DNA of 64,000 nt from Turicibacter bilis (GTDB taxonomy: Bacteria > Bacillota_I > Bacilli_A > MOL361 > Turicibacteraceae). Made by a program: the position numbers and the translations under genes. This document shows, piece by piece, positions 1 through 64,000 of the stretch (within the stretch, counting starts at the first letter, position 1; the number at the start of each line of letters is the position of its first letter). Location of the stretch: NCBI RefSeq assembly GCF_024499055.1, contig NZ_CP071249.1:2163001-2227000 (forward strand), given 5' to 3'. The notes under the pieces were generated by a model. It saw nothing but the letters and a program-made list of their open reading frames with translations, had not been told where the DNA came from and did not search any database.

Positions 1-562
1 ATCGATACAAGGGCTAACCGCTATGCTTCATTTGCTTGATAAGAAACTCCTTTACAATGATGAGTTTGATGTATATCAGTCATTTATTAATCATATAACT
101 GATTTAATGATCGCTCCAGCATCTTTAATTCCGTCCTTAGAGACGGTTTATCCCAACTTAGGATATCAAGCGATTCCGAACTTTGTGGAGGAAATTTTGC
201 CGTATACTTATATGAGGATTGATACGTATCAAGTGACACGTTTGAGTCAAGATAAAGAGTTAGCTATTGAGTACTTAAAATTCTTGTTAACTGATGAGGT
301 TGCAGCAGCTCGTTATGAAATGAATCGTGCAATTGCCCCTGTAGATTATGAGAATTTGATTTCACAGGATGCTTATTATACGGTGATAAAAAAACAATTA
401 CACCGTTCAGTGCCTCTTCCGAATCTAGTTGAATTTAGTTATGTTTATTTACCATTTCAGCAAGCTGCACAACAATTTTTAATGATGCCTGATCGGATTC
501 AATCCATTATGGATGAGGCTGTTGGTTGTATTAATGATGAATTAGAAAGTGTCATTCAATAA
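1..562 (+). CDS. Extracellular sugar-binding protein of an ABC importer, C-terminal part (5' end outside window)
   Basis: The reading frame is open back to base 2, so the start lies upstream of the window and about 187 C-terminal residues are visible. The composition and layout (an acidic helix-rich region, an internal APVDYENL segment, a long hydrophobic and aromatic stretch, and a final helix ending in NDELESV) resemble the C-terminal lobe of maltose or oligosaccharide-binding proteins of the SBP_1 family. Those proteins bind sugar outside the membrane and deliver it to an ABC permease. The next gene is a cytoplasmic GH13 alpha-glucosidase, which supports an alpha-glucoside import role. A terminator follows the stop codon. 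The family call rests on general resemblance and context, not on a diagnostic motif. Confidence 0.55.
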   Translation, partial: SIQGLTAMLHLLDKKLLYNDEFDVYQSFINHITDLMIAPASLIPSLETVYPNLGYQAIPNFVEEILPYTYMRIDTYQVTRLSQDKELAIEYLKFLLTDEVAAARYEMNRAIAPVDYENLISQDAYYTVIKKQLHRSVPLPNLVEFSYVYLPFQQAAQQFLMMPDRIQSIMDEAVGCINDELESVIQ

Positions 563-564
563 AG

Positions 565-592
565 AGTAGGATTAAATATTCCTGCTTTTTTT
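565..592 (+). terminator. Rho-independent terminator after the sugar-binding protein
   Basis: A 7-bp stem (AGTAGGA at 565-571 with TCCTGCT at 580-586, one G-U pair) is followed by a run of T. It separates the binding-protein gene from the alpha-glucosidase transcript. Confidence 0.7.
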
Positions 593-627
593 ATTTAAAT
601 AGGTAATCGGTTTTAGGAAGTTGTTCA

Positions 628-656
628 TTGTGTTTCTAGGTAAGGGTAGATATAAT
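628..656 (+). promoter_or_regulatory. Promoter of the GH13 alpha-glucosidase gene
   Basis: TTGTGT (628-633) and a perfect TATAAT (651-656) are separated by 17 bp. Transcription would begin near 663, just before the palindromic operator. Confidence 0.6.
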
Positions 657-667
657 AAGAGTATGAC

Positions 668-681
668 TTGAAGCGCTTTAA
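668..681 (+). promoter_or_regulatory. LacI/CcpA-type operator
   Basis: TTGAAGCGCTTTAA is a palindrome with 6 of 7 base pairs matching around an AGCGCT core. This resembles LacI-family operators and cre sites. It lies just downstream of the predicted transcription start, a position where a bound repressor would block elongation. It could be bound by CcpA or by a maltose-type local repressor; the regulator gene is not in the window. Confidence 0.55.
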
Positions 682-709
682 TTAGTGTTATGAAAAGGGG
701 GATATATTT

Positions 710-2347
710 ATGGAGAAAAAATGGTGGCATCGTTCAGTCGTGTATCAGATTTATCCAAGAAGTTTTAAAGATACGAGTGGAAATGGTGTAGGAGATTTAA
801 GAGGAATTATTGAAAAATTAGATTATTTAAAAGAGCTTGGGATTGATGTGATTTGGCTATCCCCCGTTTATAAATCACCGATGGATGATAATGGGTACGA
901 TATTTCTGATTATCAAGATATCGCACCGGAGTTCGGAACGATGGCAGATATGGATGAATTAATTGAAGAAGCAAATGCTCGTGGGATTCGCTTGGTGATG
1001 GATTTAGTTGTTAATCATACAAGTGATGAACATCCTTGGTTTTTAGAGGCAAAAAAATCAAAAGATAATCCATATCGTGATTATTATATTTGGCGTGATC
1101 CTGCAGAAGATGGTGGAGTACCAAACGATTTAGGCTCAACGTTCTCAGGGCCAGCCTGGGAATATGACGAGACAACTGGTCAGTATTATTTCCATTTATT
1201 TAGTAAACGTCAACCAGATTTAAACTGGGAAAATCCAAAAGTACGAGAAGAAGTTCATCAAATGATGAATTTTTGGCTTGAAAAGGGCATTGGTGGCTTC
1301 CGTATGGATGTAATCGATTTAATTGGAAAAGAGGTTGATCGTAAGATTACAGGAAATGGTCCACAACTTCATCCATTTTTACAAGAGATGAATCATAAGT
1401 CTTTTGGAAATTATGATGTATTAACTGTTGGTGAAACATGGGGAGCAACCCCTGAAATTGCCAAATTATACTCTGATCCAAAACGTCATGAGTTATCGAT
1501 GGTTTTCCAATTTGAACATGCCTCTATTGACTGGGATCCACAAGAAGGAAAATGGCGTCCAACAACATTTGATTTTATCAAATTTAAAGAAATTATGAGT
1601 AAATGGCAAACATCGTTGAATGGTGAAGGTTGGAATTCATTGTTTTGGAATAATCACGATTTACCACGTATTGTTTCTCGTTGGGGAAATGATAAAGAAT
1701 ATCGTGTGGAAACCGCTAAAATGTTTGCCTCAATCTTACATTTAATGCAAGGAACGCCTTATATTTATCAAGGTGAAGAAATTGGGATGACGAATGTTCA
1801 TTTCGAATCACTTGATCAATATAACGATATTGAGACATTACAATTTTATCGAGATAATTTGAAAAAAGGTTATACACATGAGCAGATGATGGATGCTATT
1901 TGGAAAAATGGCCGTGATAATGCGCGTACACCAATGCAATGGGATGGATCAGAACATGCCGGATTTACAACAGGTCAACCTTGGCTACAAGTTAATCCAA
2001 ACTATGAATCAATTAATGTATCTAATGCATTAGATAATAAAGATTCTATTTTCTATCATTATAAGAAATTAATTGATTTACGAAAAAATAGTGAATATAG
2101 TGATACGATTATTTATGGAGAATATAAGTTATTACTACCAGATGATGAGCAAATTTTTGCTTATATTCGTGAAGATGAGAACTATAAATTATTATTAGTG
2201 GCAAACTTCAGTGAAGAAGAGGTAACAAGAGCTATTGAAGGAGAAGTGAATCAAGTGATTCTGTCAAATTATGATGCAACAGATTATAATCTTTCATCTC
2301 TTAAATTACGACCTTATGAAACAGTAATCTTTGAATTAAAAAAATAA
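710..2347 (+). CDS. GH13 alpha-glucosidase (oligo-1,6-glucosidase / alpha-glucosidase)
   Basis: Cytoplasmic hydrolase releasing glucose from short alpha-glucosides such as isomaltose or maltose. The 545 residues are the usual length for the GH13 oligo-1,6-glucosidase group. The catalytic triad is visible: nucleophile Asp200 in GGFRMDVIDL, acid/base Glu242 in VGETWG and Asp317 in NNHDLPR. The N-terminal WWHRSVVYQIYPRSF and the GIDVIWLSP strand belong to the barrel. The valine after the nucleophile (MDVI) is seen in alpha-1,6-acting members. The start ATG follows an AAGGGGGAT ribosome site. The gene has its own promoter and operator, and a sugar-binding protein lies upstream. A trehalose-6-phosphate hydrolase is a less likely alternative. 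Confidence 0.9.
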   Translation: MEKKWWHRSVVYQIYPRSFKDTSGNGVGDLRGIIEKLDYLKELGIDVIWLSPVYKSPMDDNGYDISDYQDIAPEFGTMADMDELIEEANARGIRLVMDLVVNHTSDEHPWFLEAKKSKDNPYRDYYIWRDPAEDGGVPNDLGSTFSGPAWEYDETTGQYYFHLFSKRQPDLNWENPKVREEVHQMMNFWLEKGIGGFRMDVIDLIGKEVDRKITGNGPQLHPFLQEMNHKSFGNYDVLTVGETWGATPEIAKLYSDPKRHELSMVFQFEHASIDWDPQEGKWRPTTFDFIKFKEIMSKWQTSLNGEGWNSLFWNNHDLPRIVSRWGNDKEYRVETAKMFASILHLMQGTPYIYQGEEIGMTNVHFESLDQYNDIETLQFYRDNLKKGYTHEQMMDAIWKNGRDNARTPMQWDGSEHAGFTTGQPWLQVNPNYESINVSNALDNKDSIFYHYKKLIDLRKNSEYSDTIIYGEYKLLLPDDEQIFAYIREDENYKLLLVANFSEEEVTRAIEGEVNQVILSNYDATDYNLSSLKLRPYETVIFELKK

Positions 2348-2352
2348 TGACT

Positions 2353-2390
2353 AAAAGGCACCGTTTTTGTTGAAGCGGTGCCTTTTTTTT
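2353..2390 (+). terminator. Terminator of the alpha-glucosidase gene
   Basis: A GGCACCG/CGGTGCC stem, flanked by A and T runs, ends in eight T. The remaining gap to the next gene, about 300 bp, is AT-rich; it carries no recognisable gene or clear promoter motif. Confidence 0.9.
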
Positions 2391-2687
2391 GCAATGAGTC
2401 AAAAAACAACAATTGGAAGCGGATACAAAAAGTAAAATAAAAAATATGAAGAATTCGGAACATTTTTATGGAAAAAAGGTATAAAATCTGATAAAATCAT
2501 TCGTTTATGCTTATTTTGGGAACAAATTCTCTTTTAGGACACATTTTGGACATAATTATATGGAACAATTAAAGTAAGAACAGAGAGAATGATATAAAGT
2601 AAAACAAATTTATAGATTCTAAACAGTCACCAAGACTAGAAAGCTACTTTATTACAACTAGTAATAAAGCATGGAGGTCGTAATGAT

Positions 2688-4103
2688 ATGAAGAAAAAAA
2701 TTGTAGGAGTATTAATCGCTACGATGATGTTAACAGGGAATCATCAAAAAGTAGCAGAGGCATCGCCATTAGCAACACAGAATGTTGTTTATCGAGTATA
2801 TATAGATGATGAAGTGGTAGGACTTATCACAGATAAAGAAGAATATGAAGAATTTGTAGTTCAACAGAAAAAAGAGTTATCGAAGCAATATCCTGAACAA
2901 GTGGTTATTAAGTCACCGACAAATGTTCGTCTAGAAGAAGAGGTAACTTTATTACCACTTACGACAATTGATAATCAAGCTGTTTTAAAAACGGTAGCTA
3001 AGAAAGCAAATTTCCAAGCATCGGCTTATAAGATTTCAATTGATGAATCAACCTTTGTTGTACAAGATGCTAATGTTGTTTCTAATACATTATTAGAATT
3101 AATGGCTTATTATACAGGTGAAGAGGATATACAGAAGATTATGGATATTGAAAATCCAATTGAACCTTTAATGGAATCAGGATCTCAATATATTGGGGCT
3201 AAAGTGGTAGAAGCAGTTAAAGTTGATACAGCTTATGCTAATCCAGATGAAATTTTAACACCAGAAGAGACACGTCGCATGGTATTATACGGTGAAGCTA
3301 AACCAAAAGAAACTGTCATTTTTGATGAAGATTCATCATTGTGGTACATCGCTAATGACCATGGAATGACTGAAGAAGAGTTGATTTTATTAAATCCTCA
3401 GGTTAAAGGTTTAAAGTGGTCAGAGCTATTAGGAATGGAGTTAGATGTCACGCCATTAAATCCAATGATTACTGTTGAAACAGAAAAAGAAAAAGTAGAT
3501 ATTTCAACAATTGCTTATGAAACAGAGTATATTGATGATGATACGATGGTCAAAGGACAAACGAAGATTCAACAAGAAGGTCAAAATGGTGAGTCTTTAA
3601 AACGTACAAAAATTGTTTATGAAAATGGCTCACAAGCTTCATTAGAAGTTGTTGAAGAAAAACAATTATCAGAACCTGTGAACAAGGTTGTTGTGCGTGG
3701 AACAAAAGTTGTCTCAGGTGTTGGAAATGGAAGTTGGGTTTGGCCAACAACAAATCGTAGTGTCACATGTGGATATTTATGTTATAGTGGTCATTATGCC
3801 ATCGATATTCAAGCTTATATTGGACAACCAGTTTATGCAGCTGACAATGGAGTTGTTGTAAGTGCCGGATATAGTGGTGCATATGGTTATAATATTTTAA
3901 TTAACCATAAAAATGGATATTACACACGATATGCACATTTAAACTCTTTAAGTGTATCAGCAGGTGATACGGTTCAAGGCGGTCAAACAATTGGAGAAGC
4001 TGGAAATACCGGAAATTCAACGGGACCTCATTTACATTTCGAGATTCGTACGAATACAGGTAGCCAACCAAGTTATGCACCAAATCCATTAGATTTTTAT
4101 TAA
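2688..4103 (+). CDS. Secreted LysM/G5/M23 peptidoglycan endopeptidase
   Basis: Cell-wall hydrolase predicted to cut peptide cross-links of peptidoglycan outside the cell. A basic and hydrophobic N-terminus of about 25 residues ending near VAEA looks like a signal peptide. A LysM-like region lies near residues 205-245 (SLWYIANDHGMTEEELI). A G5-like beta region covers about residues 265-345. The C-terminal M23 domain spans about residues 350-471. Its zinc ligands are visible as His369 and Asp373 in GHYAID, and His448/His450 in HLHFE. The ATG follows a GGAGG site at 2673-2677. It stands alone between two terminators. This architecture is common in spore-forming and related Firmicutes. Confidence 0.9.
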   Translation: MKKKIVGVLIATMMLTGNHQKVAEASPLATQNVVYRVYIDDEVVGLITDKEEYEEFVVQQKKELSKQYPEQVVIKSPTNVRLEEEVTLLPLTTIDNQAVLKTVAKKANFQASAYKISIDESTFVVQDANVVSNTLLELMAYYTGEEDIQKIMDIENPIEPLMESGSQYIGAKVVEAVKVDTAYANPDEILTPEETRRMVLYGEAKPKETVIFDEDSSLWYIANDHGMTEEELILLNPQVKGLKWSELLGMELDVTPLNPMITVETEKEKVDISTIAYETEYIDDDTMVKGQTKIQQEGQNGESLKRTKIVYENGSQASLEVVEEKQLSEPVNKVVVRGTKVVSGVGNGSWVWPTTNRSVTCGYLCYSGHYAIDIQAYIGQPVYAADNGVVVSAGYSGAYGYNILINHKNGYYTRYAHLNSLSVSAGDTVQGGQTIGEAGNTGNSTGPHLHFEIRTNTGSQPSYAPNPLDFY

Positions 4104-4114
4104 TTAAAAGCATG

Positions 4115-4168
4115 AAACCTCTAGCGATTAGTATACTATAAAGTATACTCGGTTAGAGGTTTATTTTT
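4115..4168 (+). terminator. Terminator of the M23 peptidase gene
   Basis: AAACCTCTA pairs with TAGAGGTTT (4154-4162) and is followed by T residues. The loop holds a second inverted repeat built on AGTATAC and GTATACT, so the element is a two-tier hairpin. Confidence 0.8.
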
Positions 4169-4213
4169 TTATCGTTGTTTTTGTAGTGAAATTGTATAAA
4201 CTCAGTCGACTTA

Positions 4214-4242
4214 TTGACAAATAACTATGAACTTGATATATT
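4214..4242 (+). promoter_or_regulatory. Promoter of the CorC/HlyC-family gene
   Basis: A perfect TTGACA (4214-4219) and TATATT (4237-4242) are separated by 17 bp, about 45 bp before the start codon. Confidence 0.7.
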
Positions 4243-4285
4243 AATCTACATACAAAAATAGTAAATTATAGGAGTGTGAATTGTT

Positions 4286-5563
4286 TTGGACCCGTCCATG
4301 TATTATTTAATACTTGTTATCATGATTATTTTATCAGCATTCTTTAGTGCTTCTGAGACTGCTTTTTCGAGCGTAAACTTAATTCGTTTACGTCAATATG
4401 CGGAAGATGGTCGTCCAGGTGCTAAAAAAGCGCTGAATGTAGCCGAGCGATTTGATGAAGTTTTATTAGCTATCTTAATTGGAAATAATATTGTTAACTT
4501 AGCATCAGCGTCACTGGCAACCATTGTAGCAACGGAGGTTTTACACTTAGGTGCATCTGGTGCCCCAATTGCCACAGCTGTTATGACTATACTTATTATT
4601 ATCTTTGGTGAAATCTTACCTAAATCATATGCCAAAGAAAATTCAGAGTCTTTAGCCTTAGCTATCGGGACAATTTATTATTATATGATTATTATTATGA
4701 AGCCTTTAATTAAGATCTTTATGGTTTTAAAAGACTTTGTTGCTAAGTTATATCGTAAAAAAGATGATGAACCATCAGTCACTGAGGATGAATTAAACGT
4801 AATCATTGATACAATGGAAGAAGAGGGGGTATTACAGCAAGATGAGGTTGAGATGCTTCAAAGTGTCCTAGATTTAAGTGAAACTTTTGTTAAGGATATT
4901 ATGACACCTCGAGTTGATGTCATTGCTGTAGACGTTCACGATTCTACTGAACATATTAAAAATGTCTTTTTAGAAGAAAAGTATTCGCGTATCCCTGTTT
5001 ATGATGAATCACGAGATAATATTGTAGGAATTTTATATGAGCGTGATTTATTCTCTGCTATTATTGAAAGAGGATCGACTGAAGATATCGTGATTGCAGA
5101 TATTATGCGTGATCCGATGTATGTTTCATATACAATGCGTGTTTCTGACTTATTAACTCGTCTACAATTAGAAAAGCAACATTTAGCGATTGTTGCAGAT
5201 GAATATGGTGGAACTGCTGGACTTGTCACAATGGAAGACGTTCTTGAAGAAGTTGTTGGTGAAATTTATGATGAGCATGATGAGGAAGAACAGTTCTTTA
5301 CTAAGAAAAGTGATACGTTATATGAAGTAAAAGCAGACATCGAATTAGATGAATTATTTGATATTATGGGTATTGATTTAGATATTCCGGAAGATGCTTA
5401 TTCATTAGGAAGTTGGATGTACTCAAAAATTGAAGATATCCCGGATATCGGTGATATGTATCAATATCATAATTTAGTTTTCACCATTATTGAAGTGGAA
5501 GATCGCCGTATTAAACGCGTTAAAATTGAAGTTATGGATTCATCAGAAACGGAAACTGAATAA
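4286..5563 (+). CDS. CNNM/CorC/HlyC-family membrane protein with CBS domains
   Basis: Predicted magnesium or cobalt efflux-type membrane protein of the CNNM/CorC group; members are often annotated as hemolysin-like. The order is an N-terminal DUF21 membrane domain (about residues 1-190, with SASETAFSSVNLIRLR and ILPKSYAKEN), a paired CBS domain (about 205-330, containing IMTPRVDVIAV and VADEYGGTAGLVTMEDVLEEVVGEI), and a C-terminal transporter-associated domain. The 425-residue length is normal. I chose the TTG start at 4286, with an AGGAG site at 4270-4274; an ATG four codons later is the alternative. It is a single gene with its own promoter and terminator. Confidence 0.9.
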   Translation: MDPSMYYLILVIMIILSAFFSASETAFSSVNLIRLRQYAEDGRPGAKKALNVAERFDEVLLAILIGNNIVNLASASLATIVATEVLHLGASGAPIATAVMTILIIIFGEILPKSYAKENSESLALAIGTIYYYMIIIMKPLIKIFMVLKDFVAKLYRKKDDEPSVTEDELNVIIDTMEEEGVLQQDEVEMLQSVLDLSETFVKDIMTPRVDVIAVDVHDSTEHIKNVFLEEKYSRIPVYDESRDNIVGILYERDLFSAIIERGSTEDIVIADIMRDPMYVSYTMRVSDLLTRLQLEKQHLAIVADEYGGTAGLVTMEDVLEEVVGEIYDEHDEEEQFFTKKSDTLYEVKADIELDELFDIMGIDLDIPEDAYSLGSWMYSKIEDIPDIGDMYQYHNLVFTIIEVEDRRIKRVKIEVMDSSETETE

Positions 5564-5571
5564 TTTAGAAG

Positions 5572-5606
5572 GGCTTGAAGATTAAATCTTCAAGCCTCTT
5601 TTTTTG
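5572..5606 (+). terminator. Terminator of the CorC/HlyC-family gene
   Basis: GGCTTGAAGATT pairs with AATCTTCAAGCC across a tiny loop, followed by a T-rich run. Confidence 0.9.
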
Positions 5607-5649
5607 TTCATTTATGGTAAAATAAAGAAGTGTTGAAAGAGGGGATGGT

Positions 5650-6831
5650 ATGATAGGTGTATATTTATTATTAATCATGTTAATTGTTTTAGTGTTATTA
5701 GTACTAATCAGGCAGAATCCAAGTAGTGGAAGACGCCAACATTCATTACTTGAACAGCAAATTAAACAGGTGATTGATGAACAACAGCGAATGGAAAAAA
5801 GGTTGCAACAAACTAATTTTCAAATGTTAGATACCGTTGGACAAAATAATGAGCGAGTGCTCGATCGTTATGGCCAATTTGAGCGTACGATTCGTGGACA
5901 GTTACTTCAACATAGTACGGTGGTGACGGAACAGCTACAGCGTGATTTTGAAAAGTTAAATGAGCGCATGGAAGTGAATTTGATGCGTATTAATGATAAG
6001 GTGAATGAGCGTTTAGATCAGTCGTTTAATAAAACAAATGAGACGTTTCAGAGTATTTTAGTTCGATTAGCGAAGATAGATGAGGCGCAAAAGAAGATTG
6101 AAAGTTTATCAACAGATATTGTTTCATTGCAGACGTTGTTAACAGATAAGAAAAGCCGTGGAACATATGGGGAGGTTCAGTTGTATCAAATTTTGGCTTC
6201 AGTATTTGGAGAGAAAAATGACCGTTTGTATCAGACTCAATATAAGGTTTCAAATGGAACGATGGTTGATGCGATTTTATTTGCACCAGCCCCATTAGGA
6301 AATTTACCGATTGATTCGAAATTCCCATTGGAAAACTATCAGCGAATGATGGATCGTAACTTACCTGATGTAGAACGTAAAATTGCCACCAAGCAGTTTA
6401 AACAAGATGTGAAAAAGCATATTGATGATATTGCCATGAAGTATATTACACCGGAGGAAACATCGGATCAGGCGATTTTATTTTTGCCAGCAGAGGCCAT
6501 TTTTGCAGAGATTAATGCTTACCATATTGATTTAATTGAATATGCTCAACAAAGACGAGTTTGGTTAGTTTCTCCAACAACTTTAATGTCGACTTTAACA
6601 ACGATTCAAGTCATTATAAATAATCTTGAACGCGATCGTCATGCTTTAGTCATTCAACAAGAGTTAAATAAATTAGGAGATGAATTTAAGCGATATAAGG
6701 AACGTTGGGATAAATTAAGTAAACACATTGATACAGTTTCAAAAGATGTCAAAGAGATTCATATTACGACTGAAAAAATTGGAACTCGCTTTGATTCGAT
6801 TTCAAATGTTGAATTAGATTTTAAAGAATAA
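5650..6831 (+). CDS. rmuC: DNA recombination protein RmuC homologue
   Basis: RmuC proteins carry a nuclease-like core and are linked to limiting inversions and repeats during recombination. The protein has one N-terminal membrane segment (about residues 2-21), a long coiled coil (about 30-165), and the conserved RmuC core (about 165-340). The core includes KKSRGTYGEVQLYQIL, the VDAILF strand, LPIDSKFPLENYQRM, ILFLPAEAIFAEI and RVWLVSPTTLMSTL. A coiled coil follows at the C-terminus. The 393 residues are typical. The ATG lies after a GAGGGGATG site. The gene stands alone, 40 bp after the preceding terminator. Confidence 0.92.
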   Translation: MIGVYLLLIMLIVLVLLVLIRQNPSSGRRQHSLLEQQIKQVIDEQQRMEKRLQQTNFQMLDTVGQNNERVLDRYGQFERTIRGQLLQHSTVVTEQLQRDFEKLNERMEVNLMRINDKVNERLDQSFNKTNETFQSILVRLAKIDEAQKKIESLSTDIVSLQTLLTDKKSRGTYGEVQLYQILASVFGEKNDRLYQTQYKVSNGTMVDAILFAPAPLGNLPIDSKFPLENYQRMMDRNLPDVERKIATKQFKQDVKKHIDDIAMKYITPEETSDQAILFLPAEAIFAEINAYHIDLIEYAQQRRVWLVSPTTLMSTLTTIQVIINNLERDRHALVIQQELNKLGDEFKRYKERWDKLSKHIDTVSKDVKEIHITTEKIGTRFDSISNVELDFKE

Positions 6832-6841
6832 CCGTTAATAA

Positions 6842-6870
6842 TTGACAAGTTACGAGTTTTTTCTTATAAT
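6842..6870 (+). promoter_or_regulatory. Strong promoter of the metK leader
   Basis: Perfect consensus TTGACA (6842-6847) and TATAAT (6865-6870) with 17-bp spacing. Transcription would start near 6877, just before the SAM-I riboswitch and about 600 nt before metK. Confidence 0.9.
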
Positions 6871-6904
6871 GAATAATGAAATTAAAAATAAATATAATAA
6901 TATA

Positions 6905-7050
6905 CTCTTATTAAGAGCGATGGAGGCATAGGGGCCTATGAAGTCGCGGCAACCTCCTTGAATAGGAAGGTGCCGACCCAAGCGAGTTTAACTCGAGCAA
7001 TAAGAGGGTTTGAATCAGTCATTCAAGTCCGCTTATAGCGGACTTTTTTT
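6905..7050 (+). ncRNA. SAM-I (S-box) riboswitch with its terminator
   Basis: The aptamer (6905-7006) shows the closing P1 helix CTCTTAT with ATAAGAG, the conserved AAGAGCGATGGAGG, the GGCCTATGAAG segment, and the GGCAACCT...AGGTGCC P3 helix. An intrinsic terminator follows at 7025-7050: GTCCGCT pairs with AGCGGAC before seven T. Such riboswitches turn transcription off when S-adenosylmethionine binds. The downstream gene is metK, the SAM synthetase, which fits direct feedback control. Confidence 0.93.
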
Positions 7051-7476
7051 GTTAGCCTAAAGGGACAACTTCGGGGTTATCCACTCAAGTGCTAAGGAGT
7101 GATGAGCAGTAGTGAATCCGACCAGCCTTTGTGGTTTTACCGCATTAGATGAGCTATATGTAAGCTTATCTCTTTAAACAGAGTAAAAGTTAGATAAACT
7201 GTACACCGTAGGTGAAACTATAAGTTGTTCTTTCCATGTTATCCGCTAGTATGCTCATGATCTGAGCGGCCAGCGATAGATTATATGTACTAGTTTGTTA
7301 AAGAAAAAAGAATTACTTAGAAAAGGTGGATTATTTTTCTTAAATTGTCCATTATAGGTATGAATGATTGATTTTGTTAATGATTTTTAAATATTAACCG
7401 GCCCGAGCTATTATCTCTCGTCAGGAACTTAATAATATAGAGTATTTCTTAGTGTAATTAGAAGGAGGACATTAGT
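7051..7476 (+). other. Unexplained structured leader between the SAM-I terminator and metK
   Basis: This stretch of 426 nt has no open reading frame of note. It holds several good inverted repeats: CACTC with GAGTG (7082-7101), a 9-bp hairpin AGATGAGCT with AGCTTATCT (7147-7171), CACC with GGTG near 7204-7214, CCGCT with AGCGG enclosing GCTCA with TGAGC (7223-7269), and CTATTAT with ATAATATAG near 7409-7440. I found no convincing promoter directly before it, so it is probably carried in the metK mRNA after riboswitch read-through. A second metK promoter near 7365-7395 is possible. I do not recognise the RNA class. Confidence 0.5.
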
Positions 7477-8667
7477 ATGTCAGAACGTCGATTATTTACA
7501 TCAGAATCTGTAACAGAAGGGCATCCAGATAAGATTGCAGATCAAATCTCAGATTCAATTTTAGATGCTATCTTAGCAAAAGATCCTATGGCACGCGTTG
7601 CTTGTGAAACGTCTGTGACAACAGGATTAGTCTTAGTATTTGGAGAAATTACTACTTCTTCATATGTTGATATCCAAAAGGTTGTTCGTGAAACAATTCG
7701 TGAAATTGGATATAACCGTGCGAAATATGGGTTTGATGCAGATACTTGTGCTGTGTTAACAGCTATTGATGAACAATCTGTAGATATTGCAATGGGGGTT
7801 GATCAAGCATTAGAAGCTCGTACAGGAATTATGACTGATGAGCAAATTGAAGCAATTGGTGCAGGGGATCAAGGATTAATGTTTGGTTTCGCCACAAATG
7901 AAACTGAAGAATATATGCCTTTACCAATCTCATTAGCACATAAATTATCTCGTCGTTTAACTGAAGTTCGTAAAAATGGAACCTTAGATTACTTACGTCC
8001 AGATGGTAAAACACAGGTAACAGTTGAATATGATGAGGCAGGAAAACCAGTTGCAATCGATACTGTTTTACTTTCAACACAACATTCACCAGAAGTAAGT
8101 CACGAACAAATCGAAGCAGATATTAAAAAACATGTCTTTGATGCAGTGTTACCACAAAACTTAGTAACAGAAAATACTCGCTACTTAGTTAATCCAACAG
8201 GACGCTTTGTCATTGGTGGACCACACGGAGATGCTGGATTAACAGGACGTAAAATTATCGTTGATACATACGGAGGATATGCACGTCATGGTGGTGGAGC
8301 ATTCTCTGGAAAAGATGCAACTAAAGTAGACCGTTCAGCGGCTTATGCAGCTCGTTATGTTGCTAAAAACTTAGTTGCAGCGGGATATGCTGATAAAATT
8401 GAAATTCAATTATCATATGCCATCGGTGTTGCTCAGCCAACTTCAATCATGGTTGATACATTTGGAACAGGAAAAGTATCAAATGCCAAGATTGTAGAAG
8501 TTATTCGTCAAAACTTCGACTTACGTCCAGCAGGAATCATCCAAATGTTAGATTTACGTAAGCCGATTTATAAACAAACAGCTGCTTACGGACACTTTGG
8601 ACGTACAGATGTTGATTTACCATGGGAACGTTTAGATAAAGTTGAAGCTTTAAAATCACAATTTTAA
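7477..8667 (+). CDS. metK: S-adenosylmethionine synthetase
   Basis: Makes S-adenosylmethionine from methionine and ATP in the cytoplasm. All family hallmarks are present: an N-terminal [20 protein letters not shown], the [15 protein letters not shown]-binding hexapeptide region (about residues 127-138), and the glycine-rich [19 protein letters not shown] segment (about 267-285). The 396-residue length is standard. The ATG follows a strong AGAAGGAGGAC site. Expression is expected to be repressed by its own product through the upstream SAM-I riboswitch. A terminator closes the unit. Confidence 0.97.
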
Positions 8668-8673
8668 TAAAAT

Positions 8674-8709
8674 AAAAGCCTGGTTCTAATTTTTGAATCA
8701 GGCTTTTAT
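8674..8709 (+). terminator. Terminator of metK
   Basis: AAAAGCCTG pairs with CAGGCTTTT, with an inner TTC/GAA extension around the loop. Confidence 0.85.
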
Positions 8710-8814
8710 TTGTGTACTTAGAATCTCTACAATCATAAACGACATTTTTTTTGACAATAGGTGATATAATATAATGTAAAATTAAAGTTTAAATTTTTGA
8801 AAGGAAGTGCCTCT

Positions 8815-9705
8815 GTGCGTAAGAAGTTATTACTTATTATTAATCCAACTTCAGGACGTGGGATAATAAAGGACTATTTATTACTGATTATTAGCCAATT
8901 GAGCTTAGCTGGATATGAGGTGGTCGTGTATCCCACTAAAGCTAAATATGATGCAGTGGAGAAAATGAAAGAGGCTAGAAATTATGATTTAGTCGTTGCA
9001 AGTGGAGGCGATGGAACCTTAAATGAAGTCATCACAGGGTTAATCCAAGCAAATGCGAATACACCAATTGCGTACATTCCAACTGGAACGACCAATGATT
9101 TTGCTACCACACTTGGAATTCCTAAAAATATCCCTAAAGCGTTAGATTTATGTATTCAAGGGAAACAGATGCCAATTGATATTGGACAGTTTGGTAGTCG
9201 ATATTTTACTTATGTTGCTGCGTTTGGAGCCTTTACTGATGTCGCTTATGAGACGCCACAACCACGAAAAAATATGTTAGGCGGATTAGCCTACTTAATT
9301 GAGGGATTATTAAAGTTACCTACCATTCAATCGTATAAGTGTAAGATTACTCACCGTGATGGTGTGATTGAAGGGGATTATATTTTTGGAATGATTTCTA
9401 ACTCAGATTCTGTCGCAGGTATAAAAAATGCATTTGGAAATCAGGCTGATTTAAGTGATGGTTTATTTGAAGTGACGTTAATTCGTGCTCCGAAAAATCT
9501 GATTGATATTCATCGAATCTTAAATGACTTTTTAAATACTCAATATGATTCAGAATATGTAGTGACATTTAAGACGGATCGTATGACTGTTGAGAGTGAG
9601 CAAGATGTTAAGTGGACATTAGATGGTGAAGATGGTGGGATTTTAAAAAGTGTTAATATTAGAAGTTTACAACGACGAGTACAAATTCTATCTTTAAAAA
9701 TGTAG
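8815..9705 (+). CDS. Diacylglycerol kinase / lipid kinase (DgkB-YegS family)
   Basis: Member of the soluble DAGK-catalytic family that phosphorylates diacylglycerol or related lipids at the membrane, recycling lipid head-group turnover products. Visible motifs are the N-terminal LLLIINPTSGRG, the nucleotide-binding SGGDGTLNEVITGL (about residues 63-76) and PTGTTNDFATTLGIP. The length of about 296 residues is normal. I chose GTG at 8815, placed after AAGGAAG (8801-8807); an upstream in-frame TTG at 8797 has no ribosome site. TTGACA at 8751-8756 with a TATAATATAAT tract at 8765-8775 probably forms the promoter. Whether the substrate is diacylglycerol or another lipid cannot be read from the sequence. 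Confidence 0.88.
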   Translation: MRKKLLLIINPTSGRGIIKDYLLLIISQLSLAGYEVVVYPTKAKYDAVEKMKEARNYDLVVASGGDGTLNEVITGLIQANANTPIAYIPTGTTNDFATTLGIPKNIPKALDLCIQGKQMPIDIGQFGSRYFTYVAAFGAFTDVAYETPQPRKNMLGGLAYLIEGLLKLPTIQSYKCKITHRDGVIEGDYIFGMISNSDSVAGIKNAFGNQADLSDGLFEVTLIRAPKNLIDIHRILNDFLNTQYDSEYVVTFKTDRMTVESEQDVKWTLDGEDGGILKSVNIRSLQRRVQILSLKM

Positions 9706-9707
9706 AC

Positions 9708-9746
9708 ATCAGCTATTCTTATAATTAGAAAGAACAGCTGGTGTTA
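9708..9746 (+). terminator. Possible terminator hairpin after the lipid kinase gene
   Basis: A 9-bp stem, ACATCAGCT with AGCTGGTGT, lies just after the stop codon but lacks a good T run, so termination may be weak. Confidence 0.4.
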
Positions 9747-9777
9747 AATGAAATGGATAGCACCTCTATAGTAGATG

Positions 9778-9815
9778 AAAAAAGTGATTCTATCTCTGAT
9801 AAAGAATCACTTTAA
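9778..9815 (-). terminator. Terminator of the VanZ-like gene (minus strand)
   Basis: AAAGTGATTCT pairs with AGAATCACTTT. On the minus strand the stem is followed by six T, matching the 3' end of the minus-strand gene. On the plus strand it could also stop read-through from the lipid kinase gene. Confidence 0.8.
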
Positions 9816-9874
9816 ATTCTATTATGGGGGTATTTTTATATCATTAGAAGGGTTAATATTATTAGTTTGGTTTG

Positions 9875-10504
9875 TTAATCGTCTAATGTAAAGGGGGTTC
9901 GTTCAATAATTGGTTTCTCTTTAGAATATTGCTGTTTTGAGTTATTGTTACTGAGATGTTTATTAATAAATTGGATCAAATTTACAATCACAAAGATAAA
10001 AAGACAGAAGGTCATGCCGGTCACTAGGCCTAAAACATCAATTTCAAAATCACTAATCTGTCCTGTTCTTCCCTCGACAAAGAGTTGATGGATTTCATCA
10101 GTAAAGGCAAAGAGTGATCCACAATAAAATGTAATTAAGAAGGCTTTATAGAAGTTAAAGGCGTAAGTAAAGACCCCCATTGAAAGTATCCCAAGTATCA
10201 TATAAATCCCAAAATGTGCCCATTTACGAATGATAAAGCTCCAATTACTATAGGTAGAGAAGATAAAAGGATAAAGTTCTTCTAAGTTTAATTTATAAAG
10301 TACTTTAATAACAAATTGATCCCATTGACGTAAAAAGTTATTTAAGAATTCAAATTGACTGAGGAATAAATATAAACTATTTGAGAGGGAGCCAGACTCT
10401 CGACCGGTTTGAGCGGATAGGCTATAGATTAACTTCATAAAACAATAGATTGTCATCAGTCCAATCAAGAGAAATAATCCTTTCTTTAAATGTTCTCGTT
10501 TCAT
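9875..10504 (-). CDS. VanZ-like membrane protein
   Basis: A 209-residue integral membrane protein with about four to five hydrophobic segments. It carries VanZ-family signatures: YSLSAQTGRESGSLS after the first segment, RKWAHFGIYMILGILSMG in the middle, and TDEIHQLFVEGRTGQISDFEIDVLG near the C-terminus. VanZ proteins are known from teicoplanin resistance, but most chromosomal members have no assigned role. The tail after the last membrane segment is polar. The start ATG at 10504 follows a GGAGGTGTG site on the minus strand. It is divergent from the following large hydrolase, with 161 bp between the chosen starts. Confidence 0.85.
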   Translation of the reverse strand: MKREHLKKGLFLLIGLMTIYCFMKLIYSLSAQTGRESGSLSNSLYLFLSQFEFLNNFLRQWDQFVIKVLYKLNLEELYPFIFSTYSNWSFIIRKWAHFGIYMILGILSMGVFTYAFNFYKAFLITFYCGSLFAFTDEIHQLFVEGRTGQISDFEIDVLGLVTGMTFCLFIFVIVNLIQFINKHLSNNNSKQQYSKEKPIIERTPFTLDD

Positions 10505-10665
10505 ATCACACCTCCATCATTAAGATTTTAAGTATTATACAATATTTTCCTTTTGATTGCTAGAGCTTTTTTGTATAACGAAGTATGAATCTTATTTTAG
10601 GAGACATACTAAGAAATCAGATTTTTAATGAGTTTCATGTAATTTTTTATATAGGAGCTAGAAGG

Positions 10666-12891
10666 ATGAAGAGATTATGTATATTAGTAGTGTGTTTGTT
10701 GTGCTTATTATCGGCACAAATAAAGATATTAGCAGATGATGATTTAGGTTCAGGTGATTATCAGGATTTTTCCACGGTAGAGAGTACTTTAGAAAAACTT
10801 CGATCTTATAATCCCAGTGGATTAGTTAATTATATACAAGTCGTTGATCAGTTATTTTCGATTCAATCTTTGTCTGATTTATTTAACCCGTATTATTACT
10901 ACAGTATTAATACAAATATGAGTAATACAACAGAAACTACACGTACAAAGATTGTTAGTGCCTATTGTGATCCTTATTATTATGAAGTAGTGATGGCAAA
11001 GTCTGATGGAAGTTATGAACATGTTGCTTGTTTACAAACGTTTGAAGAAGCAAAGGAATTAAAGTCTAAGGTTCAAGGCTTGACGTTTGATGATGGAGTT
11101 TTAGTCGTTTTGAATGATGGCATGATTGTGATTTCGATGGACCCAACTATTGTTCAATTTAAAACGACGACTTGTGGAGCTAATCATAATTTAACGAATT
11201 CTGAAACACTAGATACGTATATTAATGCCTGTTATATTGATGAGGCCTTATTAGTTGATGAAACAAAAGAGGGGTTTAAAATTTATATGTCAGGTTATGA
11301 TGGTTGGGTTGATCGTCATGCGGTGTATGATGCTTCGGCAAGTACTGAAACATGGGTCAGTATTATTCCGAGTAATCAAGTTCAAAATATTTCGTACTAT
11401 ACCAAAGAAGGTGAAGATCTCATTCATTATTTAGCACAAGATGTTCGAGATGCTTTAGCAAAGACACCTTTGATTATCGGTAAAGCACCGCACTGGATGG
11501 AAGAAGGAAAAAGTTATTATAGTTATGATGGGATTTATTTTTATGATGATTGGCAATCGATTTCAGTTGATGGGGTAGGAGCAATAAATAGTAGTGAACC
11601 CTTCTATAATTATTTTCAATACCTCCCGTATCGTTCAAAAACAAATTATACGTATGATGAGTTGAATACTTATTTAAATCAGTTAGGTTATACACAAAAG
11701 GCTGTTACTTATCCACCAACTGAAGGTGAGAGTCAGTTAGTAGATGAGGGAGAAAGCTTTTTAGAAGCCCAAGAATTATTTGGGATTAATGGGGGATTAG
11801 AGTTTTCAATGGCTTTACATGAAAGTGGTTATGGTCGAAGTAAGATTGCGATTGACAAGAATAATACGTTTGGGATGAATGCGACGGATCAAAATCCATA
11901 TGGGAATGCCACACAGTTTACGAGTATCCGTAACGGTGTATTCTATCATGCAGAACGCTATGTATCTTGGGGATATACTGATGCTGTTTCGGATTTTAGA
12001 TACTATGGTCCACACGTTGGGAATAAAGGAAGTGGGATGAATGTTAAATATGCCTCTGACCCTTACTGGGGTGAAAAAATTGCGGGGCATTACTATCGTA
12101 TGGATAAAGCATTAGGTGGTAAGGATTATAATTATTATCAACTTGCGATTAAACAGAATAATCAAGTGATTCCTGTTCATTTGGATTCAGAGGGGAATCT
12201 TGCTTATTTAACTTCAAATCAACAACAAAGTACGGGCATTCGTAACTATCCTGTTTTAGTGTTAGCTCAAATGGAGGATCAGCTCAAAATTCAAAGTGAT
12301 ATGCCAATTTCAGAACAAGAAGTGATAGAATCTGATATAACGTATAATTTTGAGACGAGTGAGGCTTATGTTTCAAGAGATGATTTTATGTTATTAAATG
12401 AAGAGACATCTAATCGCCCGAACGAGGTGATCACGTATGTCACTCTTTCGGTAGGAGATGAAGTAGAATTGACTCAATTATTAGGGGGATCTCAATTAGA
12501 GTTATCCACACTCGAATTTGAAAGCACGGATGAGTCGATAGCAGTCATTAAACAAGATAAGCTTATTGCTAATTCATCGGGAATTACTCGAATTTTATCA
12601 TCCAAAAATAGTGAGATTGATTTTGATGTCAGAGTCGTGATTCCAGTTGAAAAGCTAAAGATTAAAACAGAAGTGAGGTCATTGAAGGTAGGGGAATCTG
12701 TTACATTAGATTATGAACTTTTGCCATTAGATGCAAGTCATCAGAATGTTTTGTGGTTAAGTAGTGATGAAGGGGTGGCAACAGTTACACAAGGTGGTAC
12801 GGTTCAAGGAATTGCTGAAGGAGAGGTTGTGATTTCGATTTTAAGTGATGATGGAGAGCGGATCGATCAAATTCGTTTAAAGATTAAATAG
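10666..12891 (+). CDS. Secreted glucosaminidase-domain protein with C-terminal Ig-like domains
   Basis: Predicted extracellular peptidoglycan hydrolase of the GH73/Flg_hydrolase type. A signal peptide is visible (MKRLCILVVCLLCLLSAQ). A long N-terminal region of about 350 residues, which I do not recognise, is followed by the glucosaminidase domain (about residues 365-500). That domain holds the candidate catalytic Glu386 in MALHESGYGRSKIA and the KNNTFGMNATD and YASDPYWGEKIA motifs. Two bacterial Ig-like (Big_2-type) repeats lie in about the last 140 residues. I chose the ATG at 10666 with AGGAG at 10653-10657; an upstream in-frame ATG would remove the signal peptide from the N-terminus. It sits alone. 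Confidence 0.85.
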   Translation: MKRLCILVVCLLCLLSAQIKILADDDLGSGDYQDFSTVESTLEKLRSYNPSGLVNYIQVVDQLFSIQSLSDLFNPYYYYSINTNMSNTTETTRTKIVSAYCDPYYYEVVMAKSDGSYEHVACLQTFEEAKELKSKVQGLTFDDGVLVVLNDGMIVISMDPTIVQFKTTTCGANHNLTNSETLDTYINACYIDEALLVDETKEGFKIYMSGYDGWVDRHAVYDASASTETWVSIIPSNQVQNISYYTKEGEDLIHYLAQDVRDALAKTPLIIGKAPHWMEEGKSYYSYDGIYFYDDWQSISVDGVGAINSSEPFYNYFQYLPYRSKTNYTYDELNTYLNQLGYTQKAVTYPPTEGESQLVDEGESFLEAQELFGINGGLEFSMALHESGYGRSKIAIDKNNTFGMNATDQNPYGNATQFTSIRNGVFYHAERYVSWGYTDAVSDFRYYGPHVGNKGSGMNVKYASDPYWGEKIAGHYYRMDKALGGKDYNYYQLAIKQNNQVIPVHLDSEGNLAYLTSNQQQSTGIRNYPVLVLAQMEDQLKIQSDMPISEQEVIESDITYNFETSEAYVSRDDFMLLNEETSNRPNEVITYVTLSVGDEVELTQLLGGSQLELSTLEFESTDESIAVIKQDKLIANSSGITRILSSKNSEIDFDVRVVIPVEKLKIKTEVRSLKVGESVTLDYELLPLDASHQNVLWLSSDEGVATVTQGGTVQGIAEGEVVISILSDDGERIDQIRLKIK

Positions 12892-12967
12892 TAGAAGCAG
12901 GTTTTGTATAAGCCTTACAAACGATCTGTTATAATGAAATGAACATTTTGAGTCGAAGGAATTATAC

Positions 12968-13064
12968 ATGAATAAAGAAAATAGGATTAGTTTGTAGGCT
13001 ATATCTTTACCATTCAAAAGCTTTAACGATAGAAGATTTAGAACACTTTATAGTGAAAGAATAA
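12968..13064 (+). pseudogene. Possible decayed or frameshifted mini-ORF
   Basis: An ATG after GAAGGAATT starts a nine-codon frame (MNKENRISL) that stops at 12995-12997. In the neighbouring frame, coding-like sequence continues to a stop at 13062-13064 as RLYLYHSKALTIEDLEHFIVKE. The two pieces together would give a protein of about 33 residues, so a one-base frameshift is possible. A TATAAT lies upstream at 12930-12935. I do not recognise the product, and chance is a real alternative. Confidence 0.25.
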
Positions 13065-13120
13065 AAACTCAAAAAATGGTCAATGCTATTAGTAACTGTT
13101 AGTTGTCTGAGGTGATCAAA

Positions 13121-13486
13121 GTGGTTGTTAATTTATTCTTATTGCTATCGATATCCATTCTCTTATTATTTTTTATTAATCAACTACGTATCACTCAGAT
13201 TTCACCAGAGCATCTATTTTCTTGGCTGAAGTGGTATGGACTATGTTTGATTGTTTATTATGTTTTATCTTCGAATCAATATTATTTTGAGCGAATGAAT
13301 TATTTATTAGTAGATGTCGTGAACTTAAGCGTTCTAATTATCATTTCTTTTGGCATGATGATTTATGTTCATCAATACTGTATTGATAAAGAGAGAGAAA
13401 ATAAATTAAAAGAATTGGCTATTGCTTACGCACTGTTGAAGAAGGAAGAACAGGATCGAGAAGCTGAATCTTTTAAAAAAGAATAA
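13121..13486 (+). CDS. Small membrane protein of unknown function
   Basis: A protein of about 121 residues that I do not recognise. It has three predicted membrane segments: residues about 1-20 (VVVNLFLLLSISILLLFF), 37-54 (WYGLCLIVYYVL) and 68-90 (LLVDVVNLSVLIIISFGMMIYV). A charged, helix-forming C-terminal tail rich in Lys and Glu would lie in the cytoplasm. I chose the GTG at 13121 because a TGAGGTGATC ribosome site lies just upstream; the earlier in-frame TTG at 13103 lacks one. The gene is followed directly by a terminator and is not coupled to either neighbour. Confidence 0.6.
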   Translation: MVVNLFLLLSISILLLFFINQLRITQISPEHLFSWLKWYGLCLIVYYVLSSNQYYFERMNYLLVDVVNLSVLIIISFGMMIYVHQYCIDKERENKLKELAIAYALLKKEEQDREAESFKKE

Positions 13487-13512
13487 AAAGATAGTTTTAA
13501 ACTATCTTTTTT
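13486..13512 (+). terminator. Terminator of the small membrane protein gene
   Basis: AAAAGATAGT pairs with ACTATCTTTT around a four-base loop, with a T run. Confidence 0.85.
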
Positions 13513-13556
13513 AAATTGTATAATGGTAATTAAAGTTACATTATCGGAGGTTTTTT

Positions 13557-14216
13557 ATGAAGAAGATTACACTTGATAAACAATTAAAGGAGAAAGTTCC
13601 TGGTTACTGTTTAGCCATCATGTCTTTTGATACAGAAGTGACACCAACACAGGAGTCATTAAAACAAGAGATGGAACAGCTAGAAAAAGAGATGATGGAA
13701 CAATTAACGCTAGAGACGCTGTTAAAACAACCACGTATTGCGGCAGCTCGTGCCGGATATAAAGCATTAGGGAAGGATCCGTCACGTTATCGTCTATCAA
13801 CAGAAGCTTTACTTCGTCGTTTAATTAAAGGTAATGGGCTTTACTTTGTTAATAATGCTGTGGATATTGGAAATGTTTTATCAGCTCGAACGCAACGTAG
13901 TGTGGCTGTATTAGATGAAGATAAGATTCAAGGAGATATTTTGATTCGTATTGGCCAGGATGAACCTTATGAAGGAATTGGTCGTGGAAATATTAATATT
14001 GAAAATATCCCAGTGTATTGTGACGAAGTAGGTCCATTTGGAACACCGACATCCGATACACCTCGAACTCGTATTACAGAAGAGACGAAAACTATTTTAT
14101 TATTCATTACATCATTTAATGGGACGGATGGTTTATTACAAGATGTTGAATTAGCTAAAGACTTATTCTCAAGATTTGGTCAAATGACGAATTTTTCACT
14201 GGAAATAGTGGAATAA
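13557..14216 (+). CDS. B3/B4 tRNA-binding domain protein
   Basis: A 219-residue stand-alone protein with the B3/B4 domain also found in the beta subunit of phenylalanyl-tRNA synthetase. The core covers about residues 55-200: PRIAAARAGYKALGKDPSRYR, the LRRLIKGNGLYFVNNAVDIGN segment (shared with PheT-like proteins), and DTPRTRITEETKTILLFI near the C-terminus. Related free-standing proteins are suspected of tRNA or amino-acid quality control, but a clear activity is not established. TATAAT at 13518-13523 and a CGGAGG ribosome site precede the ATG. The gene stands upstream of glnS, which has its own promoter; the shared translation theme may be chance. Confidence 0.8.
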   Translation: MKKITLDKQLKEKVPGYCLAIMSFDTEVTPTQESLKQEMEQLEKEMMEQLTLETLLKQPRIAAARAGYKALGKDPSRYRLSTEALLRRLIKGNGLYFVNNAVDIGNVLSARTQRSVAVLDEDKIQGDILIRIGQDEPYEGIGRGNINIENIPVYCDEVGPFGTPTSDTPRTRITEETKTILLFITSFNGTDGLLQDVELAKDLFSRFGQMTNFSLEIVE

Positions 14217-14218
14217 TG

Positions 14219-14248
14219 TTACTATGTATTCTAGACTTGTGATATAAT
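14219..14248 (+). promoter_or_regulatory. Extended -10 promoter of glnS
   Basis: TTACTA (14219-14224), an 18-bp spacer, and TATAAT (14243-14248) preceded by TGA as an extended -10. Confidence 0.6.
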
Positions 14249-14319
14249 CTAAAAATAGATTTTTATATATTAAAGGCGCAATATTTGCATTAGTTTTGAA
14301 TTTTAGCGAGGTGTTTTTT

Positions 14320-15972
14320 ATGGAAATGGTCAATGAAAATTCAAACTTCATTAAGACGATTATGAAAGAAGACTTAGAGAGTGGTAAGCACAAAGAAATT
14401 ATTACACGCTTCCCTCCAGAACCAAATGGTTATTTACATATTGGTCACGCGAAAGCCATTTTAACAAACTATTTATTAGCTAAAGAGTTCGGTGGAAAAA
14501 TGAACCTTCGCTTTGACGATACGAATCCCGTTAAGGAAGATGAAGAATTTGTTCAAGGGATTATCAATGATATTAAATGGTTAGGTGTTGAATATAACGA
14601 ATTATTATTCGCATCTGATACATTCGAGAAAATGTATGAGCATGCTGTTGAATTAATCAAAAAAGGTAAGGCATATGTTGATGATCAAACACCTGAGGAA
14701 ATGCGTGAAAACCGCGGGACATTAACTCAACCTGGTGTTGAATCACCTTATCGTAATCGCTCTGTTGAAGAAAACTTAGAGTTATTCGAAAACATGCGTA
14801 AAGGTGTTTACAAAGATGGAGAAAAAGTATTACGTGCTAAAATCGATATGGCTTCTCCTAATATGAACTTACGTGACCCTGCATTATATCGTATTTTACA
14901 TACAACTCACCATAATACAGGTGATAAATGGTGTATCTATCCAATGTACGACTATGCTCATCCATTAGAAGATGCATTTGAAGGAATTACTCACTCATTA
15001 TGTTCATTAGAGTACGAAGATCACCGTCCACTATATGATTGGGTAATTGAAAACTGTGAAACAGAAGCAAAACCTCGCCAAATTGAATTCGCTCGCTTAA
15101 ACATGAAGAATACAATCATGTCGAAACGTTATTTAAAACAATTAGTGGATGAAGGTGTTGTTGATGGATGGGATGACCCACGTATGCCAACGGTAGCGGG
15201 ATTACGCCGTCGTGGTTATACACCAGAAGCAATTACAAACTTTATCCAAGAAGTTGGATTATCAAAAGCTGTAAGTACAGTTGATCCACAAATGTTAGAA
15301 CACTTCATTCGTGAAGATTTAAAATTAAAAGCTCCTCGTACAATGGCTGTTTTACGTCCATTAAAAGTTGTTATTACTAACTATCCAGAAGGACAAGTTG
15401 AATATTTAGATGCTGAAATCAATCCAGAAGTGCCAGAAATGGGAACTCGTCAAATCCCGTTCTCTCGTGAAATCTATATTGAGCAAGAAGATTTCATGGA
15501 AAATCCAGTTCCGAAATACTTCCGCTTATTCCCTGGAAACGAAGTTCGTTTAAAACATGCTTACTTCATTAAATGTACTGATGTCATTAAAGATGAAGAA
15601 GGAAATATCGTTGAAATTCATGCAACATATGATCCAGAAACGAAATCAGGATCAGGATTTACAGGACGTAAAGTAAAAGGAACGATTCACTGGGTAGATG
15701 CAACACATAATATTCCAGCTGATTTCCATTTATATGAACCGTTATTAATTGAAAATGAAGAAACTGAAGGATTACCATTCTTAGAGCGTATCAATAAAAA
15801 CTCTGAAGAAGTTGTTCAAGGATTCGTAGAAGAAAATATGAAAGATGTTCAAGCACATGACAAATTCCAATTCTTCCGTCACGGATACTTTAATGTTGAT
15901 CCAAAGCGTACAAAAGATGGTAAGTTATCATTTAATCGTATTGTTTCATTAAAATCAAGCTTCCGTATCTAA
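14320..15972 (+). CDS. glnS: Glutaminyl-tRNA synthetase
   Basis: Charges tRNA-Gln directly with glutamine in the cytoplasm. Class I signatures are clear: the HIGH motif in [16 protein letters not shown] (about residues 34-49) and the KMSKS-equivalent [11 protein letters not shown]. The GlnRS-type [16 protein letters not shown] and the two beta-barrel anticodon-binding domains follow. The 550 residues are the usual bacterial GlnRS length. I chose the ATG at 14320 with GCGAGGTG upstream; an in-frame TTG at 14296 lacks a ribosome site. Most Firmicutes lack GlnRS and make Gln-tRNA by GatCAB amidation, so this gene is a useful lineage marker. A terminator follows. Confidence 0.95.
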
Positions 15973-15993
15973 TTGATATAACTGCGTATATAA

Positions 15994-16040
15994 CTAAAAC
16001 TCGTAGATTAATGTGTTATATTAATCTGCGAGTTTTTTAT
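15994..16040 (+). terminator. Terminator of glnS
   Basis: AAAACTCG...AGATTAAT pairs with ATTAATCT...CGAGTTTT, giving a long stem with one internal mismatch and a T run. Confidence 0.9.
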
Positions 16041-16194
16041 GTTAAGAAGTAAATTAAGTTTTTTTGTAGTATTTTGATGAAGAAAAAGTAAAGTGCAAAA
16101 ATTGCATAAGCTTACTTTATTTTTGCTAGACTAATAAATATGTCTGTTTTATGATAATATTCTCAAAAAATGGCTGATAACAAACGAATGTTTG

Positions 16195-16223
16195 TTTAAT
16201 TTAGGCTATAAAATTGCTATAAT
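16195..16223 (+). promoter_or_regulatory. Extended -10 promoter of the pcrA leader
   Basis: TTTAAT (16195-16200), 17 bp, then TATAAT (16218-16223) preceded by TGC. Transcription would begin near 16230, giving a leader of about 350 nt before pcrA. Confidence 0.65.
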
Positions 16224-16229
16224 AAAACA

Positions 16230-16426
16230 GATTGTATTTATCATTAGTAAAATTAAAAATGAGATAGATAAGTCTCAGTAAATTTTATGTATCACAAAAT
16301 TTTTAGGGCCTAGCAGTTGAGGATTAATACTTCGAATGGCAGGGACCCACTGAGATTATAGGATGCCTTGAATGGCATGAGCTTTAAACATTTAGTTTGC
16401 AACAGTGAATGTAGAAAACATTTCTG
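16230..16426 (+). other. Structured 5' leader upstream of pcrA, class unknown
   Basis: No gene is visible. A helix can form between AAGTCTCAGT near 16270 and ACTGAGATT near 16350. It would enclose about 70 nt that includes GGGCCTAGCAGTTGAGG and GCAGGGACCC. A small hairpin follows, ATGCC with GGCAT. The region lies downstream of a good promoter and runs directly into a copy of the 130-bp dispersed repeat. It does not match any riboswitch consensus I can recall. Confidence 0.4.
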
Positions 16427-16560
16427 TATATAAGTCCAGATGAGTTTTTTATAGTGTAAAAACTTTTATCTGGACTATAGGCTGCTTTAATATCAGAGCG
16501 GTTAATGAATTAAGATAGATACAAAATTGTAAAATATATTTCTGTATCTATATAGATGAA
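16427..16560 (+). repeat. Dispersed 130-bp hairpin element, copy A
   Basis: It begins TATATAAGTCCAGATGAG and forms a long hairpin with TTTTATCTGGACTATAG. An AT-rich tail with a conserved ATTTCTGTATCTATATA end follows. It closely matches copies at 30013-30140 and 43282-43413. This copy ends about 20 bp before the pcrA start and overlaps the probable leader RNA. Confidence 0.85.
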
Positions 16561-16581
16561 ATTTTTTATAGAGGTGAGATG

Positions 16582-18801
16582 ATGAGTCAATTATTAGATA
16601 AAATGAATCCCCAACAAAAGGAGGCTATTCTAACCACTGAAGGTCCATTATTAGTAATGGCGGGGGCAGGTTCAGGGAAGACACGTGTATTAACCCATCG
16701 TATTGCATATTTAATGTCTGAAAAGCAAGTATCGCCGTATAATATTCTTGCAATTACGTTTACAAATAAAGCTGCTCGCGAAATGAAAGAGCGTGTTGAA
16801 AAGTTAATTGGTGAGCGTGGAAAAGATGTTTGGATTTCAACGTTTCACTCAATGTGTGTTCGTATTTTAAGACGTGATATTGATTTAATTGGTTATGATT
16901 TGAATTTCGGTATTTTAGATGATGCCGATCAATTAAGTGTTATTAAGACAGTGATGGAAGACTTAAATTTAGATCCAAAACGTCAATCACCAAAATATTT
17001 TTTATCGCAAATTAGTAATGCTAAAAATGAACTGAAGACACCAAGTGATTTAAATAAAGAGTTTGAAAATGAAGATGTGATTCGTGTTTATGAAAAATAT
17101 CAGCAAACATTATTTAAAAATAATCGTGTTGATTTTGATGACTTATTAATGCTAACAGTTCATTTATTTGAAAAACATCCTGAAGTTTTATCATTCTATC
17201 AAAATAAGTTCCAATATATTCACATCGATGAGTATCAAGATACGAACCATGCTCAGTATAAGATTGTTACATTATTAGCTGAGAAGTTCCGTAATATTTG
17301 TGTCGTTGGTGACTCGGATCAGTCTATTTATAGTTGGCGTGGAGCGAATATTGAAAATATTTTATCATTTGAAAGTGATTATCCAGATGCATCAGTTGTG
17401 TTATTAGAACAAAACTATCGTTCAAAACAAATGATTCTAAATGCTGCAAATGATGTGATTAAAAATAATAGTGGCCGTCGTGATAAGCAGTTATGGTCTG
17501 ATCGTGGAGAAGGCGAAGCCATTGAATATCATCGTGCCTCTGATGGAGATGTTGAAGCAAATTATATTGCAGATAAGATTGCATATATGCGACGTGATGC
17601 TTATGATTATCATGATTTTGCTGTTTTGTATCGTACGAATTCTCAATCACGTGCGATTGAGCAGGCATTGCTCCGTCAAAATATTCCATATCGATTAGTT
17701 GGTGGACAGAGTTACTTTAAGCGTAAAGAGATTAAAGATTTAATGGCGTATTTACGTTTAATTTGTAATCCAGATGATGATTTATCGTTTGTTCGTGTCG
17801 TTAATGAACCAAAGCGTGGAATTGGAGCAGCCTCAATTGATAAATTATCACATTTTGCAGCGGAGTCAGAGTTATCACTGATGTCATCTATTCAAGATGC
17901 AACGGGTGTAGTTGCTAAAGCAACGTTAAATAAATTAATGGATTTCAAAACAATGATTTATATGCTTCGTGCACAAATTGAGGATCATTCGTTAGCAAGT
18001 TTTATTGATTTAGTGTTAAGTCAAACAGGATATTTAGAAATGTTAGAGAATGAAAATACGATTGAAGCAGACAGTCGAATTGATAACTTAGGTGAGTTTA
18101 AATCAATGGCTACGCAATTTGAAGATGTTGATTTAGATGAAATTTTAGCAGAAGAAGAAAGTGAAGAGCGTGCAGACGATCTTCCGACGATGACCAAGTT
18201 AATTATTTTATTAAATGACTTAATGTTACAAACTGATACAGAAACTGAAGAAGAAGCCAATGAGTCAAAAGTGACACTCATGACCATTCATGCGGCTAAA
18301 GGGTTAGAGTTCCCAGTTGTCTTTATTTGTGGATTTGAAGATGGAATCTTCCCACTTCGTTCAGCGATTGAACAAGGAGCGGATGATTTAGAAGAAGAAC
18401 GTCGTTTAGCATATGTTGCGATTACTCGTGCAGAAGATCTTTTATTCATTACAAATGCACAAAGTCGCTATCAATACGGAATGCGTTCAGCCAATCCTGA
18501 GTCCATGTTCATTCGTGAAATTTCAGAAACCTATTTAAATAAGACAGGAATTGAATCACGTCCACGTCCTTCATTTACTTTAAAAGAAGCGATGGAATCA
18601 AAAGCACCAAAACGTCAGATTAAAACAGTTAGTTTAAATTCAGGATCGTCTTGGAATAGTGGAGATAAGGTCGAGCATGACACATTTGGTGAAGGTGTCG
18701 TCGTTGGAGTGAAAGGTGAAGTGATTTCAATTGCCTTTAGTGCTCCACATGGAATTAAGAAGTTAATGGGATCACATCCAGCATTAAAGAAACGTTCATA
18801 A
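16582..18801 (+). CDS. pcrA: ATP-dependent DNA helicase PcrA (UvrD family)
   Basis: A superfamily 1A 3'-5' helicase used in repair, rolling-circle plasmid replication and removal of RecA or stalled RNA polymerase. Visible motifs are Walker A in MAGAGSGKTRVLTHRI, motif Ia in AITFTNKAAREMKER, the DEYQDTN Walker B region, QSIYSWRGA, QNYRS, and the C-terminal VTLMTIHAAKGLEFPVVF and VAITRAEDLL. The length of about 739 residues is typical. Two adjacent ATGs occur at 16579 and 16582; the second has better spacing from GAGGTGAG. It heads a compact run with ligA 30 bp downstream and camS next, an order common in Firmicutes. Its unusually long leader may be regulatory. Confidence 0.95.
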   Translation: MSQLLDKMNPQQKEAILTTEGPLLVMAGAGSGKTRVLTHRIAYLMSEKQVSPYNILAITFTNKAAREMKERVEKLIGERGKDVWISTFHSMCVRILRRDIDLIGYDLNFGILDDADQLSVIKTVMEDLNLDPKRQSPKYFLSQISNAKNELKTPSDLNKEFENEDVIRVYEKYQQTLFKNNRVDFDDLLMLTVHLFEKHPEVLSFYQNKFQYIHIDEYQDTNHAQYKIVTLLAEKFRNICVVGDSDQSIYSWRGANIENILSFESDYPDASVVLLEQNYRSKQMILNAANDVIKNNSGRRDKQLWSDRGEGEAIEYHRASDGDVEANYIADKIAYMRRDAYDYHDFAVLYRTNSQSRAIEQALLRQNIPYRLVGGQSYFKRKEIKDLMAYLRLICNPDDDLSFVRVVNEPKRGIGAASIDKLSHFAAESELSLMSSIQDATGVVAKATLNKLMDFKTMIYMLRAQIEDHSLASFIDLVLSQTGYLEMLENENTIEADSRIDNLGEFKSMATQFEDVDLDEILAEEESEERADDLPTMTKLIILLNDLMLQTDTETEEEANESKVTLMTIHAAKGLEFPVVFICGFEDGIFPLRSAIEQGADDLEEERRLAYVAITRAEDLLFITNAQSRYQYGMRSANPESMFIREISETYLNKTGIESRPRPSFTLKEAMESKAPKRQIKTVSLNSGSSWNSGDKVEHDTFGEGVVVGVKGEVISIAFSAPHGIKKLMGSHPALKKRS

Positions 18802-18816
18802 TGAAATGAGTGGTAA

Positions 18817-20820
<2,004 letters not shown>

Positions 20821-20830
20821 GAGGGTTTCA

Positions 20831-22018
20831 ATGAAGCGTATTTATGTGTTGATGGTTAGCTTTCTATGCAGTTTAGTGGTGTTAATAGGGTGTTCTGCTC
20901 CTCCTGTACCACCTGTTCAAGAAAATACGACTGAAGAAGAAATGTTAACAAAGCAGTTGTTATCAAATGAAGCAACAAGTGAGTATTATCGTACGATGCT
21001 TCCTTATAAGACGAGTCCAACGCGTGGATTAGTTTATTCAAGATATTCAAAAATGAAGAACCGTTATGATATTGATACGTTTGATTTAGCCTTAATGCGT
21101 GAATCTCAATCTTATTTTGATCCAAAAGAGGTTTACTTCCAAGAAGGGCAAATTTTAACGAAGCCAATTGTTCAACAGCTATTGGCAAAGAAGATGACGG
21201 CAGTTGAGTTAGAAAAAGAATTGGAATTAGATCCAGACTATGTGGATATTGGTTTAAATCCAGCCAACGATGAAATCATTAATATCGACGGGATAGATGT
21301 TAATCCAGTCTATCTAGCTTATTTATTAGAACAAAACTATGTGGTTCAAAGTGAAGATGAGACAGTTCTAGAAGGGGTAACCATAGGGTTGGCATTGAAT
21401 CCATATCAAACATGGAAAAATGAGTTGGGATATGATCAAACGATTGTCTTGGATGAGAATACATTAATTGAAAAGGGAAAAGAGATTGCTCAACGTGTGA
21501 TTGATATTTTAAGAACACAAGAGCAATTTGAAACCGTTCCAATTATGATTGGATTATATATTGTGCAAGAAGAAAGTGCCGTGACTCCAGGACATATGGT
21601 AGCCAAAACATTGGTTGGGGAAAAAAATTCACAAATTAAGAATTGGGAAAAAGTTAATGAGAAGTATTATTTATTGCCAGATAACAATACATTAGCTTTT
21701 GATTCAAATTTATCAAACCAATTTAGTGCCTTTAAGCAAGTGATTAAAGAATATTATCCACATTATTATGGAATTATCGGGATTGCTCATTTTATGGATG
21801 ATAAGTTAACAAATTTAGAAATTACGGTAAATATCGATTTTTATGGGTTAGCTGAAAAGCTATCTTTCCACCAATTGTTAGCACAGTTAATTCCAGAATC
21901 ATTTTCACCTGAATATAATATTGATGTTGTTATTCGTTCAAGTGAAGAAATTTATGGTGTTTTAAAGCGTCCAGCTAATGAAAGAGAAGTTACTTTAAAA
22001 TTAACAAGTTGGGAATAG
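20831..22018 (+). CDS. camS: CamS-family sex pheromone lipoprotein
   Basis: A surface lipoprotein. The signal sequence MKRIYVLMVSFLCSLVVLIGC ends in a lipobox (LIGC), giving a lipidated cysteine near residue 21. The remaining roughly 370 residues match the CamS family in length and layout. Family members are precursors of small pheromone peptides in enterococci and staphylococci, but the lipoprotein's own job is poorly known. The pheromone would be cut from the signal peptide just before the cysteine. The ATG at 20831 has AGGAGGG in front. It is closely spaced to ligA and to the following kinase gene, a conserved pcrA-ligA-camS order. Confidence 0.85.
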   Translation: MKRIYVLMVSFLCSLVVLIGCSAPPVPPVQENTTEEEMLTKQLLSNEATSEYYRTMLPYKTSPTRGLVYSRYSKMKNRYDIDTFDLALMRESQSYFDPKEVYFQEGQILTKPIVQQLLAKKMTAVELEKELELDPDYVDIGLNPANDEIINIDGIDVNPVYLAYLLEQNYVVQSEDETVLEGVTIGLALNPYQTWKNELGYDQTIVLDENTLIEKGKEIAQRVIDILRTQEQFETVPIMIGLYIVQEESAVTPGHMVAKTLVGEKNSQIKNWEKVNEKYYLLPDNNTLAFDSNLSNQFSAFKQVIKEYYPHYYGIIGIAHFMDDKLTNLEITVNIDFYGLAEKLSFHQLLAQLIPESFSPEYNIDVVIRSSEEIYGVLKRPANEREVTLKLTSWE

Positions 22019-22042
22019 GAAGTTATACGGGAAGAGGATGAA

Positions 22043-23923
22043 ATGAAAAGATTATTTTGGCGTTTAACCATGATGTTTTGGACTATATTTTGTGTTGTAA
22101 TACTCTCGTTTGCTTTAACTTTTTATTTGAATTATGAAAAGAATTATTCTCAACGACTTTTTGAGATTGATCAAGATGTAAATCGTATTGGAATGGAAAT
22201 GGATGCTAATACTAGAGAATATATCCGATTAGTAAAATCTGAAGAGTATAAATTATTAAAGATTCTTAAAGAAAACTTACAGTTGATTGAATCATTAAAT
22301 AATGATGATATTGAACGTTTAATTGATGAACTTGGAGTTGGTGCTTCAATCCCGCTACAAGAAGATAGAGCCTTCTATCTTGCATACTTAAAAACAATAG
22401 ACATCATCAATGATACCTTGGATCAAACTAAGAAACTTTATCGAGAAGATTATAAGATTATCGATTTTAAATTTATTCCATTCTATTGTCATGAATGTAA
22501 CAGGGAGAGGTTACAGCAAAAATTAAACACATTAGATATAGTTAAGATGGACGAAAATTTATATCTTGTAAATGAGGAAGATGGTCAAAATACTACTTGG
22601 TCAGTCTATCAACTAGTACAATACAACGATCAAATATTAGGGTATATTCGTTTTTCTTACGAGACTTTAACATCAGAACAATTCGTTTCTCAAGAAGAGC
22701 GTTTTACTCGAAGTTTGTACTATATAGGTAATCATTTATATAATGAAAATAATCTCCCTTTTGAGATTCAGCAAAAGTTAGAGAGTGCAGATTTTGAGCA
22801 AGCTTCTCAAATTTTGAAAGATGAAGGATATTATATTAATCGGTATATTTCTGAGAATAATAATGTAAAAATGATTTACTATCAACTGAATCGCTCTTTA
22901 ACTTGGTCAGTCCTTGAAGAGACGATTAGTTTATTTGAATTTAGTACCATTCTATTGATTTTTTTATTTTTACTTGTTTCTTATATCTTATTTGTGGTCA
23001 TTATTAGACCTTGTTATTTGTTGATTGAGTATGTAAAACGTTGTGGAGAAGGAGATTACACTGTACCACGTAATCTAAGTTCAATTTGGAAACCTTCATT
23101 TTTGATGGTGCGAAATGCTTATTTAGAAAATGAGCGGTTATTAAATGTAAAAGATAAACAGAGCCAAGAATTAGAATTTGCTTGGAAGCGTGCACTTGTA
23201 GCAAGCCAGGCTAAAACTCTCTTTTTAGCTAAGGTTTCACATGAGTTAAAGACACCATTAAACGCAATAAAAGGATACATTCAACTTTTAAAGCTAAGTA
23301 TTGATCAACCTAAACAAAGAAAGCAATTAGAGATTATTGAATACTCGAGTGATTTATTGTTAAGGCATGTTAATGAGTTATTAGATTTCTCAATGATTGA
23401 AGATGGGAAAGTTAAATTAGGTATTGAGAAGATTGATATTTTCCAAACTGCTGATAAAGTTGAAGAGTTATTTCTTGTTGAAGCGGCCAATAAAGGGATT
23501 GATTTTAATCTTATTGTAGATGGAAAAATTCCTCATGAATTATATGGTGATGAGGGTCGTATTAAGCAGATTATTATTAATCTAGTTTCAAATGCGATTA
23601 AATTTACTGAAAGTGGAGAAATTAGAGTTATCTTTGAATTAGATTATCAAAACGAAACAGATGCTTATTTAAGTATTAAAGTTCAAGATACAGGTAAGGG
23701 GATTGCATCCCATAAGTTAGAATCTATTTTTGAGGCATTTACGCAGGAAAATAATACGATTTCAAGACGTTTTGGAGGAACAGGATTAGGGCTTAGTATT
23801 TCTAAACGTTTAGCTGAAGCAATGGGTGGGAGATTAACAGTAGAAAGTGTAGTCGATGTCGGATCGACATTTACATTATTTTTACCATTTTCAAAATATT
23901 TAGCTGAAGAAGATGAATCTTAA
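22043..23923 (+). CDS. Orphan sensor histidine kinase
   Basis: A membrane kinase of 626 residues. The first membrane segment is about residues 8-30. An extracytoplasmic sensor of roughly 265 residues follows, then a second membrane segment (about 298-322, LLIFLFLLVSYILFVVII). The cytoplasmic part has a HAMP-like stretch, a HisKA dimerisation domain with His400 in KVSHELKTPLNAIKGY, and a HATPase domain with the N box NLVSNAIKFTESGEI, DTGKGIASHKLESIFEAF and FGGTGLGLSISKRLAEAMGG. The sensor has a CHEC pair of cysteines near residues 148-151. No response regulator is adjacent; the neighbours are camS and uvrA. The signal is unknown. Confidence 0.9.
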   Translation: MKRLFWRLTMMFWTIFCVVILSFALTFYLNYEKNYSQRLFEIDQDVNRIGMEMDANTREYIRLVKSEEYKLLKILKENLQLIESLNNDDIERLIDELGVGASIPLQEDRAFYLAYLKTIDIINDTLDQTKKLYREDYKIIDFKFIPFYCHECNRERLQQKLNTLDIVKMDENLYLVNEEDGQNTTWSVYQLVQYNDQILGYIRFSYETLTSEQFVSQEERFTRSLYYIGNHLYNENNLPFEIQQKLESADFEQASQILKDEGYYINRYISENNNVKMIYYQLNRSLTWSVLEETISLFEFSTILLIFLFLLVSYILFVVIIRPCYLLIEYVKRCGEGDYTVPRNLSSIWKPSFLMVRNAYLENERLLNVKDKQSQELEFAWKRALVASQAKTLFLAKVSHELKTPLNAIKGYIQLLKLSIDQPKQRKQLEIIEYSSDLLLRHVNELLDFSMIEDGKVKLGIEKIDIFQTADKVEELFLVEAANKGIDFNLIVDGKIPHELYGDEGRIKQIIINLVSNAIKFTESGEIRVIFELDYQNETDAYLSIKVQDTGKGIASHKLESIFEAFTQENNTISRRFGGTGLGLSISKRLAEAMGGRLTVESVVDVGSTFTLFLPFSKYLAEEDES

Positions 23924-23948
23924 CTCAGAAGTCATGAGGTGAATTAAA

Positions 23949-26783
23949 ATGAACGATAAAATTATCGTGAAAGGTGCAAGAGAACAGAACTTGAAAAATA
24001 TTGATGTTGAAATTCCACGAAATCAATTAGTTGTTTTGACAGGATTATCAGGTTCAGGGAAGTCATCACTTGCTTTTGAAACAATTTATGCGGAAGGGCA
24101 ACGACGTTATGTAGAAAGTTTATCAGCCTATGCCCGTCAGTTTTTAGGGAATATGGAGAAACCAGATGTCGACTCGATTGAAGGATTATCTCCAGCTATT
24201 TCAATTGATCAAAAAACAACTAATCGTAATCCACGTTCAACGGTTGGAACTGTAACTGAAATTTACGATTACTTACGTTTATTATTTGCTCGAATAGGGA
24301 AGCCTGTGTGTCCTGTACATGGGATTGAAATTCAGGCACAATCAGTTGAACAGATGGTTGATCGCTTGTATCAATATCCTGAGCGTACACGTATGCAAAT
24401 TTTAGCTCCAATGATTGTTGGAAAAAAAGGAACACATGCCAAAGTATTTGAGCAGTTAAAGAAAGATGGATATGTACGTGTTCGAGTCGATGGTGAGATG
24501 CTCGATCTAGATGAGGAAATAAATTTAAATAAGAACAAAAAGCATACGATTGAAGTAATCGTTGACCGTATTGCATTAAAACCAGATGCAAGTGCAAGGA
24601 TAGCTGATTCACTTGAAACAGCTTTAAAACTTGGAAGTGGAAAAGTACTGGTTGATGTAATTGGTGAAGAAGAGTTAATCTTTAGTGAACATTTTTCTTG
24701 TCCATATTGCGATTTCTCAGTTGGAGAGTTAGAGCCACGTATGTTTTCATTTAATTCACCATTTGGGGCTTGTTCTGAATGTGGTGGATTAGGTGTCCAA
24801 AAGAAAATTGATGTTGACTTATTAATTCCCGATCCAAAGCTATCAATTGCACAGGGTGCTATTCGTGGATGGGAAAAAGAAGAGAATTATAGTCGAAAAT
24901 TATTAGATACTGTTTGTCGACATTATAGTATTGATTTAGATAAACCATTCGAGCAATTAACAGATAAAGAGAAGAATATTATCTTATATGGAACAAATGA
25001 ACCTATTCATTTTCAGCTACAGTCTGAAAGTGGAATTAAACAAGAAAAAGTCGATACGTATGAAGGAGTTATTAACAACTTAGAGAGACGTTATATGGAG
25101 ACAAGCTCTTCGTTTATGCGTGAATGGATTGAAGGTTTTATGTCCGATTTAACATGTAACAAATGTCATGGAAAACGTCTTTCTGAACAAGCTTTATCTG
25201 TTTTGATTGATGGAAAGAATATTAATGATTTTACTGATTTATCTATTCAAGAAGCATTAGAGTTTATTGAAAACTTAAATTTAAGTGAAAAAGATAAAGT
25301 AATTGCAAATTTAATCTTAAAGGAAATTAAAGAGCGTCTAAGTTTTTTAGTTAATGTAGGGTTAGATTACTTAACCTTAAATCGTTCGGCAGGTTCGCTT
25401 TCAGGTGGAGAAGCACAGCGTATCCGATTGGCTACTCAAATTGGGTCACGTTTATCAGGTGTCTTGTATGTTTTAGATGAACCTTCAATTGGATTACATC
25501 AACGTGATAATGACCGCTTAATTGAAACACTTAAATCAATGCGAGATTTAGGAAATACATTGATTGTTGTGGAGCATGATGAGGATACGATGATGGCTTG
25601 CGATTATTTAATTGATATTGGCCCGGGTGCTGGTATACATGGTGGTCAAATTGTGGCACAAGGAACACCAGAAGAAGTGATGCAAAATGAAAACTCGATT
25701 ACTGGTCAATATTTAAGTGGAAAGAAACAAATCTACTTACCGAAAGAACGACGAAAAGGAAATGGTAACTTTATTGAAGTTAAGGGAGCTAAAGAAAATA
25801 ACTTAAAGAATGTGAATTTATCTATTCCAATGGGTGTGATGAATGTTGTAACTGGAGTTTCAGGTTCGGGGAAATCAACGTTGATTAATGATATTTTATA
25901 TCGTTCAATTGCTTCGAAACTTTATCGTACAAAAGATAAGCCAGGACAACATAAAGAGTTAAAGGGAATGGAGTATATTGAGAAAATTATCGATATTGAC
26001 CAATCACCAATTGGTCGTACACCACGTTCAAATCCTGCCACATATACTGGTGTGTTTGATGATATTCGAGATTTATTTGCTTCAACAAATGAAGCGAAGG
26101 TTCGTGGGTATCAAAAAGGTCGATTTTCGTTTAATGTTAAAGGTGGACGTTGTGAGTCTTGTCGAGGAGATGGAGTGTTAAAGATTGAAATGCACTTCTT
26201 ACCGGATGTCTATGTTCCGTGCGAAGTTTGTCATGGAAAGCGATATAATCGCGAAACATTAATGGTCACATATCGTGGTAAAAATATTGCTGATGTTTTA
26301 GACATGACCGTGGAAGATGCTTATGAATTCTTTGAACATCACCCTAAAATTGCACGTAAATTAAAAACATTATGTGATGTAGGGCTTGGGTATTTAAAAT
26401 TAGGTCAACCAGCGTCAACGCTATCTGGAGGAGAGGCACAGCGTGTTAAATTAGCTTCAGAATTACATCGACGTATTACGGATAAAACTGTTTATATTTT
26501 AGATGAGCCAACGACTGGTTTACATATTGAAGATGTTAAACGATTGTTAAAAGTTCTAAATCGTATGGTTGAAGAAGGAGCAACAATCATCATTATTGAG
26601 CATAATTTAGATGTGATTAAAATGGCAGATTATATTATTGATTTAGGACCTGAAGGTGGAACACGCGGAGGAACAATTGTTGCGAAGGGAACACCTGAGG
26701 AAGTTGCTAATGTAGAAGGTTCTTATACAGGAAAGTATTTAAATAAAATTTTAACTCGCGATCGAAAGCGTCAGATGAACTAA
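23949..26783 (+). CDS. uvrA: Excinuclease ABC subunit A
   Basis: The damage-sensing ATPase of nucleotide excision repair; it loads UvrB at lesions. Both ABC ATPase units are present: Walker A in [15 protein letters not shown] (N-terminal) and [15 protein letters not shown] (C-terminal), with signatures [15 protein letters not shown] and [15 protein letters not shown]. Two CxxC zinc modules are visible (SCPYCDFSV...CSECGG and RCESCRGDG...CEVCHGKRY). The 944 residues are normal. GAGGTGAATT precedes the ATG, 25 bp after the kinase gene. UvrB is not in this window. Its stop codon lies at the edge of the inverted repeat that flanks the insertion sequence downstream. Confidence 0.97.
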
Positions 26784-26808
26784 TAAAAACCCTATCTATT
26801 AAATAAAA
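26775..26808 (+). terminator. Left arm of the split uvrA terminator (interrupted by the IS)
   Basis: The arm AACTAATAAAAACCCTATCT, followed by ATT, begins at the last uvrA codons. It is complementary to the stretch at 28266-28290 on the other side of the insertion sequence. Rejoined, the two arms would make a rho-independent hairpin with a T-rich 3' side. Confidence 0.6.
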
Positions 26809-26811
26809 TGT

Positions 26812-26860
26812 ACCCTAGAGAGTAGACAGATAAAAAAAGTCTACCCTCTAGGGTCTTTTT
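26812..26860 (+). terminator. Terminator-like hairpin inside the IS left end
   Basis: ACCCTAGAGAGTAGAC pairs with GTCTACCCTCTAGGGT over a 16-bp stem with one mismatch, followed by five T. It lies before the orfA promoter-like TATAAT at 26863-26868 and would block transcription entering from uvrA. Confidence 0.75.
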
Positions 26861-26898
26861 GGTATAATATAAACTATTAGATTTTGGGAGGATTTTAG

Positions 26899-27309
26899 AT
26901 GAGCAAGAAGTTATTTACACCACAAGAGATTGAACAACTCAAACAAAATGAATATGTTAAGTCAGTGTCTGAAAAAGGGATTACTTATACGAAAGAATTT
27001 AAGGAGAACTTTATTATGATGAGCGAGAAAGGAAAGTTTCCACGAGAGATATTCGAATACTATGGATTTAATGTTGCGATGCTTGGCATGCAGCGTGTGA
27101 ATTCTGCAGCTAAACGTTGGAAACAAGCCTTTAAAACTCAGGGGCCATTAGGATTGGATGATAGTCGTACCAAGAATTCTGGAAGGCCTCTAAAACGAGA
27201 GTTAACGATAGAAGAACAATTATTACGTACGCAAGCTGAATTAGAAGTTTTAAAGATTGAGAACGAATTATTAAAAAAGTTGAGACTCATGAGAAAAATG
27301 CTCGAATAG
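26899..27309 (+). CDS. IS3-family transposase OrfA (helix-turn-helix protein)
   Basis: A 136-residue OrfA protein that would bind the element's ends. The middle (about residues 35-90) looks like a helix-turn-helix domain. The C-terminal portion (about 104-136, EEQLLRTQAELEVLKIENELLKKLR) is a leucine-zipper-like coiled coil, as is usual for IS3 OrfA. GGGAGG precedes the ATG. The frame ends shortly after the slip site A_AAA_AAG at 27273-27279. Slippage by -1 there continues into OrfB, producing the full OrfAB transposase; OrfA alone often acts as a regulator in this family. Confidence 0.88.
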   Translation: MSKKLFTPQEIEQLKQNEYVKSVSEKGITYTKEFKENFIMMSEKGKFPREIFEYYGFNVAMLGMQRVNSAAKRWKQAFKTQGPLGLDDSRTKNSGRPLKRELTIEEQLLRTQAELEVLKIENELLKKLRLMRKMLE

Positions 27310-27313
27310 TCTC
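27273..27313 (+). promoter_or_regulatory. Programmed -1 ribosomal frameshift signal
   Basis: The heptamer A_AAA_AAG lies exactly in the 0 frame of orfA (27273-27279). Three bases later GAGACT (27283-27288 region) can pair with AGTCTC ending near 27313, forming a stimulatory hairpin. After a -1 slip, the frame stays open (VETHEKNARIVSKEVKFQ) into orfB. Confidence 0.85.
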
Positions 27314-28229
27314 TAAAGAAGTAAAGTTTCAAATGATTCATCAAGTAGTGAGTCAGACATCAACTAAATTTAACTCTTTAATTTCTCATTTATGCGATAG
27401 TCTTGGTGTTTCAAGATCAGGTTATTATCGTTATTTTTCGTCATGTGCTGAAGAAGCACGTTTAAAGCGATTAAAAGAGGAACAACAACGTTTAGAAGTT
27501 ATTCAACAGGCCATTCATTTCAAGGGACGAAAAAACAAGGGAATTCGCCAAGTAGCGATGGTTCTTAAAGGAGAATTCAACATCGCCTTTAACCTAAAAT
27601 CTATTCATCGAATCATGAAAAAATATGGATTATTGAGTCAAGTTCGTCGCAGCAATCCCTATCGTAAACTCGCTAAAGCGACGCAAGCACATCGCGTCTG
27701 TCCAAATCTTGTTAACCGTCAATTTAGGCCATCAGAACCTTACAAAGTTCTATTAACCGATATCACTTATTTAAAATATGGAAAGGGTCAGACTGCCTAT
27801 CTCTCGACCATTTTAGATAGTGCAACGAATGAAGTTTTAGCTTTTCAATTAAGTGATAATTTAAAGATAGATTTTGTTCTCCAAACACTGAACCAACTTG
27901 AAGAAAATCCGACTGTCCAATTAACGAAAGAAACGATTATTCACTCCGATCAGGGAGTGCACTATACGAGTCCACAATTTTCGAATCAATTAAAGGAATT
28001 GGGAATTCAACAATCGATGTCTAGAAAGGGTAATTGTTGGGATAACGCTCCACAAGAATCATTTTTTGGGCATCTAAAAGATGAAGCAGATATAACAAAT
28101 CAACTGACATTTGATGATTTACTCATTGAAATTGAAGATTATATGGATTACCATAACAACTTTAGATATCAATGGAATTTAAATAAGCTGACTCCTGTAG
28201 GATACAGAAATCAGCTTCAAGTTGCTTAG
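27280..28229 (+). CDS. IS3-family transposase OrfB (DDE integrase domain), expressed as OrfAB fusion
   Basis: The catalytic half of the transposase, about 298 residues counted from the ATG at 27333, but probably reached by frameshift from orfA rather than started there. It holds the N-terminal HTH_21-type domain (ASRSGYYR-like region and KGRKNKGIRQVAMVLKGEF), then the rve integrase core. The DDE residues are visible in LLTDITYLKYG, IHSDQGVHYTSPQF and NAPQESFFGHLKDE. The IS150-like subgroup is my best guess. I see no frame disruption, so the element may be active. Confidence 0.85.
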
Positions 28230-28260
28230 TTTTTTTTCTTTGTCCTTGACAAAGGGTACA

Positions 28261-28290
28261 GATTAAAATAGATAGGGTTTTTATTAGTTT
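28261..28290 (+). terminator. Right arm of the split uvrA terminator
   Basis: AATAGATAGGGTTTTTATTA, followed by GTT, is the reverse complement of the arm left of the IS. The T-rich end fits the 3' side of an intrinsic terminator. The following 380 bp up to the next promoter (28291-28670) is AT-rich and shows no gene. Confidence 0.6.
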
Positions 28291-28674
28291 ATAGAAATAC
28301 TCAATTACTAGATAGGGGTAGTCATTTTTTATATTGTAACAAATGTTACTGCTTCTATAGTTATTCTGTATTCATACTTTAATTATGACGGGATTGATAT
28401 CAATCATTTATCAATGTATAAAAGCTTGAATATTTAATTATATCTTGAACAAGTAATCCATATAATTTGGGAGATTTTCATTGTATAAGGATATATGTTT
28501 TAATACCATAATATAGAGCTAATAGAAGGATCTAGTTTTTTCTTGATTTGACAAACTTGTTTAACAAAATAAGGGAAAATAGCGAAAAACGAACAAATTG
28601 TGTTTTTTTGCCTTAAAAATATGTTCTTTATGTATAAAAAATGTATTAAACTGAACTTTAGACTGGCTTGGCGG

Positions 28675-28704
28675 TTGACCTTCTTTTTGCCCACGTGCTA
28701 TGAT
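28675..28704 (+). promoter_or_regulatory. Promoter with overlapping palindrome, upstream of the 3D-domain gene
   Basis: TTGACC (28675-28680), an 18-bp spacer and TATGAT (28699-28704). A perfect 7-bp inverted repeat, ACGTGCT (28693-28699) with AGCACGT (28706-28712), wraps the -10 box. That is a plausible operator for an unknown repressor. Confidence 0.6.
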
Positions 28705-28774
28705 AAGCACGTCGTAAGCTCACTCTAGAAAGATTACTTGCTTGTTTATCGGACGTAAAGAAGGAGGTGAACTG

Positions 28775-29812
28775 TTGCTAAAAGGCTCACCCCCATATGA
28801 ATGGTATGGTAGTTATTTTAGGCAACAGGCGCATGAGATGAAACGAGATCTAATTGCATTTATTATGTCATTATGCGTAATTGTAGTTGGAATCTACGCT
28901 GTCATGCAATCCAACTTGAAGGAAGTAAACATCAATGATAATGGAGAGCTGAATACATTCACCACATATCAGCAAACGGTGGATGGCTTGCTTAAAGAGC
29001 AAGGAATAAGAGTTGGAAATTTCGATGATATGAATGTAAGTTTTGACGATCAAGTCTACGATGGAATGGACATCGAGATTAATCGTGCACAATCCGTAGT
29101 TATTAATGATGGCGGAATCAAAACTTTAGTCATGACAACAGAATCAACAGTAGACGATGTATTAAAACAACGTAGTATTGAACTAAGTTCAAATGATGAG
29201 ATTTCAGTCGCTAAAACTTCTTTAGTTGAAGGAGATATGGAGATTGAAATTACACGTGTAGAAAAAGCATACGAATCAGTGTTTGAAGAAATAAATTTAG
29301 ATACAGAGTATGTTTACACAGACGACATTCCACAAGGGGAACAAGAAGTATGGAATGAAGGTTCGCCAAAAGTAGTCGAACACGTCATCGAAAAGGTTTA
29401 TAAGAATGGAGAACAGGTCGAAGAAACTGAAGTAAAGGCGAATGTAGTTGACGAAGGTCAAACTAAAACGATTGCAATTGGAACGGGTCCAATTACATCT
29501 TTCGTTGCTAATATGACTGCATATGATACAAACTGTGCAGGATGTGGAACACGAGTTGCGTGTAAACCATACCCAGATATTAGCTCAACCATTTACTATA
29601 ATGATAGTACATATGGTTCAGTTCGTATTGTTGCCGCTGGACAAGATTATCCATGTGGAACAATTGTAGATATTGATGGTATTGGTAAAGCGATTGTTTT
29701 AGATCGCGGAAGTGCCATTACTGGAAATGATTTAGATTTACTGGTCAACACAAATCCATGGGATTTTGGCCGAAAGTACAAACAAACTAAAGTCCTCAGA
29801 TTGGGCTGGTAA
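28775..29812 (+). CDS. YabE-like cell-wall protein with DUF348, G5 and 3D domains
   Basis: A membrane-anchored or secreted protein resembling resuscitation-promoting factor-type lytic transglycosylases. The order is: a short cytoplasmic stretch, a membrane or signal segment (about residues 27-45, LIAFIMSLCVIVVGIYAVM), two DUF348 modules (TYQQTVDGLLKEQGI and TTESTVDDVLKQRSIEL, about 60-165), a G5 domain (about 165-235), and the C-terminal 3D domain (about 245-345). The 3D domain shows MTAYDT and the aspartates in VLDRGSAITGNDLDLLV. I chose TTG at 28775 with AAGGAGGTGA five bases upstream. It is a single gene with a good promoter. Confidence 0.85.
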   Translation: MLKGSPPYEWYGSYFRQQAHEMKRDLIAFIMSLCVIVVGIYAVMQSNLKEVNINDNGELNTFTTYQQTVDGLLKEQGIRVGNFDDMNVSFDDQVYDGMDIEINRAQSVVINDGGIKTLVMTTESTVDDVLKQRSIELSSNDEISVAKTSLVEGDMEIEITRVEKAYESVFEEINLDTEYVYTDDIPQGEQEVWNEGSPKVVEHVIEKVYKNGEQVEETEVKANVVDEGQTKTIAIGTGPITSFVANMTAYDTNCAGCGTRVACKPYPDISSTIYYNDSTYGSVRIVAAGQDYPCGTIVDIDGIGKAIVLDRGSAITGNDLDLLVNTNPWDFGRKYKQTKVLRLGW

Positions 29813-29960
29813 TCTTTCGTTTACGGAGCGTAGTAGCCGTTTAAATTTTATATGCTTATAGAGGGATGGACAGTTAGTGAAAGTTCTTACGACAATCAAT
29901 AATTTAGGTCATTAGCTGAAGCTATAAAAGGTGAATACGTGTTTTCGTAAATATTCTGAA
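29813..29960 (+). other. Intergenic region after the 3D-domain gene
   Basis: About 150 bp between the stop codon and the terminator at 29961. It includes GGAGCGTAGTAGCCG and AGCTGAAGCT motifs but no frame or known RNA class. It may simply be a long 3' untranslated region. Confidence 0.3.
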
Positions 29961-30010
29961 AAAGTCCGCTGACTTTAACGACGATCGGTTAAAGTTAGCG
30001 GGCTTTTTTA
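29961..30010 (+). terminator. Strong terminator downstream of the 3D-domain gene
   Basis: AGTCCGCTGACTTTAAC pairs with GTTAAAGTTAGCGGGCT and is followed by six T. The dispersed repeat copy B begins directly after. Confidence 0.9.
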
Positions 30011-30012
30011 TA

Positions 30013-30140
30013 TATATAAGTCCAGATAAGTTTTTCAGATCATAAAAACTTTTATCTGGACTATAGGATGCTTTTGTATTAAAGTAATTCACTAACTAAG
30101 GCTAGTGTAGAATTATAAAATACATTTCTATTTCTATATA
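30013..30140 (+). repeat. Dispersed 130-bp hairpin element, copy B
   Basis: TATATAAGTCCAGATAAG pairs with TTTTATCTGGACTATAG. The tail ends in ATTTCTATTTCTATATA. It lies between a strong terminator and the YvlD-like gene's promoter, so it may be transcribed poorly here. Confidence 0.85.
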
Positions 30141-30220
30141 GTTACCAAAATATTGAGTGAATAATTCATATTAATGAAATCCTTAAATATGAATTCAATT
30201 TACAACAATTACTAAAAATG

Positions 30221-30248
30221 TTGTGATAGAGTTGACTTATGATACAAT
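30221..30248 (+). promoter_or_regulatory. Promoter of the YvlD-like gene
   Basis: TTGTGA (30221-30226), 16 bp, then TACAAT (30243-30248) with an extended TGA. Confidence 0.5.
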
Positions 30249-30277
30249 AGAGTTGGCTAGATTGAGGAGGGTGTAGC

Positions 30278-30817
30278 ATGGATCAAAAGAAGGATCTAAA
30301 TTCAAATCATGAAATAATTGATGAACAAGAAGTGATTGAAAATCTTTTAGATGGAAATGCTAAGCAAAGTAATAGTCAAAAACAAAAGGGTCCTGAAGAT
30401 ATAAAGCAACCCCAAGTTATTTATACAAAACAGGTTGGCTGTTTTGATATGAGGTCAATTGGCATTAATCTAATTGTTTATACATTAGTTTTAATGGTAA
30501 CGAGTGGATGGTTTCAAGGGTTTTATATTGCTAGTTTTTGGGATGCCTTAAATACAGCGATAGTTATGACCGTTTTAAATATTATTTTAAAGCCGATTAT
30601 TGTCATTTTAACTTTACCATTAACCATCATGACCTTTGGACTATTTTATGTTGTGGTGAATGGATTTTTACTCTGGGTTGCAGATTATTTAATGGGACCT
30701 TCATTTGAGATTAATTCTTTTGGGCTAGCTATTTTAGCTTCAGTCTTTATTTCATTGTTACGAATGGGAATTAATCACTATATTTTAAAGGAAGATTCTT
30801 TAAAAATTAATATCTAG
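30278..30817 (+). CDS. YvlD-like / phage holin family 4 membrane protein
   Basis: A 179-residue protein. The first 65 residues are polar and acidic, and would be cytoplasmic. About four membrane segments follow (residues about 68-90, 92-112, 116-145 and 150-172). The segment LNIILKPIIVILTLPLTIMTFGLFYVVVNGFLLW contains the typical pattern of the phage-holin-4/YvlD family. These chromosomal proteins are named after holins but have no proven lysis role; some respond to cell-envelope stress. GAGGAGGGTG precedes the ATG. It stands about 90 bp before hprK and could be co-transcribed with it. Confidence 0.8.
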   Translation: MDQKKDLNSNHEIIDEQEVIENLLDGNAKQSNSQKQKGPEDIKQPQVIYTKQVGCFDMRSIGINLIVYTLVLMVTSGWFQGFYIASFWDALNTAIVMTVLNIILKPIIVILTLPLTIMTFGLFYVVVNGFLLWVADYLMGPSFEINSFGLAILASVFISLLRMGINHYILKEDSLKINI

Positions 30818-30907
30818 TCACACATGAATTATCAACACATGTTATGATTAGACGGAATTCTCTAATAGTCATTAGACATGTAATCAAATTTTGGTGGTGA
30901 ATAAGTT

Positions 30908-31846
30908 ATGAATGTAGTAACAGTTCAGGATTTAGTACAAGAATTAAAATTAGAGGTTGTAACGGAAAATCTTTCGTTAGATCGTCCAATCACAGAACAA
31001 ATGTTATCTCGTCCTGGGATGGAGTTAACAGGTGTTGTTGAGTACTTCCGAGATAGTGCTAAACGTCGTGTTCAAATTATTGGGACAAAGGAGTGGTTAT
31101 ATCTTCAATCACTAGAGAGTGAGGTTCGTCGTGAACGAGCTCGTGTATTGTTTACAGATGAAACGCCAGTTATTATCTTTTCTAAAAACTTTGAGATCCC
31201 GCAAGAGATGATTGAACTATCAGAACAAACGAAAGTTCCTTTATTACGAAGTGAGAAGGAAACAACAGTATTATTCACAGCAATCTCAAACTATTTAGAA
31301 GAAGCTTTATCTCCAATTGAATCAGTACATGGTGTATTAGTCGATGTAAATGGGATTGGGGTATTAATTACAGGAAAAAGTAGTATCGGGAAGAGTGAGA
31401 CAGCTTTAGAATTAATTCATCGTGGACATCAATTAATTGCTGATGACCGTGTAGATATCTTTGAGAAAGAGCCAGGACTTGTTGTTGGACGAGCCCCAGA
31501 GTTATTACAACAATTCATCGAAGTACGTGGGATTGGGATTATTAATGTTGTAGAAATGTTTGGAGCTCGTGCTTACCGTCATAAAAAGCGTGTAACATTA
31601 ATGATTGAATTAGAGGACTGGAATAACGAGAAAATCTATAATCGTATTGGATTATCAGATGAAACAACACGTCTGTTTAATACTGATATTACAAAGATTA
31701 CAATTCCAGTACGCCCAGGACGTTCAATTGCTTCATTAATTGAAGTAGCAGCAATGAATCATCGCTTAAAAGTCATGGGGTATAACGCAGCAGAAGCATT
31801 TACAAATCAATTAAATCAATATATACAAACCAAGAGTAATAGTTAG
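30908..31846 (+). CDS. hprK: HPr kinase/phosphorylase
   Basis: Phosphorylates and dephosphorylates Ser46 of HPr, the switch for CcpA-dependent carbon catabolite repression in Firmicutes. The N-terminal half is a regulatory domain. The C-terminal kinase has Walker A GKSSIGKSE at about residues 156-164 and the family signature around EVRGIGIINVVEMFG. DDRVDIF is also conserved. The 312 residues are normal. GGTGGTGAAT precedes the ATG. The order hprK-lgt-ppaX-trxB is shared with Bacillus. The GH13 promoter's cre-like site in this window could be a downstream target. Confidence 0.96.
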   Translation: MNVVTVQDLVQELKLEVVTENLSLDRPITEQMLSRPGMELTGVVEYFRDSAKRRVQIIGTKEWLYLQSLESEVRRERARVLFTDETPVIIFSKNFEIPQEMIELSEQTKVPLLRSEKETTVLFTAISNYLEEALSPIESVHGVLVDVNGIGVLITGKSSIGKSETALELIHRGHQLIADDRVDIFEKEPGLVVGRAPELLQQFIEVRGIGIINVVEMFGARAYRHKKRVTLMIELEDWNNEKIYNRIGLSDETTRLFNTDITKITIPVRPGRSIASLIEVAAMNHRLKVMGYNAAEAFTNQLNQYIQTKSNS

Positions 31847-31904
31847 TTCAGGTGAGGACATAGGAGCCTCACTTTTAAACTAATTAAAAATGGAGGAGAT
31901 AGGT

Positions 31905-32771
31905 GTGGATCATTCAACGATTGAACCTTTAAATCGTGTGTTTTTACAACTAGGGCCAATAACAATTTACTGGTATGCCGTATTCATTATGTCCGGCGTA
32001 GCTTTAGGTCTTTTCTTAGCTATTAGAGAAGGAAAGAAAATGGGAATTAACTCAGAATTCTTTTATGATTTGGTTACTTACGGGTTACCTATTTCTATTA
32101 TAGGAGCACGAATTTATTATGTTGCTTTTAGCTGGGATTACTATTCGTCACATCCAGAAGATATTATTAAGATTTGGCAAGGTGGAATTGCGATTCATGG
32201 AGCCATTATTGCAGCCTTTATCTTTGGATATTTCTTCTGTAAAAAACGTAAAGTTTCTTTTTGGCTAGTGGCAGATATTGCTTCAGTTAGCTTTATCATT
32301 GCACAAGCAATTGGTCGCTGGGGAAACTTTATGAATCAAGAGGCACATGGTGGTGTTGTTCCTGGGGCTACCTTAGATGCTCAACGTGAATTTTTACAAT
32401 CTTTGTTTATTCCAGATTTTATTGTAAATAATATGTATATTAATGAAGCCTATTATCATCCAACCTTCTTATATGAATCGTTATGGAATATGGTCGGATT
32501 CTTATTTATTGTCTTTGTTTTAAGAAAGTTACCGAAATTATTAGTGGGAGAAATTGCAGCTTTTTATGCGGTCTGGTATTCCATTGGACGATATATGGTT
32601 GAAGGGATGCGTACTGACAGCCTAATGTTAACAGAATCAATTCGTATGGCCCAATTTATTTCAATTACAACTATTGTATTAGTTCTGATTCTTGTCATAT
32701 ATAGACGCCTTGCTAAGAAGAACTTAATAACATATCAAAGTTTCTATGTGAAAAACAGTCATAAAGAGTAG
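31905..32771 (+). CDS. lgt: Prolipoprotein diacylglyceryl transferase
   Basis: Transfers a diacylglyceryl group from phosphatidylglycerol to the lipobox cysteine of prelipoproteins, the first step of lipoprotein maturation. It is an integral membrane protein with about seven segments. The signature [14 protein letters not shown] and the [12 protein letters not shown] segment identify it. I chose the GTG at 31905, eight bases after a GGAGGAG site; an ATG at 31890 would start inside that site's upstream edge. Length about 288 residues. A small GTGAGG/CCTCAC hairpin lies between hprK and lgt. Likely clients here include the CamS, DUF4358 and binding-protein lipoproteins. Confidence 0.95.
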
Positions 32772-32818
32772 AAAAATAAAATATGATAAGATAGAGATTA
32801 ATAATCGAGGAGGAACAA

Positions 32819-33466
32819 ATGCTAAAAGCTATTTTGTTTGATTTAGATGGAACGATATTAAATACGAATAATCTTATTTTTAATTCTTTTCGCCAAGCGT
32901 TTGAGGAACTCCTTTCTGATCGCACGTTGAGTGATGATGAGATTATCGATTGTATTGGTCCAACGCTTCAACAGACAGGTGAAAAATATTGTCCAGAAAA
33001 TCCAGAAAAGTTTGTTGAATGTTATCGTAAATATTATCAAAATAATCATGATGAGATGATTGAAGTCTTTCCAGGTATTATTGAAATGCTACAGGCTTTA
33101 AAAGGATTAGGATTAAGATTAGTCATCGTCACCTCAAAGAAGCGTGATATGACGCTTAAAGGATTAAAATGCCTGAAGATGTTTGATTACTTTGATTTAA
33201 TTGTTTCATCTGACGATATTCTTCATCCAAAACCACATCCTGAACCGATTGAAACAGTTTTAAAATATTATCATTTAAATCGAGATGAATGTTTGATGGT
33301 TGGCGATAATTCACATGATATTGAATGTGCGAACCACGCAGGAGTTAAAAGTGTTGCAGTTGGGTGGGCGATGCGAGGTGCAGATTATTTGAAAACCTAT
33401 AATCCTACTTATATAATAAATGAAGCAAAAGACTTACTAAATGTTGTGAAAAAGGAAGGTGTTTAG
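32819..33466 (+). CDS. ppaX: Pyrophosphatase PpaX-like HAD hydrolase
   Basis: A HAD-superfamily phosphatase of 215 residues. Motif I is [10 protein letters not shown] (about residues 7-16), motif II VIVTS near 102-106, motif III lysine in PKPHPEP, and motif [12 protein letters not shown]. In Bacillus, PpaX hydrolyses the pyrophosphate released when HprK dephosphorylates HPr, and its gene lies in the same hprK-lgt operon as here. That context decides the name over the generic phosphoglycolate phosphatase label. CGAGGAGGAAC precedes the ATG. The stop codon is immediately upstream of the trxB start. Confidence 0.85.
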
Positions 33467-33467
33467 A

Positions 33468-34397
33468 ATGGAAAAGATTTATGATTTAGCGATTATCGGC
33501 GCTGGTCCTGCAGGAATGACAGCAGCTATTTATGCAGCTCGTGCTAGTTTATCTGTTGTGATGATTGAACGTGGAGCACCAGGTGGCCAAATGGTGAATA
33601 CATTTGAGATTGAAAACTATACAGGATTTGAAAAAATTTCGGGTCCAGATTTATCGATGAAAATGTTTGAACATGCTCAAGCGGCAGGGGCAGAATATGC
33701 ATATGGAAATGTAGAAAATGTTACAGTTGCTGAGGACGGAACAAAAATTATTGATTGTGGTGACCATACAGTTCGTGCGAAAACAATTATCGTTGCAACA
33801 GGAACAAAACATCGCTTATTAAATGTCCCAGGTGAAAGTGAGTTATCTGGACGTGGAATTTCTTGGTGTGCTGTCTGTGATGGAGCATTCTTCCGTGGGA
33901 AAAAAGTTGTTGTGATTGGTGGGGGAGATTCGGCTGTTGAAGAAGCTATTTATTTAGCTGGATTAGTAGAGAAGGTAACAGTTATCCACCGTCGTGATGA
34001 ATTACGTGCTCAAAAAATCTTACAAGAGCGTGCTTTTGCTGATGATAAGATTGAATTTGTTTGGGATTCAGTTGTTGAGTCATTTGAAGAAACGAATGGG
34101 AAATTAGGAGCAGTAAAAGTTAAGAATGTTAAAACAGATGAAGTTTCTGATATTGAAGCAGAGGGTGCCTTCATTTATATTGGATTAGATCCAATTACAG
34201 ATATGATTAAAGAATTAGAAGTAACAGATGAGGCTGGATATATCACAGTTGATCATGCAATGATGACGCCTGTTCCTGGAGTATTTGCAGCGGGAGATGT
34301 TATTAGTAAAGAACTTCGCCAAGTAGTAACTGCTGTTAATGACGGTGCAATTGCAGCTCAGTCTGCTTTCAAATATATTGAAACAAATCTTCGATAG
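33468..34397 (+). CDS. trxB: Thioredoxin reductase
   Basis: An FAD enzyme that reduces thioredoxin with NADPH. It shows the FAD-binding [18 protein letters not shown] at the N-terminus, the redox cysteines Cys134 and Cys137 in [10 protein letters not shown], the NADPH-binding [17 protein letters not shown], and the C-terminal [26 protein letters not shown]-like FAD segment. The length of about 309 residues is normal. The ATG at 33468 follows the ppaX stop by one base and has AAGGAAGG in front, so the two are translationally close. It ends the hprK operon; a terminator lies downstream. Confidence 0.96.
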
Positions 34398-34480
34398 TAA
34401 TTAGAGATTATTAATAACTAACAAACACATCGCAAAATTAAATGTATCCTTTATATTAAGAAATTAATAAAAGTAATAAA

Positions 34481-34533
34481 AAGAAAACTTATAATCACTA
34501 TTCATTTGATTACTAAGTTTTCTTTTTTATTTT
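34481..34533 (+). terminator. Terminator of the hprK-trxB operon
   Basis: AAAAGAAAACTTA pairs with TAAGTTTTCTTTT, with an imperfect inner stem and a T-rich end. Confidence 0.7.
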
Positions 34534-34554
34534 TTGATAAAGAGGAGTGATAAA

Positions 34555-35382
34555 GTGGAATTTGTATTGGATGCATTCATCGATGCGCTAAAAATATGGC
34601 CGTTATTGGTTATAGTTTATGTTGTTTTTGAATTTATGGGAAATCAACGAACAACGTATTTAAAAAATCATCGTCTTGGTCCGGTACTTGGAGCTATTGG
34701 TGGATGTATTCCTCAATGTGGGGCTTCAGTAGCCGCTTCAAGTTTATATGCAGCTGGGAGCATTACGCTTGGAACGTTATTATCCGTTTTTATTTCAACT
34801 TCTGATGAGGCCATTCCGCTAATGTTAACGTATCGGGATCAAGGGGCGTTTATTATTTTATTGTTAGTGGTAAAGATTATTTATGCTATTTTGATTGGTA
34901 GCTTTGTGGATAAAGTTTTTGATGTCAAACCGAAGAGAAATACGTATAGCTTATTAAAGTGTTCAAAGGCATGTGATTGTCATGAATCTAATATAGTTAT
35001 GAGTGCGATCCGTCGTTCATTAAAAGTAGTTGTCTTTTTATTTATTATGACTTGTTTGATGAATGTAGTTATTTGGGTTATTGGAGAGAATGTGCTTGAG
35101 CAGTGGTTGTTGAGAGCATATAAATGGCAACCTTTTATTTCAGCAGCTATTGGTTTAGTTCCTAATTGTGTTTCATCTATCTTGATTACGCAGCTTTACC
35201 TTGAAGGGATGATTAGTTTTGGAGCAGTTGTCGCGGGACTCTGTACAGGGGCAGGAGCAGGTTTATTAGTTTTATTTAAGGAAAATAGACCGATCTCGGA
35301 AAATTTAAAGATTGTTTGCGTGTTATACGTATTGAGTGTGGTTATTGGAGTGATATTAAATTGTTTAGTGATATTGAGTTAA
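34555..35382 (+). CDS. ArsP_2-type putative heavy-metal exporter
   Basis: An integral membrane protein of about 276 residues with eight to ten hydrophobic segments. It resembles the family described as a putative 10TM heavy-metal exporter (ArsP_2), related to permeases for organoarsenicals. Two similar halves each have a conserved proline and cysteine pair: IGGCIPQCGASVAASSLY and IGLVPNCVSSILITQLYLEG. The central loop has a CSKACDC cluster that could bind metal. I chose GTG at 34555 after GAGGAGTGAT. No ArsR regulator or arsenate reductase is next to it. Substrate unknown. Confidence 0.65.
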   Translation: MEFVLDAFIDALKIWPLLVIVYVVFEFMGNQRTTYLKNHRLGPVLGAIGGCIPQCGASVAASSLYAAGSITLGTLLSVFISTSDEAIPLMLTYRDQGAFIILLLVVKIIYAILIGSFVDKVFDVKPKRNTYSLLKCSKACDCHESNIVMSAIRRSLKVVVFLFIMTCLMNVVIWVIGENVLEQWLLRAYKWQPFISAAIGLVPNCVSSILITQLYLEGMISFGAVVAGLCTGAGAGLLVLFKENRPISENLKIVCVLYVLSVVIGVILNCLVILS

Positions 35383-35556
35383 AAGAATAATCATTGTATT
35401 AATTTTAACATATAATGTATAGTTGTTTTAGTATGATTATTTTTCTAATCACATGTAAATAGTACAGAGAAGTATACCATTCACTTGAGTCCACTATCAT
35501 TTTTTCTATTTTCTTATTTATATGTTATAATATTCATAATGAAAGAGGGTGAAACG

Positions 35557-36030
35557 ATGCGTGTAGCAAATAGTTTATTATTGAAAGATGATAAGATACT
35601 TCTTTTATTTAAACAAAGTCGACAAAAGTGGTTTTTACCAGGTGGAAAAGCTGAGTTTAGTGAAAATGTGCTTCAGACAGGTTGCCGTGAATTTTTTGAA
35701 GAGACAGGATTAAAGTTACAGAATGTGGAGCTAGGGGCTGTGACAACAGTTGTTGTTGAAGAAGAATCTAATCAAAAAGAATGGATGTTGTATACGATTA
35801 AAGGAACAGATGCAACTGGCGTGTTGAATAAGGTAAATCGTGAGGGAACGTTAGAGTGGCACGATATTGATAAAATTGATGAGTTACCGATGTTTGAAGG
35901 TGATCGTTTCATTATTAAGCATTTAATTAGTCATAATGGGCCGATGGTATCAACACAATTTTACACACCTTCGTATGATTTAATTAAAATTATATCAAGT
36001 TATGATGTTACGGTAGAAGCAGCGATTTAA
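35557..36030 (+). CDS. Nudix hydrolase (YvcI-like)
   Basis: A pyrophosphohydrolase of about 157 residues. The Nudix box is complete: GGKAEFSENVLQTGCREFFEETGL fits GX5EX7REUXEEXGU, at about residues 29-52 (shown here in pieces: GGKAEFSEN, then REFFEETGL). Substrates of such proteins are nucleoside diphosphate derivatives, sometimes oxidised dNTPs. I chose the ATG at 35557 with AAAGAGGGTG upstream; upstream in-frame codons lack a ribosome site. TATAAT at 35526-35531 with an extended TGT probably starts transcription. In Bacillus the same gene (yvcI) precedes yvcJ-yvcK-whiA, as here, suggesting one operon. Confidence 0.85.
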   Translation: MRVANSLLLKDDKILLLFKQSRQKWFLPGGKAEFSENVLQTGCREFFEETGLKLQNVELGAVTTVVVEEESNQKEWMLYTIKGTDATGVLNKVNREGTLEWHDIDKIDELPMFEGDRFIIKHLISHNGPMVSTQFYTPSYDLIKIISSYDVTVEAAI

Positions 36031-36061
36031 ATATTTTCAATAGAGGAAAGGGTATATCTAG

Positions 36062-36931
36062 ATGAAAAAGATTAATTTATTAATTGTAACTGGAATGAGT
36101 GGCGCTGGAAAAAGTGTTGTATTAAATAGTCTAGAAGATGTTGGATATCATTGTATTGATAATTTTCCACCTAAATTGTTACCTAAGTTAACTGATTTGA
36201 TTATGGGAACAAGTGAGCATGACGTTAATTTAGCTGTGGTTATTGATTTAAGATCATTAGATTTTGATTCCATTGATGAGATGTTATACTTTTTACAAGA
36301 TAGTCATTTTGTTAATGTTCATGTTTTATATTTAGATGCTGATGATGCAACTTTAGTCAAGCGTTATAAAGAAACAAGACGCACACACCCATTATCACGT
36401 GATACAAATTTATTAGATGGTATTCATACTGAACGAGAATTATTAAAGCCGATCTTAGATATTTCAGATTTCAAGATTGATACAACAGGAGTAGCAGCTA
36501 AAGATTTAAAACAACAAATTATTACAAAGTATGGAAATATTGATAATGATTATTTCAGTGTGACTTTCATGTCATTTGGATTTAAACACGGAACACCAAT
36601 TGACACGGATATTATGTTCGATGTTCGATTCTTACCGAATCCATTTTATATTGAATCAATGCGTCCACAAACAGGGTTAGATGAAAGTGTTTATGAATAT
36701 GTTATGAGCTTTGAGGAAACAACGACGTTTTTAGCCAAGCTAATTGATTTGTTACAATTTTTAATTCCTAAGTATAAAGCTGAAGGGAAGTCGCAAGTGA
36801 TTATTGGAATAGGATGTACAGGAGGACAACATCGTTCGGTAGCAATTGCGGAATATTTATCACATGCATTTGAAAATGATTATAAAACAAATGCAACACA
36901 CCGCGATATTCACCGTGCGCATAAAAAGTAG
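36062..36931 (+). CDS. rapZ: RNase adapter protein RapZ / nucleotide-binding protein YvcJ
   Basis: A P-loop protein of 289 residues. Walker A is TGMSGAGKSVVLNSL (about residues 10-24), and the C-terminal signature GIGCTGGQHRSVAIAEYL is present. In Enterobacteria, RapZ guides RNase E to a small RNA of amino-sugar synthesis; in Bacillus YvcJ affects competence. The two roles may differ, so the name reflects family only. GAGGAAAGGG precedes the ATG. It lies 31 bp after the Nudix gene and 12 bp before yvcK, in the conserved rapZ-yvcK-whiA block. Confidence 0.93.
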   Translation: MKKINLLIVTGMSGAGKSVVLNSLEDVGYHCIDNFPPKLLPKLTDLIMGTSEHDVNLAVVIDLRSLDFDSIDEMLYFLQDSHFVNVHVLYLDADDATLVKRYKETRRTHPLSRDTNLLDGIHTERELLKPILDISDFKIDTTGVAAKDLKQQIITKYGNIDNDYFSVTFMSFGFKHGTPIDTDIMFDVRFLPNPFYIESMRPQTGLDESVYEYVMSFEETTTFLAKLIDLLQFLIPKYKAEGKSQVIIGIGCTGGQHRSVAIAEYLSHAFENDYKTNATHRDIHRAHKK

Positions 36932-36943
36932 GGGGGAATAAGT

Positions 36944-37924
36944 ATGGCAGAATATGATTTAAAAGTAGCGGTCATTGGTGGAGGAACCGGTTTATCAACT
37001 ATTTTAAGAGGATTAAAAAGATACCCTATCGATATAACCGCAATTGTAACAGTAGCGGATGATGGAGGAAGTTCGGGTAGTTTAAGAACTGATTTTGATG
37101 TTCCCCCCCCAGGAGATATTCGAAATGTTTTAGTTGCTTTATCTGAAGTTGAACCGCTTGTACAAGAGTTATTTCAGTATCGTTTTACGGGAGAGACAGA
37201 TTTAGCAGGGCATCCAACTGGAAACCTATTAATTGCAGCGATGACGAATATTACAGGAGATTTTGCTTCGGCTATTCAAAAATTAAGTGAGGTTTTAAAA
37301 GTTAGAGGGCGTGTGTTACCAGTATGTAACACTCCATTGTGCTTGTGTGCCGAGTATGATGATGGTACAATCATTCAAGGCGAATCGCTCATTCCTACAA
37401 TCGAAAAAAAAATTAAACGCGTTTATTATACAAAAGAAGATGCAAGAGCTCTTGATGAGGCTGTGGAGGCTATTATGGAAGCCGATTTAGTCTTATTAGG
37501 ACCAGGAAGTTTATATACGAGTATTATTCCAAACTTGTTACTAGTTGAAATTTCGGAAGCACTTGTAAAAACATCCGCAGAATGCGTGTATTGTTGTAAT
37601 ATCATGACTCAGCCTGGAGAAACGACAGGATATAGTGCATCTGATCATGTGCTTGCACTTCATGAGCATGCAGGACATGCATTTATTGATAAAATCATTG
37701 TGAATGATGAAGAAATTGATGATGAAACTTATGAGCGTTATTGTGATCAACATTCTGATGTCGTTTTAATAGATGAAAAAAAATTACATAAAATGAATAT
37801 TGAAGTTATTAAAAGTCGTTTAGTTTCTTACAATAATGTAGGTGAAGTTCGTCATAATACGAAAAAAGTAGCAGCGACTATCTTTTCGTTATTATTAGAT
37901 ATAGAGGAAAAAAGGGAGGGGTGA
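36944..37924 (+). CDS. yvcK: YvcK-family protein (gluconeogenesis factor)
   Basis: A 326-residue protein of the CofD-like UPF0052 group. It has the N-terminal GGGTGLSTILRGLKRYPIDI, the VTVADDGGSSGSLR motif (about residues 37-50), PPPGDIRNVLVALSE, the HPTGNLLIAAMTN segment and LVLLGPGSLYTSIIPNLL. YvcK binds UDP-sugars in Bacillus and is needed for growth on gluconeogenic carbon and for normal cell shape. GGGGGGAATA precedes the ATG. It overlaps nothing but lies 12 bp from rapZ and 4 bp from whiA, so the three are co-translated or tightly coupled. Confidence 0.93.
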   Translation: MAEYDLKVAVIGGGTGLSTILRGLKRYPIDITAIVTVADDGGSSGSLRTDFDVPPPGDIRNVLVALSEVEPLVQELFQYRFTGETDLAGHPTGNLLIAAMTNITGDFASAIQKLSEVLKVRGRVLPVCNTPLCLCAEYDDGTIIQGESLIPTIEKKIKRVYYTKEDARALDEAVEAIMEADLVLLGPGSLYTSIIPNLLLVEISEALVKTSAECVYCCNIMTQPGETTGYSASDHVLALHEHAGHAFIDKIIVNDEEIDDETYERYCDQHSDVVLIDEKKLHKMNIEVIKSRLVSYNNVGEVRHNTKKVAATIFSLLLDIEEKREG

Positions 37925-37928
37925 TACA

Positions 37929-38888
37929 ATGTCATTCGCTTCTGAAACGAAAAAAGAATTAGTTCAAATCCAGTCAGACGATTGTTGTGCGAAAGCAGAA
38001 TTATCAGCCCTTATTCGAATGAATGGAGTTATTTCATTATCAAATAAAGGTTTAGTTCTTGATTTCGCAACAGAAAATGCAGCTATTGCACGTCGAACGT
38101 TACAATTAATTAAGCAATTATTTGATACTGAGGTTGACTTATTATCGAGAAAGAAGATGCAACTTAAGAAGAATAATGTTTATATTATTCGCATTAAGAA
38201 AAATGCTCGTGACATTGCAACTGAATTAGGAATTATGTCTGATACGGGATTTGTTTTAGGCATTGCTAAAAATTTAATTGAGTATGATTGTTGTAAGCGA
38301 GCGTATATGCGTGGAGCTTTTTTAGCAGGTGGTTCTGTTAATAATCCTGAAACGTCTTCATACCATTTTGAAATTTTTACACTAGATGAAGAGCATGCAG
38401 AGGATTTGAAAGACTTGTTAAATGTGTTTGATTTGAATGCGCGTGTGTTGCAACGTAAAAAAGGATACATCACTTATATTAAAGAAGCAGAAAAAATTAG
38501 TGATTTCTTACGTGCAATTGAAGCGTATAATGCAGTGTTAAACTTTGAAGATGTTCGAATTTTTAGAGATATTCGTAATTCAGAGAATCGTCTCAATAAT
38601 TGTGAAATTGCGAATGAAACTAAAACCATTGCAGCTGCTCAGCGTCAAATTGATAATATTGAACTAATTGACCTTGTTTATGGAATAAATTCGTTACCAG
38701 AACGTTTGCAGTATGTCGCCAATTTGCGATTAGAGTTTCCTGAGGAAAACTTAAGTTATTTGAGTGAAATTGCTACGGAACGCGGGATGAAGTTGACTAA
38801 GTCAGGGATCAATCACCGTATGCGTAAATTATCAGAAATGGCTGAGGAAATTCGTGAAAATCAACAAAAACGTTCAGAAGAAAATTAA
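37929..38888 (+). CDS. whiA: WhiA-family DNA-binding protein
   Basis: A 319-residue protein with an N-terminal LAGLIDADG homing-endonuclease-like fold (about residues 20-200; [25 protein letters not shown]-like region) and a C-terminal helix-turn-helix (about 225-310, with [31 protein letters not shown]). It is a sporulation regulator in Streptomyces; in Bacillus it affects cell division and chromosome segregation without a clear regulon. GGAGGGGTGA at the end of yvcK serves as the ribosome site. It closes the operon. Confidence 0.94.
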   Translation: [319 protein letters not shown]

Positions 38889-38941
38889 AACTAAAGCGAG
38901 ATGATTCTTATTAATCGTTTCAACTTAGAAACAGAAGATTA

Positions 38942-38982
38942 AGCCTTATTTGTAATATTTAATTATGGATAAGGTTTTTATT
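38942..38982 (+). terminator. Terminator after whiA
   Basis: CCTTAT pairs with ATAAGG around a 20-nt loop, with a T-rich 3' side. The loop is long, so the structure is moderate. Confidence 0.55.
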
Positions 38983-39074
38983 ATATACAATGATAACTGC
39001 ATATAATAATATAATTCGCTCATACTAAAGATGATTTTGCACAAAAATAACAACCGCTTACATTAGTGATAATC

Positions 39075-39104
39075 TTGTACTTGTGAATTAAAGTTTAGTA
39101 TACT
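39075..39104 (+). promoter_or_regulatory. Promoter of gpmI
   Basis: TTGTAC (39075-39080), 18 bp, then TATACT (39099-39104). Confidence 0.65.
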
Positions 39105-39135
39105 ATAAATTAGATAAGATGAAGGAGGTAACATT

Positions 39136-40677
39136 ATGACTAAAAAACCTGTAGCATTAATTATTTTAGACGGTTTTGGTTTACGCGATGAAACAGCTGG
39201 AAATGCAGTTAAAGCAGCTAAAATGCCAAACTTAGATCGTTTATTCAATACATACCCTCATAATACATTAGAGGCGTCTGGATTAGGTGTTGGATTACCA
39301 GAAGGACAAATGGGTAACTCAGAAGTAGGTCACTTAAACTTAGGTGCTGGACGTATTGTTTATCAATCATTAACTCGCATTAACTTAGCAGTTAAAAACG
39401 GTGAGTTAAAGAATGATCCAGTTATCGCTGAAGGATGCAAGCATGCATTAGAAAATGATAAAAAAGTTCACGTGATGGGATTATTATCTCCAGGTGGAAT
39501 TCATTCTCACAATGAACATATCTATGCATTAGTTGAAGCTGCAAAAGCTCAAGGTGCAAAAGAAGTTTATGTACATGCATTCTTAGATGGGCGTGACACT
39601 GCTCCAAAATCAGCTTTAGAATACGTAGAAGCTTTAGAAGCTAAATTAGCTGAAATCGGAATTGGAAAAGTAGCAACTGTTTCAGGACGTTACTATTCAA
39701 TGGACCGCGATAAAAACTATGATCGTACTCAATTAGCTTACGATGCAATGACTCAAGGAACAGGTGAAAAATTCGAATCAGCTAAAGCTGGTGTGGAAGC
39801 TTCTTACAAAAACGATATCTTAGATGAATTCGTTGTTCCATTCGTTGTTGATGCAAATGGATTAATTCAAGATGGAGATACAGTAATCTTCGCTAACTTC
39901 CGTCCTGACCGTGCACAACAAATCGCAATCGCTTTATCAAATCCAGAAAACGTAGCGAACTATGCTAAAGAAGGTAAGCCAGCATTAGATCCATCTAAAG
40001 GACCTAAAGATGTTTACTTCATCTCAATGATGTCTTATGGAGATGCTGTTAAAGGACCAGTTGTCTTCGGATTACAAGATTTAGCTAACACTTACGGAGA
40101 AGTTATCTCAGCAAACGGATTAAAACAATTACGTATCGCTGAAACTGAAAAATACGCTCACGTAACATTCTTCTTCGACGGTGGAGTAGATAAAGAAATC
40201 GAAGGAGCAACTCGTGTATTAATTAACTCGCCAAAAGTTGCAACTTATGATTTAAAACCTGAAATGTCAGCTTACGAAGTAGCAGACGCTTGTGTTGCTG
40301 AAATCAACAAAGATATTCATGATACAATCATTTTAAACTTTGCTAATCCAGACATGGTTGGACACACTGGAGTATTCGATGCAACAGTTAAAGCATTAGA
40401 AGCTGTAGATGAGTGTTTAGGTAAAGTAGTAGATGCAATCATCGCTAAAGGTGGAGTTGCAATCATCACTGCTGACCATGGAAACGCTGAAAAATTAGAA
40501 GATGAAAATGGTGGAGCTTACACAGCTCATACATCTAATCCTGTTCCAGTAATCGTAACTAAAGAAGGAATCGAATTACGCGACGGTGGAAACTTAGGAG
40601 ATTTAGCTCCTACAATGTTACAGTTATTAGGTGTAGAACAACCAGTTGAAATGACAGGAAAATCAATTATTAAATAA
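39136..40677 (+). CDS. gpmI: 2,3-bisphosphoglycerate-independent phosphoglycerate mutase
   Basis: Interconverts 3- and 2-phosphoglycerate in glycolysis, using two manganese ions and no bisphosphoglycerate. The alkaline-phosphatase-like fold is clear: [12 protein letters not shown] at the start with metal ligand Asp, catalytic Ser in [14 protein letters not shown] (about residues 61-74), [10 protein letters not shown], and the C-terminal [11 protein letters not shown] and [10 protein letters not shown] metal sites. The 513 residues are typical. GAAGGAGGTAAC precedes the ATG. Codons here and in eno end in C more often than in the neighbours, as expected for very high expression. Eno lies about 1 kb downstream. 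Confidence 0.97.
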
Positions 40678-40693
40678 TTGATTTAATAAGTTA

Positions 40694-40728
40694 TAAAAGG
40701 ACGTTGCTAATGAGCAGCGTCCTTTTTA
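40694..40728 (+). terminator. Terminator of gpmI
   Basis: AAAGGACG.TGCT pairs with AGCA.CGTCCTTT with a single mismatch, followed by T residues. Confidence 0.9.
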
Positions 40729-41002
40729 ATTTATCCTGTGTTTTAGACAAATGTTGATATTTAAAAACATTGATATTAACTACTGTATCTTGTAGTTATC
40801 GAACAATGATCTAAGTAAATTAGTATGTTTTAAAGAAATATCAACACTCTTTTAAAACAGAACCTTAATTTGTAATTTTTTTAAAAATAAGGCCTTTTAT
40901 TGTTAGTATATATTTATCACTCATCTGAGTTATTATAGTGATTAATCATTTTCATTTTTTAATTTGGAAAGAGGATAAAGCTCTTTAAAGATTTATAAGA
41001 CT
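40729..41002. other. Intergenic region, no gene seen
   Basis: AT-rich sequence without a reading frame. An inverted pair, GTTGATATTT near 40752 and AAATATCAAC near 40838, spans about 90 bp. A weak CCTTAATTT/AAATAAGG hairpin lies near 40862-40895. Confidence 0.4.
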
Positions 41003-41292
41003 TCATCCGTAACCAATCTCTTTATAAAAAAGTTCTTCTTTACGAACCTCTCCATCAAACTAATCGTAGAGGACTTCTAAATCGTTTAAGTCTTTATAAG
41101 TAATAATATTAGCGTCGAGTTGAATCGTATCTGCAGTTGATTACCTTCATAACCAAATAAAGACTAGGTGTTAAAGACATTATATATCGTTTATAGGAGT
41201 TAAATAAGAGCCTTCCTTAATTTATTAGCTATTTTTCCTAATAAGAAAAATGTTTTTACCGATGAGATATCTAATTTAATAAGTTGTTTCTT
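41003..41292 (-). pseudogene. Degraded coding remnant, minus strand
   Basis: Read on the minus strand, two stretches look like protein despite stops: KKQLIKLDISSVKTFFLLG, continuing KIANKLRKALI (41292 down to about 41203), and STADTIQLDANIITYKDLND, continuing LEVLYD-stop-FDGEVRKEELFYKEIGYG (41140 down to 41003). They are in different frames and broken by several stop codons, as in an old pseudogene. The amino-acid composition is coding-like, but I do not recognise the family and the call is tentative. Confidence 0.35.
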
Positions 41293-41376
41293 TCATTATG
41301 CTAGCACTTTAAATGATTTAATCTTAATCTTTTGATTTAAGAGAGCCAGTTATTTTAAGTTAAAGTAGTATTTTTA

Positions 41377-41405
41377 TTTTAAAAATAGGTAAAATGTGTT
41401 AAAAT
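41377..41405 (+). promoter_or_regulatory. Probable promoter of the tRNA gene
   Basis: TTTTAA (41377-41382) and TAAAAT (41400-41405) are separated by 17 bp, ending 13 bp before the tRNA 5' end. Confidence 0.45.
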
Positions 41406-41418
41406 GTAATTGTAAAAA

Positions 41419-41492
41419 GCCAAGTTAGTTTAGTGGTAAAATAACGCAATGGTAATGCGTCGTCGCGAGTTCGATTCTCGCACTCGGCACCA
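41419..41492 (+). tRNA. tRNA-Thr (anticodon GGT)
   Basis: A 74-nt cloverleaf with encoded CCA. The anticodon stem ACGCA/TGCGT holds the loop ATGGTAA, giving anticodon GGT, which reads ACC and ACT. The T arm GCGAG-TTCGATT-CTCGC is perfect. The acceptor stem GCCAAGT/ACTCGGC has an A-C mismatch at the fourth pair, and the D stem GTTT/AAAT is weak with a G-T closing pair. The variable loop is four bases. It is a lone tRNA with its own terminator. Confidence 0.88.
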
Positions 41493-41507
41493 TTTTAGAA
41501 TAATTGA

Positions 41508-41536
41508 GTCCAGCGTATGCTGGATTTTTTTATTTT
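41508..41536 (+). terminator. Terminator of the tRNA-Thr gene
   Basis: GTCCAGC pairs with GCTGGAT around GTAT, followed by a T run. Confidence 0.85.
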
Positions 41537-41690
41537 TTTAATTTGAAGCATAAAAGTTGCTTATTTAGTTCATATTATTCACGGCATATAAATAAAACAT
41601 TCGTTTTCATAATCACTGATGTGAACGTTATTTGGAATAGATTAGATTGGTTTAATTTATAAAAAATAGCGTTTACAAAGTAAAAATGTC

Positions 41691-43048
<1,358 letters not shown>

Positions 43049-43079
43049 TTTAATTATTTTTTAAGAGAATGACTCTATC

Positions 43080-43116
43080 AAAACCTCTCTTCCTCCGACG
43101 AAGAGAGGTTTTTTTA
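43080..43116 (+). terminator. Terminator of eno
   Basis: AAACCTCTCTTC pairs with GAAGAGAGGTTT around a six-base loop and ends in seven T. Confidence 0.92.
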
Positions 43117-43281
43117 TGTATAAAAGTATCTTATTGTCTTAGATAATAGGTAATTATTTTTGGAAAGTATAAAAAATTGACTGCTATTATTATCGATCTG
43201 TATGATGGATGTCTTAGTACCGGAGTTTTTGATAGCTAAGGTTAATCCTAGAAATGCGACATAGATTTCACCTCATAGATA

Positions 43282-43413
43282 TATATAAGTCCAGATAAGT
43301 TTTTCATATCGGAAAACTTTTAGCTGGACTATAGTCTGTCTTAGTATTAAAGCAATCGATTAACTAAGACTGATATAGAATGATGAAATACATTTCTGTT
43401 TCTATATATATGA
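43282..43413 (+). repeat. Dispersed 130-bp hairpin element, copy C
   Basis: TATATAAGTCCAGATAAG pairs with TTTTAGCTGGACTATAG with one mismatch. The tail includes GTATTAAAGCAATCGATTAAC and ends ATTTCTGTTTCTATATA. It lies between eno's terminator and the AI-2E-family gene. The intervening 165 bp (43117-43281) shows no gene. Confidence 0.85.
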
Positions 43414-43511
43414 AGTTCTATCTTAAAATATATTCTTATTTTTTATCCAAAATAATACAATTATATTTAGAGTATGATAAACTAGTCATAGTTAAAACAA
43501 GGGGGAGTCTG

Positions 43512-44615
43512 ATGAAACCATCACATGAATCTTTAAATTATAAATGGATTAATTATTTAATTATTTTGATTGGTGTACTAGTCGTTATCCATATTATTAA
43601 ATTAATTTTCCCAATTCTTAAACCTGTTTTTTCAATGTTGAATATGATTATTTGCCCATTTTTAATTGCAATTTGTTTTGCCTATCTATTAAATCCACTC
43701 GTTGATTTCTTTTGCCGGTTAAAAATTAAACGTTCTTATTCGATCTTGATTACATTTATTTCAATTATTGGTGCAATTATCTATGCTATTTTTAGTCTCA
43801 TTCCTTATTTAGTGATTAACACTCAAGAGGTGATGAATCGAATTCCAGCATTAATGGAAAAGGTTCAGACATTACTTGATACGTGGCAATTTGATTATAT
43901 GAATCTTTATGAGTACGATTTTAGCAAACTCTTTTCTCAAAACTCTCAATTATTTGAAATTTTTTCTAAGGTCTTAAATCAGATGGGGAATTGGATATCT
44001 TCATTTAGTAGTAGTTTTACCTTAGTACTAGGAATGATTTTTTTAGTTCCAGTTGTTTTATATTATATTTTAAAGAATTTTTATGAGATTCGAGATCAGA
44101 TTAAGATTTTTTTAATTAAGCAGAAATGGAATAAAGTTTTTGAAGTATTAAAAGAATCAGAAGAAGTAGTTAAAGGCTATGTTTCTGGGACATTGTTAGT
44201 TTCATTAGCCTTATCAATCATTGCTTCGATTTATTTTTCAATTATAGGATTAGATAATGCCATCGTATTTGGAACATTAATCGGTTTTTTGAATATTATC
44301 CCTTATGTCGGTCAAATTATTGGAACGATTCCAGCTGCTATCTTTGGATTAATGGTTTCAGTTTGGACACCTGTTTATGTTGTTCTTGGAGTGATGGCCT
44401 TGAATTTTATTGAAGGGAATTTTATTAAACCCTTTGTCTTTTCAAAATCTATTGATTTCCATCCAATTATCTTATTAACACTTATTATTATTGGAGGACA
44501 AATTTTTGGAGTCGTTGGAATGATTTTTATTATCCCGATTGCAGGGATTTTAAAGATTGTTTGTCGTTATTCATTTGAAGCGTTAAAGGAATGGAAGCAA
44601 AAAGTTCGCGTATAG
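43512..44615 (+). CDS. AI-2E transporter (PerM/YdbI) family membrane protein
   Basis: A membrane protein of 367 residues with about seven to eight segments, including a paired N-terminal set (about residues 15-75) and a dense C-terminal set (about 205-350). The segment VLKESEEVVKGYVSGTLLVSLALSIIAS and GTLIGFLNIIPYVGQIIGTIPA are typical of the family. Members have been linked to autoinducer-2 export or sodium/proton exchange, but most are unassigned. I chose the ATG at 43512 after AGGGGGAGT; the upstream in-frame sequence lies within the dispersed repeat and is unlikely to be translated. Confidence 0.85.
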   Translation: MKPSHESLNYKWINYLIILIGVLVVIHIIKLIFPILKPVFSMLNMIICPFLIAICFAYLLNPLVDFFCRLKIKRSYSILITFISIIGAIIYAIFSLIPYLVINTQEVMNRIPALMEKVQTLLDTWQFDYMNLYEYDFSKLFSQNSQLFEIFSKVLNQMGNWISSFSSSFTLVLGMIFLVPVVLYYILKNFYEIRDQIKIFLIKQKWNKVFEVLKESEEVVKGYVSGTLLVSLALSIIASIYFSIIGLDNAIVFGTLIGFLNIIPYVGQIIGTIPAAIFGLMVSVWTPVYVVLGVMALNFIEGNFIKPFVFSKSIDFHPIILLTLIIIGGQIFGVVGMIFIIPIAGILKIVCRYSFEALKEWKQKVRV

Positions 44616-44628
44616 CGAACTTTTTTTG
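44600..44628 (+). terminator. Terminator overlapping the end of the AI-2E-family gene
   Basis: AAAGTTCGC pairs with AGCGAACTTT around a small loop, followed by a T run. The left arm is inside the last codons and the stop codon falls in the right side of the loop. Confidence 0.85.
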
Positions 44629-44731
44629 TCGAGTATTTAGAATAAATGAGAAGGCTACATATCGTCAGAATCCTTATCATACAGTTTAAAGACATTAAAA
44701 GGATTATAGTTGTAGTAGGGGGATCTGTTAT

Positions 44732-45703
44732 ATGGGAGTATTATTATTACAATACTTAGTTTTATCAATCATAGTTGTTGTATCATCCATTCGCATCTCA
44801 TCCTGTGTGGATGAGTTGGATAAACAAACAAAAATGGGTGGGGCGTTAATAGGTGGAATTTTATTAGCAGGGGTGACATCGCTTCCTGAGTTAATTACTA
44901 GTATTTCCTCCACAACGATGTTAAATAATCCCGATTTAGCATTTGGTAATATTTTAGGAAGTAATACATTTAATATTTTTATCTTAGCAGTTGGGAATTT
45001 GTTTTTTATAAAAGCTATGCTATTTAATCATACTGGAAAATCGAATACAAAAACAAATATTATTAGTACGGTTATTTACCTCATTATTTTATTTAGTTTT
45101 TATAGTTTGACGATGGGGCGCATTGGTCATGTAGGTATTTCATCCATCTTTATCGGTATCTTATATTATATTAATTTAAGATTAATCTCAGATGAAGAAG
45201 ACGCCAATAGTAGCTGTGATCAATCATGTTGTTCTTTACCTCTATTGATTTTTCAATTTATTTTTTGGGCTATCGTTCTTGTATTTTCGAGTCTGTTCAT
45301 TTCTATTACAACAGATAAAATTGCTCAATCAACGGGAATTGGATCCTCGTTTATTGGAGCGATGTTCTTAGGAGTTGCAACATCCTTGCCGGAAATGACA
45401 AGCTTGATTAGTCTAATTCGTTTAAAGAATTATGATTTAGCAGTTGGGAATATTGTAGGAAGTAATTTATTTAATTTCGCCATTATTGCTTTGACTGATT
45501 TATTCTATTTATCGGGGAGTATTTTTGAAATTGCGGATACTTCTAATACATTACTTGTGATTGTTGGATTAAGTGAGTCGATTATTTTAACTTATATGCT
45601 GGTCAGAAAAGAAGTTAAGAATTTAATTTTATACGCTTTACCTTCTTTAATGATTATTGGAATATATTTCTATTATATTGTCGCATCCTTAAATAATGGT
45701 TGA
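44732..45703 (+). CDS. CaCA-family cation (sodium/calcium) exchanger
   Basis: An antiporter of 323 residues with about ten membrane segments. The two alpha repeats carrying the ion-binding residues are visible: ILLAGVTSLPELITSIS with GNILGSNTFNIFILAVGNL (about residues 46-90), and FLGVATSLPEMTSLISLIR with GNIVGSNLFNFAIIALTDL (about 210-255). The central hydrophilic loop is short and holds a DQSCCS stretch. GTAGGGGGAT precedes the ATG. It stands alone, 116 bp after the previous gene. Direction and cation specificity cannot be read from sequence. Confidence 0.85.
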   Translation: MGVLLLQYLVLSIIVVVSSIRISSCVDELDKQTKMGGALIGGILLAGVTSLPELITSISSTTMLNNPDLAFGNILGSNTFNIFILAVGNLFFIKAMLFNHTGKSNTKTNIISTVIYLIILFSFYSLTMGRIGHVGISSIFIGILYYINLRLISDEEDANSSCDQSCCSLPLLIFQFIFWAIVLVFSSLFISITTDKIAQSTGIGSSFIGAMFLGVATSLPEMTSLISLIRLKNYDLAVGNIVGSNLFNFAIIALTDLFYLSGSIFEIADTSNTLLVIVGLSESIILTYMLVRKEVKNLILYALPSLMIIGIYFYYIVASLNNG

Positions 45704-45755
45704 AATTGTATGTAGGATATGGTACAGTTTTGTTATAGTCTAAGGAGGGTTTAGG

Positions 45756-45986
45756 ATGTTTCAATACGGTGTTGTAGATGTTTTATTTATGATTGTCTCT
45801 GTAATCCTAATTATTTTAGTAGCCTTACAAAGTTCTAAACAAGGGTTAAGTGATTCTCTTTCTGGTGGCAATAGTGAATTGTTTAAAAATCAAAAAGAAC
45901 GTGGAGCAGAAGCTTATATTGTTCGTGCGACATATATCTGTTCAGTGATTTTCTTAATCTTAGGATTAATTATTTTTATGAAGTAA
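45756..45986 (+). CDS. secG: Protein translocase subunit SecG
   Basis: A 76-residue accessory subunit of the SecYEG channel. Two membrane segments are present, about residues 4-25 (VDVLFMIVSVILIILVALQS) and 55-75 (ATYICSVIFLILGLIIFM). The conserved loop has the GLSDSLSGGNSELF pattern, close to the family's GGG-containing motif. TAAGGAGGGTTTAGG precedes the ATG. The neighbourhood secG-rnr-smpB is the usual Firmicutes arrangement. Confidence 0.95.
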   Translation: MFQYGVVDVLFMIVSVILIILVALQSSKQGLSDSLSGGNSELFKNQKERGAEAYIVRATYICSVIFLILGLIIFMK

Positions 45987-45992
45987 TAGATG

Positions 45993-46027
45993 ACTCATAT
46001 TCAATTAGAATATGAGTTTTTTTATTT
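45993..46027 (+). terminator. Terminator of secG
   Basis: ACTCATATTC pairs with GAATATGAGT around a short loop, with a T run. The following 320 bp up to the rnr promoter is AT-rich; the only frame is a 12-codon stretch at about 46097, too short to call. Confidence 0.9.
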
Positions 46028-46330
46028 TTAGTCTATTTTTAATAAAGGTTATGTAGGGTCTAAGAGATATAAAAGGTATATTTGAGGAGCGTTTAAATGA
46101 TGATCATTCAGCCGTTCTTTATTGTTTTGATTTAATATTTCTATGATCTTAGCCTACATTTAATTCCCTATATCAGAATGATTTTAAGTAATGAGATTAG
46201 TCACTTTTCGTAAATATTGGTTATTTTTATCATATAGAGATGATAATAGTGATATAAAATAAGCACATTTGTATAAACTAGTGATAGATAAGTAAGATGA
46301 TGTACTTTATCTTATTGTAGTAAAAAATGG

Positions 46331-46358
46331 TTAAATGTTTGTTTAGTTATGATAGAAT
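46331..46358 (+). promoter_or_regulatory. Promoter of rnr
   Basis: TTAAAT (46331-46336), 16 bp, then TAGAAT (46353-46358) with an extended TGA. Confidence 0.5.
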
Positions 46359-46385
46359 AGAAGTTATGAGTTGGAGGTGTGCTAC

Positions 46386-48728
46386 TTGCGCAATACAGTA
46401 TTAGAATTATTAGGGTCAAGCCAGTATGAGGCGATGACGATTGATGAATTAGTAGAATATTTACAAATTGAAGGAACAGATGCGTTTAAGCAATTTGTTA
46501 AATTAATGGTTGCCCTTGAAGATGAAGGGATTGTTGTTCGTTCTAAAAATGATCGCTATGATTTGGCGCGTGATTTAGGATATTATAAAGGAATTATTTC
46601 CATTCATCCAAAAGGTTTTGGATTTGTTGAAATTGATGACATGGATGATGTATATGTTCGTAGTGAAGATTTAAATGGTGCTTTACATAAAGATACAGTT
46701 TTAGTTAAAATCTTACCTTCTTCTAAAGGAGATAGTCTAGAAGGTGAAATCGCTCAAGTTCTCGAACGTGGAATGAAAGATTTCATTGGGACGTATTATG
46801 AAATCAAGCAGGTCGGTTATGTTAAACCAGATAATTCACGTTATCATGCAGTGGTAGCCATTCCAAAGAATAAAACGAAAGGCGCAGTAAAGGATCATAA
46901 AGTTCGTGTTCGCATTGTGGATTATTTAGAAAACAATGTTGTTAAAGCGGAAGTTACTGAGATTTTAGGTCATAAAAATGATCCAGGAATTGATATTTTA
47001 TCAGTTGTATATAAGTATGATATCGTGCCTGAATTTAGTCCGGAAGCATTACAACAAGCAGCTGAAATTCCAAATGAACCAGACCCAGAAAGTTATAAAG
47101 GGCGTCGTGATTTACGTGGTGAAACCATTGTAACAATTGATGGTGATGATGCTAAAGACTTAGATGATGCTGTTCATGTTCGTATGCTTGATAATGGAAA
47201 CTATTTATTAGGGGTATCGATTGCTGACGTTTCTTATTACGTCACAGAAGGATCACCATTAGATCGAGAAGCCTTCTTCCGTGGAACGAGTGTTTATTTA
47301 GTTGATCGTGTAATTCCAATGATTCCTCACCGTTTATCAAATGGGATTTGTTCACTAAATCCACAAGTGGATCGTTTGACAATTACATGTGAAATGGAGA
47401 TTTCACCAAAAGGTGAAGTGGTAAGTCATGAAATCTTCCCATCAATTATTAAAACAACGGAGCGTATGACGTATAATCATGTGAATCGTATTTTAATTGA
47501 TGAAGATCCAGAATTATGTGAACGTTATGCTACATTAGTTCCAACGTTTAAATTAATGTATGATCTTTCAAAAATATTACGCGAAAAACGTCATGACCGC
47601 GGATCAATTGACTTTGATTTAGAAGAGTCAAAAATTCTTGTCGATGAGTATGGATTCCCAATTGATGTGGTATTACGCCAACGTGAAATTGCAGAACGTA
47701 TTATAGAGGACTTTATGTTAGCAGCAAATGAAACAGTGGCTGAACATTTCCACTGGATGGACGTCCCTTTTATTTATCGTATCCATGAGCATCCAAAACC
47801 AGAGAAGCTAGAACGTTTCTACAAATTAGCTCGCGCTTTAGGTTATGAAATTAAAGGAACAAAAGATCATGTTCATCCTAAAGCACTTCAAATGATTACA
47901 GAAGCTGTTCATGGAAAACCAGAACATGCCGCGATTAATACCATGATGCTACGTTCTTTACAAAAAGCTCGCTATAGTGAAGAAAGTTTAGGACACTTTG
48001 GATTGGCAGCGGAGTTTTATACTCACTTTACATCACCTATTCGACGTTATCCAGACTTAATTGTTCACCGTTTAATCCGTCGCTATTTATTTGATCAAGA
48101 TTTATCAAAAGAAACATTAGATTATTACACTGCAATCATGCCAGAGATTGGTGAACAAACCTCAAAACGTGAACGTGATGCTATCGACGCAGAGCGTGAA
48201 GTAGAAGATATGAAAAAAGCAGAGTATATGACTCAATTTATTGACGAAGAGTTTGAAGGTGTTGTTTCATCGGTAACGAAATGGGGAATGTACGTTGAAT
48301 TACCGAATACCATTGAAGGGCTTGTTCATGTGAATGATTTAACGGATGACTACTATGAATTTGACGAGGATAACTTAGCATTAATTGGACGCCGTACAAA
48401 GGCCATTTATAAAATAGGCGATATTGTTAAAGTTGTCGTTGCAGCAGCAAGCAAAGAGGAGCGTACGATTGATTTCCAATTAGTTGGAATGAGTAAAAGT
48501 CGTCAAAGACGTGGATTCAAACGTATTGATACGCGTGGAACGTCATCTTCAAGAAATAATCGCTCTAAAGATCGTTCGAAAGATAGAAAAGGGAATACAA
48601 AAGATTATCGTCCAGTGCGTTCTCGTAAATCATCGAAACCATCGGACAGTACGTTTAAGAATCCTAAACCAAAACGTAAAAAATCAAAAGGATCTAAGCC
48701 AGTAGGGCAAGGGAAAAATAAAAAATAG
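46386..48728 (+). CDS. rnr: Ribonuclease R
   Basis: A 3'-5' exoribonuclease that degrades structured RNA, important in mRNA decay, rRNA quality control and trans-translation with tmRNA/SmpB. Domains in order are a winged-helix region (residues 1-60), cold-shock domains (about 60-220), the RNB catalytic domain (about 240-570, with TIDGDDAKDLDDAVHV carrying the metal-binding aspartates), an S1 domain (about 615-700), and a lysine- and arginine-rich C-terminal tail. I chose the TTG at 46386 after GGAGGTG; it gives the family's MRNTVLELL-like beginning. Length about 780 residues. SmpB lies two genes downstream. Confidence 0.93.
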   Translation: MRNTVLELLGSSQYEAMTIDELVEYLQIEGTDAFKQFVKLMVALEDEGIVVRSKNDRYDLARDLGYYKGIISIHPKGFGFVEIDDMDDVYVRSEDLNGALHKDTVLVKILPSSKGDSLEGEIAQVLERGMKDFIGTYYEIKQVGYVKPDNSRYHAVVAIPKNKTKGAVKDHKVRVRIVDYLENNVVKAEVTEILGHKNDPGIDILSVVYKYDIVPEFSPEALQQAAEIPNEPDPESYKGRRDLRGETIVTIDGDDAKDLDDAVHVRMLDNGNYLLGVSIADVSYYVTEGSPLDREAFFRGTSVYLVDRVIPMIPHRLSNGICSLNPQVDRLTITCEMEISPKGEVVSHEIFPSIIKTTERMTYNHVNRILIDEDPELCERYATLVPTFKLMYDLSKILREKRHDRGSIDFDLEESKILVDEYGFPIDVVLRQREIAERIIEDFMLAANETVAEHFHWMDVPFIYRIHEHPKPEKLERFYKLARALGYEIKGTKDHVHPKALQMITEAVHGKPEHAAINTMMLRSLQKARYSEESLGHFGLAAEFYTHFTSPIRRYPDLIVHRLIRRYLFDQDLSKETLDYYTAIMPEIGEQTSKRERDAIDAEREVEDMKKAEYMTQFIDEEFEGVVSSVTKWGMYVELPNTIEGLVHVNDLTDDYYEFDEDNLALIGRRTKAIYKIGDIVKVVVAAASKEERTIDFQLVGMSKSRQRRGFKRIDTRGTSSSRNNRSKDRSKDRKGNTKDYRPVRSRKSSKPSDSTFKNPKPKRKKSKGSKPVGQGKNKK

Positions 48729-48757
48729 TTTAAATGCTGAAAGGGAGCAAGGAAGTC

Positions 48758-50254
48758 ATGATGAAGAAACTAAAATCAATTAAGTGGCGTAATGTCATTT
48801 TGTTCTTATTCGTCATGGTTGGTTTATTGGTATTAGCTCAATCATTTGTTCTACCGGATATGATTGGATGGAATGTTGACCGTGTCAAGCACTATGAGGC
48901 AGGCAACGATATTACAATTGTTTATCAGAATGTCTACTCTGACACAGTACCATATGGTACTGTTGCCAACCAGGAAAAATGTAATAAAAACGAAGAGTGT
49001 GATGTCGTTTTAACATTCTCTAAAGGAGAAGATGTTTCAAGTCAATCGGAATCTGAGATTAAAGCTTACTTAAATCAGTTAGTGGAAGAACAACTAATTA
49101 ATCCTAAAGAAATTGTGTATAATGAGCCACAATATTCAAATGATGTGAATCAAGGCTATCCTATCAGTTATGATGCTAATCCTTATGAAGGTATCATTGA
49201 AATTACTTTTTCACAAGGGCCAGAAATTCACGTCTATGATGCAACAATGGTAGCAGTTGGTGATATCTTGCTTCATGACACAGTTTATAATGATTTTCGC
49301 TTAGAAGAAGATACCTTCGATTTCAGCCCGTTATTGGAAAATGTAAAACCATATATTGAGCCAGCAGATTTTGGGTTTGCCAATCAAGAAACAAATATTG
49401 GAGGTGTTGAAGTTGGATTATCTTCTTATCCTAATTTTAACAGTCCTTATGAAATTGCAAGAGATTTAATTAATGTTGGATTCAATATGTTTGCTCGTGC
49501 TAATAATCATACGTTAGATAAAGGGGAATCTGGAGTTTTAGCTGCCGAGAAAAATTGGGAAATGTTCGAGGGAATTATTACGGCTGGATCAACTGATTCT
49601 AAAGAAAAACGTGATCAGATTTCTGTCATTGAAAAGAACGGAATTAAATTAGCTTTATTGGCCTATTCTTATGGATTTAATGGTTATCGTGTCCCAGACG
49701 ATAAATCTTATTTAGCGAATGAGTTTGATTATGAACAAGCTGCGATTGATATTGAAAAAGCAAAAAGTGTCTCTGATGTGATTGTCGTTTCGATGCATTG
49801 GGGAGTGGAATATTCAAATACTCCAAGTGAAGCACAAATTGAACAAGCTCAATGGCTAGCCGATCAAGGTGTTCATGTGATTATCGGAAGCCATCCTCAT
49901 GTGTTACAACCGATGGATCGTTTAATTGGGAAAGATGGAAATGAAACAGTTGTTGCTTATTCATTAGGTAATTTTATTTCAGGTCAGGTTGGACTTGAAC
50001 GCCTAGTAGGTGGTATCATGAAGATTGATATTAAGAAAACAACAATTGGTGATGGGGTCAAAATTGAAATAGGTCAACCTCAGTTTATGCCGACTTATAA
50101 TTATGCTGAAGCTTCAACTAAAGGTTATCGATTAGTACCATTGATTGACTCTGCACAAGCAGAGTATTTTGAATCTATCAAAGCGTTAATGGAGACTTAC
50201 TCACCAAATGTCGATGTTGTTGACTATATTACTTATGGTGAATTAGAAAAATAA
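48758..50254 (+). CDS. CapA-family (PGA-capsule type) metallophosphatase-like protein
   Basis: A membrane-anchored extracytoplasmic protein of about 498 residues. One membrane segment (about residues 12-30, [19 protein letters not shown]) is followed by a PASTA-like or linker region rich in acidic residues. The CapA domain (about 165-420) shows [43 protein letters not shown] and [12 protein letters not shown], metal-binding motifs of this calcineurin-like fold. CapA proteins occur in poly-gamma-glutamate synthesis, but no capB or capC is nearby. The ATG at 48758 or 48761 follows AGCAAGGAAG; an upstream ATG at 48734 is less likely. It sits between rnr and smpB. Confidence 0.8.
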
Positions 50255-50277
50255 AGTTTTTAAAAGGTGGTGAAGAG

Positions 50278-50745
50278 ATGCCAAAAGGTGTGGGATCAAC
50301 AATTGCTCAAAATAAAAAAGCTGGGCATGATTATTTCATCGAAGATACCTTTGAAGCGGGATTAGTTCTTCAGGGAACAGAGATTAAGTCAATTCGCGCG
50401 GGGAAAGTTAATTTACGTGATTCATTCGTTCGAATTGAGCGTAATGAGGCTTTTGTTCACAATATGCATATTTCTCATTATGAGCAAGGAAATAGATTTA
50501 ATCACGATCCACTTCGTACAAGAAAGTTATTACTTCATAAACGTGAAATTGCTCGTTTAATTGGAGTTCAAAAAATGGGAGGATACTCTTTAATCCCATT
50601 AAAGTTATACATTAAAGATGGTTATGCGAAGCTATTATTCGGGATTGCTAAAGGTAAGAAAAATTATGATAAGCGCCAAGATTTAAAAGCAAAAGATGCT
50701 AATCGTCAAATTGAAAAAGCATTACGTGATCGTCAAAAATATTAA
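50278..50745 (+). CDS. smpB: SsrA-binding protein SmpB
   Basis: Binds tmRNA and brings it to stalled ribosomes for trans-translation. The 155 residues match the family: a beta-barrel core with [28 protein letters not shown] and [13 protein letters not shown], plus a C-terminal [25 protein letters not shown] tail (given in pieces). The tail enters the mRNA channel. AAAGGTGGTGAAG precedes the ATG, 23 bp after the capA-like gene. The tmRNA gene ssrA, often adjacent in Firmicutes, is not found here. Confidence 0.96.
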
Positions 50746-50750
50746 TTTTA

Positions 50751-50789
50751 AAAAGGTAATACATTGGATTCCGATGTATTACCTTTTTT
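50751..50789 (+). terminator. Terminator of smpB
   Basis: AAAAGGTAATACAT pairs with ATGTATTACCTTTT around a nine-base loop, with T residues. Confidence 0.92.
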
Positions 50790-50844
50790 GCTTAGGGATA
50801 TATTAATGGGTGTTTGTTGCTAATAAAAATAGGATGTGATTTTA

Positions 50845-52305
50845 ATGAAGGAAAAAGTCATTATTATTGGGGCAGGGATTGGAGGATTAGCCACTGCTTT
50901 GAGATTATTAAATGCTGGATATGAAGTAGTTATATATGAAAAAGAAGATAAGGTAGGAGGAAGAGTTAATCGTATTCAGGAAAAGGGATATACATTTGAT
51001 TTAACCGCCACGATTTCTATGATGCCTCAAGAGTTTTATTTGCTTTTTGAAGAGTTAGGATTGAGATTAGAAGACTATATAGAAATAAGCTATCCTAAAT
51101 CGCTATATTATACCTTTTTTAAAGATGGAACCTATTATGATTTTTCTACTGATTTAATTAAATTAAATAGGCAATTAGAATCTATTTCTACTAAAGATGC
51201 AGTAGGCTATTTTCAATTAATGAGTGATATTTATGAGAAATATCAACTTGCTAATCAAGCGTTTTTAAGTCAATCGTGTGATCAAGCTTCATCATTTTTT
51301 ACATTTAAACATTTAAAAGAAATTTTTAAGTTAGAACCATTGAGTAATGTTTATGATTATGTTTCTAAATTTATTAAGGATGAAAAATTAAAAGAGTATA
51401 TCTGCTTTCAAACAATGTATATTGGAATGTCGCCCTATGATTGTTCAATTATTTATACTTTATTACCAGGTGTGTCACAATTTTATGGATTACCGCATTT
51501 AAAGGGAGGGATGTATCGTCTTGTGGAAGTCATGGAGCAACTGATTAAAGAGTGGGGAGGAATTATTCATACGAATTCACTTGTTGAAAGTTTAGTAATT
51601 GAAGATAAATGTGTTTTGGGTATACAGTTATCTGATCGAATTGATAAAGGAGATTATATTATTGCCAATGCACAGGTACCTTATGTGATGCATGAATTAC
51701 AGTCAATTATACGTCCAAAAGAATATCATTTATCATGTTCTGCTTTTATCTTATACTTAGGACTTAAACAAAGGCTTCCCATGTTAAATATTCATAATAT
51801 TTATATTAATCAAGCATTTAAAGAAAATATTCAATCTGCTTTTGATGGAAAGTTACCAAAAGAATCCTCTTTTTATTTTTATGTTCCAAGTCGTATGGAT
51901 GAAGGGATGGCTCCAACTAATGGTGAGGTGATTAATGTTATTATTCGAGTGCCTAACTTAAAGGCACAAAATGTTGAGTGGAATGAGCAGACTATCTTGT
52001 TATTAAAAGAACAAATTTATAAAGCTTTAGCTCAGGTAACAAAGATTGAACATTTTAAAGAGTTAGTAGAAGTAGAAAAATACTTAACCCCAGTAGATTT
52101 AGCCACACACTTTAATTGTTATGAAGGGATTGCATTTGGATTGAGTCATGATTTAACTCAAACGAATTACTTTAGACCCCACCATCAAAGTGATGATTTA
52201 AAGGGATTATATTTTGTAGGTGATTGTACACATCCCGGAACTGGAATTTCCCTCGTTTTAAAATCTGCAAGACAACTTTCTAAACAAATATGTAAGCATA
52301 TCTGA
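50845..52305 (+). CDS. Phytoene/dehydrosqualene desaturase-like (CrtI/CrtN family) FAD oxidoreductase
   Basis: An amine-oxidase-type flavoprotein of 486 residues. The N-terminal FAD site is VIIIGAGIGGLATALRLLNAGYEVVIYEKEDKVGGRV (seen as GAGIGGLATALRLL and EKEDKVGGRV). The substrate domain has FDLTATISMMPQEF and QTMYIGMSPYDCS, and the C-terminal FAD signature is YFVGDCTHPGTGISLVLKSARQ. CrtI/CrtN enzymes desaturate carotenoid precursors, but no synthase such as crtM or crtB is next to it. AGGATGTGA precedes the ATG. The real substrate is uncertain; a related retinol-saturase-like or amine oxidase role is possible. Confidence 0.7.
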   Translation: MKEKVIIIGAGIGGLATALRLLNAGYEVVIYEKEDKVGGRVNRIQEKGYTFDLTATISMMPQEFYLLFEELGLRLEDYIEISYPKSLYYTFFKDGTYYDFSTDLIKLNRQLESISTKDAVGYFQLMSDIYEKYQLANQAFLSQSCDQASSFFTFKHLKEIFKLEPLSNVYDYVSKFIKDEKLKEYICFQTMYIGMSPYDCSIIYTLLPGVSQFYGLPHLKGGMYRLVEVMEQLIKEWGGIIHTNSLVESLVIEDKCVLGIQLSDRIDKGDYIIANAQVPYVMHELQSIIRPKEYHLSCSAFILYLGLKQRLPMLNIHNIYINQAFKENIQSAFDGKLPKESSFYFYVPSRMDEGMAPTNGEVINVIIRVPNLKAQNVEWNEQTILLLKEQIYKALAQVTKIEHFKELVEVEKYLTPVDLATHFNCYEGIAFGLSHDLTQTNYFRPHHQSDDLKGLYFVGDCTHPGTGISLVLKSARQLSKQICKHI

Positions 52306-52380
52306 AAATCATCGAACATATACTTTTTGAGGTAGTGCCTATGATTGATTGTGCATCGTCAGAAATTAAGGGGGGATAAT

Positions 52381-52782
52381 ATGTTAAAAACTGAAACACT
52401 TAACATTATCGAATTTAATAATGGTCAGCTAAAAAAGCCAGTTTTAATCAGATATACTATTGTCATTAATTCGAATGAATCACAACCTTATGATGAAGAT
52501 GCCTTGAAATTAATTAGTTTCCTTAAAAGCTTACCGGAACAGTTCGAAACGATTGAGCTATATTATGAGGTTGCTGATGCTAAAATTACACATCTAGTTC
52601 GCCAAAGAATTACTGTGAAAGTTAATGGTGAATTATATTCGACTTATGTCTTGGATGATGATTTAGATTTATTTTTTAATCTATTAAGGCTTTTTAAAAA
52701 TTATGAATATTATGTCGATGGGGATGAACAAAGTGTTAGCCCTATTAGGTTAGCCCAGGCTTTAAAGACCTATCAAATTTAA
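52381..52782 (+). CDS. Hypothetical protein
   Basis: A 133-residue soluble protein that I do not recognise. It begins MLKTETLNIIEFNNGQL, is mostly beta-strand-like in the first half (KPVLIRYTIVINS, ETIELYYEV, RQRITVKVNGELYSTYVLDDD), then helical with an acidic and aromatic stretch (LDLFFNLLRLFKNYEYYVDGDE). No signal peptide or membrane segment is visible. I chose the ATG at 52381 after GGGGGGATAAT; an upstream in-frame ATG has no ribosome site. It follows the CrtI-like gene by 75 bp and is closed by a terminator, so it may share that transcript. Confidence 0.7.
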   Translation: MLKTETLNIIEFNNGQLKKPVLIRYTIVINSNESQPYDEDALKLISFLKSLPEQFETIELYYEVADAKITHLVRQRITVKVNGELYSTYVLDDDLDLFFNLLRLFKNYEYYVDGDEQSVSPIRLAQALKTYQI

Positions 52783-52794
52783 TAATCTCATCAG

Positions 52795-52831
52795 GAAGAG
52801 ACTCTAATTGTTCATGAAGGAGTCTCTTTTA
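52795..52831 (+). terminator. Terminator after the hypothetical protein gene
   Basis: AAGAGACTC pairs with GAGTCTCTT around a 17-nt loop, with a T run. Confidence 0.8.
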
Positions 52832-52996
52832 TACGTCATATTTTTAACATAGCTAGAGGTTTTAAGTTACTATTTAATCATAAATTTAATTATTTTATGA
52901 AATTATGGAACAATATACATAAGACAGTCGTCTAATTTAATGTAAACGAAGAAAAGTTTCTAAGTAAAAACGAACTAAATAATGGAGGAAGTTAAA

Positions 52997-53521
52997 ATGA
53001 AAAAGATTAAATTATTAATGATGACTTTATTAATCACAGTTTTAGCTGTTGGATGTAGTAAAGGTTCAGAACAAGGTGGAGAAACAGGTGAAACATCACC
53101 AAAACAAATCATAACAAAAATTCAAGAAACATTATCAAAAGCTTATGATATGCCTTTAGAAGATGGGGTATTATCTGGATATTTTTTAACTGACATGACA
53201 AATGAAGAAGAAATGTTAATGTATGAAGGGATTTTTAATTCAGAAGATATCAAGTCAGGATATATTTTACAGCCTATGATGAATGTTAAGTCTGAATTAA
53301 TCATTGTTGCAGAAGCTAAAGATGCTGAGTCAACTGAAAATATTAAGGCTTCATATGAAAAAGTTTTATCAGATCAAGATGAAATGTGGTCTCGTTATTT
53401 ACCAGATCAATATGAGTTAGTAAAAGCAAATAAGATTCAAACTCAAGGAAATTATGTGTTATACGTAACAAGTGAACAAGTGGAAGAAATTGTTAAGGTT
53501 TTCGAAGAGCAAGTAAAATAA
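52997..53521 (+). CDS. Lipoprotein resembling DUF4358 proteins
   Basis: A 174-residue predicted lipoprotein. The signal peptide MKKIKLLMMTLLITVLAVGC ends in the lipobox AVGC with Cys20. The mature part is acidic, with repeated helices (EEMLMYEGIFNSEDIKSGY, VIVAEAKDAESTENIKASYEK-like) and a C-terminal VTSEQVEEIVKVFEEQV. This resembles DUF4358 lipoproteins, whose role is unknown. GGAGGAAG precedes the ATG. It is separated from the MBOAT gene by a terminator, yet the same trio (this lipoprotein, MBOAT, DHHW protein) often appears together in Firmicutes, as I recall. Confidence 0.6.
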   Translation: MKKIKLLMMTLLITVLAVGCSKGSEQGGETGETSPKQIITKIQETLSKAYDMPLEDGVLSGYFLTDMTNEEEMLMYEGIFNSEDIKSGYILQPMMNVKSELIIVAEAKDAESTENIKASYEKVLSDQDEMWSRYLPDQYELVKANKIQTQGNYVLYVTSEQVEEIVKVFEEQVK

Positions 53522-53529
53522 TAAATAAA

Positions 53530-53568
53530 GAAAAGTAGATTGGGTTTTGCTCAATCTTCTTTTTATAT
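53530..53568 (+). terminator. Terminator after the lipoprotein gene
   Basis: A GATTGGG/CTCAATC stem with a five-base loop, followed by TTCTTTTTAT. The stem is short, so read-through to the MBOAT gene is likely. Confidence 0.6.
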
Positions 53569-53591
53569 AATAGGAGAGGAGATGAGAATCA

Positions 53592-55004
53592 TTGGTTTTT
53601 AGTAGTTTAGTTTTCTTATTTGTTTTTTTACCTTTAACATTAGTCTTATACTTTATTGTTCCACGTAACTGTCGTAATTTTATTTTATTAATAGTGAGCC
53701 TCATCTTTTATGCTTGGGGAGAACCTATCTATATTTTATTAATGTTATTTTCTACGGTGGTGGACTTTATTCATGGATTATTGGTTGAATATTATGCTGA
53801 TCAACCAAAGAAAGCAAAGCGGGTTGTTTTATCATCAGTATTTATTAACTTAGGATTGCTTATGTTTTTTAAATACTCAGGCTTTATTATTTCTAATATT
53901 AATCAATTATTAGGGGCACAGTTTAATATTCCTTCTATTGCTCTACCAATTGGAATTTCCTTTTATACATTTCAGACAATGTCGTATACTATCGATATTT
54001 TTAGAAAGGATGCACCAGCGCAGCGAAATATTATTAGCTTAGGCGCCTATGTGACGATGTTTCCACAGTTAATTGCAGGACCGATTGTTCGATATCAGAC
54101 TGTTGCCGATCAATTAAACAATCGAGTAGAGACTCAAGCCCGATTTGCTGATGGGGTTCAACGATTTATCATTGGACTTGGAAAGAAGGTTTTGTTAGCA
54201 AATAATATTGGTTTGTTGTGGGATCAAATTTCATCAACAGAGACGTCAAATCTTTCAGTTTTAACGTCGTGGCTTGGTGTGATTGCCTTTGGACTTCAAA
54301 TTTATTTCGACTTTAGTGGCTATTCAGATATGGCTATTGGACTTGGAAAGATGTTTGGATTTGAACTATTAGAAAATTTTAATTATCCGTATATTTCACA
54401 AAGTATTACTGAGTTTTGGCGTCGTTGGCATATTTCCCTTGGTACATGGTTTAGAGATTATGTTTATATCCCATTAGGTGGCAATCGAAAAGGGAAGTGG
54501 CGCACTTATTTTAATGTCTTTATTGTTTGGTTTTTAACTGGATTATGGCATGGCGCAAGTTGGAATTTTGTTTTATGGGGACTTTACTTTGGTGTGATTA
54601 TTACGCTTGAAAAAGCCTTTTTAATGAAGTGGTTAAATCAGTTTCCAACAATCATCCGACATATTTATACGTTATTTTTATTACTGATCGGTTGGGGGTT
54701 ATTTGCATTTGATAACTTTACACACTTAAAGGCCTATTTCAAGGTCATGTTTAGCCTAGAAGATGTCGCACTGTATAATCAAACGACACTTTACTATTTC
54801 ACCTCAAATATGATTTTATTGATTATTTTAGTTATTGCTTCAACTCCATTATTAAAAGTGATTTATTATAAATTAATTCGCTCTAAATACTCTTCGGTTA
54901 TTGAATTAATTATTATTCCAATGGCATGTCTCTTAATTTTAACTCTTTCCACAGCATATTTAGTAGATTCATCGTATAATCCATTTTTATATTTTAGGTT
55001 TTAA
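53592..55004 (+). CDS. MBOAT-family O-acyltransferase (AlgI/DltB/PatA-like)
   Basis: A polytopic membrane protein of 470 residues with about ten to eleven segments. It moves acetyl or other acyl groups across the membrane onto extracellular polysaccharide or cell-wall polymers. MBOAT signatures are MSYTIDIFRKD, FPQLIAGPIVRYQ, DFSGYSDMAIGLGKMFGFELLENFNYPY (split here as DFSGYSDMAIGLGKMFGF and ENFNYPY), FWRRWHISLGTWFRDYVYIPLGG and the invariant His320 in LTGLWHGASWNFVLWG. The start is the TTG at 53592 after a GAGGAGATGAG site; it yields the typical MVFSSLVFLF beginning. The DHHW gene follows 15 bp later. Confidence 0.9.
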   Translation: MVFSSLVFLFVFLPLTLVLYFIVPRNCRNFILLIVSLIFYAWGEPIYILLMLFSTVVDFIHGLLVEYYADQPKKAKRVVLSSVFINLGLLMFFKYSGFIISNINQLLGAQFNIPSIALPIGISFYTFQTMSYTIDIFRKDAPAQRNIISLGAYVTMFPQLIAGPIVRYQTVADQLNNRVETQARFADGVQRFIIGLGKKVLLANNIGLLWDQISSTETSNLSVLTSWLGVIAFGLQIYFDFSGYSDMAIGLGKMFGFELLENFNYPYISQSITEFWRRWHISLGTWFRDYVYIPLGGNRKGKWRTYFNVFIVWFLTGLWHGASWNFVLWGLYFGVIITLEKAFLMKWLNQFPTIIRHIYTLFLLLIGWGLFAFDNFTHLKAYFKVMFSLEDVALYNQTTLYYFTSNMILLIILVIASTPLLKVIYYKLIRSKYSSVIELIIIPMACLLILTLSTAYLVDSSYNPFLYFRF

Positions 55005-55018
55005 AGGAGGTAGGTGAG

Positions 55019-56140
55019 ATGGAAGCTATAAAAAATAAAGTTATGATTAGCATATTTTTAATCTTTATTTTTGGTTTATCAATCGCAAACGTGGTTGATA
55101 AAGATCGTGAGATTTCTGAAACTGAAAATCGCCCCCTTCAACAGTTCCCACAGTTTTCTTTTGAAAGCTTATTATCGGGAAGCTATACACAGAAGTTTGA
55201 TAAGTATATGACTGATCAATTTGTCATGAAGGATGAGTGGGTTGGACTAAAGTCTGATATGGAACGTTTATTACAAAAGGGTGAGAATAATGGAGTTTAC
55301 TTTGGAAAGGATGGTTATTTATTAGAAGCTTTTAAGCAGGAGGGTTCATACTTTGAAAAGAATTTACAAGCGATTAATATCTTTCATGATAAGATGCCTA
55401 ACTTAAACACAACGGCTCTTTTAGTTCCTACTGCGGTGAAAATATATGAGGATAAGCTTCCTTTATTTGCTCCAACGTTTGATCAAGCCAGGATGTTAGA
55501 AACCGCAAAAAATGAGTTAACCATTGACTTTATGAATGCATATAATGTGTTAAATGAGCATAGAAATGAGTATATCTATTATAAAACCGATCATCATTGG
55601 ACAACCCTAGGTGCTTATTATGTGTATCAACAACTCATGAATGAGTGGGGAATGACCCCTTATTTAGATTATCGAGTTGAAACAGTGTCAACTGAGTTTT
55701 ACGGAACATATTACTCAAAAGCTAATAATCATCATTTAAAACCTGATACAATTCAGCTTTATATTCCAAACGATGAAGTTGAGTTCTCCGTTACTTGGGA
55801 TACTCAAAATGAAGTTTTAGATGGATTGTACAACTATGATTACTTAAACCAGAAAGATAAGTATTCAATGTTTATCAATGGTAATCATCCATTGACTATT
55901 GTAAAAAGTAGTATAAAAAATGGAAAGAAACTCATTGTTTTTAAAGATTCATATGCTCATAACTTTATTCCATTTCTAGCGATGAACTTTGAAGAAATCC
56001 ATCTTATTGATTTAAGATACTTTAATATGAATCCATACGAGTATATTCGTGAACATGATTTTGATCGTGCTTTGTTTTTATATAACTTATCAACATTCGG
56101 AACGGATTCTACTTTTGTTAAATTAAAAGCCTTTAAGTAG
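55019..56140 (+). CDS. DHHW-family protein (AlgX/AlgJ-like acyltransferase partner)
   Basis: A membrane-anchored extracytoplasmic protein of 373 residues. One N-terminal membrane segment (about residues 7-25) is followed by an SGNH/AlgX-like hydrolase-fold domain. The family's motif is intact: Asp191-His192-His193-Trp194 in KTDHHWTTLGAYYVYQ. A later FKDSYAHNFIPF probably supplies the nucleophile serine region. Such proteins work next to an MBOAT protein in transferring acetyl groups to surface polysaccharide. GGAGGTAGGTGAG precedes the ATG; it is 15 bp after the MBOAT gene. The acceptor polymer is unknown. Confidence 0.85.
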   Translation: MEAIKNKVMISIFLIFIFGLSIANVVDKDREISETENRPLQQFPQFSFESLLSGSYTQKFDKYMTDQFVMKDEWVGLKSDMERLLQKGENNGVYFGKDGYLLEAFKQEGSYFEKNLQAINIFHDKMPNLNTTALLVPTAVKIYEDKLPLFAPTFDQARMLETAKNELTIDFMNAYNVLNEHRNEYIYYKTDHHWTTLGAYYVYQQLMNEWGMTPYLDYRVETVSTEFYGTYYSKANNHHLKPDTIQLYIPNDEVEFSVTWDTQNEVLDGLYNYDYLNQKDKYSMFINGNHPLTIVKSSIKNGKKLIVFKDSYAHNFIPFLAMNFEEIHLIDLRYFNMNPYEYIREHDFDRALFLYNLSTFGTDSTFVKLKAFK

Positions 56141-56158
56141 TAATTTTAAGTTCGTTAA

Positions 56159-56196
56159 TAAAAAGGGTGATTCAGTATAGGGAATCACCCTTTTAG
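56159..56196 (+). terminator. Bidirectional terminator between convergent genes
   Basis: AAAAGGGTGATTC pairs with GAATCACCCTTTT around a short loop. The A run on one side and the T run on the other let it serve both the DHHW gene and the minus-strand permease gene. Confidence 0.9.
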
Positions 56197-57018
56197 TTAT
56201 TTCTTAGCACTTTGTTTTTTTCTTAAATAGTTTTCTAGCATACTAACACCTTGGTACATAATGAGTGTAAAGATAGCTAAAACGAATACTCCCATCATAA
56301 CAATATCAAGTTTGAAGACTTGTCCACCATAAACAATTAAGTAACCAATTCCGGCACGTGAGGCGATAAATTCCCCAACAATCACCCCAACCCAAGTCAT
56401 CCCAATGTTAATTTTAAGAAGATTAATCATATTGATACCGTTAGCAGGAAGAACGAGTTTAGTTAGAATTTGCCACTTGTTTGCACCAAAACTTTTCATT
56501 AATCTGATCTTTTCTTCGTCAACAGTTGTAAAGTAATTATAAGCAGACATAATGGTAACTGTAATTGAAGTAATTACGGCAATCACAACAATCCCTTTTA
56601 CACTGGCCCCAACCCAAACAATTAGAATAGGAGCAAGGGCAGTTTTAGGAAGAGCGTTTAAGACAACGAGAAATGGATCAAGAACCTTTGCTAATTTGTC
56701 AGACCACCAGAGACAAATGGCAATAAATAGTCCACCAAGTGTCCCTATTATTAATCCAACGAGTGTTTCATATAATGAGATTCCTAAGTGTCTAAAGATT
56801 TCTCCATTCTCGATATACTTAATTAGTAAGTTCCAAATAGCTGATGGTTTACTAAAAAAGAAGTCATCGATAAATCCGTAGCTCGCTAAAAGCTCCCATA
56901 AGATTAAAAAACCAATACAAAATAAGACTTGAAGCAAGTGAATGTGCCACGCTTCTTTTTTTATTCCTTTTAAATAATTAAGATATCCAGGAGATCCTTT
57001 AAATTCTTTCTTCATCAT
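56197..57018 (-). CDS. ABC importer permease (SsuC/TauC/ThiX-like)
   Basis: A membrane protein of 273 residues with about six segments in the BPD_transp_1 fold. The cytoplasmic loop that meets the ATPase is MKSFGANKWQILTKLVLPANG (shown split: SFGANKWQILTK and LVLPANG). N-terminal residues 1-30 are polar. It pairs with the ATPase and binding protein on the same strand. The start overlaps the ATPase gene end by 20 bp, and AAGGAGTTG lies upstream. The family carries nitrate, sulfonate, taurine or pyrimidine-type thiamine precursors. Confidence 0.88.
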   Translation of the reverse strand: MMKKEFKGSPGYLNYLKGIKKEAWHIHLLQVLFCIGFLILWELLASYGFIDDFFFSKPSAIWNLLIKYIENGEIFRHLGISLYETLVGLIIGTLGGLFIAICLWWSDKLAKVLDPFLVVLNALPKTALAPILIVWVGASVKGIVVIAVITSITVTIMSAYNYFTTVDEEKIRLMKSFGANKWQILTKLVLPANGINMINLLKINIGMTWVGVIVGEFIASRAGIGYLIVYGGQVFKLDIVMMGVFVLAIFTLIMYQGVSMLENYLRKKQSAKK

Positions 57019-57757
57019 TTTGCAACTCCTTCCAGAACAAGTCGAAGTAATCTTTAAATTCAGGAGCTAATCTTGCTGTTAAAGGTGTTTTATCCCCTTC
57101 AAGGGTTAAAGTAATTTTGTGGACGCTTTGTATCGTTGTTGGACGATGACTTAGAACAGCAACTGTATCGGCTAAAGAAATGGCTTCTGAAATATCATGT
57201 GTCACTAAGATTGCTGTTTTATTTTCATTTTTAATAATTTTATAAATATCATCGGTCACAATTAGACGTGTCTGATAATCCAGACCAGAAAATGATTCGT
57301 CTAACAATAGGATGTCTGGATTTAACGCAAGTGTCCGAATTAAAGCAACCCGCTGCTTCATTCCTCCCGAAAGTTCTCTTGGAAAGTTGTTTCTAAAATC
57401 CCATAAGTCATAAATCTCTAATAGTCGTTTAATTTCTTCCTGTGCTTCATTGGTTAATTTATGTTGAATTTCAAGTCCTAATGTGATGTTTTTCATGATA
57501 GTCCGCCATTCGAATAAATGATCCTTTTGAAACATATATCCGATTTTTTTTCCATGAGTATCAACTGAACCTTGAGTTGGTTCAAGTAAACCAGAAATGA
57601 TATTTAAGATCGTTGATTTCCCGCATCCTGAAGGTCCAAGTAAAACTAAGATTTCTCCTTCTTCCACAGAGAAATTAATATCTTTAAGAATTTGTCGTTC
57701 TTCATCTAATGAATAAAAATCCTTATACACATGATTCATATCCAATATCGTTGACAT
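56999..57757 (-). CDS. ABC importer ATP-binding protein (SsuB/TauB-like)
   Basis: A 252-residue ATPase that powers the importer. Walker A is VLLGPSGCGKSTILNII (about residues 36-52), the signature is NFPRELSGGMKQRVALIRTLALNPDILLLDES (split as RELSGGMKQRVA and DILLLDES), and the switch His is in AILVTHDISEAISLAD. The gene starts at the ATG on the minus strand after GGAGGTGGCTT. It overlaps the permease start by 20 bp, so the two are translationally coupled. A hairpin separates it from the upstream binding-protein gene. Confidence 0.92.
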   Translation of the reverse strand: MSTILDMNHVYKDFYSLDEERQILKDINFSVEEGEILVLLGPSGCGKSTILNIISGLLEPTQGSVDTHGKKIGYMFQKDHLFEWRTIMKNITLGLEIQHKLTNEAQEEIKRLLEIYDLWDFRNNFPRELSGGMKQRVALIRTLALNPDILLLDESFSGLDYQTRLIVTDDIYKIIKNENKTAILVTHDISEAISLADTVAVLSHRPTTIQSVHKITLTLEGDKTPLTARLAPEFKDYFDLFWKELQNDEERI

Positions 57758-57839
57758 ATAAAGCCACCTCCATTTTGCGTATATGTCATACTATATAATA
57801 TTAATCTACTAAGAAACTGTACCTAATGCCGGTAAAATA

Positions 57840-57877
57840 AAAAGATTTAGCTCTGTATAGTAAGAACTAAATCTTTT
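57840..57877 (-). terminator. Intercistronic hairpin between binding-protein and ATPase genes
   Basis: On the minus strand AAAAGATTTAG pairs with CTAAATCTTTT, followed by a T-rich stretch. Such partial terminators usually reduce downstream ATPase and permease expression relative to the abundant binding protein. Confidence 0.75.
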
Positions 57878-57886
57878 ACTAAATTA

Positions 57887-58912
57887 TTATTTTATGTTGG
57901 CAATAGCATTTTCAGCGTAGCTCGTATCCACGATTGCTTCATAAGGTGCACGATTATCTAATTGTCCTGCAAGTTGCATAATGTCCATTAAGTTATTAAG
58001 ACTCTCTTCTGCTAAAACAGGATCCTCAGCCCAAGCGTCAATTGAACGATAACGTTCAACTACAGTGACCAAATCTTTTAGTTCCATATCAGGGAAAAAT
58101 TCATGAATTGATTCGGCGATTTCTTCACTTGTATGAGAGGCTACCCATTGTTGACCTTTATAAATAGCGTTAGTAAAAGCCTGGATTGTGTCGCTGTTTG
58201 CCTCGATATAAGACGTAGTTGCACTATAGCAAGTGTAAGGAATGTTATCAGTTTGTTCACCGATTGAAGCAACGATATAACCTTTACCTTGTTGCTCCAT
58301 TGTTGTAGCTAATGGTTCAAATAAAGTAACGTATTCAGCATCAAGACCTGTAAATGCACCTGCCATAGCATCAAATGAAATATCTGTACGAACATTGACT
58401 TCTGCCGTTTCATCATCCGGACGTGCATCAAGACCGTTTGCTTTAAGCACATATTCAAGTGTCATTTCGGGAACGCCACCTTTACGTCCACCGATAATTT
58501 CAGAACCGGATAAATCACTAAATTTAAAATCAGGATTTGGATTTTTGGAAACTAGGAAACTACCGTCTCGTTGAGTCACTTGAGCAAAGTTAATCGGTTG
58601 ATCTTTTCCGCCTTCATTATAAACATAAATAGTAGCTTCAGGCCCCATAAATCCAACTTGTACTTCACCAGAAATTAGAGCTGCCATTGCTTTATCTGCC
58701 CCGCCAGCATTGATTAATTCAATTTCAAGTCCTTCTTCTTCGAAGAATCCTTCGCTAATAGCGACATAATGTGGAGCATAGAAAACAGAATGAGTGACTT
58801 CGGCTACTTTTATTTTTGTTAATTCTTCCGATGATTGCTGACACCCAACTAGAACACCAGTGAATAAAAACACTAAACTAAAAAATGTAAACAAGCGTTT
58901 AAAACTTTTCAT
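57887..58912 (-). CDS. NMT1/THI5-like substrate-binding lipoprotein of ABC importer
   Basis: A 341-residue lipoprotein. The signal peptide (MKSFKRLFTFFSLVFLFTG) leads to the lipobox VLVGC (Cys24). The mature part has the NMT1/THI5 pattern KIKVAEVTHSVFYAPHYVAISEGFFEEEGLEIELI, split here as FYAPHYVAISEGFF and EEEGLEIEL, then GGADKAMAALISGEVQVGFMGPE. Proteins of this family bind small organic compounds such as sulfonates, nitrate or thiamine pyrimidine precursors. It heads the minus-strand operon. AAGGAGG lies before the ATG. The inverted repeat CCGAATTATTAATTCTCGG just upstream could be a regulatory hairpin or operator. Confidence 0.85.
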   Translation of the reverse strand: MKSFKRLFTFFSLVFLFTGVLVGCQQSSEELTKIKVAEVTHSVFYAPHYVAISEGFFEEEGLEIELINAGGADKAMAALISGEVQVGFMGPEATIYVYNEGGKDQPINFAQVTQRDGSFLVSKNPNPDFKFSDLSGSEIIGGRKGGVPEMTLEYVLKANGLDARPDDETAEVNVRTDISFDAMAGAFTGLDAEYVTLFEPLATTMEQQGKGYIVASIGEQTDNIPYTCYSATTSYIEANSDTIQAFTNAIYKGQQWVASHTSEEIAESIHEFFPDMELKDLVTVVERYRSIDAWAEDPVLAEESLNNLMDIMQLAGQLDNRAPYEAIVDTSYAENAIANIK

Positions 58913-58929
58913 AGGAAACCTCCTTATCG

Positions 58930-58948
58930 CCGAATTATTAATTCTCGG
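58930..58948 (-). promoter_or_regulatory. Palindrome upstream of the NMT1/THI5-type operon
   Basis: CCGAATTATTAATTCTCGG holds a perfect 5-1-5 core (AATTA-T-TAATT) flanked by CCG and CGG with a two-base bulge. It lies just upstream of the ribosome site, a likely operator or RNA hairpin. The rest of the 333-bp divergent region shows no gene. Confidence 0.4.
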
Positions 58949-59123
58949 TCTAAGATATCCTATTACTTTTAGGCGAAAGTGTGAGTCTTGAAAAAGAGTT
59001 AATAAAATTTTTTGCTAACCTCATAATAATCGAGATATTGGACATAATTGTAAGAGAAAGTGGTATTAGTTAACAGAATTCGACAGGAGTTGATGAATAT
59101 CTTAATTTTTCACCGGAATTTCA

Positions 59124-59153
59124 TTGACTTAAACTAACATTATTCTTTAGAAT
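59124..59153 (+). promoter_or_regulatory. Promoter of the UgpC/MsmK-type operon
   Basis: TTGACT (59124-59129), an 18-bp spacer, then TAGAAT (59148-59153). It is divergent from the minus-strand operon. Confidence 0.55.
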
Positions 59154-59260
59154 ACTAAATGAATGCAAAAAAATCTATCATGCAAAAAAACAATAAAATT
59201 TTAAACGTATCCCTATAAAATGAGTCGTAAAAGGATGCATAATTTTTGGAGGTTAGTTCG

Positions 59261-60301
59261 ATGGAAGTAAGATTAGAGGGCATTACGAAAAGCTTTGGCG
59301 ATTTTACAGCAGTTAACAATTTGAATGTTACAATTGAAGATGGTACACTGGCAGGACTTTTAGGACCATCTGGGTGTGGGAAATCTACAACACTTTATAT
59401 GATCGCGGGATTAGAAAAACCAACAAGTGGTCGTATTTATTTTGGTGATGAAGATGTTACAGATTTACCAGCTGAAAAACGTGGAATTGGTTTAGTATTC
59501 CAAAACTATGCTTTATATCCACACATGACAGTACGTCAAAATATTATGTTCCCATTAGAGAATGCCAAAGTTCCTAAAGCTGAAGCATTAAAGATTGCAC
59601 AGGAAATGGCTGATTTAGTACAAATCGGACATTTAATGGATCGTAAGCCAGGAGAGTTATCTGGTGGACAACAACAACGTGTTGCTATTGCTCGTGCTAT
59701 TGCAAAAAAACCACGCGTTTTACTATTAGATGAGCCATTATCTAACTTAGATGCTCGCTTACGTTTAGAAACACGTGAAGAAATTCGTCGTATCCAACAA
59801 GAAACAGGAATCACGACTATCTTCGTAACACACGATCAAGAAGAAGCAATGAGTATTACAGATGCCATTGTTTTAATGAAAGATGGAGTATTACAGCAAA
59901 AAGAAGCTCCACAAGAAATGTATCGTAAACCAGCTAACCAATTCGTGGCATCGTTTATGGGAACACCACCTATGGGATTCATGAATGGAAAAGTTGAAAA
60001 TGGAAAGGTATTCATTGGATCGTCAATCTTAGGAGACGCTGAAGTAGCTAATGGAGATGTAGTTGTCGGAGTTCGTCCAGAATCATGGCGCCTATCACAA
60101 GAAGAAGGAATTAATGCAACAGTGAAAATGGTAGAAGTTATTGGACGCGATAAGTTAATGACAGTTGACATCGAGGGACAAAGTGTCCGTTGCTTAATTG
60201 ATTCTGATAATGAAGTTAATGTTTCAGATGTTGTAAAATTAACTGTGAAACCACAAGCAATCCATGTATTTGATACAACTTCAGGTCATCGTTTAGGGTA
60301 G
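59261..60301 (+). CDS. ABC sugar importer ATPase (UgpC/MsmK/MalK-like)
   Basis: A 346-residue ATPase. Walker A is LLGPSGCGKSTTLYMIAGLE, the signature is GELSGGQQQRVAIARAIA, followed by LLLDEPLSNLDARLR and TTIFVTHDQEEAMSI. The C-terminal about 100 residues form an OB/TOBE regulatory domain (VVVGVRPESWRL) as in MalK and UgpC. I chose the ATG at 59261 after TTTTGGAGGTT; the upstream TTG would place that site inside the gene. It starts an operon with two permeases and a binding protein. Shared ATPases of this type can energise several sugar importers. Confidence 0.92.
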   Translation: MEVRLEGITKSFGDFTAVNNLNVTIEDGTLAGLLGPSGCGKSTTLYMIAGLEKPTSGRIYFGDEDVTDLPAEKRGIGLVFQNYALYPHMTVRQNIMFPLENAKVPKAEALKIAQEMADLVQIGHLMDRKPGELSGGQQQRVAIARAIAKKPRVLLLDEPLSNLDARLRLETREEIRRIQQETGITTIFVTHDQEEAMSITDAIVLMKDGVLQQKEAPQEMYRKPANQFVASFMGTPPMGFMNGKVENGKVFIGSSILGDAEVANGDVVVGVRPESWRLSQEEGINATVKMVEVIGRDKLMTVDIEGQSVRCLIDSDNEVNVSDVVKLTVKPQAIHVFDTTSGHRLG

Positions 60302-60310
60302 GTGGAAATT

Positions 60311-61228
60311 ATGAAAAATAAAACCAATCTATCAAATGCGACTAAAACTACGATTAAACAAAATTTCTTAGGGTATTTATATTTATTACCAACTTTAGTC
60401 ATTACTTTGATTTTCGTAGTTTATCCATTAATAATGTCATTCCGTATGGGATTCTATGAAAAATATAACTATTATACAGATGAAGGAACTGGATTCGGAT
60501 TATCAACCTTCAAGTTTGTATTATCTGATCCAAACTTCCAAAAAGCATTATTGAATACTTTTTTAATTGTTGTTATTGCCGTACCAGTATCAATGGTTAT
60601 TGCATTGGCTATTGCTTTATTATTAAATTCTGGGATTAAGGCAAGTAAGTTCTTCCAAGCGATTTATTTCTTACCTTATGTCACATCAGTAATTGCAATT
60701 GGGATTGTATGGAGTTGGCTATTCCATAGTGATTTTGGTTATATTAATCAATTTTTAAGTATGTTTGGTATAGAGCCTATTCAATGGCTAAATGATCCAA
60801 ACATGGCGATTTGGGCATTAATTATCTTTAATATTTGGAGTGGACTAGCATTTAAAATCGTTATTTTCCTATCAGGTTTACAAAATATCGATCCACAATA
60901 TTATAAAGCGGCTCAAATCGATGGGACACCAAAATGGAAAGTGTTCACTCGTATTACCTTACCTTTATTATCACCAACAGTATTCTTCTTAACGATTACA
61001 TCAGTTATCGGAAGTTTTAAAGTTTACAATGAAGTATTCGCTTTATTCGGTGGGAAGCCAGGACCTGCTAACAGCTGTATGACCGTTGTATATTACATTT
61101 ATGACATGTTCTACGGATCATCTCAAGTTCATAAAGCAGCCGCTGCATCTATCATCTTATTTGTGATTATTTTAATTATCACAGGAATTCAGATGTTAGT
61201 AAGTAAAAAATTAGTTCATTATAAATAG
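60311..61228 (+). CDS. ABC importer permease (UgpA/MalF-like)
   Basis: An integral membrane permease of 305 residues with about six segments. The coupling-helix motif EAA is visible as YYKAAQIDGTPKWKVFTRITLPLLSP (in part: AAQIDGTPKWKVFTRITLPLL). The N-terminal PTLVITLIFVVYPLIMSFRMGFYEKY is typical of the UgpA/MsmF group. AGGTGGAAATT precedes the ATG at 60311, ten bases after the ATPase stop. It forms a heterodimer with the next permease. Confidence 0.9.
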   Translation: MKNKTNLSNATKTTIKQNFLGYLYLLPTLVITLIFVVYPLIMSFRMGFYEKYNYYTDEGTGFGLSTFKFVLSDPNFQKALLNTFLIVVIAVPVSMVIALAIALLLNSGIKASKFFQAIYFLPYVTSVIAIGIVWSWLFHSDFGYINQFLSMFGIEPIQWLNDPNMAIWALIIFNIWSGLAFKIVIFLSGLQNIDPQYYKAAQIDGTPKWKVFTRITLPLLSPTVFFLTITSVIGSFKVYNEVFALFGGKPGPANSCMTVVYYIYDMFYGSSQVHKAAAASIILFVIILIITGIQMLVSKKLVHYK

Positions 61229-61240
61229 GGAGTGTGCTCA

Positions 61241-62083
61241 ATGGAAAGTAATACAAAAAAGGTTACATCAGTATGGGCTAAAGTGTTAATTTACGTTGCG
61301 CTATCACTTGGAGCAATTATTATGCTTTTCCCATTTATTTTCATGATTTTAACGTCTTTAAAAACTTATTCAGAATCAATCGCTGTGCCACCAAAGTTAT
61401 TACCAAATGTGGCTCAGTTTGAAAACTATAAAATAGCAATGGAGATGGCTCCATTTGATATTTATTTCAAAAATACAGTTATTTCAGCTGTTGGAAATAC
61501 AGTTTTAACATTATTTGTTACGATCTTTGCAGCTTTTGCATTTACTCGTTATAAATTCTATGGAAGTAATACAATCTTTACGTTATTGTTAGCAACAATG
61601 ATGGTACCAGGTGAAATGTTAATTATTCAAAACTATCAAACGGTATCAGCTTTTGGATGGATTGATACGTTCCAAGGATTAATTATTCCTTATATTGCAA
61701 ATGTCTTTTATATCTTCTTATTAAGACAATATTTTATGCAAATTCCGGAACAGCTATATAAAGCAGCGAAGATTGATGGATGTAGTGATTGGAAATACTT
61801 ATGGAAAATCATGATTCCAAATACCATTAGTGCGATTGTAACAATTGCAATTTTAAACTTCATTGCAAGTTGGAATGCATTCTTATGGCCATTATTAATT
61901 ACAAATAATGATAAAATGCGTGTCTTAACTATTGGATTAACTCACTTTACGAATGAATCTGGTTCACAAGTTCATTTACAAATGGCAGCAGCGACAATTA
62001 TCATTATTCCAGTTGTCATCATTTATTTATTCTTACAGAAATATATCATTAGTGGAGTTACTCGTGGAGGATTAAAAGGGTAA
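61241..62083 (+). CDS. ABC importer permease (UgpE/MalG-like)
   Basis: The second permease subunit, 280 residues with about six segments. The EAA-loop reads LYKAAKIDGCSDWKYLWKIMIPNTISAI (in part: AAKIDGCSDWKYLWKIMIPN). The N-terminal segment LIYVALSLGAIIMLFPFIFMILTSLK matches the MalG/UgpE group. The ATG at 61241 follows AGGGAG and is 12 bp after the UgpA-like stop, indicating one transcript. After its stop, about 100 bp precede the binding-protein gene. Confidence 0.9.
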   Translation: MESNTKKVTSVWAKVLIYVALSLGAIIMLFPFIFMILTSLKTYSESIAVPPKLLPNVAQFENYKIAMEMAPFDIYFKNTVISAVGNTVLTLFVTIFAAFAFTRYKFYGSNTIFTLLLATMMVPGEMLIIQNYQTVSAFGWIDTFQGLIIPYIANVFYIFLLRQYFMQIPEQLYKAAKIDGCSDWKYLWKIMIPNTISAIVTIAILNFIASWNAFLWPLLITNNDKMRVLTIGLTHFTNESGSQVHLQMAAATIIIIPVVIIYLFLQKYIISGVTRGGLKG

Positions 62084-62181
62084 TGATATGCTAAGAAAAA
62101 AAGAGCTAATAGCGGGTATTAAAGGAAATAATCCTTTTATACATACATAATTCAATGCTAATTGAATAGGAGGACTAAAAA

Positions 62182-63495
62182 GTGAAGAAATTAATGACAT
62201 CTTTATCACTTGTTGCTGGTGTAACAACATTAGCAGCTTGTTCAAGTGATAAAAAAGAACAGGCACCATCATCAACTGAGATTGTAACAACAATTGAAAG
62301 TCCTGTAACAATCGAATTTTGGCATGCTATGGCAGGAACAAATCAAGAAGCTGTTGATGCGTTAGTAAATCAGTTCAATACAACAATTGGGGCTGATAAA
62401 GGAATTACTGTTAAACCTGTATATCAAGGTCAATACACAGATTTAAAAACGAAAACAACAGCTGCTTTAAAATCAGGTTCAGCTCCAGCTATTGCTCAAG
62501 CATATCCTGACTGGGTTGCTGAGTATTTACAATCAGGAAATGTAGTAGAATTAGATCCTTATATCTTAAATGAAGAAGTTGGAATTAATGATTTTGATGA
62601 TATCATTAAATCTTATCGTGATGAAAATAGCCAATATGAAGGTGGAAAGTTCTACTCTTTACCATTCAATAAATCAACAGAAGTTCTATACTACAATAAA
62701 ACATTCTTTGATCAAAATAACTTAACAGTACCAACAACTTGGGATGAGGTAGAAGAAGTTTCTGCTAAAATCAAAGAATTAACTGGAAAAACTGCATTTG
62801 GTATTGATGCACCAGCAAACTACTTCATTACAATGGTACAACAATTCGGTGGACAGTATACAAACTCTAATGGAGACATCTTATTCGCTGAAGATGGAGC
62901 TAAATACGCGATTGAAGCTTTAGAGTTATTAAAACGTAATGCTGATGCTGGTTACTGGCGTTTACCAGGTGAAGATAAATATCTTTCAGGACCATTCATG
63001 AGTGAATTGCTTTATATGTACACTGGATCATCTGCTGGATACTCACATATTGCAACAGCTGACTTTGAAGTTGGTATTGCTCCAATTCCTCAAATCTCTA
63101 AAGAAACAGGTGCGGTTATCCAACAAGGTACAAATGTTGTTGTTTTCAATCAAAATAAATCACAAGAAGAGGTTTATGCAGCATATGAGTTTGCTAAATT
63201 CTTATCTTCATATGAAGGAAACTTAGCATTTGCAACAGCAACTTCTTATTTACCAATTCGTGAATCAGTTATTGCTTCTGATGCATATCAAAAATACGTA
63301 GCTGAATCTAATGATCAAACAAAAGTAGTTGGACCAGAACAAGCTGATTATTACTTCTATGATCCTTCATTCTTCAAAGATACATATTCTTCATACAATG
63401 TTCGTACAGCAGCTGAAAAAGCTGTTGAAGCGGTTGTATTAAGTGGAGTATCTCCAGAACAAGCGATTCAAGAAGCTGTTAACTCTTTGAAATAA
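62182..63495 (+). CDS. ABC importer substrate-binding lipoprotein (UgpB-like)
   Basis: A 437-residue lipoprotein. The signal peptide MKKLMTSLSLVAGVTTLAAC ends in the lipobox TLAAC with Cys20. The mature sequence has the UgpB pattern ITIEFWHAMAGTNQEAVDALVNQFN, with GSAPAIAQAYPDWVAEYLQSG and FNKSTEVLYYNKTFFDQN, close to glycerol-3-phosphate or glycerophosphodiester binding proteins. Sugars are an alternative. The start is a GTG after AGGAGGACT. It closes a four-gene operon with the UgpC-, UgpA- and UgpE-like genes, and a terminator follows. Confidence 0.88.
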   Translation: MKKLMTSLSLVAGVTTLAACSSDKKEQAPSSTEIVTTIESPVTIEFWHAMAGTNQEAVDALVNQFNTTIGADKGITVKPVYQGQYTDLKTKTTAALKSGSAPAIAQAYPDWVAEYLQSGNVVELDPYILNEEVGINDFDDIIKSYRDENSQYEGGKFYSLPFNKSTEVLYYNKTFFDQNNLTVPTTWDEVEEVSAKIKELTGKTAFGIDAPANYFITMVQQFGGQYTNSNGDILFAEDGAKYAIEALELLKRNADAGYWRLPGEDKYLSGPFMSELLYMYTGSSAGYSHIATADFEVGIAPIPQISKETGAVIQQGTNVVVFNQNKSQEEVYAAYEFAKFLSSYEGNLAFATATSYLPIRESVIASDAYQKYVAESNDQTKVVGPEQADYYFYDPSFFKDTYSSYNVRTAAEKAVEAVVLSGVSPEQAIQEAVNSLK

Positions 63496-63513
63496 TTACT
63501 ATTTTTAATGCAC

Positions 63514-63545
63514 AAAATAGAGGTGGACTTCTACCTCTATTTTTC
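63514..63545 (+). terminator. Terminator of the UgpB-like operon
   Basis: AATAGAGGT pairs with ACCTCTATT around an eight-base loop and ends in a T run. Confidence 0.9.
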
Positions 63546-63576
63546 TTTATAATTTAAAATAAGGAGGATTAAAACT

Positions 63577-64000
63577 ATGACAATTCAACAACAAATTATT
63601 AAGAAAATTGAAGAATTTGATACAATTATTATTCATCGTCATGTTATTCCTGATGGAGATGCATATGGTTCATCATTTGGATTAGCGGAATTAATTCGCA
63701 CAAGTTTTCCAGAAAAAAAGGTATATGTAGTTGGTGAAGAATTAGATTACCTAAAATATGTAGGGACAACAGATAAGATTGAAGATTCAGTTTATGAGGG
63801 TTCATTAGTTATTATTACTGATACATCAAATGCAGCACGCATTTCAGATGAACGTTGGAAGTTAGGAGCATTTAAGATTAAGATTGACCATCATCCATTC
63901 TCAGATGAATATGCAGATATTGAATGGATTGATACATCATATACATCAACTTGTGAGATGATTACAAGCTTATTAATTGAAAATAATTTAGAAATTAATG
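63577..64000 (+). CDS. DHH-family phosphoesterase, N-terminal part (3' end outside window)
   Basis: The frame starts at an ATG after AAGGAGGATT and runs off the window end, giving 141 residues. DHH phosphoesterase motifs are clear: HRHVIPDGDAYGSSFGLAEL (metal-binding DxD), VIITDTSNAARISD, and the name-giving KIDHHPFSDEY. Such proteins (NrnA-like) degrade short RNA or linear dinucleotides and dephosphorylate pAp. The exact substrate cannot be told without the C-terminal DHHA1 domain. It follows the terminator of the ABC operon and has its own short leader. Confidence 0.9.
   Translation, partial: MTIQQQIIKKIEEFDTIIIHRHVIPDGDAYGSSFGLAELIRTSFPEKKVYVVGEELDYLKYVGTTDKIEDSVYEGSLVIITDTSNAARISDERWKLGAFKIKIDHHPFSDEYADIEWIDTSYTSTCEMITSLLIENNLEIN

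Follow-up and report, generated by a model that had tools for sequence, protein, structure and literature searches.

A probable IS630-type MITE family with a BOX-like composite interior in Turicibacter bilis

Introduction

The repeat RUP of Streptococcus pneumoniae has been described as a MITE which occurs in high copy number and whose terminal inverted repeats (TIRs) are similar to IS630-Spn1 (PMC3049150). BOX, which is found in S. pneumoniae and Streptococcus suis, follows the modular order boxA-boxB(n)-boxC with lengths of 67-637 bp; in S. suis the flanking modules around common middle units are of several types, and the BOX TIR was compared in the literature with ISSpn2 and not with IS630 (PMC3049150). 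BrickBuilt of Porphyromonas gingivalis is a MITE in which a tandem repeat array lies between a leader and a tail module (PMC4596501).

The family presented here was found in a 64,000-nucleotide stretch of the Turicibacter bilis chromosome (the window; positions 2163001-2227000 of the 2,786,784-base, i.e., 2.79-Mb, genome G000), and literature searches for it, also under the name of the host, returned nothing on the family. As in the case of RUP, it consists of short non-coding repeats with terminal inverted repeats that resemble a resident IS630-family element; however, RUP has a simple structure and a length of about 107 bp, whereas the family described here is composite, with 0-9 internal units and three subtypes of the right module. 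With BOX it shares the variable unit number, a predicted RNA fold that sets the middle units apart, the tendency to cluster, and lone modules (PMC3049150). This likeness rests on the plan, as also here a left module and a right module enclose 0-9 tandem units; for BOX, ISSpn2 has been proposed as the partner, whereas here the ends match IS630 and the units occur also alone inside genes of insertion sequences. BrickBuilt shows a comparable tandem array between the terminal modules of a MITE (PMC4596501), but its array consists of 23-nt minisatellite repeats that follow each other without spacers, while the units described here are hairpins of 45-63 nt that carry compensatory changes and exist also outside the MITE. 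REP/RAYT systems offer a comparison for the middle unit only, both being small palindromic units that occur in arrays and alone, and differ in that no associated Y1 transposase was found adjoining the units here. In our assessment the element is very probably a non-autonomous MITE of IS630 type whose interior is composite in the manner of BOX.

Copies in the Window and Modular Architecture

A sequence-only reading of the window had listed three copies of a hairpin element, and all three were recovered in place by BLAST within the window, in alignments of 131-136 nt with 78-84% identity (104-139 bits, E 4e-25 to 2e-35; the best of ten Markov shuffles reached 29 bits) (Table 1). The long hairpin that it had described, AGTCCAGAT(A/G)AG and the strand pairing with it, folds as claimed, and its description of the sequence is accurate except for copy 3, which reads TTTTAGCTGGACT and not TTTTATCTGGACT. 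The element runs ~80 nt beyond the hairpin as far as TATATA. Two older, eroded copies beside copies 1 and 3 had been overlooked.

Table 1. Members of the element family in the window and their parts (positions refer to the 64,000-nucleotide stretch).
Feature	Position	Strand	Remarks
Older eroded element	16265..16432 (about)	+	One middle unit; ends in TATATA where copy 1 starts, head-to-tail
Middle hairpin unit inside eroded element	16309..16348	+	17.4 bits, E = 0.019 over the window
Right module of eroded element beside copy 1	16354-16432
Short-form element copy 1	16427..16555	+	Right-module subtype R1; upstream of pcrA
Copy 1 left hairpin	16433..16476	+	Outer stem AGTCCAG/CTGGACT around inner AAGTTTTT... 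hairpin; fold and compensatory changes
Copy 1 3' terminus	16530..16554	+	Counterpart of IS630 left end (reverse complement)
Short-form element copy 2	30013..30141	+	R1; upstream of YvlD-like (PF04020) gene
Eroded right module adjoining copy 3	43207..43276	+	Head to tail with copy 3
Short-form element copy 3	43282..43408	+	R1; upstream of AI-2E-family gene

The elements are composed of a left module of ~40 nt (TATATAAGTCCAGATAAGTTTTTCATATCGTAAAAAC), 0-9 tandem middle hairpin units, and a right module of 83-89 nt that exists in three subtypes and ends in ATTTCTGTTTNTATATA. The middle units are mostly 45-51 nt and up to about 63 nt long (an example is CCCTAGCAGTTGAGGATTAGATTTCTTTCAGAAATCGCTAGGTGACCC), with the consensus NTTCCCTA-stem-GGAGGA bulge-apical hairpin-stem-GGTGACCC. 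Two places of the element, the loop of the left hairpin and a second site within the right module, have gained 0-9 of these small hairpin units. In long copies the units sit inserted in the loop that is equivalent to the left hairpin of copy 1, and the outer stem AGTCCAG/CTGGACT closes over any loop content; the right-module site is used in elements 912250, 916184, 1119587, 1387187, 2282153, and 2685427. The element at 2525602-2526180 contains nine units, several of which are identical, and unit number would be altered after insertion by slippage or recombination.

Family Size and Distribution

For counting, the chromosome was searched by BLAST with the three subtypes and a middle array, followed by profile searches of the fetched stretches. 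This resulted in at least 76 family elements in G000 on both strands, of which 62 have both a left and a right module, 3 a left module only and 11 a right module only, so that the expected high copy number per genome is borne out. The elements are dispersed, about 126-579 bp long and, as had been proposed, without coding capacity, which agrees with the description of a MITE as short, non-coding and present in many dispersed copies.

In a BLAST survey of 60 genomes the family was present in five, i.e., in all five of the genus, and in none of the 55 others. A model of the middle unit, applied with strict filters, matched the five genus genomes, gave one weak match in the same bacterial family and none among 241 genomes outside it. 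Neither a search for the element pattern in genome-contig and viral-contig collections nor BLAST against plasmid and phage collections returned a match to the element, in collections from which the host genome itself is perhaps absent. These data bear on whether the family belongs to the pneumococcal/S. suis BOX by descent, as its A-B(n)-C plan with tandem middle units, lone modules and nesting, its length range in comparison with that of BOX, and its several flanking-module types around common middle units, as in S. suis, might suggest. With the literature pairing the BOX TIR with ISSpn2 instead of IS630, and with a middle unit that the model did not find beyond the bacterial family, we consider such a descent highly improbable.

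Element Ends and the IS630 Partner

In the IS630 family, an HTH ORF and a DDE ORF are usually joined as one protein by frameshifting. An IS630-family element is located at G000:C1 about 1449040-1450216, with two ORFs (172 and 177 aa) in different, overlapping frames. Its identity is given by DDE_3 (PF13358), found with 144 bits in two G000 copies, which share 99.4% identity, and in several G001 copies at about 90% identity in this sister genome; in G002-G004 the element was not detected.

The 5' end of the MITE corresponds to the right end of this IS630 element and its 3' end to the left end. The MITE 5' sequence CAGATAAGTTTTTCA matches the IS630 right end exactly, and TATATATAAACAGATAAGTTTTTCACAT, the reverse complement of that right end, agrees with the 5' end of the MITE from CAGATAAG on. 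The 3' end of subtype R1 shows 93% identity over 28 nt (E 1e-7) to the IS630 left end, TATATAGAAACAGAAATGTATTTCAT, which is its reverse complement, while the R3 3' end ACTTATCTGTTTATATATA matches the IS630 right end exactly. For most end comparisons, among about 2350 ungapped positions tried along the IS630 element the terminus scored best, and the matches lie at equal distance from the terminal TA and in consistent orientation. The match is not perfect throughout: at its 5' end the MITE has AAGTC at positions 7-10 where the IS630 end has TAAAC, R3 left ends match IS630 poorly and are an exception, and the terminal inverted repeats are themselves imperfect (TATATAAGTCCAGATAAGT vs. TATATATAAACAGATAAGT; 15/19 in R3 and 13/19 in R1). 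The IS630 transposase, for which the HTH and DDE ORFs would be joined by frameshifting, would bind both MITE ends in trans and would move the MITE by cut-and-paste into TA.

The chief difficulty for this mobilisation step is G004. Its copies include recent ones, with pairwise identities of up to 98%, but a gene for the IS630 transposase was not detected, as PF13358 gave no match in this assembly, which is listed as complete. Its mobiliser was lost, has diverged, or was something else. That relatives without IS630 hold only old copies is ruled out by these 98%-identical copies.

Target Sites and Mobility

The element inserts at TA, and a single TA remains at uninterrupted sites. The clearest case is the element at G000:62870, which interrupts a coding gene with an uninterrupted orthologue in G001: upon removal of the element, with one TA kept, the ORF is colinear with the orthologue across the junction without a gap. 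At 505140 the G001 locus L116 represents the empty site, with TAG aligned at the junction in diverged intergenic DNA. Target duplication and uninterrupted sites in relatives are found in the form of TA, at the protein level for 62870 and additionally at 505140. The site of copy 1 upstream of pcrA is empty in G003 and carries an old element at the corresponding place in G004; that of copy 2 is empty in G001 and G004, again in diverged intergenic DNA. Upstream of pcrA in G001 (L100), the element is replaced by GC-rich hairpin units of another kind that are arranged in tandem; on the opposite strand they resemble the middle unit.

The 5' and 3' flanks of the copies mostly have only TA in common, and a 2-bp TA duplication beside TATATA-rich ends is by itself weak evidence, as TATATA masks the exact duplication length; the sites at 62870, 2314572, and 2346234 would also fit a 4-bp duplication. 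Since the ends contain TATATA, one element frequently inserts at the end of another, which gives the head-to-tail pairs with TATATA in common that are frequent in the family.

MITE copies have spread recently to non-orthologous sites. A copy in G001 is 99% identical to copy 3 of the window and lies at a non-orthologous place, in contrast to identities between G000 and G001 of about 80% for pcrA and about 77% for the AI-2E gene. As a separate observation, the enolase region at 41726-43048 of the window shows 95-98% DNA identity across the genus vs. about 70-80% in neighbouring genes.

Because of its ends and TA sites, we file the family as an IS630-associated MITE. Of the natures proposed in the sequence-only reading, the MITE is the one supported, namely by the many copies, the imperfect TIRs matching IS630, the TA sites and the interrupted gene.

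Folding, Covariation and Gene Context

Short copies fold 3.7-4.0 standard deviations better than shuffled sequences (z -3.7 to -4.0). In an alignment of the genus's 29 distinct left hairpins, pairing was kept in 90.3% of cells and 27 double-change cells were observed vs. 9.1 in shuffles; the covariation score of 0.197 (0.112 in shuffles) was reached by 0/500 shuffles, and controls with slid positions gave 0.03-0.09 (at most 0.091). In the left hairpin, compensatory changes are present in both stems. The basal stem of the middle unit showed 17 double-change cells vs. 8.4 expected in 30 hand-picked units, and 41 vs. 20.7 in 84 distinct model matches, for which the alignment was fitted to that stem. 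Covarying stem pairs, which the sequence-only reading had proposed to look for, are thus confirmed, with compensatory changes beyond shuffles. The covariation supports the pairing, and does so without telling selection on an RNA from DNA-level constraints on a palindrome.

These compensatory changes in both stems, the stable folds of the short copies and the location of all three window copies in front of a co-oriented gene would be expected also of a structured cis-regulatory or trans-acting RNA family that is retained for function at gene starts and is not a transposon. The common orientation to the downstream gene is true of the window but does not extend to the genome: when the nearest ORFs were determined with a simple ORF caller, 39 elements lay in co-directional, 10 in convergent, and 9 in divergent gaps, and orientations were distributed 25 to 14 in co-directional gaps (25/39) and 34 to 24 overall (34/58), a bias that is not significant. 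Despite the compensatory changes, a dedicated regulatory RNA is unlikely because the orientation of the elements to genes is unbiased. Moreover, one copy breaks a coding gene, sites 1 and 2 are element-free in sister species, near-identical copies occupy non-orthologous sites, the element ends match an insertion sequence, and promoter-like matches upstream of pcrA are at chance level; at copy 1, neither promoter nor terminator signals beyond those of shuffles were found within the element. In an Rfam scan of the window and the unit-bearing loci at gathering score, element and unit belonged to no family. The RNA family, which had been offered as another option, is thus not supported as the primary nature of the element, and we judge it improbable.

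The gathering-level Rfam matches in the scanned DNA are unrelated, i.e., SAM and c-di-GMP-II riboswitches and tRNA. The SAM riboswitch lies at 6905-7006 of the window (82 bits). Beside a long-form element, L021 contains at 949-1157 two adjacent c-di-GMP-II riboswitch matches, one with 69 bits and the other, below the gathering score, with 43 bits.

For the MITE, effects of single copies on neighbouring transcripts are possible: an element transcribed from a neighbouring gene would fold and may alter how stable the adjacent transcript is or how strongly it is expressed, as reported for BOX.

The Middle Unit Outside the MITE

Middle units occur also elsewhere, singly or in arrays, and in either orientation. 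Solo units were found in genes or gene ends of insertion sequences (L147, L155, L161-L165, L167-L172, and L174-L176), which we take to be of the IS3, IS66, and ISL3 types from short peptide motifs that we recognised. Comparison with uninterrupted relatives revealed insertions of 44-49 nt without clear target duplication: 49 nt in an IS3-type orfB (L147 vs. L121), 49 nt in an IS66-type tnpB region (L164 vs. L065, 80% identity), 45 nt at an ISL3-type gene end of G001 (L174 vs. L126, 94% identity; GATTTAA/AATGGT with nothing duplicated), and 44-45 nt in an ISL3-type gene of G003 (L167 vs. several relatives). The window also contains at 26803-28265 an IS3-family element with ORFs 26899-27309 and 27333-28229, which has 94-96% identical copies in G001 and G003.

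L167-L172 are six copies of one ISL3-type element of G003, all with one and the same unit inside the transposase gene. As copies of one insertion sequence inherit the unit by descent, the insertion events are fewer than the occurrences. An open frame through the unit was found in 0/13 cases tested in such genes, and the G003 element has multiplied although its tested copies lack one.

Hairpins with a GGAGGA motif that insert without clear target duplication are reminiscent of REP-like palindromes moved by a RAYT/Y1 (IS200-type) transposase, and Y1 transposases are present in 4/5 genus genomes. However, the Y1 genes examined belong to IS200-type elements of the ordinary kind, ~768 bp long, whose terminal hairpins are unrelated, and these loci have no units of their own, the sole covariance-model matches there being a MITE near L182; furthermore, G004 has units but no Y1 match, and the MITE has IS630 ends and TA sites. 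The REP-like option of the sequence-only reading is hence not supported, and we regard it as scarcely credible. As a partner of the middle unit, Y1/RAYT is rejected, no transposase flanked by the palindromes being found among the Y1 genes examined. An observation on the IS200-type elements themselves is that two of them lie in tandem at G003:C1 1512161-1513277, among seven nearly identical G003 copies.

The Y1 genes examined and the fetched DNA yielded no mobilising enzyme for the unit, and a longer element bearing two unit halves at its ends was not present in the fetched DNA. We tentatively propose, at somewhat less than even confidence, that the middle unit is a hairpin which moves independently and is much smaller than the MITE; in either orientation and with no clear target duplication, it would enter the MITE in two places as well as genes of IS3-, IS66-, and ISL3-type elements, with the MITE as one of its carriers.

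Discussion

The family is a MITE with IS630-type ends as proposed for RUP, and it is built like BOX. Thereby a RUP-like MITE and a BOX-like modular interior are joined within one family. The spread of composite bacterial repeats is a question that was left open for BOX; here, one IS630 transposase is a concrete candidate enzyme and intact short copies are available for asking how such repeats spread. For annotation, at least 76 sites of the G000 genome, one interrupted gene among them, are accounted for by one family. The novel part is the unit that occurs alone inside IS3-, IS66-, and ISL3-type elements and for which no mobilising enzyme was found; if they are independently mobile, these hairpin units would be unusually small mobile modules.
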